Origin: a virus
Length of the DNA: 23,909 nucleotides
Reading direction: 5' to 3' (one strand)
Virus record (IMG/VR): IMGVR_UViG_3300036785_000173
Span: 1-23,909 of that record
Shown here one piece after another: positions 1-23,909 of this stretch (position 1 is its first letter; the number at the start of each line of letters is the position of its first letter). The position numbers and the translations under genes were made by a program. The notes under the pieces are model-generated. The model did not search any database. It was given only the letters and a program-made list of their open reading frames with translations, and was not told where the DNA came from.

Positions 1-136
1 CGTTCAGCGGCTTTGGGTAGTGGTAACGGGTCTGCTGGTCGAGCATGAACCGCATGAGGTCAGGCGCCATCGCCCCGACCAGCAAATCGCGGATGTTTTC
101 GATTTGAAAGATCGGCGGCGCCTGCAGCTTCTTCAT
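1..136 (-). CDS. Unknown protein, N-terminal 45 residues only
   Basis: This minus-strand reading frame starts with ATG at 136-134 and runs off the left edge, so only about 45 residues are seen, beginning MKKLQAPPIFQIENIRDLL. The ATG overlaps the TGA of the gene before it by four bases (ATGA), the same coupling used by its neighbours, which is the main reason to accept it. No domain can be recognised in so short a piece. It is the last visible member of the leftward operon that starts at the repressor. Function unknown. Confidence 0.6.
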   Translation of the reverse strand, partial: MKKLQAPPIFQIENIRDLLVGAMAPDLMRFMLDQQTRYHYPKPLN

Positions 137-768
137 GCGGCTATCGGCACGAGCTTCAGAGCTTGGCCGACCAGTTGACCGAGTTCGAACAGGGCTTCAG
201 GGCCTTCCTCTTCAGCGATCTTGCGCAGCAGCGGCAAGCCGCTGTCGATCGACGCCATGACTTCCTCGCGGGTAGCTTCACGGCCATGGGCGAACCACCG
301 CACAGAGTAGGGCGCGCCGATCTCAAACAGGATGCCGCCTTTCGCTTGGAACACATGATAGTGGAGGCACCCCCAAAGCAGGGTCACGCCCGGGTTACGT
401 TCGATCATCGTGCCGGCGACATGACGTTCTTCCGGCAAGCCGTCCATGCGGCGTTTCGCCAGAGGCCGGGTAAGGAACGGGCAAGCCTGGGCGGCGAACG
501 TCGCGCAGATCCGGTGCGACGGCGGTTCGCTCGACACCCGGTTCACGGCGCACATCGGGCCAATCACGAACGTCTTCACACGGCCTAGTTTCTTGCCGCA
601 GATCCAGCAGAGGTCTTTGCGCTGCGCGATGTTGATGCTGTCCGGGTGCAGCACCCGGAAGTCTGGCGCGCCGTTCAGTTCACCGACAAACCAGGGGATC
701 GGGTAACCTCGCGCGTCGCGCGGCAAAGCCTTGATGGCGGGTGGGGCGTCGGGGAAGCGTTCGATCAT
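133..768 (-). CDS. Conserved phage protein with Cys-rich motif, 211 aa
   Basis: The protein carries a short cysteine-rich region, CWICGKKLG, then GPMCAVNR, SEPPSH and a second Cys pair before CPFLTRP, roughly residues 54-106. This looks like a small zinc-binding fold. I recall similar proteins of unknown function in other alphaproteobacterial phages and plasmids, but no role is established. I chose ATG at 768 because it overlaps the stop of the upstream gene (ATGA). A longer frame to 840 would run deep into that neighbour. The rest is mixed alpha/beta with no signal peptide or membrane segment. A nucleic-acid-binding role is possible but only inferred from the Cys motif. Confidence 0.8.
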   Translation of the reverse strand: MIERFPDAPPAIKALPRDARGYPIPWFVGELNGAPDFRVLHPDSINIAQRKDLCWICGKKLGRVKTFVIGPMCAVNRVSSEPPSHRICATFAAQACPFLTRPLAKRRMDGLPEERHVAGTMIERNPGVTLLWGCLHYHVFQAKGGILFEIGAPYSVRWFAHGREATREEVMASIDSGLPLLRKIAEEEGPEALFELGQLVGQALKLVPIAA

Positions 769-983
769 TTCACGGCCTCGAAACGATCCAGCGAGAACAG
801 ATGTCCGGGCATCTCGCGTATTTCGACTAGGGCGCGCCAAGGATCTTCTCCTTGCAGGCGACCGAAATCCTGAACGGTGTAAGTTGCACCGATCTGCAGC
901 GGAGTGCGGCGTGCTTTAATGCACCGAAGTTTGGCGCCAATCTCAGGAAACGTCTCCCAAGCCGACCGTTCCTTAAGGGGCAT
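765..983 (-). CDS. Hypothetical protein, 72 aa
   Basis: This small basic-to-neutral protein begins MPLKERSAWETF. The start at 983 is supported by a good ribosome site, AAAGGTGG, about six bases upstream on the minus strand. Its stop overlaps the next gene's start by four bases. The sequence TPLQIGATYTVQDFGR followed by ALVEI and LFSLDRFEAV resembles a small beta-barrel (SH3-like) fold, as seen in many phage proteins of unknown role that contain a GxxYTV pattern. That resemblance is an inference. No catalytic motif is visible. It lies between the 110-residue gene and the Cys-rich gene in the leftward operon. Confidence 0.7.
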   Translation of the reverse strand: MPLKERSAWETFPEIGAKLRCIKARRTPLQIGATYTVQDFGRLQGEDPWRALVEIREMPGHLFSLDRFEAVK

Positions 984-1006
984 GTTGCCACCTTTCTGCT
1001 TTAGTC

Positions 1007-1339
1007 TCAACTGTGCGTAGCAAGCTTGTCGTCATGCTTGCCAGCGAGGATTTCCGACACGCGCCCGCCATCGATGTCGAGCGCCAATCCGATCTTGCGA
1101 AACGGCGCCCGTGGCCGCGCCGCGGCGATCGCCTTCACGGCAGCCACCACCGATCCGGTGACCGGCCCGGCTTCGACGCCGGCGCGGCGCCCGTTGAACC
1201 GCCGCCTGGTGGCGTCGGCAAGATCCCGGATCTCTTCGGCCAGGACATAGATCGTCTCGGCGTGTGGATGCGGCTCGGCGAGCACGTGAAGCTCGGCGGC
1301 GATGATGTAGAAGCGATCGCGGATCTCAGGCATTTTCAT
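1007..1339 (-). CDS. Hypothetical protein with C-terminal HTH-like segment, 110 aa
   Basis: The N-terminal half is alpha-helical (RDRFYIIAAELHVLAE, then AETIYVLAEEIRDLADATRRR). The C-terminal segment PFRKIGLALDIDGGRVSEI, about residues 79-98, fits a short helix-turn-helix, a pattern seen in small phage regulators. The gene overlaps the end of the DNA methyltransferase gene by 14 bases, so the two are probably translationally coupled. No other domain is recognised. A DNA-binding role is inferred only from the HTH-like pattern. Confidence 0.7.
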   Translation of the reverse strand: MKMPEIRDRFYIIAAELHVLAEPHPHAETIYVLAEEIRDLADATRRRFNGRRAGVEAGPVTGSVVAAVKAIAAARPRAPFRKIGLALDIDGGRVSEILAGKHDDKLATHS

Positions 1340-2465
1340 GAGACATCATCCGAACAAGCTCAGTTGCGCGGGGGCAGTAGGCGGCAAGGCGAGCCGCGAG
1401 AGTTCTGAGCGCATACGCCGCCGCCAGCGGCACCACGCCATTTCCGAGAAGCCGAAGGCGATCGACCCGCCCCTGCAGGGCGACGGATTGCCAGCTATCA
1501 GGGTCGTCCACCCGGGGGGCCAACCCATAAGCCACTCCACGAACAACGGGTTCAAGGTGAGGCCGGATGCTGAGCGTTTGGCGCCATGCGTCGGCGGCAA
1601 GGGGTCCAGGTGGGAATGAAGCTCCACCGCCTGACCACGCAAGAGCAGTTCGTCCGCGCGTGGGCCGGATCGGCTCAGTCGGCTGCCTTCCGTATCGGCG
1701 ACCGTAGGCGTCGCCCACAAGGCCACCTGCGCGGGCAAGGCCACGCCGGTCATCGACCGATCCAGCTTCGCGAAGTCCGGTCCGGCCTCCGACGCCTTCG
1801 GGGTCGCCCACAGGCCCGCCGCCTCGCTCAGCGGGCGCGAATTGTGATCGTGCGTCGCCTCGCTCGCATAGACCGATCGGTGATCCCGGGCGGTCGGCGT
1901 CGGCCACAGCGGCAGGCTCTCGGGTTCGGTCTTTCGCGACCGCAAGGATGAAGAGACGTTCCCGCTCTTGCGGCGCGCCGACTTCCACCGCCGCGAATAA
2001 TCCGCCTTCAACCTCGAAACCCAGTCGCCGTAGCTCTCGGAAAATGCGGTGCACGCCGCCGGTGTCGAACATGCCGCCGACGTTTTCGATGAACACGCAC
2101 CAGGGTCGGCACTGGACGATGAGCCGGCGGGTGGCGGGCCAGAGGTCACGATCGTCGGTCTGCCCGATCTGCGGTCCTGCCTTGCTGTGCGGCTGGCATG
2201 GGATGCCCGCAAAAAGCATGTCCACGCCTCCACGAAAACGTCGGCCCGGGACGGTTCGGGCATCTGCCCAAACAGGCGCTGCAGCCAAGGCTCCCGCCGA
2301 AAACGCTTCCACCAGGTGGGCGACGGCGACGGCTTCCCTCTCCACGTACAGCACTGGGCGAACGCTAGGAATTGCAAGCTCGACGGCGAGATCAAGGGCG
2401 CCGGCGCCGGTGCAGAAGCTGACGGCGTGCAGATCTCGCTCGGCGGGATGTAGAGCCACATTCAA
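1326..2465 (-). CDS. DNA (cytosine-5) methyltransferase, 379 aa
   Basis: This enzyme transfers a methyl group from S-adenosylmethionine to C5 of cytosine in a specific DNA sequence. Motif I is SFCTGAGALDLA near residue 16. Motif IV is GIPCQPHS with the catalytic Cys of the PCQ triplet, near residue 90. Motif VI is ENVGG near 127, motif VIII is QERERLFILAVA near 166, and motif X is RLRLLGNGVVPLAAAYALRTL near 336. Length and order fit the single-chain phage Dcm family. The start is TTG at 2465 or GTG at 2459; TTG overlaps the stop of the 36-residue membrane gene. Lying downstream of the repressor, it may be expressed in the lysogen and protect the genome from restriction. The target sequence cannot be told. 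Its 3' half also looks coding in another frame (see 1346-1927). Confidence 0.92.
   Translation of the reverse strand: MNVALHPAERDLHAVSFCTGAGALDLAVELAIPSVRPVLYVEREAVAVAHLVEAFSAGALAAAPVWADARTVPGRRFRGGVDMLFAGIPCQPHSKAGPQIGQTDDRDLWPATRRLIVQCRPWCVFIENVGGMFDTGGVHRIFRELRRLGFEVEGGLFAAVEVGAPQERERLFILAVAKDRTREPAAVADADRPGSPIGLCERGDARSQFAPAERGGGPVGDPEGVGGRTGLREAGSVDDRRGLARAGGLVGDAYGRRYGRQPTEPIRPTRGRTALAWSGGGASFPPGPLAADAWRQTLSIRPHLEPVVRGVAYGLAPRVDDPDSWQSVALQGRVDRLRLLGNGVVPLAAAYALRTLAARLAAYCPRATELVRMMSHENA
1346..1927 (-). other. Alternative-frame coding segment inside the methyltransferase gene
   Basis: One base downstream of the main frame (+1), the 3' half reads as a second plausible methyltransferase C-terminus. 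From residue to residue it gives LWPTPTARDH, then HDHNSRPLSEAAGLWATP, then LNPLFVEWLMGWPPGWT, then CRWRRRMRSELSRL and a final AQLSLFG. I recall WPTPTARD repeats and LNPxFVEWLMGWP as typical of the C-terminal half of many phage cytosine methyltransferases. The 5' half of this frame is nonsense, so it could be used only after a +1 shift near 1934-1928. It is either dual coding or a relic of an ancestral frameshift. Confidence 0.45.
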
Positions 2466-2572
2466 GGCCCCGGCCAGTGCTGCACGCCATAGATCGCGAA
2501 GTAGCCCATTGCGGCCAGGATCGCGGCCAGGGCGAGCATGTCGAAGATCAGGATAAGACGGCGACGGTTCAT
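2462..2572 (-). CDS. Small single-pass membrane peptide, 36 aa
   Basis: The peptide starts MNRRRLILIFDMLALAAILA. Three arginines precede a hydrophobic stretch of about 20 residues (roughly 6-29), ending GVQHWPGP. This is one membrane segment with the positive end probably in the cytoplasm. Both ends are coupled by overlaps: its ATG overlaps the stop of the 100-residue gene (ATGA), and its TGA overlaps the TTG start of the methyltransferase (TTGA). This tight packing is the chief support for a gene of this length. The function is unknown; it could be a membrane-acting modulator expressed with the repressor. Confidence 0.65.
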   Translation of the reverse strand: MNRRRLILIFDMLALAAILAAMGYFAIYGVQHWPGP

Positions 2573-2871
2573 GTTTGGCGCGCCTTCCATTCGAGGTAGG
2601 GGATCGGCGGCCCGAAGCCTTTGGCGAGGTTGTCGGCGCTGTCCATGGCCAGCCGAAGCTGGTGGATCTCGCCTTCGCCGTTCAGTTCGATGATGTGGCC
2701 AGAGCCGGTGATGCTGACGCTTGGGATCGTGCCGGTGCCGTCGTAGTCGAGCCGCAGGCCATCTTCGTTGACCGGATCTGCCGGCCCGTCACGCCCGGTG
2801 AAGTAGGCCGTGTCGTAGTCTTCCGTGTTCAGCAAAGTGCGGAACGCATGGCTAGGATCATAACGAACCAT
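2569..2871 (-). CDS. Hypothetical protein, 100 aa
   Basis: This acidic protein begins MVRYDPSHAFRTLL. Its centre, SVSITGSGHIIELNGEGEIHQL, looks like a run of beta strands, followed by one helix (RLAMDSADNLAKGF). No family is recognised. It lies 102 bases downstream of the repressor gene and its stop overlaps the 36-residue membrane gene by four bases, so it may be co-transcribed with the repressor. The ribosome site before the ATG is poor. Function unknown. Confidence 0.7.
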   Translation of the reverse strand: MVRYDPSHAFRTLLNTEDYDTAYFTGRDGPADPVNEDGLRLDYDGTGTIPSVSITGSGHIIELNGEGEIHQLRLAMDSADNLAKGFGPPIPYLEWKARQT

Positions 2872-2973
2872 TGGAGGCCCAACCTTACCGACCCGAAGGC
2901 TGGACCCAAGTGCAACGGAAAATCAAGATCGCCGGCGCGTAATTTTTACAGGCTTTACCGTAGATGTCGCTGT

Positions 2974-3549
2974 TTAAGGTGGCGTAATCGCCAGGATTGG
3001 AGCCGCCCACACGATCTCTTGATCATACAATTCGGTGCGTAGGCCGAACAGGTGAAAGCGACCTTTCACGGCGCTGAAGCGCAGCCGGCAGAGCACGAAA
3101 TCGCGGTCGCACTTTGAAGGCATTGCGACGAGGCAAAGCTGATCTTCAAGATCCGTTGTCGGCGCGCCTTGCGGAATTTCGAAGTATGCCAGCCATCCGT
3201 CGAAAATTGTCGGAAGTCCGTGATCCAAGTTTATTTCAATTGCTCTAAGGACTTCACTCGTCCGCGGTAGGGTGTTCACCCGAGACAAATTCTCAGGGTT
3301 TACCCCTATGAGCTTCACTGTTTCAGCGAAGATCTCGGTGTCCGGGCGACGCCCATAGTTCAGCCACTCAGGCGTCGTATGAAAAACCCGTGCGTACTGG
3401 TCAGCACGCCACGCCGGGAGATGTGACTTGGCGATTTCGTGCATCCCGTAAGTCGGGATCGGCACCCCCATGAAGACCGCGGCTTCCTTGGCTGTTTTGA
3501 AACCGCGGGCTTTCCGTGCCGCCTGCAATCGCTGCCCCGGTGTGTCCAT
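2974..3549 (-). CDS. CI-like phage repressor with HTH and degenerate S24 fold, 191 aa
   Basis: The N-terminus (TPGQRLQAARKARGFKTAKE, then AAVFMGVPIPTYGMHEI) is a helix-turn-helix domain of the Cro/CI type. The C-terminal part, LCLVAMPSKCDRDFVLCRLR to GRFHLFGLRTELYDQEIVWAA, has the spacing of the S24/LexA-like domain of alphaproteobacterial phage repressors. The usual GDSM serine motif is not visible, and the position where VKRL normally gives the catalytic lysine reads VLCRL, so self-cleavage looks unlikely. I chose the ATG at 3549 over the TTG at 3558. The gene is divergent from the Cro-like gene at 3683 across a short region with repeats, the classical immunity layout. Confidence 0.82.
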   Translation of the reverse strand: MDTPGQRLQAARKARGFKTAKEAAVFMGVPIPTYGMHEIAKSHLPAWRADQYARVFHTTPEWLNYGRRPDTEIFAETVKLIGVNPENLSRVNTLPRTSEVLRAIEINLDHGLPTIFDGWLAYFEIPQGAPTTDLEDQLCLVAMPSKCDRDFVLCRLRFSAVKGRFHLFGLRTELYDQEIVWAAPILAITPP

Positions 3550-3682
3550 AGGTAACAATCTGCCCCCTAGCCTGTTGTCGCCTTGGAAAGTTCAGAACAC
3601 AAGAAGTTGCACCGAAAAAGTCGATCGGGTCACGGCGAGCCCCCTAGACAGTCGATCTGGTTTTTCCAAATGTCGCCGGCTC
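3550..3682. promoter_or_regulatory. Divergent repressor/Cro intergenic region with repeated motifs
   Basis: These 133 bases separate the repressor and the Cro-like gene. Two direct repeats CCCCCTAG lie at 3563-3570 and 3640-3647. A second pair, AGTCGATCGGG at 3619-3629 and AGTCGATCTGG at 3650-3660, lies around the second copy. AAAAAG precedes the first member and GGTTTTT follows the second. These are candidate operator half-sites. No convincing -35/-10 pair could be fixed on either strand; TTGCAC at 3607-3612 is a possible plus-strand -35. Confidence 0.5.
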
Positions 3683-3910
3683 ATGAGAACGCATCGCCAA
3701 ATCGTTGCGGACGCCGGCGGCCCGAAAAAGCTGCACCGGCGGCTCGGCATCGCCGGCGGCTACGAAACCGTGAAGTCCTGGGCGATGCGCGATCGCATCC
3801 CGTCGCATTATTGGCTGCGCTTGGCCAATGAAGGCGTCGCCACCCTGCACGAACTGGCGGTCGCCGCCGACGCCAAAGGCGACGATCGACAGCAAAGCCA
3901 AGCCGCATGA
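3683..3910 (+). CDS. Cro/YdaS-like HTH regulator, 75 aa
   Basis: The protein reads IVADAGGPKKLHRRLGIAGG, then YETVKSWAMRDRIPSHYW, which matches the YdaS/Cro-like antirepressor family: a helix-turn-helix where the second helix includes the VxxWxxRxxIPxxYW pattern at about residues 30-44. Such proteins bind the operators next to the repressor gene and promote the lytic state. It is the first gene of the rightward operon and its stop overlaps the start of the resolvase gene (ATGA). I took ATG at 3683; longer frames would run into the operator region and the repressor gene. Confidence 0.8.
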   Translation: MRTHRQIVADAGGPKKLHRRLGIAGGYETVKSWAMRDRIPSHYWLRLANEGVATLHELAVAADAKGDDRQQSQAA

Positions 3911-4407
3911 GCCGCGACCTGATCCTGGGGTTCGATCCGGGCATGAACGGCGCCGCCGCGGTGGTCGAACTTGGCGGCGACTTGGTTGAGGTCTTCGATC
4001 TGCCGACGCTGCAGTTGAAGAACAAGCGTGAGCTTGACGCCTACCGGCTGGCCAGCCTGATCGATGCGATGGCTGGCGACGTGCTGGAAGCGTGGATTGA
4101 ACAGGCATGGCCGCGGCCCGGCGAAGGCGGCCCGGCAAGCTTCAAATTCGGCGCCGTCTACGGCGAGATCCGCGGGATCATACAGGCCAATTTCATCCCC
4201 CTGCACACCGTCCCGCCGGTGACGTGGAAGCGGACAATGAAAGTCGCCGCCGACAAGGATGAAGCCCGCCTGGCGGCGTCAACCTTGTGGCCGCAGGAGA
4301 ACAGCCGCTGGCCGAACAAAGGCCATCACGGGCGGGCCGAAGCGGCGCTGATCGCCGACTATGGCCGGCGGCAATTCCAGCGCGAGCACGGGGCGGCAGC
4401 GGCATGA
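3907..4407 (+). CDS. RuvC-like Holliday junction resolvase, 166 aa
   Basis: The fold is RNase H-like. The first acidic residue is D10 in LILGFDPGMNGA, the second E65 in AWIEQAWPRPGEG, and the C-terminal motif is HHGRAEAALIADYG at about 140-153, with E145 and D151 as candidate metal ligands. PPVTWKRTMKV and DKDEAR are typical of phage RuvC relatives. The enzyme would cut branched DNA made during replication or recombination so that concatemers can be packaged. The length of 166 residues is normal. It overlaps both its neighbours by four bases, so the operon is translationally coupled. Confidence 0.88.
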   Translation: MSRDLILGFDPGMNGAAAVVELGGDLVEVFDLPTLQLKNKRELDAYRLASLIDAMAGDVLEAWIEQAWPRPGEGGPASFKFGAVYGEIRGIIQANFIPLHTVPPVTWKRTMKVAADKDEARLAASTLWPQENSRWPNKGHHGRAEAALIADYGRRQFQREHGAAAA

Positions 4408-4634
4408 TGCGGCTGTTTTCCATTCGGCTGATCTACACACGCGCAGCCAACGAAGCGGCGGTGCGAACGGCGGTGTCGGCGGCGCCGGATGAAATGGAAG
4501 CTATCGAATGGCTACGGTCTGAGGTTCGCCGCAAGGGCGAACTGCCCGGCTATCAGATGCAACATGCGAAAGCTGAAGACGTGACCGACTACGCCCGCGC
4601 CTTCGTCATTGCCAACCCCGGGAAAGCAGCATGA
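4404..4634 (+). CDS. Hypothetical protein, 76 aa
   Basis: The protein begins MMRLFSIRLIYTRAANEAAV and contains MEAIEWLRSEVRRKGELPGY and DVTDYARAFVIANPG. It looks like a small alpha/beta protein of unknown role. The ATG lies in the ATGA overlap with the resolvase stop, and a longer frame back to 4287 would lie inside the resolvase gene. Its end overlaps the next start. No motif is recognised. The position suggests an early gene accompanying DNA metabolism. Confidence 0.72.
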   Translation: MMRLFSIRLIYTRAANEAAVRTAVSAAPDEMEAIEWLRSEVRRKGELPGYQMQHAKAEDVTDYARAFVIANPGKAA

Positions 4635-4822
4635 GCGAAGCGACCCTGTTCCCGGATCTGCTTGAGCGCCCGCGGCTGGTGGCGGCGGCGACACGCGAAC
4701 TGAATTTCCGCCTGCGGGTCTACCCGCGCTGGGTTGAGGCCCGGCGGATGACACAGGCGCGCGCCGATGAAGAGATCCAGTTGATGCGCGACATTATCCG
4801 CGTGCTGCGTGGCGCTGGTTAA
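4631..4822 (+). CDS. Hypothetical helical protein, 63 aa
   Basis: This basic, helical protein begins MSEATLFPDLLERPRLV and ends with EEIQLMRDIIRVLRGAG. The pattern RELNFRLRVYPRWVEARRMT resembles small phage proteins of unknown role encoded near recombination genes. It starts within the ATGA overlap with the gene before it and ends directly at the ATG of the next gene (TAAATG), so translation is probably continuous along the operon. No domain is recognised. Confidence 0.72.
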   Translation: MSEATLFPDLLERPRLVAAATRELNFRLRVYPRWVEARRMTQARADEEIQLMRDIIRVLRGAG

Positions 4823-5095
4823 ATGCGCCGGCCCGGCATCCTCGCGCGGTCGCTGAACCCGCCGTCCGCCTACGCCGCCCGGCAGACCGGAATTTGGGAT
4901 GAGATCACCGATCGCATCGCCGGCGCCTTGACCCCGGAAATGCTCGCCGATGTCGGCGGTTGGCTGCTGCTGCACGATCTGCAGATCCCGACGATGTGGG
5001 AAGAGCCGATCACCGAAATGATGGAGAAACGCGCCGCCGAGATCGAGGCCGAAGAGATCGGCCAGATCCTGCGCGAACGCTTCGACTTTACGTGA
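4823..5095 (+). CDS. Hypothetical acidic protein, 90 aa
   Basis: The N-terminus MRRPGILARSLNPPSAYAAR is basic and the rest is acidic and helical (MMEKRAAEIEAEEIGQILRE). The ATG follows the previous TAA with no gap. A long helix at about 58-85 could form a coiled coil. The family is not recognised. It precedes the SSB-like gene by 60 bases and belongs to the same rightward early operon. Confidence 0.72.
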   Translation: MRRPGILARSLNPPSAYAARQTGIWDEITDRIAGALTPEMLADVGGWLLLHDLQIPTMWEEPITEMMEKRAAEIEAEEIGQILRERFDFT

Positions 5096-5155
5096 AGACC
5101 CGTGGGCCGCCGCGCGCCCATGAGCGCGGCATGTGAACTGTGTAGGAGACTTATT

Positions 5156-5818
5156 ATGGCTCTAGGCTTGCCGCCCCCTGGCGGGGGCGAAAATCGTGTG
5201 CCGATTATCAAGTATGACGCCCGGGCGGGTCGCGTGTTTCGTGTCGATCGTGTGCGAACGGCCAGTGGATGGGAAGCCGAGACGATCGAGATCACCAAGG
5301 TCTTTCAGGCCGTGATGGATCTCGAAAACATCCGCCACGGATGGCTCAGCTTTCCAACCAATGACGCCCCGGACATCGTGACCGTGAAGCTCAGCGAACC
5401 GATGCCGGCGCGCCCATCCAAGGGTCACCGGGCCGGGTTCCAAGTCTATATGCTGCTCGGGAAAACCTCGGGCGGCGATGTGCGCGAGATGGCGGCGAAC
5501 GCCAAGGTTTCGATCGACGGCATGGACGAACTGCACAACGCCTATCTCAAGGAAGCGCCACAGCATCCCGGCGAACTGCCGGTGGTGGTGTTGTCCGATA
5601 CGAGATCGATCACCTCGGGCGGCAAAGACGCCACGGGCCGGGCGGTGAGCAGCACGAACTATCAGCCGGTCTGGTCGATCCAGAAGTGGGTGCCAAGGCC
5701 GTCAGAACTGCCGGCGAACGGCGACATCCGCCCCCCGCCGGGTGAGCACACCGACGCCCTGGGCGGCCCTGCACAGCAACAGGCGCCGGCGCGCGAGCCG
5801 GTGCTGAGCGACTTCTAA
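5156..5818 (+). CDS. Probable single-strand DNA-binding protein, 220 aa
   Basis: No clear OB-fold signature can be named, so the assignment rests on overall features. The protein starts MALGLPPPGGGENRVPIIKY, has a core rich in beta strands and aromatic residues (FRVDRVRTASGWEAETIEI, GFQVYMLLGK, NYQPVWSIQKWVPRP), and ends with a Pro/Gln-rich tail finishing VLSDF. Flexible acidic tails ending in a hydrophobic residue are typical of SSB proteins. The place between the resolvase and the primase-helicase fits. The start at 5156 has AGGAG seven bases upstream; the frame is open to 5102 but without a ribosome site. A strong terminator follows at once, implying high and separate expression. Confidence 0.55.
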   Translation: MALGLPPPGGGENRVPIIKYDARAGRVFRVDRVRTASGWEAETIEITKVFQAVMDLENIRHGWLSFPTNDAPDIVTVKLSEPMPARPSKGHRAGFQVYMLLGKTSGGDVREMAANAKVSIDGMDELHNAYLKEAPQHPGELPVVVLSDTRSITSGGKDATGRAVSSTNYQPVWSIQKWVPRPSELPANGDIRPPPGEHTDALGGPAQQQAPAREPVLSDF

Positions 5819-5828
5819 CTCCTGCGTC

Positions 5829-5866
5829 GCCCCGCGGTCTGTTCCTGGGCCGCGGGGCTTTTTTTT
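5829..5866 (+). terminator. Rho-independent terminator after the SSB-like gene
   Basis: A perfect 9-bp stem, GCCCCGCGG (5829-5837) with CCGCGGGGC (5850-5858), has a 12-base loop and is followed by eight T residues at 5859-5866. It lies ten bases after the stop of the SSB-like gene and before the replication gene, which must therefore rely on read-through or its own promoter. Confidence 0.93.
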
Positions 5867-5879
5867 AAGAAGGCGCCGC

Positions 5880-8018
5880 GTGGTGGTTTGGCCGGTCACC
5901 TTCGATGACGAGTTCGCGACGGCGCCGGATTGGGCGAAGCTCTACCGTTCGCAGGATCTGCAGGTAGTCCCGGCGCATCAGCCGAGCGAAGGCGGCGAAT
6001 GGAAGCGCCCCTATGGGAATTGGCTGGAATTCCAAGACAGCCTCGTGCCGCAGGCGCTGTTCGACCGCTGGTATGATCGCGACAAAGGCGAACACCGGCT
6101 GCGCAAGGCCATGGGGGTGATCACCGGGCTTGCGAGCGCCGGGCCGAATTCTTCGGGCCTCGTGGTGCACGATCTCGACGTGAAGGCCGGATCGCAGGCG
6201 TTCGCCTGGTGGGCTGGCGGGCTCGCCGCACACAATAACGGCATGGATCTCGACACCCCGACGCAAACCACCGGCGGCGGCGGGCGGCACATCTTCACCC
6301 GGGCGCCGATCGGTTGGGCGCCGCCGACGTTCAAGACGGCCATAGGCGTCGATCTGCGGGGTCAGGGCGGTTTCGTGATCGTGCCGCCGTCCTACCACAT
6401 GAGCGGGCGCTTCTACGCTTGGGAGCCCGGCAGGGAGCCGTGGACGGTGGAGATCGCCACCACCCCGGACTGGCTGATCGAGCGCACCGATCAGCTACAC
6501 GAAGAGTTCGGCGGACAGCCGGCGCCATGGACAGAGCGCACCGACGCGCCGGACACGGCGAAGGGCGCTTTCGGCTACGACGTAGATGGCCGCGACCACA
6601 AGATGACCGGGATGGTGTTCGCCGCGATCGTGGATCTCTACCGCGAAAGTCCGATCCCGCCGGCCATGCCAGAGCAGCAGGCCGAACTGCAGCGGATCTG
6701 GACGCAGTACGAGCGCAGCACGAAAAGCCGGCTGATCCACCCCGAGCGGTCGAACGCCGATCTGTTAGAGCAGGAAGGCCGCGGCTACACGGCGATGGCG
6801 CGCAAATGGGCCTATCTGATCGCGCCGCGGCATTGGGAGACAAAGGTGCGCGAGGCCGCGCGCTTGCCGCGCCCGAACCCGGCGCCGGTGTGGGGCGAGC
6901 GGCTGAACGAAAGCGTCGCCGCGGCGATATCGCAAAAAAGCGATAGCGCAGATCCCGAAGAGCCCGAGCCGGCGATCCGTCTGATCACCAGCTTCGTTGG
7001 CGAGCCGCCCGAGCGCGAATGGCTGGTGAAGGACTGGATCGCGAAGGGCGTAGTAAACAGCCTCTACGGCGGGTCGGGCGCCGGCAAGAGCCTGCTGGCG
7101 ATGCAGATCGGCGCGGCGATGGCGAGCGGCGCCGACGTGTTCGAAGGGCTGACGACAACCGCCGGCGACGTGCTCGGGATCTTCTGCGAAGACGACGCGG
7201 ACGAACTGCACCGCCGCATGTGGGCGATCCGGGCGGCGATGGGCTACACGATCGGCTACCCGTTCAGCCGCTTCGCTCTGGCGACGCGGGTTGGCGAGGA
7301 AAACCGGCTGGCGGTGGTCGATCGGGCCGGCAACATCACCACCGGGCCATTTTTCGCAACACTGAAAAGCGCGGTCGAAGCCGGTAACCCGGCGCTGCTG
7401 ATCCTCGACACGCTCGCCGATATCTACGGCGGCAACGAGAACGCCCGCGAGCAGGTGAACTGGTTTCTGAAGACGCTGTTGACCGGGCTGATCGTTTCAC
7501 AAAAAGCCCGTGGCCACAGCCTTACGGTGTTGCTGATCGGCCACCCGAGCCTGACCGGAGCGCAGGATGGCGGGCGCGGCTATTCCGGCAGCAGCGCATG
7601 GGAGGCCGGCGTGCGCGCCCGGCTCTATCTTAACAAGCCAGATCCCGGCGGCCCGGACGATCGCATCCTCACCCGGGGCAAGGCCAACTACGCCTCCGCG
7701 GGCGACGAGACGGCGATCCGGTTGACCTACGTTGACGGGGTGTTCCGGGCGGAAGGCCCGCCGGAAGATCCGGTGCTCAGCCCGGCCAAGCTCAAAGTGA
7801 TCGAGATGGTCCGCTGGAATTGGGGCGCCGGCAAGCCGTTCATGGATGCGAAGACGCATCCGCGGAACCTGTGGAAAGCCCTGGTTCCGCCGATCGCCAA
7901 GGAGTTCGCCCTGACCCGGGCGCAGGCCAGCCAAGCGATCCGCGAACTGATCGAAGACGGCGAGATCCGGCTGAGCCGCGACCACAGTAAGCGGGGTTGG
8001 AAAACGTCAGATGACTGA
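5880..8018 (+). CDS. PrimPol and RepA-like helicase fusion, replication protein, 712 aa
   Basis: Residues 1-185 form a bifunctional primase-polymerase domain: acidic pair D98/D100 in VVHDLDVK, His137 in GGGGRHIF, and D158 in GVDLRGQGGFVIVPPS. From about 385 to 610 there is a RecA/RepA-type ATPase with Walker A GGSGAGKS (397-404), Walker B LLILD ending at D510, and a polar motif LLIGHPS. The last 70 residues (ALVPPIAKEFALTRAQASQA, then IRELIEDGEI) form a winged helix. One protein could thus make primers, unwind DNA and recognise the origin. The start is GTG at 5880 with AAGAAGG upstream. Length and domain order match other phage primase-helicases of this kind. It is the main replication gene here. 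Confidence 0.92.
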   Translation: MVVWPVTFDDEFATAPDWAKLYRSQDLQVVPAHQPSEGGEWKRPYGNWLEFQDSLVPQALFDRWYDRDKGEHRLRKAMGVITGLASAGPNSSGLVVHDLDVKAGSQAFAWWAGGLAAHNNGMDLDTPTQTTGGGGRHIFTRAPIGWAPPTFKTAIGVDLRGQGGFVIVPPSYHMSGRFYAWEPGREPWTVEIATTPDWLIERTDQLHEEFGGQPAPWTERTDAPDTAKGAFGYDVDGRDHKMTGMVFAAIVDLYRESPIPPAMPEQQAELQRIWTQYERSTKSRLIHPERSNADLLEQEGRGYTAMARKWAYLIAPRHWETKVREAARLPRPNPAPVWGERLNESVAAAISQKSDSADPEEPEPAIRLITSFVGEPPEREWLVKDWIAKGVVNSLYGGSGAGKSLLAMQIGAAMASGADVFEGLTTTAGDVLGIFCEDDADELHRRMWAIRAAMGYTIGYPFSRFALATRVGEENRLAVVDRAGNITTGPFFATLKSAVEAGNPALLILDTLADIYGGNENAREQVNWFLKTLLTGLIVSQKARGHSLTVLLIGHPSLTGAQDGGRGYSGSSAWEAGVRARLYLNKPDPGGPDDRILTRGKANYASAGDETAIRLTYVDGVFRAEGPPEDPVLSPAKLKVIEMVRWNWGAGKPFMDAKTHPRNLWKALVPPIAKEFALTRAQASQAIRELIEDGEIRLSRDHSKRGWKTSDD

Positions 8019-8205
8019 TCAATTCCAGCGTCGTCAGCGCCTCCTCCGCGCCTGCCGATCCGCAGTGTGCAGGCCATTGAATTATCAGAACGAATTCGGA
8101 AGCCCGCCTCCGCAGGCGCGGAGCAGGCGCGCCGGGTCAGGCGACGCCTCCACTTTTCATCAACGAAATCAACGATCCGCCTTTACGCGCGCGCATACGC
8201 ACACT

Positions 8206-8240
8206 CTCTCTCGATCTCCTAAAGGAGATCTTCGAGAGAG
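8206..8240. repeat. Long inverted repeat CTCTCTCGATCTCCT
   Basis: The left arm is CTCTCTCGATCTCCT (8206-8220). The right arm is AGGAGAT (8223-8229) and CGAGAGAG (8233-8240), interrupted only by CTT. That is 15 paired bases around an AA centre. It is not followed by a T-run, so a terminator is unlikely. It may be an operator or an origin element. Confidence 0.75.
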
Positions 8241-8298
8241 CTGTATTTGGGCGCGCCTTTTATCGGGTCGAAATCCGCCTTGTGCGGGGCGGCTTGAA

Positions 8299-8318
8299 GG
8301 CGTCGGCGACGCGACGCC
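8299..8318. repeat. Short inverted repeat GGCGTCG/CGACGCC
   Basis: GGCGTCG (8299-8305) pairs with CGACGCC (8312-8318) across six bases. Its right arm is shared with the left arm of the larger hairpin at 8313-8349, so the two structures exclude each other, as in alternative folds. Confidence 0.6.
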
Positions 8319-8349
8319 AGAGCCCCGGCTGGGGGCCGGGTCTGGCGTC
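8313..8349. repeat. Large hairpin GACGCCAGA/TCTGGCGTC
   Basis: Outer arms GACGCCAGA (8313-8321) and TCTGGCGTC (8341-8349) are perfectly complementary. An inner stem CCCGGC (8324-8329) with GCCGGG (8335-8340) closes a five-base loop; only two bases bulge. There are about 15 base pairs, mostly G-C. No T-run follows. Confidence 0.75.
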
Positions 8350-8405
8350 ACTGCCGCCGCCCCCGCCGCCCCCGGCGGCTGCGATTGTTCAGCGGAGGAA
8401 AGCAC

Positions 8406-8663
8406 ATGGTTGGCGTGACCGAGAACCCGGACGGCTACGCGCCGCCCCCGAGGATGCGGCGGCACAATCTGAAGACGGCTATCGCCCGGTTGAAGCGACG
8501 GTTGGAACGTTCGATGGCCGATCACCCCCGCGCCGGCCCCGGGCAGCAGCGGCGGTGGCGCGAGTTGGAAGCGGAGATCGAGCGGATGCAGGGCGAACTG
8601 CGCAACCTGCCGCCGCCGAAGACGACGGGACGGCCAAAGACCACAGGAGGGTCCGATGCCTAG
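8406..8663 (+). CDS. Hypothetical basic helical protein, 85 aa
   Basis: The protein starts MVGVTENPDGYAPPPRMRRH. A long amphipathic helix, roughly residues 25-66 (LKTAIARLKRRLERSMADH, then RRWRELEAEIERMQGELRNL), could form a coiled coil. The C-terminus TTGRPKTTGG is a short basic tail. The ATG at 8406 has GGAGG nine bases upstream, which decides it over the start at 8385. The stop overlaps the next gene by eight bases. The family is not recognised. A DNA-binding or accessory role is possible from its basic nature. Confidence 0.7.
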   Translation: MVGVTENPDGYAPPPRMRRHNLKTAIARLKRRLERSMADHPRAGPGQQRRWRELEAEIERMQGELRNLPPPKTTGRPKTTGGSDA

Positions 8664-9243
8664 CGCCGAAGACTGCGGTGCGCTGCAGGGCTATTTCGAG
8701 GGCGTCGAGAAGGCCCGCCAGGCGAGCGAGACGAAGTGGGGCTGTGGCCGGGCCGAGATCTTGGCCAGCGACGATCTGCGGGCGCGGTTCCGGCGCCAGC
8801 AGCAGACCTGGGCGACGGCCTACGAGGCGGCGTGGCGGGCGGATTTCCTGACCCGGGATCTGCTGGATGCGGTGCAGCAGAAGGCGGCGGCGATGCAGCG
8901 CGGCTACGCAGCACTGGACGCCTACGCCGAGGCCGAAGGGCACAGGCCGATCCAGCCGTGGGTGTGGGAGGTAGCCTTGGCGGACGGCACGGTGGCGGCG
9001 TTCGTGCAGACCGTCGCCGAGGCCGGCAAGGTGCAGGCGGATGGCCGATACGTGAGCGTCTACACCGCCGCGGAAGTCGGCCATGTGATCGACGCGCTGC
9101 CGGTGGCGCTGCGCACGGCGAAGGCTGTCTGGCCGGGGGCGAAAATTCAGGCGAGCCGCCCGATCGGCAATCCGCTTGGCGCGCCGCCGTTCGATCAGGC
9201 CGAAGGCGACGAGATCCCCTTCGGCGCAGCACAGGAGGGCTAG
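8656..9243 (+). CDS. Hypothetical protein, 195 aa
   Basis: Two parts can be seen. Residues 1-95 are helical (GALQGYFEGVEKARQASE, RARFRRQQQTWATAYEAAWR). Residues 97-180 look alpha/beta (WVWEVALADGTVAAFVQTV, YVSVYTAAEVGHVIDALPV). I recall similar proteins of unknown function in alphaproteobacterial phages near the GcrA gene but cannot name a family. The ATG is preceded by AGGAGG. It ends three bases before the GcrA-like gene, so both are probably made from one transcript. Confidence 0.75.
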   Translation: MPSAEDCGALQGYFEGVEKARQASETKWGCGRAEILASDDLRARFRRQQQTWATAYEAAWRADFLTRDLLDAVQQKAAAMQRGYAALDAYAEAEGHRPIQPWVWEVALADGTVAAFVQTVAEAGKVQADGRYVSVYTAAEVGHVIDALPVALRTAKAVWPGAKIQASRPIGNPLGAPPFDQAEGDEIPFGAAQEG

Positions 9244-9246
9244 GCG

Positions 9247-9675
9247 ATGTGGAGCCGCGACGACGTGGCCGTGCTGACAGCGGACTGGGCGGACGGGCTG
9301 AGCAGCGGTGAGATCGGGCGCAAGCTCGGGGTCAGCCGCTGTGCGGTGGCCAGCAAGCGGCGGACGCTCGGACTGCCGCCGCGCACGGGCTTGGCGCAGA
9401 TCGAGGCCGAACACGCCAATGGCCGCCGTAACGCGCCGCGTAAGCTGAGCCCCGGCAGGCCGAAAGGCGCGGCGCTGGCCGAACGGCTGGGGCCGTTGTC
9501 AGGCTCGACGCCGCGGCCCTGGGTGCTGCGGATGATCGGCGAGTGCTGTTTTCCGGTCGCGGGTTCCGGCGCCGATCTGCTGTCGTGCTGTCTGCCGACG
9601 TTCGGCGGGATCTATTGCCTTGGCCATCGGGCGATCCTCGCCGGGCGCCCGTGGCCGCCGCGCGAGCCGATTTAG
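9247..9675 (+). CDS. gcrA: GcrA-family transcription regulator, 142 aa
   Basis: The N-terminus is the GcrA DNA-binding domain: WSRDDVAVLTADWADGLSSG, then EIGRKLGVSRCAVASKRRTL, residues 2-42. The C-terminus has the family Cys pattern ECCFPV, a Cys pair, then GIYCLGHRAI at about residues 98-131. In Caulobacter, GcrA binds the housekeeping sigma factor RNA polymerase and activates promoters carrying methylated GANTC. Here the gene stands about 340 bases before the terminase genes, so it could act as a phage late-gene activator or divert the host cell-cycle programme. Notably, I found no GANTC in the whole window, so if it works on this DNA it must recognise it otherwise. Confidence 0.88.
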   Translation: MWSRDDVAVLTADWADGLSSGEIGRKLGVSRCAVASKRRTLGLPPRTGLAQIEAEHANGRRNAPRKLSPGRPKGAALAERLGPLSGSTPRPWVLRMIGECCFPVAGSGADLLSCCLPTFGGIYCLGHRAILAGRPWPPREPI

Positions 9676-9789
9676 CGTTGCTGTGCGTCGGCGGGCTTCG
9701 CACTTGACCGATCGCATGAACGCTTTGAGCACCTTTGGCCGACGCGGGAACGGCGCGGCGGACGGCAGGGCTTACGAAGCGAGGCGGTT

Positions 9790-9996
9790 ATGGCGAAGCT
9801 GGCGAGCAAAGACGAACGTGATCCGATCATGCAGACCGGCAGCGCCGGGGCGGCAGGCGGCGGGGTGAAGAACGCCAGCGCCGGGCGGGTGCGTTCGATC
9901 AGCGGCGGCGGCCCGAACTTCTCAGCGACGCCTGGCGGGCCGATGGGCGGCGGCGGGCTGCCCTGCCCGGAAAGCCCGTACAAGGGCGGCAAATAG
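9790..9996 (+). CDS. Small Gly-rich protein, 68 aa
   Basis: The protein starts MAKLASKDERDPIMQTGSAG and is rich in Gly, Ala, Ser and Pro, ending CPESPYKGGK. It probably lacks stable fold. GAGG lies about eight bases before the ATG. I recall small disordered proteins of this type just before terminase genes in related phages but cannot assign a function. The 114 bases between the GcrA gene and this one hold nothing clear. Confidence 0.6.
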   Translation: MAKLASKDERDPIMQTGSAGAAGGGVKNASAGRVRSISGGGPNFSATPGGPMGGGGLPCPESPYKGGK

Positions 9997-10011
9997 GCGC
10001 CGGGTGGACAC

Positions 10012-10476
10012 GTGCAAGGTCCAGTGGAGGTTCTGCCCGTCAGGCCGGTGACCTACTCGGAAGAGGTCGCCGAGGCGATTTGCGAGGCGGTGGCGACGAC
10101 GCCGCGGGGGGTCGAGTTCATCTGCCGGACGAATGCAAGTTTCCCGAATGAGCGGACGGTGCGGCGCTGGCAGCAGGCGCACCCGGAGTTCCGGTTGGCG
10201 CTGGCGGTGGCGAAGGAATGGCAGGCGGATCTGCTGGCCTACGAGGGCTTGGAGATCGCCGACGACGCCAGCGGCGACAAGCGGCAGATCACCCGGCAGG
10301 GCGGCGAGACGGAAACCGTGCTCGATTTCGAATTCGTGGCCCGGTCGAAGCTGCGGTGTGAGCAGCGCCGGTGGATGGCCGGCAAGCTGTCGCCGAGCAA
10401 GTACGGCGATCGGCTGGATCTGAACGCCCACGTTGGCGTCATGAGCCAGGAAGATGCGCTTGACCAACTGCGATGA
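10012..10476 (+). CDS. Terminase small subunit, 154 aa
   Basis: The small terminase subunit recognises the packaging site and feeds DNA to the large subunit. Residues 15-60 (VAEAICEAVATTPRGVEFIC, then NERTVRRWQQAHPEFRLALAV) form a helix-turn-helix of the kind used by phage terminase small subunits. A helical oligomerisation region follows, ending in a C-terminal part rich in Arg/Lys (RCEQRRWMAGKLSPSKYGDR, a common ending in this family). The start is GTG with GGTGGA upstream. It precedes the large subunit by 75 bases, the usual arrangement. Confidence 0.85.
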   Translation: MQGPVEVLPVRPVTYSEEVAEAICEAVATTPRGVEFICRTNASFPNERTVRRWQQAHPEFRLALAVAKEWQADLLAYEGLEIADDASGDKRQITRQGGETETVLDFEFVARSKLRCEQRRWMAGKLSPSKYGDRLDLNAHVGVMSQEDALDQLR

Positions 10477-10551
10477 TCGGCTGGGCCTCTCATCTTGTCG
10501 GTAGCGCGCTTCGCTTGTGCTCCGCGCTTAATCAGCTTCGGTAGGTAAGCG

Positions 10552-12147
10552 ATGACGCTCGGCGCCGCGACGGTGATGTCGCCGGAAGAGCGCGAGATCC
10601 GGCAGCGGTATAAGGATGATTATCGGTATTTCGCCGAGCGGTGCCTGCGGGTGCGCAGCAAGGCTGGCGACTTGGTGCCGTTCCGGTTCAACAGCGTGCA
10701 GGACTTCGTGCACGCGCGGTTGGAAGAGCAGCGCGAAAGTACGGGGAAAGTTCGCGCCTTAGTCCTGAAGGCTCGTCAGGAAGGTTTGAGCACCTACATT
10801 GGCGGGCGGTTCTATCATCGCGCGACGCATCAGCGCGGGTGTTCAGTGTTCATCCTTACGCATGAGCAGGACGCCACGAACCAACTTTTCTCGATCGTTG
10901 ATCGGTTCCATAAGCATAACCGCGGGCCGCTGAAGCCACTTACAGGGGCGGCGAACGCGAAAGAACTGTATTTCAGCGGCCTGGACAGCGGTTATTCTGT
11001 TTCGACGGCGGGGACGAAAGCGACTGGCAGAAGCAAGACGATCCAGTTGTTCCACGGTAGCGAGGTTGCATTTTGGCCGAACGCGAGCGAGCACTTTGCC
11101 GGCGCGCTGCAGACTGTGCCGGATATGCCGGGAACGGAGATTGTCTTAGAAAGCACGGCGAACGGGATCGGCGGCGAATACCACGAACGATGGCAGCAAG
11201 CCGAGGCCGGCGACGGGGATTACCAAGCGATATTTTGCCCGTGGTTCTGGTCTACTGAGTATCAGCGGGTTCCGCCGCTCGGGTTCGTGCTGAACGATGA
11301 GGAGGCGGAATACGCCGGGTTGCATGGGTTGAACCTGCAGCAGATGTGCTGGCGGCGCGCGAAGCTGGCGGAACTGAAGGATCTGAAGCTCTTTCAGACC
11401 GAGTACCCGGCGACCGCCGCCGACGCTTTCCAGACCACCGGCCACGATGCGTTCATTCCGTCGCTGCTGGTGCTGCAGGCGCGCAAGCGCACCTGCGAGG
11501 GCATTGGCTCGCTGGTCGTCGGCGTCGATCCGGCGCGCTACGGTGACGATGCGTTCTGTGTCGCCTGGCGGCGTGGGCGCAAGCTCGAAAAGGTCGAGCG
11601 GCGCTACAAGCTCGACACGATCCAGGGCGCCAACTGGATCAGGAAGATCATCGATGACGACAAGCCGGCGCAGGTGTTCGTGGATCTCGGCAACACCGGC
11701 GCCGGTGTGGTCGATCTGCTGCGCGACTGGGGCGGCGACTATGAGCGGCTGACCGAAGGGGTCAATTTCGGCGCCGCGCCGATGGACCCGGTGACCTACA
11801 CCGGCAAGGGCGATCCTGTGCCGGGTCCGCGCAATCGCCGCGCCGAGATGTGGATGCGGCTGAAAGAGTGGCTGCAGGATGAGGGCGGCGCGGATCTGCC
11901 GGATGACGACGCCTTGCACGCGGACTTGGTGGCGCCCGGCTACAAGTACGACGCGCGGCAGTTCCTGCTGCTGGAAAGCAAGGATGACATTCGTAAGCGG
12001 GGCTTGCGGTCGCCGGACGGCGGCGACGCCGCGGCGTTGACGCTGGCGCGTCCGGTGAAGGCGACCGACGAAACCGCCGCCAGCGCGGGGCGCTGGCGGC
12101 GGTCGCAAGGTCGGGGCAAGGGGTTGTCGAGCCTATGGGGGCGGTAG
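10552..12147 (+). CDS. Terminase large subunit, 531 aa
   Basis: This is the ATP-driven packaging motor and nuclease. The ATPase domain has the terminase-type Walker A KARQEGLST (73-81), Walker B ending in E171 (QLFHGSEVAFW) and coupling motif ESTANG (200-205). The nuclease domain has acidic residues D326 (VVGVDPARYGDD), D378 (VFVDLGNTGAG) and D492 (SPDGGDAAAL), an RNase H-like fold that cuts concatemers. The length is normal. The first ATG has GGTAGG upstream; an ATG at residue 9 is possible. The last 15 bases overlap the end of a minus-strand gene, and no terminator separates them. Confidence 0.96.
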   Translation: MTLGAATVMSPEEREIRQRYKDDYRYFAERCLRVRSKAGDLVPFRFNSVQDFVHARLEEQRESTGKVRALVLKARQEGLSTYIGGRFYHRATHQRGCSVFILTHEQDATNQLFSIVDRFHKHNRGPLKPLTGAANAKELYFSGLDSGYSVSTAGTKATGRSKTIQLFHGSEVAFWPNASEHFAGALQTVPDMPGTEIVLESTANGIGGEYHERWQQAEAGDGDYQAIFCPWFWSTEYQRVPPLGFVLNDEEAEYAGLHGLNLQQMCWRRAKLAELKDLKLFQTEYPATAADAFQTTGHDAFIPSLLVLQARKRTCEGIGSLVVGVDPARYGDDAFCVAWRRGRKLEKVERRYKLDTIQGANWIRKIIDDDKPAQVFVDLGNTGAGVVDLLRDWGGDYERLTEGVNFGAAPMDPVTYTGKGDPVPGPRNRRAEMWMRLKEWLQDEGGADLPDDDALHADLVAPGYKYDARQFLLLESKDDIRKRGLRSPDGGDAAALTLARPVKATDETAASAGRWRRSQGRGKGLSSLWGR

Positions 12148-12330
12148 TCCGAGCGGGCGCGGGGTTTCCGGCTCGACTTCACCGCTTTCGAAACGGGCGC
12201 ACATAGCTTCCGCATCTTCGCGACATTCCCAATAGCCCATGGCCGGTGGATCTGCTGGCGCTGCGCTTGTGTGGCGGACTTCCCATAGGCTCGGGTCGTC
12301 TGGGTGTGTGGTGACGTGAAAGCGGGTCAT
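12133..12330 (-). CDS. Hypothetical protein, 65 aa
   Basis: The protein reads MTRFHVTTHPDDPSLWEVRH, then MGYWECREDAEAMCARFESG, with a Pro-rich tail ending GLPPP. The pattern of a strand, a short helix and an AEAMCARFE helix resembles many small plasmid and phage proteins of unknown role. It starts directly before the stop of the XRE-like gene (one-base spacing) and runs convergently into the last codons of the large terminase gene. It is the last gene of the accessory operon starting at 13278. Confidence 0.65.
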   Translation of the reverse strand: MTRFHVTTHPDDPSLWEVRHTSAAPADPPAMGYWECREDAEAMCARFESGEVEPETPRPLGLPPP

Positions 12331-12684
12331 CTAGCGGCCCCCACGGCGGCGCGTGAAGGGCTTCGGCGGCGTCGGCGGTACGATCGGAGCCGGCGGGGGT
12401 TCAGGGGCTTCCACGGGCTTCTCTGTGGCTTCGGCGTTCAGCCGCTCGATGTAGGCGGCGGTGTCGAGGCCCGCCGGCGCCGGCAGATCCGCGGCGCGGT
12501 CGGCGTCGTGCAACAGGTATTCGACGGCGACTTGCACGGGGCCGGGTATGGCGTCGGTGGCGCCGGTTTCCCAACGGCGGACTTGCTGTCCCGGGTCGCG
12601 CCCGCCGAGCCGCAGGGCGCGGCCAAGTTCGGCGGCGGAAAGCTTGAGGCGCTTGCGCGCTCTGGCGAGTTCGGCGGGGGTCAT
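12331..12684 (-). CDS. XRE-type HTH protein with Pro-rich tail, 117 aa
   Basis: The N-terminal 55 residues (MTPAELARARKRLKLSAAEL, then GRALRLGG, QQVRRWETGATDAIPGPVQV) form a helix-turn-helix of the XRE/MqsA-like kind. The centre is helical (TAAYIERLNAEATEK) and the C-terminus is a Pro-rich, basic tail ending FTRRRGGR. Its ATG overlaps the stop of the gene before it by four bases. It may regulate its own accessory operon or act on the inverted repeats found in this block, but no target is shown. Antitoxin function is possible, although no clear toxin partner is seen next to it. Confidence 0.75.
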   Translation of the reverse strand: MTPAELARARKRLKLSAAELGRALRLGGRDPGQQVRRWETGATDAIPGPVQVAVEYLLHDADRAADLPAPAGLDTAAYIERLNAEATEKPVEAPEPPPAPIVPPTPPKPFTRRRGGR

Positions 12685-12887
12685 AGCTGAAAACCCTTGA
12701 TCGCGCGGGCGAGGGTTTCGGCAATGCGCCGATTTACGGTGAGGCTTTCGCCAGTGGCTTCGTCTTCGATCAGAATGAAGCCTTCGCGCTGATAGACGAC
12801 GCGCACGACAAGGCGTTCGTCGCGCATCGGGTCGCCATAGGTGATCGAATGCGAGCCGTCTTCACGCTTGGTTCTGGACTTGCCCAT
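12681..12887 (-). CDS. Hypothetical basic protein, 68 aa
   Basis: The protein starts MGKSRTKREDGSHSITYGDP, followed by strands RLVVRVVYQREGFILIEDEA and a helix (RRIAETLARAIKGFQL). I chose the ATG at 12887 because it overlaps the TGA of the 59-residue membrane gene (ATGA read as TGATG); a frame open to 13064 would run through that gene. No family is recognised. Confidence 0.65.
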   Translation of the reverse strand: MGKSRTKREDGSHSITYGDPMRDERLVVRVVYQREGFILIEDEATGESLTVNRRIAETLARAIKGFQL

Positions 12888-13066
12888 CAGGCGAACGCTC
12901 CCATCAGGCAAACGACGACGACGCCGAGCGCCAGCACGGCGATAAACGGCAGGGGAAAGGCGATCGCCAGTATGAGGGCGAGCAGCAGGGCGCCGAGCGG
13001 CAGGAACACCCGCCACCACAGGATCGCCGCGCCAAGCGCGATCAGGATGATAATTGCGGCCCACAT
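12887..13066 (-). CDS. Very hydrophobic small membrane protein, 59 aa
   Basis: The protein is almost wholly hydrophobic, beginning MWAAIIILIALGAAILWWRV, with a Pro at about residue 23, a second span LGALLLALILAIAF and a third IAVLALGVVVVCLMGAF. Two or three membrane segments fit, with one Arg in the first loop. GGAG lies ten bases before the ATG, and the stop overlaps the next start, so it is a real gene of the operon though short. Holin-like, superinfection-exclusion or other membrane roles are possible; the sequence alone cannot decide. Confidence 0.7.
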   Translation of the reverse strand: MWAAIIILIALGAAILWWRVFLPLGALLLALILAIAFPLPFIAVLALGVVVVCLMGAFA

Positions 13067-13068
13067 AG

Positions 13069-13278
13069 CTAGGCGGCTCCGATCAGGGCGAGCGCGCGAT
13101 CGGCGAGGCCGTAGGGGTCCGGGCGCCCGGCAAGGCCCAAGGTCTGCAGGGCGGCGCTCATCGCTGCGGCGGGATCGTTGACGCCGAGTGCGGACATATG
13201 CAGGCGCGCCACCTGCTGCAGAACGGTCAGGGTATGCAGTGACTTGGCGACGGGGGTTGAAGCGGTAGGAAGAGCCAT
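13069..13278 (-). CDS. Hypothetical protein, 69 aa
   Basis: This helical, Ala/Leu-rich protein begins MALPTASTPVAKSLHTLTVL and ends PYGLADRALALIGAA. The ATG at 13278 is preceded by AGGACAGACACAAAA, the leader shared by several minus-strand genes here, which decides the start against a longer frame. It heads an operon of five small genes (69, 59, 68, 117 and 65 residues) with overlaps or very small gaps. Function unknown. Confidence 0.65.
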   Translation of the reverse strand: MALPTASTPVAKSLHTLTVLQQVARLHMSALGVNDPAAAMSAALQTLGLAGRPDPYGLADRALALIGAA

Positions 13279-13282
13279 TTTT

Positions 13283-13293
13283 GTGTCTGTCCT
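13283..13293 (-). promoter_or_regulatory. Shared leader AGGACAGACAC, copy 1
   Basis: On the minus strand AGGACAGACAC ends four bases before the ATG at 13278. AGGA is a possible ribosome-binding core, but the conserved part continues beyond it. Confidence 0.75.
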
Positions 13294-13324
13294 AGGGTTG
13301 GCGGGAAGAGCCCCGCACGCCAAA

Positions 13325-13352
13325 GGCCCCGCACGCGCGAAGCGTCGGGGCC
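13325..13352 (-). terminator. GC-rich hairpin in intergenic module A
   Basis: Stem GGCCCCG (13325-13331) pairs with CGGGGCC (13346-13352), extended by ACGC/GCGT after one bulged base. On the minus strand it lies downstream of the 151-residue gene and is followed by only TTT, so termination is probably weak or Rho-assisted. Confidence 0.6.
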
Positions 13353-13357
13353 AAAGC

Positions 13358-13378
13358 GGCGGGTTGTCCGCGGTGTGT
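13358..13378 (-). repeat. Duplicated intergenic element, copy A
   Basis: GGCGGGTTGTCCGCG followed by GTGTGT on the plus strand matches 15022-15042 at 20 of 21 bases. It lies just after the stop of the 151-residue gene in minus-strand order. Confidence 0.8.
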
Positions 13379-13388
13379 GAGATCCGGG

Positions 13389-13844
13389 CTAGGCGCCGGC
13401 GTTCTCCTTTGCAGCCGGCGCGTTTTTCGCGCGAATGTCGGCGAGCATGGCCCCGTCGCGATTGTAGGCGTGCGCCCGGGCGGCGGTGATCGCGGCGTTA
13501 AGCTTGTCGCCGGTGATCTCGTAAAGCTCGCGTTCGGAACCGCGCCGCTCGCGAAGCCAGCGGGTTATGGCCAAGGCGCCGTCCTGCAGATCGATCACGA
13601 AGGCGCCGTTTTCTTTGTAAGCCATAGCCGCGGGGTCGGCGCACCCGTGCACGCCGATTGAAAGCTCACCGCCGAAGAAATTGCCGACAATCTGGCAGAA
13701 GCGGGCGGCGCCGTAGCTGTCGCCGCGCACGTTGCGTTCGTTCATGTAGTCGAGGAACGAAACAACGCTTTCGAGGCCGCCATTCCAGTGCAGATATACG
13801 GCAGCTTGAGCGTCGGGAAAGATGACGTAACAGCGATTTCCCAT
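13389..13844 (-). CDS. Conserved accessory protein, 151 aa
   Basis: The protein starts MGNRCYVIFPDAQAAVYLHW and continues NGGLESVVSFLDYM, then YGAARFCQIVGNFFGGELSI, a pattern I recall in conserved proteins of unknown function on alphaproteobacterial plasmids and phages (MGNRAxxxF, YLHWNGG, YGxARxxQIIGNFFGG). I chose the ATG at 13844 because it begins this conserved MGNR start and lies directly after the stop of the gene before it. The C-terminal half (ALAITRWLRERRGSERELYE) is helical. No catalytic motif is known. Confidence 0.8.
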   Translation of the reverse strand: MGNRCYVIFPDAQAAVYLHWNGGLESVVSFLDYMNERNVRGDSYGAARFCQIVGNFFGGELSIGVHGCADPAAMAYKENGAFVIDLQDGALAITRWLRERRGSERELYEITGDKLNAAITAARAHAYNRDGAMLADIRAKNAPAAKENAGA

Positions 13845-13848
13845 CGGT

Positions 13849-14016
13849 CTAGATCTCCCGGGCGAAGCGGCGGGCGACATTGGCGCGCGCGGCGTTTTCA
13901 AGAGCGGCCCATTTCACGGCGGTGGCGCGCGAAGGTGTGGTTTCCGCACACCCGCTGATGCTGAATTGCGGAACGCCCTGATAGGGCGCCCGGCGTTCAA
14001 CCTTAACCGTGGTCAC
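13849..14016 (-). CDS. Hypothetical protein, 55 aa
   Basis: The protein begins with GTG at 14016 and reads TTVKVERRAPYQGVPQFSIS, then TAVKWAALENAARANVARRF. The GTG overlaps the TGA of the 67-residue gene (GTGA), favouring it over an upstream GTG at 14031. It ends four bases before the next ATG. The family is not recognised; the composition is basic. Confidence 0.55.
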   Translation of the reverse strand: MTTVKVERRAPYQGVPQFSISGCAETTPSRATAVKWAALENAARANVARRFAREI

Positions 14017-14216
14017 GCTTGCACCCCGCACGCGGCGAGGAAACGCGCACGATCGAAGCGCGGATTTTCACCGGCGAGCCGGTTGGCGAATTGCGTGGCG
14101 ATGTCCGCGCGCGCGGTGTCATAGCCGGTGGCGTAGTCGGCGCTTTCGTCGGCGCCCGGGATGGATTGCAGACTGCGCACGGTGGCGGCGATCAGTTCAA
14201 AGTGTCGGCGTTGCAT
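14013..14216 (-). CDS. Conserved small phage protein, 67 aa
   Basis: The protein starts MQRRHFELIAATVRSLQSIP and ends NPRFDRARFLAACGV. I recall many small proteins in alphaproteobacterial phages and plasmids with the same frame, (R)xHFELIA near the N-terminus and NPRFDxxRFLxAC at the C-terminus; their role is unknown. The start at 14216 is decided by the shared AGGACAGACAC leader nine bases after the AGGA core. It heads a three-gene unit (67, 55 and 151 residues). Confidence 0.8.
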   Translation of the reverse strand: MQRRHFELIAATVRSLQSIPGADESADYATGYDTARADIATQFANRLAGENPRFDRARFLAACGVQA

Positions 14217-14218
14217 CG

Positions 14219-14229
14219 GTGTCTGTCCT
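14219..14229 (-). promoter_or_regulatory. Shared leader AGGACAGACAC, copy 2
   Basis: On the minus strand AGGACAGACACCG directly precedes the ATG at 14216, and CCGCCAAAAAC precedes the element, as in copy 3. Confidence 0.8.
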
Positions 14230-14270
14230 GTTTTTGGCGGTGCGCGGGTGCGCCCGTGCGGGTATCTAGA

Positions 14271-14287
14271 TACGTCTTTTCGGCGTA
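14271..14287 (-). promoter_or_regulatory. Dyad TACGTC-TTTTC-GGCGTA, copy 1
   Basis: The 17-base element TACGTCTTTTCGGCGTA is an imperfect inverted repeat. On the minus strand it lies between a possible -35 TTTACA and -10 TATCTA (15-base spacing), about 55 bases before the ATG at 14216. A nearly identical copy lies at 15593-15609. It looks like an operator built into a promoter spacer. Confidence 0.55.
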
Positions 14288-14318
14288 TGTAAAGCGTCAT
14301 CTCGCCGCGGGGCCTTTG

Positions 14319-14346
14319 GCGTGCGCCAGGCGCGCCTGGCGCACGC
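14319..14346. repeat. Perfect 28-bp palindrome
   Basis: The left arm GCGTGCGCCAGGCG (14319-14332) is followed directly by its exact reverse complement (14333-14346), with no loop. It lies between the hairpin after the 158-residue gene and the promoter-like dyad of the next unit. No T-run follows. A dimeric protein site or a cruciform is more likely than a terminator. Confidence 0.85.
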
Positions 14347-14413
14347 GGAAGCGCCCGCCGGCGGGGGTTCGCTGGCGGGTTTTTCAGGGTGAGCGCATCG
14401 CCGGCGCCAGCTA

Positions 14414-14440
14414 GGCCCGCCACCTGCTAAGGCGCGGGCC
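14414..14440 (-). terminator. GC hairpin with conserved loop, after the 158-residue gene
   Basis: GGCCCGC (14414-14420) pairs with GCGGGCC (14434-14440). The 13-base loop CACCTGCTAAGGC is identical to that at 14998-15010, although the stems differ. It lies 31 bases past the stop of the minus-strand gene. There is no T-run. Confidence 0.6.
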
Positions 14441-14471
14441 ATGTGGCGCTGTAGCGCGAAGGGCGGGCGGG

Positions 14472-14948
14472 CTAGTCGGCGCCGCGCGCCTCGCGATAGT
14501 CGGCGATCTCTTGCGCTTCGCGCGATGCGGTGGCGTCATAGTCGGCGAGCGCGTGCGCGGCGTAAGCCGCGTCGGTTTCGTCGCCATAGATTTCGCCTGA
14601 GACGGAACCGGCCATGCCGGCGCCCATAGTCCAGCCGGCGAGGAAACCGCGGCCATGCGGCAAGCGGGCGATAATCGGCTGCAGGGTGTCACTGTCCCCG
14701 TGCGGGTCACAATAACAGCCGGTAGTCCGGGCGAGCCGGGTTCCGCGCAAATGATCGTTCGCGCTTTCCAGCCGGAGTGAGAACGTGGAGCCCGCACGAT
14801 CGATCGTGAGCGCATCGCGCGTGCTGGAATAGAAACCGCGGCCCTTGCCCGGGCGCGTCGGGCTCCACTGGTAAGGGCCGCAAAACTTGCGGGCCTTCGC
14901 CCGTTCGGCGAGCGGGCGGGCGTAATCGATCAGGGTAATCGTTTGCAT
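14472..14948 (-). CDS. Conserved accessory protein, 158 aa
   Basis: The protein starts MQTITLIDYARPLAERAKAR. The part IIARLPHGRGFLAGWTMGAG, about residues 91-110, followed by an acidic helical C-terminus with TDAAYAAHALADY, matches a family I recall on plasmids and phages of alphaproteobacteria (RLPxGRFLAGWSMGEGMA); its function is unknown. The start is decided by the shared leader AGGACAGACACCG directly upstream. It forms a single-gene unit between two hairpins. Confidence 0.78.
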   Translation of the reverse strand: MQTITLIDYARPLAERAKARKFCGPYQWSPTRPGKGRGFYSSTRDALTIDRAGSTFSLRLESANDHLRGTRLARTTGCYCDPHGDSDTLQPIIARLPHGRGFLAGWTMGAGMAGSVSGEIYGDETDAAYAAHALADYDATASREAQEIADYREARGAD

Positions 14949-14950
14949 CG

Positions 14951-14961
14951 GTGTCTGTCCT
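14951..14961 (-). promoter_or_regulatory. Shared leader AGGACAGACAC, copy 3
   Basis: On the minus strand CCCGCCAAAACAGGACAGAC, then ACCG, directly precedes the ATG at 14948. Confidence 0.8.
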
Positions 14962-14990
14962 GTTTTGGCGGGCTGTCCCCGCACGCCAAA

Positions 14991-15017
14991 GGCTCGCCAC
15001 CTGCTAAGGCGCGAGCC
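14991..15017 (-). terminator. GC hairpin with conserved loop, after the 93-residue gene
   Basis: GGCTCGC (14991-14997) pairs with GCGAGCC (15011-15017) around the loop CACCTGCTAAGGC. On the minus strand it follows the stop at 15051 and is followed by TTTGGCGTGCGGGG, as at 13325. Confidence 0.65.
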
Positions 15018-15021
15018 GGTT

Positions 15022-15042
15022 GGCGGGTTGTCCGCGATGTGT
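15022..15042 (-). repeat. Duplicated intergenic element, copy B
   Basis: GGCGGGTTGTCCGCG followed by ATGTGT on the plus strand matches 13358-13378 at 20 of 21 bases. Confidence 0.8.
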
Positions 15043-15050
15043 CGGCGCGG

Positions 15051-15332
15051 CTATTCTTTCCAGCTAATGAACATGACGGTGCAAGAGCCGTAGGGACGGA
15101 ATTCTACGGTGTCGCCATAGCTGGCGACAGTTCCGCGGACGCCGCTAAGCCCCATCGCGGCTTTGGCGCGCTTCATAAGCGTTGGCGCATAGCCGCGGGG
15201 TTCAATCCGCCCGTTTCCGTCCCATCCCTTGAAATGTGGCCATTCCGGCATGGCGACCACGGCGCGGCGAACCCATGAATAGTTCGCCTCGCCGCCGAAC
15301 GTATCGGTGTATTCAACGTTATAGAGATGCAT
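15051..15332 (-). CDS. Conserved accessory protein, 93 aa
   Basis: The protein reads MHLYNVEYTDTFGGEANYSW, then VRRAVVAMPEW, MKRAKAAMGLSGVRGTVASY and YGDTVEFRPYGSCTVMFISW. The patterns YTDTFxGEANYSWVRR and RAKAAxGLxGVRG are ones I recall in small conserved plasmid and phage proteins of unknown role. The start is decided by AGGACAGACACCG directly upstream. The gene before it ends 15 bases upstream. Confidence 0.8.
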   Translation of the reverse strand: MHLYNVEYTDTFGGEANYSWVRRAVVAMPEWPHFKGWDGNGRIEPRGYAPTLMKRAKAAMGLSGVRGTVASYGDTVEFRPYGSCTVMFISWKE

Positions 15333-15334
15333 CG

Positions 15335-15345
15335 GTGTCTGTCCT
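15335..15345 (-). promoter_or_regulatory. Shared leader AGGACAGACAC, copy 4
   Basis: On the minus strand it lies in the 15-base gap between the stop of the Cys-rich gene (15348) and the ATG at 15332, so the leader alone fills the whole space. Confidence 0.8.
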
Positions 15346-15347
15346 TT

Positions 15348-15542
15348 TTAGTTGAATTCGATTTCGTCGCTATGATCAGGCGAGCAAGTTAGTCCGCATT
15401 GCGGGCAATCGTCGTCGCACGTGCAAGCCCATTCGTCGCTCCATTCGCAAGCGCAATCCGGGCAAACGTAGTTGTTTAGGAACCATGCGCCATCTTCTTT
15501 GTAAGCTCGCGCACGATCGCTGGAATTTGGCGGCCAAGCCAT
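15348..15542 (-). CDS. Small zinc-ribbon-like protein, 64 aa
   Basis: The C-terminal half is Cys-rich: CPDCACEW, then CTCDDDCPQCGLTC, residues about 30-55, with eight cysteines in CxxC-like pairs, typical of a zinc ribbon. The tail HSDEIEFN is acidic. The N-terminus reads MAWPPNSSDRARAYKEDGAW. I chose ATG at 15542 because AAAGGACAGACAGACA precedes it. Such proteins bind nucleic acid or protein; the role here is unknown. It is the first gene of the leftward accessory block, with the promoter-like dyad at 15593 about 50 bases upstream. Confidence 0.72.
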   Translation of the reverse strand: MAWPPNSSDRARAYKEDGAWFLNNYVCPDCACEWSDEWACTCDDDCPQCGLTCSPDHSDEIEFN

Positions 15543-15546
15543 TGTC

Positions 15547-15556
15547 TGTCTGTCCT
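15547..15556 (-). promoter_or_regulatory. Shared leader AGGACAGAC, copy 5 (variant)
   Basis: On the minus strand AGGACAGACAGACA precedes the ATG at 15542. ACAG replaces the ACAC of the other copies. Confidence 0.7.
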
Positions 15557-15592
15557 TTGGTAACGGCGCGTCATGCGCCTTGGCCCGTGGCA

Positions 15593-15609
15593 TACGTCTT
15601 TTAGGCGTA
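15593..15609 (-). promoter_or_regulatory. Dyad TACGTC-TTTTA-GGCGTA, copy 2
   Basis: TACGTCTTTTAGGCGTA differs by one base from the copy at 14271-14287. On the minus strand it lies between a possible -35 TTGCAT and -10 TATGCC (17-base spacing), about 50 bases before the ATG at 15542. Confidence 0.55.
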
Positions 15610-15650
15610 GGATGCAAGCGCCGTGCGGGTGCGACAGAACGCGCACGTGT

Positions 15651-15685
15651 GTGTGGTCGCGGGTGTGGTCGTGGGTGTGGTCGCC
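15651..15685. repeat. 12-base tandem repeat GTGTGGTCGYGG, about three units
   Basis: Three consecutive units, GTGTGGTCGCGG, GTGTGGTCGTGG and GTGTGGTCGCC, lie head to tail; the last is one base short. It sits just upstream of the leftward promoter-like dyad. Confidence 0.85.
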
Positions 15686-15922
15686 ACTGTCTCAGGCATA
15701 GCCAAGCCTAGCCCGTGTTACCCGCATCCTCGCCTTGGCCGGAACCGGCTCACGCTGGCGCTATGGACCCGAAATCGGGCGGGTTGCAGTTGCTCTGGCA
15801 GGAACTACACTCCCGAGGGAACTAGACCCTAACACCCTGCTTTTCCACATGCATTTCCCACGTACCCATGTTCATCGAACTATATTCAACGACCCGGGGT
15901 CGCCGACCATGGTTTTGTGGCA

Positions 15923-15938
15923 GGGGGGAGGAGGGGGG
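15923..15938 (+). other. Poly-G run, possible G-quadruplex
   Basis: Six G, A, two G, A, six G in a row. Such a run can fold into a G-quadruplex on the plus strand. It precedes TTAAAAATGG. Confidence 0.6.
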
Positions 15939-16109
15939 CAGTTAAAAATGGCTACCTCACATCCGCTACGCCCTCGCGCACGCGAGCAACAGTTGCCGGC
16001 GTAACCGGGCGCGAGCCCGCGCGCGATGTTTCCGCCGCAACCCCCCTGCCCACGTACCGAGTTCTCACAGTAACGCCCCCCGAGGCTCCAACCCGCGGCT
16101 CTGGATTTT

Positions 16110-16141
16110 CGCGGGCCGCCGTTGCCGCGCCGCGGCCCGCG
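16110..16141. repeat. 10-bp perfect inverted repeat
   Basis: CGCGGGCCGC (16110-16119) pairs with GCGGCCCGCG (16132-16141) around a 12-base loop. It is not followed by T residues on the plus strand. On the minus strand GAAAATCC follows. It lies 46 bases before the first gene of the structural operon. Confidence 0.7.
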
Positions 16142-16186
16142 TCTTCGGCTTGACGCTTTCAGGCAAACGCTTCCACGCGCGCCGGC

Positions 16187-16549
16187 ATGATCAAGCCCCA
16201 CGAGAAGCCCGCGAAGCCCCGCCATTCGGTGAGCGACGCCGAGGTCGATCGGCTGACCGATTTGGCCCTCGACGCGATCAACCGGCAGGCCGATGTGCAG
16301 ATGACCGATGGGCTTGGCCGGAACTGGGATCTGCGCGCCGTGCATGACCCGGCGCTCGGGCTGGCGATGACCCTGATGCAGAGCTTCCCGCCGGACGAGA
16401 CGGGGGTGAGCCCGGACCCGATCACCGCCTTGCGGGTGCTCAGCGGGGCGTTGTTCGGCACCGAGCAGATCAATGACGTGCTGCAGGCGCAGATCCTCGC
16501 CCTGGATGAGCAGGTGGCCACCACGTCAGCGCCGAAGGCGCGGCAATGA
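16187..16549 (+). CDS. Hypothetical protein, 120 aa
   Basis: The protein starts MIKPHEKPAKPRHSVSDAEV. It is helical and slightly acidic (LTDLALDAINRQADVQM, LAMTLMQSF, ITALRVLSGALFG) with no recognised domain. The ribosome site is weak. It is the first gene of the rightward structural operon and its stop overlaps the next ATG. Function unknown. Confidence 0.72.
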   Translation: MIKPHEKPAKPRHSVSDAEVDRLTDLALDAINRQADVQMTDGLGRNWDLRAVHDPALGLAMTLMQSFPPDETGVSPDPITALRVLSGALFGTEQINDVLQAQILALDEQVATTSAPKARQ

Positions 16550-16782
16550 CCCGGGTAGAGCCGTTGCACACGGAAGCCTATGCCCGTGCATTGGCGCATC
16601 GGATCGGTGAACAGCTTCGCAGTGAAGGCTTGCCGGTGATGGGCGCCGACCAGATGGCCGGCGAGACGGTGCTGATCGCTTTTCGCATGCCGAACGGCAA
16701 GCTGTGGACGGCGAAGGGCGCGGTCGAGGCCGCCGACCCCGAGCGGTTCCGCGCCGCCTACCGGGAGCAGACAGGTGCCTAG
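16546..16782 (+). CDS. Hypothetical protein, 78 aa
   Basis: The protein begins MTRVEPLHTEAYARALAHRI and contains strands TVLIAFRMPNGKLWTAKGAV, ending with a helix (PERFRAAYREQTGA). The ATG overlaps the previous TGA (ATGA) and its stop lies inside the next short gene. Small phage proteins like this occur before portal genes, but no family is recognised. Confidence 0.68.
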   Translation: MTRVEPLHTEAYARALAHRIGEQLRSEGLPVMGADQMAGETVLIAFRMPNGKLWTAKGAVEAADPERFRAAYREQTGA

Positions 16783-16927
16783 GCGCGTCCCGACGCTGCA
16801 GGCGGTCTACGAGGCGCAGCGGCGACGCTGGCGGCGGGATCACCCGCTGGCCCTGGCCACCGCCTGGACGCCGCCCCCGGACGACCCGCGCTACGTCGCG
16901 CCGGAACATGAGGCGCCGAAACCGTGA
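16775..16927 (+). CDS. Short basic protein with GTG start, 50 aa
   Basis: The protein reads PRRVPTLQAVYEAQRRRWRR after the GTG, then a Pro-rich tail (TPPPDDPRYVAPEHEAPKP). The GTG lies eight bases before the previous stop and its own TGA overlaps the GTG of the following gene (GTGA), so translation would be continuous. The chain of overlaps is the main support. Function unknown. Confidence 0.5.
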   Translation: MPRRVPTLQAVYEAQRRRWRRDHPLALATAWTPPPDDPRYVAPEHEAPKP

Positions 16928-17151
16928 CGATCGTAGCCCTGCAGACGGTGCTGGTCGCCAATGGCGCGCGCAGCCGCAAGACCGGGCGCCCCGTCGCCGG
17001 GGCGCCGTCCCTGGTGGAGATCAAGGCGGCGCAACTGCTGCGGTCCTGCGGCCTGTCGATCAAGGCCGTGGCGTTCGACATGGGCCGTTCGAAGTCGTGG
17101 GTGAGCCAGTGGACCCGCGGCCCACAACGCCGGCGGGGGGCTTATGACTGA
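16924..17151 (+). CDS. Small HTH protein, 75 aa
   Basis: The centre and C-terminus, AAQLLRSCGLSIKAVAFDMG, then RSKSWVSQWTRGP (about residues 35-67), form a helix-turn-helix of the resolvase/homeodomain-like kind. The N-terminal half is basic. It starts with GTG overlapping the previous stop and ends overlapping the portal start. It may be a DNA-binding packaging or regulatory accessory; the role is not shown. Confidence 0.65.
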   Translation: MTIVALQTVLVANGARSRKTGRPVAGAPSLVEIKAAQLLRSCGLSIKAVAFDMGRSKSWVSQWTRGPQRRRGAYD

Positions 17152-19294
17152 CGCGCGCGAGAGCGGCCCGCAGTTCGATGCGCAGAAGACCCCCGCCGAA
17201 GGCGCGAGCGGCGACGACGATTTGCTGCAGCGGTTCGATGACTGGGATGTGGCGCTGACCCAGCACTGGTCCGCCTGGCGATCGAACGCCCGCTACTGGT
17301 ACGCCTTCGTGTCGGGGGAACAGTGGACCACCGAAGAGATCGCCGTGATGGAGGAAGGCGAGAAGATCCCGGTCACCTTCAACCTGACCGCGCCGGTGAT
17401 CGACGCCGTGCAGGGGGCCGAGATCCAGAACCGCCAGCAGGTGCAGTATTACCCGCGCGAAGTCGGTGACACCGGGATTTCCGACGTGCTCACCCAAGGC
17501 GCTGAATATGTGCAGGACGAATGCAACGGCGATCAGGAGGACAGCGAGGCGTTTTGGGATTGCTTGGTGACCGGCCTCGGCTGGACGGAGACGCGGCCAG
17601 AGGTCGAAGCCGATCAGGTGATGCTGATCAAGGAACGGGTCGATCCGCTGCAGATCATGGTCGATCCGGCGGCCCGCAAACGCTGCTTGGAGGATCGCCG
17701 TTACCTGAAGCGCGAGATCCCGATGTCGGCGGACGAATTCGAGGATTTCAAGGCAGAGATTGGCCGCACGGACATTTCCGGCGACGGCGTCGGGCTCGGC
17801 GACGGCAAGCGGGTGACGATCGTGGAGCCGCGGCAGCGGTACACCCACGGCATGCTCGGCGAAGGCTACGATCAGGACACCGTGATCGTCGCCGAGTGGC
17901 AGTGGTGGGATCGCGAGCCGGTGATGCTGGCCGCCCTGCCCGACCCGCAGAACCCCGGGGTGGTGAAGATCCAGAAGCTGGCCCCTGACGATTTCAAGCA
18001 GGTGAAGGCGCAGACCCCGGACCTGAAGTTCTCCAAGAGCCACCAGAAGGTCTATTACCGGGCCTTCGTCGGCGAAGGTGAAGTGCTGTTCAAGGAACAG
18101 CTTCCCGAGAACGATTTCCGCTACCAATGCATCACCGGCAAGCGCGATCGCAACAGCGGCACGTGGTTCGGGCTGATCAAGCCGATGGTCGATCCTGGCC
18201 GTTTCGTCAACAAGCTCTATTCCGAGATCCTGCACATCATCCGCACCAACGCCAACGGCGGCATGGCCTTGGAAGAGGATGCGGTCGCCGACATCCGCAA
18301 GTTCGAAGCCACCTGGGCCTCCACTGACAAGATCACGTGGCTGAAGCCGGGGGCTCTGTCCGGCGCGCACGGCGCCAAGATGCTCCCCAAGCAGCCGCCG
18401 ACCATTCAGACGGCGCTGTTCCAGTTGATGGAATTCGCCAAGGACATGGTCAAGGCCACCACCGGCGTGAATGAGGAAATCCTCGGCCTGGTGGGTCGCG
18501 AACAGGCCGGGGTTTTGGAGCAGCAGCGCAAGCAGGCGGCCTATGGGATCTTGAGCGCCTTCTTCGACGCCAAACGCCGCTATCAGCGCCAGCAGGGCAA
18601 GCTGCTGCTGGCGCAGATGCGCGAGTATTTCCCGCCCGACAAGCTGGTGCGGATCGTTGACCAGGGCACCTCGCAGTTCGTGCCGTTGGCGCAGTCGCTG
18701 GACGCGCAGCAGTACGACATCATCGTAGACGAGGCGCCCGCCGGCCCCGACCAGAAGGCGAAGGTGATGCAGGTGCTGCTGCCGCTGCTGCCGCAGCTTC
18801 TGCAGGCGGGCTTGATCGGCCCGGAAGAGATCGCCGACATCATGCCGTACCTCGACGTGCCCGCCGCAGTATCGATGAAGCTGGCGAACAGCATCCGCCA
18901 GAAAGCGCAGGCGCAGCAGCAGGCGGCGATCCCGCAGCAGCAGGCCGCGCAGATCGCGCAGATGGCCGAACTGCAGAACAAGCAGGCCGACACCGGGAGC
19001 AAGAAAGCCGACGCCGCCCACAAGCAGGCGCAGGCGTTCAAGGCGGTCACCGACGCGCATGCGTCGCACATCGGCCTTGGCGTCGAGTTCCTCAAAGAAG
19101 CGACCGGCGCGCCATCCGCGGCGTCGGCGGGTCCGGGCGGGGCGAACATCGGCCCCGGGCAGATCCGCCACGCGCAGCCGCCGGCGATCCCTCCCGGCCA
19201 GCCCGGCACCCCGGGGGAAAGCCGCCTGCCGCCGCCCGGGGTCGCACCGCAAGTGACCCAGCCCGGCTCGCGGCAGCCGCCGATCCCGATGTAG
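17144..19294 (+). CDS. Portal protein, P22-type, 716 aa
   Basis: The portal forms the ring at the unique vertex through which DNA enters, and joins the terminase and the adaptor. The N-terminal part LLQRFDDWDVALTQHWSAWR, RYWYAFVSGEQW, IPVTFNLTAPVIDAVQGAEI, then QQVQYYPRE, is typical of P22-like portals, as is the central VDPLQIMVDPAARKR and the helical stretch ATTGVNEEILGLVGREQAGV. The C-terminus from about residue 580 is a long Gln/Ala-rich helical barrel (AQAQQQAAIPQQQAAQIAQM) followed by a Pro/Gly tail. The length of 716 fits this family. It overlaps the HTH gene start by eight bases. Confidence 0.92.
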   Translation: MTDARESGPQFDAQKTPAEGASGDDDLLQRFDDWDVALTQHWSAWRSNARYWYAFVSGEQWTTEEIAVMEEGEKIPVTFNLTAPVIDAVQGAEIQNRQQVQYYPREVGDTGISDVLTQGAEYVQDECNGDQEDSEAFWDCLVTGLGWTETRPEVEADQVMLIKERVDPLQIMVDPAARKRCLEDRRYLKREIPMSADEFEDFKAEIGRTDISGDGVGLGDGKRVTIVEPRQRYTHGMLGEGYDQDTVIVAEWQWWDREPVMLAALPDPQNPGVVKIQKLAPDDFKQVKAQTPDLKFSKSHQKVYYRAFVGEGEVLFKEQLPENDFRYQCITGKRDRNSGTWFGLIKPMVDPGRFVNKLYSEILHIIRTNANGGMALEEDAVADIRKFEATWASTDKITWLKPGALSGAHGAKMLPKQPPTIQTALFQLMEFAKDMVKATTGVNEEILGLVGREQAGVLEQQRKQAAYGILSAFFDAKRRYQRQQGKLLLAQMREYFPPDKLVRIVDQGTSQFVPLAQSLDAQQYDIIVDEAPAGPDQKAKVMQVLLPLLPQLLQAGLIGPEEIADIMPYLDVPAAVSMKLANSIRQKAQAQQQAAIPQQQAAQIAQMAELQNKQADTGSKKADAAHKQAQAFKAVTDAHASHIGLGVEFLKEATGAPSAASAGPGGANIGPGQIRHAQPPAIPPGQPGTPGESRLPPPGVAPQVTQPGSRQPPIPM

Positions 19295-19309
19295 CAGAAA
19301 GGCGCAAAA

Positions 19310-20176
19310 ATGAGCGAACCGCATGACGCTCCCGAGAATGACGCCCCGGAAGAGGGTGAAGAGCAGCAGCCGGACGAACAGCAAGGCGGCGAAGCCGAAA
19401 GCGGCGACGAAGGCGATGGCGATGAGCCGCCAGCGCGGGCGGCGAAACCCGAGGATTGGGAGAAACGCGCCCATAACCACGCCGGCCAAGCAGCCCGTGA
19501 ACGGTCGAAACGGCAGGCCGCGGAACGGCGGGCGCAGGAACTGGAAGGCCGCCTCGAAAGGCTCGAAAAGCAAGGCGGCGGCTCGGCGGAAGACGAACTG
19601 CTGGCGACGATCGCCGGCCTGCGGGAAGACGATGACGATCCGATGGGCGACATCGCCCGGGTGAAACAGGCGCTGCGGATCTTCCGCAGCCGCCAGGTGG
19701 CTGAAACCGAGGAAACCAGCCGCGCCGGCGCCGTCGAGCGGCAGATCAATGGCCTGAAGTCGGCGATGGCCGATTGCGAGGCCGATTTCGTGATCGAGCA
19801 TCCCGATTACATGGCCGCGGCAAAGCACTACCGTGACGCGCGGGTGGAGGAACTGAAGGACGCCGGCTACGCCGGCCACAACCTCGATCGCAAGCTGGCC
19901 GACGATCTGTTCGGCGTCGTGCGCATGTCGCTAGAGGCCGGCTTGGACCCCGCCGAGCGGGTCTATGCGCTGGCGCAGAAGCGCGGCTTCAAGGTCGGGC
20001 AGAAGCAGGCCGACCAGAAGCTGAACGCGCTCGATCGGGCGGGCGCCAGCGGCGTGCGGGCGAACGGGCGCACGCCGGCAGGGGTGCTTAGCTGGGGTGA
20101 TGTCGCCAAGCTCGACGGGGCGGCCCGCGACAAGGCGTGGGCCAAGCTGCGCGAGCGTGAACGGAGGACGCATTAG
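19310..20176 (+). CDS. Probable scaffolding protein, 288 aa
   Basis: The first 50 residues are strongly acidic (APEEGEEQQPDEQQGGEAES, GDEGDGDEPP). Next comes a coiled-coil segment, about 60-90 (AARERSKRQAAERRAQELEG, RLERLEKQ), then a helical middle and a basic C-terminus (KAWAKLRERERRTH). An acidic disordered start, coiled coil and basic end, placed between portal and capsid genes, are the usual features of head scaffolding proteins, which bind the coat protein by the basic end. Sequence identity to a named family is not recognised. AAAGG lies eight bases before the ATG. Confidence 0.8.
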   Translation: MSEPHDAPENDAPEEGEEQQPDEQQGGEAESGDEGDGDEPPARAAKPEDWEKRAHNHAGQAARERSKRQAAERRAQELEGRLERLEKQGGGSAEDELLATIAGLREDDDDPMGDIARVKQALRIFRSRQVAETEETSRAGAVERQINGLKSAMADCEADFVIEHPDYMAAAKHYRDARVEELKDAGYAGHNLDRKLADDLFGVVRMSLEAGLDPAERVYALAQKRGFKVGQKQADQKLNALDRAGASGVRANGRTPAGVLSWGDVAKLDGAARDKAWAKLRERERRTH

Positions 20177-20178
20177 AT

Positions 20179-20379
20179 ATGGCCAAGCTGAGTTCGAAGG
20201 CGCGCAAGTCGCTGCCGAAGTCGTCGTTCGCCGGGCCGGGTAGATCCTATCCCGTGCCGGACAAGAGCCATGCCGCCAACGCCAAGGCGCGGGCGACGCA
20301 GCAGGTGAACAAGGGCAAGCTCAGCCCGTCCGTCGCCGCCGGGATCAAGGCCCGCGCGAACCGCGTGCTGCGGTCTTAA
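20179..20379 (+). CDS. DUF6582-like small protein, 66 aa
   Basis: The protein reads MAKLSSKARKSLPKSSFAGP, then GRSYPVPDKSHAANAKARAT and AGIKARANRVL. The pattern LPxSxFAxPGRxYPxxDKxHAxNAxAR is that of DUF6582, a small basic family I know from phages, of unknown function. It starts two bases after the scaffold stop and is followed by a terminator, so it ends this transcription unit. Confidence 0.85.
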   Translation: MAKLSSKARKSLPKSSFAGPGRSYPVPDKSHAANAKARATQQVNKGKLSPSVAAGIKARANRVLRS

Positions 20380-20387
20380 AAAGGGCA

Positions 20388-20415
20388 GCCGCCCCCACGC
20401 TAAGGTGGGAGCGGC
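20388..20415. terminator. Terminator between convergent units
   Basis: GCCGC-C-CCCAC (20388-20398) pairs with GTGGG-A-GCGGC (20405-20415), one mismatch, loop GCTAAG. On the minus strand TGCCC then TTTTT follow, a good terminator for the 62-residue gene. On the plus strand CCCGTCTTT follows, a weaker one. It probably serves both directions. Confidence 0.8.
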
Positions 20416-20433
20416 CCCGTCTTTACGATGTCA

Positions 20434-20622
20434 CTAGCGCATCATCCTGCGGATATCCTGCAGCACGGCCTGCACGATCGCGGCTTCGATCGGATCGGCG
20501 CCCTTGAGCCGGGGCTTCACCTTCTCCACCACCGCCTGCAGCGTCGTGTTCCACGCCTTGTCGCGCTTGCGCTTCGCCGCCAGTGAGGTCGCCTCTTTGC
20601 TGGTGAGCTTCAGGGTCGGCAT
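20434..20622 (-). CDS. Hypothetical basic protein, 62 aa
   Basis: The protein starts MPTLKLTSKEATSLAAKRKR and is helical (NTTLQAVVEKVKPRLKG, IEAAIVQAVLQDIRRMMR). I chose ATG at 20622, directly after the stop of the 96-residue gene, because longer frames would overlap it. It lies convergent to the structural operon with a terminator between them. The family is not recognised; the basic helices suggest nucleic-acid contact, an inference only. Confidence 0.65.
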   Translation of the reverse strand: MPTLKLTSKEATSLAAKRKRDKAWNTTLQAVVEKVKPRLKGADPIEAAIVQAVLQDIRRMMR

Positions 20623-20623
20623 T

Positions 20624-20914
20624 TTAGCGCTTCCCCTTCGGAAACCGCAGGGTGCGGTTCTCAAGCTTCGTGATCTTGGCTTCGTGGTTGTCGCCGTAGA
20701 TGCAGGCGGCGTCCCACGTCACCTTGTCGTGGCCGGTCACGTCGTACACGTCCACCGACACGTCCTTACCGCTGAGATCAAACAGGCTCTTCCAATCAGC
20801 GTAGAAGATCCCGACCGCACGCTTGGCAACGTCGTCAGGGTCTTTACCCCTGGCCCAACTGCCGCCACCCATGTTGTTTGTGATCAAAGCGAAGTAATCA
20901 CGAGGTTCACTCAT
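20624..20914 (-). CDS. Hypothetical accessory protein, 96 aa
   Basis: The protein starts MSEPRDYFALITNNMGGGSW and contains KRAVGIFYADWKSLFDLSGK, VDVYDVTGHDKVTWDAACIY, then EAKITKLENRTLRF. It looks like a mixed alpha/beta small protein; no family is named. The ATG at 20914 follows AGGACAGACACAC, the same leader as the accessory genes at 13278-15542. A near-consensus promoter lies about 60 bases upstream. With the 62-residue gene it forms a two-gene unit inserted between scaffold and capsid genes on the opposite strand. Confidence 0.72.
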   Translation of the reverse strand: MSEPRDYFALITNNMGGGSWARGKDPDDVAKRAVGIFYADWKSLFDLSGKDVSVDVYDVTGHDKVTWDAACIYGDNHEAKITKLENRTLRFPKGKR

Positions 20915-20916
20915 GT

Positions 20917-20927
20917 GTGTCTGTCCT
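20917..20927 (-). promoter_or_regulatory. Shared leader AGGACAGACAC, copy 6
   Basis: On the minus strand AGGACAGACACAC precedes the ATG at 20914. It is about 5.4 kb from the other copies. Confidence 0.8.
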
Positions 20928-20970
20928 ATTCTATTGTCAAAGACCCGGGCGAGATTGTTCCCGACCGTGA

Positions 20971-21006
20971 GACTATTATAGCACACTGTTGAAAATAGTC
21001 AACTAT
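20971..21006 (-). promoter_or_regulatory. Sigma-70-type promoter overlaid by inverted repeats
   Basis: On the minus strand TTGACT (21002-20997) and TATAAT (20980-20975) are spaced by 16 bases, a near-consensus housekeeping promoter. GACTAT (20971-20976) and ATAGTC (20995-21000) form a dyad across it, and ATAGTCAACTAT (20995-21006) is a second dyad over the -35. This suggests tight repression by a DNA-binding protein. It would start transcription near 20968 for the 96- and 62-residue genes. Confidence 0.8.
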
Positions 21007-21053
21007 GCTTGTTTTCATCGAAAAACGATAAAGACCGCCGCCGGGCAAGAAAA

Positions 21054-21080
21054 AGCCCCGACGCACGCGGCGCCGGGGCT
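21054..21080 (-). terminator. Minus-strand terminator hairpin
   Basis: AGCCCCG (21054-21060) pairs with CGGGGCT (21074-21080), extended by CGC/GCG inside. On the minus strand the stem is followed by TTTTTCTTG. No gene is seen just upstream on that strand, so it may stop antisense transcripts from the capsid side before they reach the promoter at 20971-21006. Confidence 0.75.
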
Positions 21081-21107
21081 GAAAGGTGGTCCGGGCTCTG
21101 AAGAGAC

Positions 21108-21116
21108 AGGACAGAC
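21108..21116 (+). repeat. Orphan copy of AGGACAGAC on the plus strand
   Basis: AGGACAGACGCGG occurs on the opposite strand from the six gene leaders and has no start codon at the expected distance. It may be a relic of a lost cassette. Confidence 0.45.
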
Positions 21117-21221
21117 GCGGCGGATATAGCGATTGCAGGCCGATAATGCTATAGCTGGCGGCGCGACCCGGTCGGTACGTTAGCCCCCTAACGCGCTCAT
21201 AGGCGTCACACAGCCCCGAAG

Positions 21222-21253
21222 ACGCCCCGGCCCGTAAACACAGGCCGGGGCGT
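21222..21253 (+). terminator. Plus-strand terminator before the capsid gene
   Basis: A perfect 11-bp stem, ACGCCCCGGCC (21222-21232) with GGCCGGGGCGT (21243-21253), has a 10-base loop and is followed by TCTTTCGTTT. It separates the capsid gene from upstream transcription. TTGACG at 21269-21274 could be a -35 for the capsid gene, but no clear -10 follows. Confidence 0.8.
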
Positions 21254-21367
21254 TCTTTCGTTTACGGCTTGACGCCGTCCCTGAACGCTTTCCCTAGCTC
21301 CGAACTGCGGCTTAGCCGCGCCGGCTTGTCCACGTCACGGGCTGTTCCGCCGCCGGAGGCGAAAATC

Positions 21368-21417
21368 CGGCTCCGGGAGCCGCCACGTCAGGGCGGTGAA
21401 GCTTAAACACCTTCACC
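21368..21417 (+). promoter_or_regulatory. Leader with two hairpins before the capsid gene
   Basis: CGGCTCC-G-GGAGCCG lies at 21368-21382. GGTGAAG (21395-21401) pairs with CTTCACC (21411-21417) around nine bases. The second stem ends just before the ribosome site AAAGG (21421-21425) of the capsid gene. It may stabilise the transcript or tune translation. Confidence 0.5.
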
Positions 21418-21432
21418 ATAAAGGCCCATACT

Positions 21433-22506
21433 ATGGCCGGCACAGTCTATGGCGTGAACGCGCCAGAAGCCGTCAAGCTTTGGCGATCGCAACTGGCTCG
21501 CGAAGCCTTGAAGGCGACCTGGGTGCAGAAGTTCATCGGCGACACGTCCGATGACATCATCCAGACCTTCGCTGAAACCGGGAAGTCGGACGGCGACCGG
21601 GTGACGGTCACCCTGCGCATGCAGTTGACCGGCGACGGCGTGTCCGGCGACGGCACCCTGGAAGGCAATGAAGAGCCGCTGACCACCTACACCGACAACC
21701 TGATCATCGATCAGCTTCGCCATGCTGTGCGCAGCGGCGGCAAGATGACCGAACAGCGCATCCCGTGGGAGATCCGCGAGGAAGCCATGCTCGGGCTGAA
21801 GGACTGGTGGGCGCAACGCATCGACACGGCGACGTTCAATCAGATGTGCGGCTACACGCCGGTCACCGACCCGAAATTCACCGGCATGAACGCGATCAAT
21901 GGGCCGGACGCCAACCACATCACCCGCCCGAACGCCAAGGCGTCGGATCAGGCGCTGGCCGCGGGCGACGAAATGAGCCTCGCGCTGATCGACAAGATGG
22001 TGGAGAGCGCCAAGCTCGGGTCCACCACGGCCACGGGGCCGGTGATCCGCCCGGTCAACGTCAACGGCGAAGATCGTTACGTCGTGGTGATGCACACCCG
22101 GCAGGTGACGCAGCTTCGCAATCAGGCGGTCGGGCTCGGAACTTGGATCGACATCCAGAAGGCCGCGATGACCGGCGACGGGTCGGCCAAGAACCCGATC
22201 CTGACCGGCTCGCTCGGGGTCTACAACGGCGCCGTCCTGCACGAAAGCACCCGCATCACCAACGGCGTTGACAGCGGCGCCGGCACGCCGGTGCTCACCG
22301 CCCGCCGTTGCGTCCTGCTCGGCGCGCAGGCCGGGGCGATCGGCTTTGGCAAGGGGCAGTCGTTCAAGTCCTTCGATTGGAATGAAGAACTGTTTGACTA
22401 CGGCAACCAGCTTGGCGTCGAAGCCGGGCTGATCCACGGGGTGAAGAAGCTCCGGTTCAACGCGCAGGACTTCGGCGTGATCGTCGGGTCCACCTTCACG
22501 AATTAG
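21433..22506 (+). CDS. Major capsid protein, N4-gp56 family, 357 aa
   Basis: This builds the icosahedral shell. The N-terminus KLWRSQLAREALKATWVQKF, then GDRVTVTLRMQLTGDGVSGD, GTLEGNEEPLTTY and LIIDQLRHAVRSGGKMTEQR is characteristic of the N4-gp56-type coat family, with later RYVVVMHTRQVTQLRNQA and an ending DFGVIVGSTFTN. The length of 357 is close to the family average. AAAGG lies eight bases before the ATG. It is insulated from the upstream operon by a terminator, which fits the need for many copies. Confidence 0.93.
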   Translation: MAGTVYGVNAPEAVKLWRSQLAREALKATWVQKFIGDTSDDIIQTFAETGKSDGDRVTVTLRMQLTGDGVSGDGTLEGNEEPLTTYTDNLIIDQLRHAVRSGGKMTEQRIPWEIREEAMLGLKDWWAQRIDTATFNQMCGYTPVTDPKFTGMNAINGPDANHITRPNAKASDQALAAGDEMSLALIDKMVESAKLGSTTATGPVIRPVNVNGEDRYVVVMHTRQVTQLRNQAVGLGTWIDIQKAAMTGDGSAKNPILTGSLGVYNGAVLHESTRITNGVDSGAGTPVLTARRCVLLGAQAGAIGFGKGQSFKSFDWNEELFDYGNQLGVEAGLIHGVKKLRFNAQDFGVIVGSTFTN

Positions 22507-22517
22507 GAGGCCGCGAC

Positions 22518-22895
22518 ATGGCCACTGGCGGACGCAAAAGCCAACTGCAGGTGATCCACGAGATTTCGCAGGCGTTCGGGCCGAACACGCCCGCGTCCGG
22601 CGTGCTCGGGGTGCTGCCGGCGGGCGCCGTGCTGCTCACCGCGCACGTTGTCGCCGCGGTCGGGTTCAACTCGACCACCAACACGATCGCGCTCGGCAAC
22701 GTCGCCGGCGGGGCGCAGTTCCTGGCCGCGACCGACCTGAAGACCGTCGCGCGCACCGACACCCCTGTGCCGATCGCCAACCAGGGGCCGCTGGCGGCGG
22801 ATACGCCGGTCTATTGGACGCTGGCGCTGACCGGCGCGGCGCCTACGGCTGGGCAGGCGGTGGCGTTCATCGATTACCTGCCGGGCGTCGGCTAG
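22518..22895 (+). CDS. Small head protein, possible decoration protein, 125 aa
   Basis: The protein begins MATGGRKSQLQVIHEISQAF and is rich in beta strands, Ala, Gly and Val (AVLLTAHVVAAVGFNSTTNT, VYWTLALTGAAPTAGQAVAF). It has an immunoglobulin-like or jelly-roll-like feel with few charged residues. Its place directly after the capsid gene, with strong AGGAGG before its ATG, suggests a highly made virion protein such as a head decoration or fibre protein. The family is not recognised, so the role is inferred from position. Confidence 0.7.
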   Translation: MATGGRKSQLQVIHEISQAFGPNTPASGVLGVLPAGAVLLTAHVVAAVGFNSTTNTIALGNVAGGAQFLAATDLKTVARTDTPVPIANQGPLAADTPVYWTLALTGAAPTAGQAVAFIDYLPGVG

Positions 22896-22913
22896 GGGGC
22901 GGGCGCGTGGCGC

Positions 22914-23555
22914 ATGGCGACCCTGGCGGATCTGAAGCAGCGTATCCTTGACGAAACCACGCGCGACGATCTCGCCGACGATCTCGCCAACGCCCTGAAC
23001 GGGGTCATTCAGCGGTCGATCGACCAGTACGAAAACGAGGCGTGGTGGTTCAACGAAGTCCGCCTGGTGATCCCTTGCGTGATCGGCAACGCCTATGTGG
23101 CGATCCCGCCGGCGGTGATCAGGATCGACACGGTGCGGATCATCATCGGCGGCGTGCGCTACCCGCTGCGGCTGCTGCCCTGGGATCGCATCGAAGAGTT
23201 CTACTCCGTGCCGCAGGTTGGCCAGCCGACTGACTTCGCGCAGGTGGTCGATAACCTCTACCTGTGGCCGACCCCGAACCAAACCTATCCGCTGATTTGG
23301 GAGACGATCAGTCAGGTGACGCCGGTGCTCGATTTCACCATGGCGCCGGCGACACAGTCGAACCGCTGGACGAACGAAGGTCAGGATCTGATCACCGCGC
23401 AGTGCAAGATCCGGCTCTACCGCGATTTCCTCGCCGCCAACGCCCAAGATCCCCGCATCGGACAGGCGCTCGCGCAGGAAGCTGACGCTTACGCCAACCT
23501 GCGCGCTCAGTCGAACCGCCGCATGTCGAGCGGCAAGGTGGCGGCGGGATGGTGA
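22914..23555 (+). CDS. Head-tail adaptor protein, SU10/P22 gp4-like, 213 aa
   Basis: The N-terminus MATLADLKQRILDETTRDDL, followed by VIQRSIDQYENEAWWFNEVR, the middle PLRLLPWDRIEEFYS and the C-terminal helices DLITAQCKIRLYRDFL are typical of the adaptor family that sits under the portal ring in SU10 and P22-like phages. It joins the portal to the tail. The length fits. ATG at 22914 follows GGGGGCGGG. The order capsid, small head protein, adaptor is usual for this group. Its stop overlaps the next ATG. Confidence 0.85.
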   Translation: MATLADLKQRILDETTRDDLADDLANALNGVIQRSIDQYENEAWWFNEVRLVIPCVIGNAYVAIPPAVIRIDTVRIIIGGVRYPLRLLPWDRIEEFYSVPQVGQPTDFAQVVDNLYLWPTPNQTYPLIWETISQVTPVLDFTMAPATQSNRWTNEGQDLITAQCKIRLYRDFLAANAQDPRIGQALAQEADAYANLRAQSNRRMSSGKVAAGW

Positions 23556-23815
23556 ACCCCAACCGGATCGCTTCGACGCAGGCGCTGGTGGAGGCCGGCG
23601 CGCCGACCTGGGCGCAGCGGCTGGCCTTGCGGCTGCCGGAAATGTTCAAGCTGAAGCACCCGCTTGAGCCGGTGGAGATCTGGCAAGGCGCCAAGGCCAA
23701 CCTGCCGCCCGCCGCCAACTGGATCGGTTGCATGGCCGTGGTCACCGACCAGAACTGTCTGGTGGTGTCAGACGGGACGCATTGGTTGAAGGTGGCGTTC
23801 GGGGGGCCGGTCTAG
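23549..23815 (+). CDS. Hypothetical virion-module protein, 88 aa
   Basis: The protein reads MVNPNRIASTQALVEAGAPT, then EMFKLKHPLEPVEIWQGAKA and NWIGCMAVVTDQNCLVVSDG, THWLKV. The CMAVVTDxNxLVVSDGTHW pattern resembles small phage proteins with a short beta module often placed before tail-fibre genes. The ATG overlaps the adaptor stop, and its own stop is followed directly by the next ATG. Function unknown. Confidence 0.75.
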   Translation: MVNPNRIASTQALVEAGAPTWAQRLALRLPEMFKLKHPLEPVEIWQGAKANLPPAANWIGCMAVVTDQNCLVVSDGTHWLKVAFGGPV

Positions 23816-23909
23816 ATGCCCTCCTCCTACACCCTGTCCCTGCGCTTTACGCTGCAGGCTACCGGCGAGAACAACAACACCTGGGGCGTGATCCTCAACA
23901 CCGGGGTCT
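23816..23909 (+). CDS. Tail-fibre-like protein, N-terminal 31 residues
   Basis: The gene starts directly after the previous TAG and runs off the right edge. The visible part is MPSSYTLSLRFTLQATGENN, then NTWGVILNTGV. The pattern LxLQATGENxNTWGxxLN is common at the N-terminus of phage tail-fibre or tail-spike proteins, where it anchors the fibre to the tail. Receptor binding is therefore likely, but most of the gene is outside the window. Confidence 0.75.
   Translation, partial: MPSSYTLSLRFTLQATGENNNTWGVILNTGV

Follow-up and report, generated by a model that had tools for sequence, protein, structure and literature searches.

The window, a stretch of 23,909 nucleotides of viral DNA (positions 1 to 23,909 of IMG/VR record IMGVR_UViG_3300036785_000173), carries on its minus strand two open reading frames that share almost all of their length. 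The first, F0, encodes a C5-cytosine DNA methyltransferase and occupies 1326..2459, from a GTG start at 2459 to a stop at 1328-1326, with an alternative TTG start at 2465 (ORF 2465-1326). The second, F2, lies in the +1 frame and occupies 1346..2461, from an ATG at 2461 to a stop at 1348-1346, encoding 371 aa without interruption. The start codons overlap as ATGTG (2457..2461), where ATG belongs to F2 and GTG to F0, and F2 almost completely overlaps F0, giving a doubly coding stretch of 1.1 kb. Directly downstream of the pair lies a gene for a 110-aa protein of the unknown family phrog_23243 (1007-1339, minus strand). Phage core genes are found on the plus strand between 3907 and 22506: a RuvC-like resolvase (3907-4407), a primase/helicase (5880-8018), the terminase (10552-12147), the portal (17144-19294) and the major head protein (21433-22506). 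A 939-aa ORF antisense to the portal gene (17060-19879, minus strand) looks like the mirror ORF of a GC-rich gene.

F0 matches Pfam PF00145 (E 6e-24, residues 15-188) and phrog_363 (E 7e-43), and has the C5-methyltransferase motifs I, IV (PCQ), VI (ENV), VIII (RxR) and X. Motifs I-VIII make up the catalytic part (1932..2432, minus strand; SFCTGAGALDL, PCQPHS, ENV, QERERLFIL), while the conserved motif X, RVDRLRLLGNGVVPLAAA, lies at 1416..1469 (minus strand) and is modelled as a helix with pLDDT >95. The AF2 model of F0 is confident for residues 11-180 and for motif X, with the catalytic part mostly at pLDDT >90, and the top Foldseek matches, M.HaeIII and M.HhaI, extend over about 170 columns. 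C5-methyltransferases normally carry a target-recognition domain between motifs VIII and X. The corresponding linker of F0, the VADADR region (1626..1925, minus strand), is predicted to be disordered, as are most of residues 186-335 (linker pLDDT about 35-50), and no small domain is present in the model.

F2 can be divided into an N-terminal half (1937..2461, minus strand; MWLYIP...PS.A...W..SL.ASRAS), overprinted on F0 motifs I-VIII, a region of WPTP repeats (1592..1909, minus strand) and a motif-IX-like segment, LNPLFVEWLMGWPPGWT (1505..1555, minus strand). The WPTP region is presumed to be a target-recognition region, because it sits between motifs VIII and IX/X and because its homologue in the fused enzyme of phage Martik, described below, is flanked by VIII and X. 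F2 matches phrog_1008 (E 7e-23) and phrog_27243 (E 1e-12), and these matches point to the second frame having a protein family of its own. Its structure was poorly predicted when modelled alone (pLDDT 61, pTM 0.27), with a partly helical N-terminal half; Foldseek found no C5-methyltransferase small domain in this poor model, and no sequence relative of F2 was found in the PDB.

A first-pass annotation had proposed that the 3' half of the methyltransferase gene is coding in two frames, and every peptide that it quoted is present on the minus strand: LLGNGVVP (about 1451-1428) and AVADADR in the main frame, and LWPTPTARDH, NSRPLSEAAGLWATP, LNPLFVEWLMGWPPGWT and LSLFG in the frame one base later, with VRGVAYGLAPRVD overlapping FVEWLMGWPPGWT across frames as claimed. 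Translated separately, the 3' half matches phrog_1008 (E 1.6e-14) and phrog_27243 (E 1.7e-13) in the F2 frame and, more weakly, phrog_29583 (E 8e-8) in the F0 frame. The proposal turned out to be an understatement, as F2 is conserved along the entire gene and so also across its catalytic 5' half.

Two Synechococcus phages were among the tblastn matches to F2, and scanning viral contigs revealed 216 stretches that encode F2 relatives; most of the best 80 match over the full length, with identities of 27-61%. The fetched loci keep F2 as well as F0 open, with many stops in the third frame, and the two occur together in all of the approximately 230 viral and genomic loci examined. Since the set of 216 was chosen by F2 similarity, a second set was fetched by F0 alignment only, to remove that selection; here a match to F2 was found at +1 in 80/80 loci, and F2 was open over at least 91% of F0 in 78/80, including genomes of 39-55% GC. 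Conversely, F0 stands in the same relation to F2 in all 72 of the bacterial loci recovered with F2, none of which has F2 without F0. The pair is thinly spread in bacterial genomes (7/289 and 7/369 genomes in two classes). A single stop inside F2 occurs in a few relatives (L072, L074, L077, L080), and a single early F0 stop in another (L175); these are either decaying copies or sequencing errors. Deposited coding sequences cover the F2 frame only in Synechococcus phage Ssp-JY39 (L001), Acidovorax phage Alfacinha3 (L011) and Salmonella phage SLP-22 (L005), and the F0 frame only in L003, L004 and L006, so that each of these records hides one of the two proteins.

Openness alone proves little at this locus, because the window is 59-71% GC and full of long spurious ORFs. 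Thus, the case for dual coding rests on stop counts against codon shuffles, on rates at the three codon positions and on low-GC relatives. We calculated the number of F2 stops expected from shuffling synonymous codons within F0, keeping both the F0 protein and its codon usage. Across 75 loci, F2 contained 3 internal stops against 309 expected (4 are counted if the window's own terminal stop is included). For 116 loci, no stops were seen in the N-terminal half or in the middle of F2, against 265 and 120 expected, respectively (~385 together), and in loci below 56% GC the corresponding figures were 0 against 103 and 0 against 55. The F0 linker is likewise kept open, despite its disorder, with 29 stops in the same 116 loci, all in 6 of them, against 382 expected. 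The two-frame finding therefore survived the counting of stops in close relatives as well as the search for matching database proteins, the two conditions that the first-pass annotation had named as refuting it.

Substitution patterns give the same picture. Among pairs at 80-97% F0 identity, differences at codon positions 1, 2 and 3 were 0.158, 0.069 and 0.168, against 0.108, 0.083 and 0.367 in neighbouring genes of the same phages; third positions of the F0/F2 locus are not free. F2 identity in the closest pairs (0.80) is about equal to that of F0. To obtain dN/dS-like ratios, we sorted substitutions according to what they do in each of the two frames (an OLGenie-like count), for pairs that are not independent of one another; the ratios were 0.42-0.68 in the N-terminal half of F2, 0.59-0.75 in its middle, 0.30 in LNPLFVEWLMGWPPGWT, the segment under the strongest F2 constraint, and about 0.5 at its end, while F0 gave 0.17-0.30 in motifs I-VIII, 0.93-1.2 in the middle between VIII and X, and 0.28-0.30 in motif X. 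Purifying selection thus acts on F2 throughout and on F0 everywhere except the VIII-X stretch, which is neutral and evolves as if its sequence did not matter, in agreement with its disorder in the AlphaFold model. We do not lean primarily on codon-shuffle z-scores of F2 similarity, which common ancestry raises in close pairs.

Could F2 nevertheless be open and conserved merely through high GC content, codon bias and the conservation of F0? The abundance of long spurious ORFs in the window and the choice of the 216 relatives by F2 similarity would both lend themselves to such an artefact. However, shuffles that preserve F0 and its codon usage still produce hundreds of stops, the pattern persists at GC 0.39-0.56 and when loci are chosen through F0 alone, and third positions are not free. 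The stop counts already refute an artefact unless an unknown non-coding constraint forbids stops in F2, and we give this explanation next to no weight. Computationally, then, the whole gene is dual coding, not its 3' half alone, and selection appears to maintain the arrangement in hundreds of phages and prophages.

The distribution of motifs between the frames is informative about what the two products might do. Motif IX was assigned in F2 from where it lies and from the Martik fusion; on this basis, 201 of 226 loci have an LNP-type motif IX in F2 and none has one in F0, while motif X is in F0 in 210 of 226; the F0 chain thus has neither motif IX (0/226 loci) nor a target-recognition small domain (residues 186-335 being largely disordered). 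Ordinary single-chain enzymes (L249, L250, L251, L253) have motif IX in-frame, such as RRLTPRECFRLQGFPD. In these controls F2 is absent or very weak and the +1 frame is not open, with stops close to expectation (observed/expected 11/11.9, 15/19.8, 21/25 and 19/17.2, respectively). In Mycobacterium phage Martik, gp71 has motifs I-VIII, an LPTP region of the F2 type, an LNP-type motif IX and motif X all in one ORF, and in other actinophages (L008, L009, L010, L012) the second part is a separate ORF at +1; these actinophage versions start later, so that the N-terminal half of F2 is dispensable there. The fused and two-ORF forms together suggest that the C-terminal half of F2 belongs to the methyltransferase. 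They also bear on the first-pass proposal that one C-terminal type arose from the other by frameshift, which holds in part: the actinophage C-terminal half (LPTP.../LNP-type motif IX) shares one frame with motif X, whether fused in-frame to motifs I-VIII, as in Martik gp71, or as a second ORF at +1.

These data also speak to the idea that F2 acts on its own in some process other than methylation, such as anti-defence, and is overprinted on a self-sufficient methyltransferase gene. The N-terminal half of F2 would fit such a protein, being constrained and having no known relatives or fold in family, PDB and fold searches. However, F2 was never found without F0, it carries the motif IX that F0 lacks, its C-terminal half is fused to the catalytic part in actinophages, and F0 has no predicted target-recognition domain of its own. 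We therefore regard an unrelated function as very improbable.

The start codons provide a further line of evidence. In most relatives the starts of F2 and F0 overlap as NTGTG (an NTG-TGG arrangement), and F2 begins M-W because F0 begins GTG-G; variants exist in which F2 begins MTW or MAW and F0 starts at ATG. Many relatives have a TGA directly before the F2 ATG, a junction that suggests coupling to the upstream gene. In the window, a 36-codon ORF (MNRRRLILIFDMLALAAILAAMGYFAIYGVQHWPGP; 2462-2572, minus strand) ends in a stop that abuts the F2 ATG (TGA-ATG). Its product is likely a membrane peptide and its translation may be coupled to that of F2; the window's own ribosome-binding site is weak.

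The first-pass annotation had offered a different route to two products, a +1 shift near 1934-1928 yielding two isoforms. In a programmed frameshift of this kind, ribosomes would begin translation in F0, move to the +1 frame once motifs I-VIII had been read, and end in F2, making a one-chain isoform that includes the target region and motif IX. Martik gp71 is a natural in-frame fusion of these parts, and in four loci with a broken linker the first F0 stop is a TGA followed by C, shortly after motif VIII. However, this TGA-C lies in codons conserved in F2, and we found no slippery sequence shared among the loci. Nor would a shift explain why F2 has its own conserved NTG start overlapping that of F0, or why its N-terminal half, upstream of the shift site and unused by such a product, is free of stops (0 seen, 265 expected) and under purifying selection; to reach motif X, moreover, a second shift back would be needed. 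We consider a programmed frameshift unlikely, though less so than an unrelated function for F2.

Instead, we think it very probable that the locus is a naturally split C5-methyltransferase of the M.EcoHK31I kind, in which F0 encodes an alpha and F2 a beta subunit, each from its own start. The two frames are never found apart, each is conserved under purifying selection, and the motifs are shared out between them. Translation of F2 would begin at the ATG and that of F0 at the GTG overlapping it; alpha would consist of the large domain with motifs I-VIII, which binds AdoMet and performs catalysis, followed by a disordered linker of neutral sequence and then motif X, and the C-terminal half of beta would bring the WPTP-repeat target-recognition region and motif IX. 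From the sequences we infer independent initiation of F2 at its own start, assembly of alpha and beta into one active enzyme, as in M.EcoHK31I, and a contribution of the F2 N-terminal half to this. That half may be a product of the beta start migrating upstream as far as the alpha start. Several observations count against the split reading: the poor F2 model, in which Foldseek found no small domain, the lack of PDB relatives, the dispensability of the N-terminal half in actinophages, the placing of the M.EcoHK31I target-recognition domain in alpha, and the weak ribosome-binding site.

Natural variants show other divisions of the same parts. Five loci (L109, L112, L217, L223, L224) retain motifs I-VIII, F2 and motif X although stops close the F0 linker. 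Where counted, linker stops were close to the number expected without constraint (14/11.4, 4/3.9, 5/4.6 and 4/5.3, observed/expected). Motif X begins at its own ATG in the linker-broken loci, in L112 behind the strong site AGGAGG, and these loci apparently encode a three-piece methyltransferase. L115 and L134 have an intermediate layout, in which F0 stops before motif X and motif X lies in F2, after an LNP-type motif IX.

Gene finders allow one frame per place, and consequently the records examined hold either a methyltransferase or a 'WPTP' protein, not both. We consider it probable, if less so than the split enzyme itself, that widespread phage 'orphan' C5-methyltransferases are obligatorily made from two fully co-extensive frames that start at one NTGTG site, as three polypeptides in some lineages, with one subunit unannotated per record. 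If this is true, few same-strand gene overlaps known in DNA phages would match it in length and breadth of conservation. Reading the locus in two frames would account for both annotations and correct many phage and prophage records, and it would also explain failed heterologous tests if one of the frames had been re-coded or truncated in the constructs used. In prokaryotes and their phages, long overlaps on the same strand are disputed, and this family offers a clean, quantitative and directly testable case, whose natural intermediates (fused, two-piece, fully overlapped and three-piece) show how an overlap can grow.

Our search of open-access papers found no description of this arrangement in phages. 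Both phrog_1008 (named DNA methyltransferase) and phrog_27243 match F2, the end of phrog_1008 matching F0 motif X, and no record examined describes either as the second frame of a methyltransferase gene. Two candidate counterparts from Paracoccus/Sinorhizobium prophages were ruled out: the relaxed-specificity m5C enzymes, which are about 700 aa and of another type, and the YGGCCR enzyme, which is m4C. The nested phage genes Rz/Rz1 also yield two proteins from two frames of one locus, but their overlap is much shorter and their function unrelated. A closer parallel is M.EcoHK31I, a two-polypeptide C5-methyltransferase recognising YGGCCR, whose small subunit Lee et al. in 1995 reportedly found to be encoded in another frame within the large-subunit gene, much as F2 overlaps alpha here. 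However, beta is here as long as alpha, at 371 aa against a reported 176 aa for M.EcoHK31I, the starts overlap and the gene is phage-borne. Searches of plasmids did not turn up M.EcoHK31I. The motif layouts are alike, in that the large subunit of M.EcoHK31I has motifs I-VIII and X and the small subunit motif IX (PMC3404938), just as F0 has I-VIII and X without IX and motif IX is on the second polypeptide, F2. The predicted target-recognition domain of M.EcoHK31I is placed in alpha (PMC3404938), whereas the VIII-X stretch of F0 looks like a neutral, non-functional linker. Fragments of several C5-methyltransferases complement each other (PMC3404938), and in M.AquI, too, two polypeptides make one enzyme. 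The second subunit of M.AquI, however, holds part of the variable region together with motifs IX and X (PMC3404938), whereas motif X stays with alpha here; among the relatives, it is the two-ORF forms of actinophages (L008, L009, L010, L012) that come nearer to the M.AquI layout. Finally, the ShiLan domain, an HNH encoded out of frame within a phage methylase gene (PMC11855218), shares with F2 the hidden second frame, but it is mobile and confined to one insert, whereas F2 extends over the whole gene and is no HNH.
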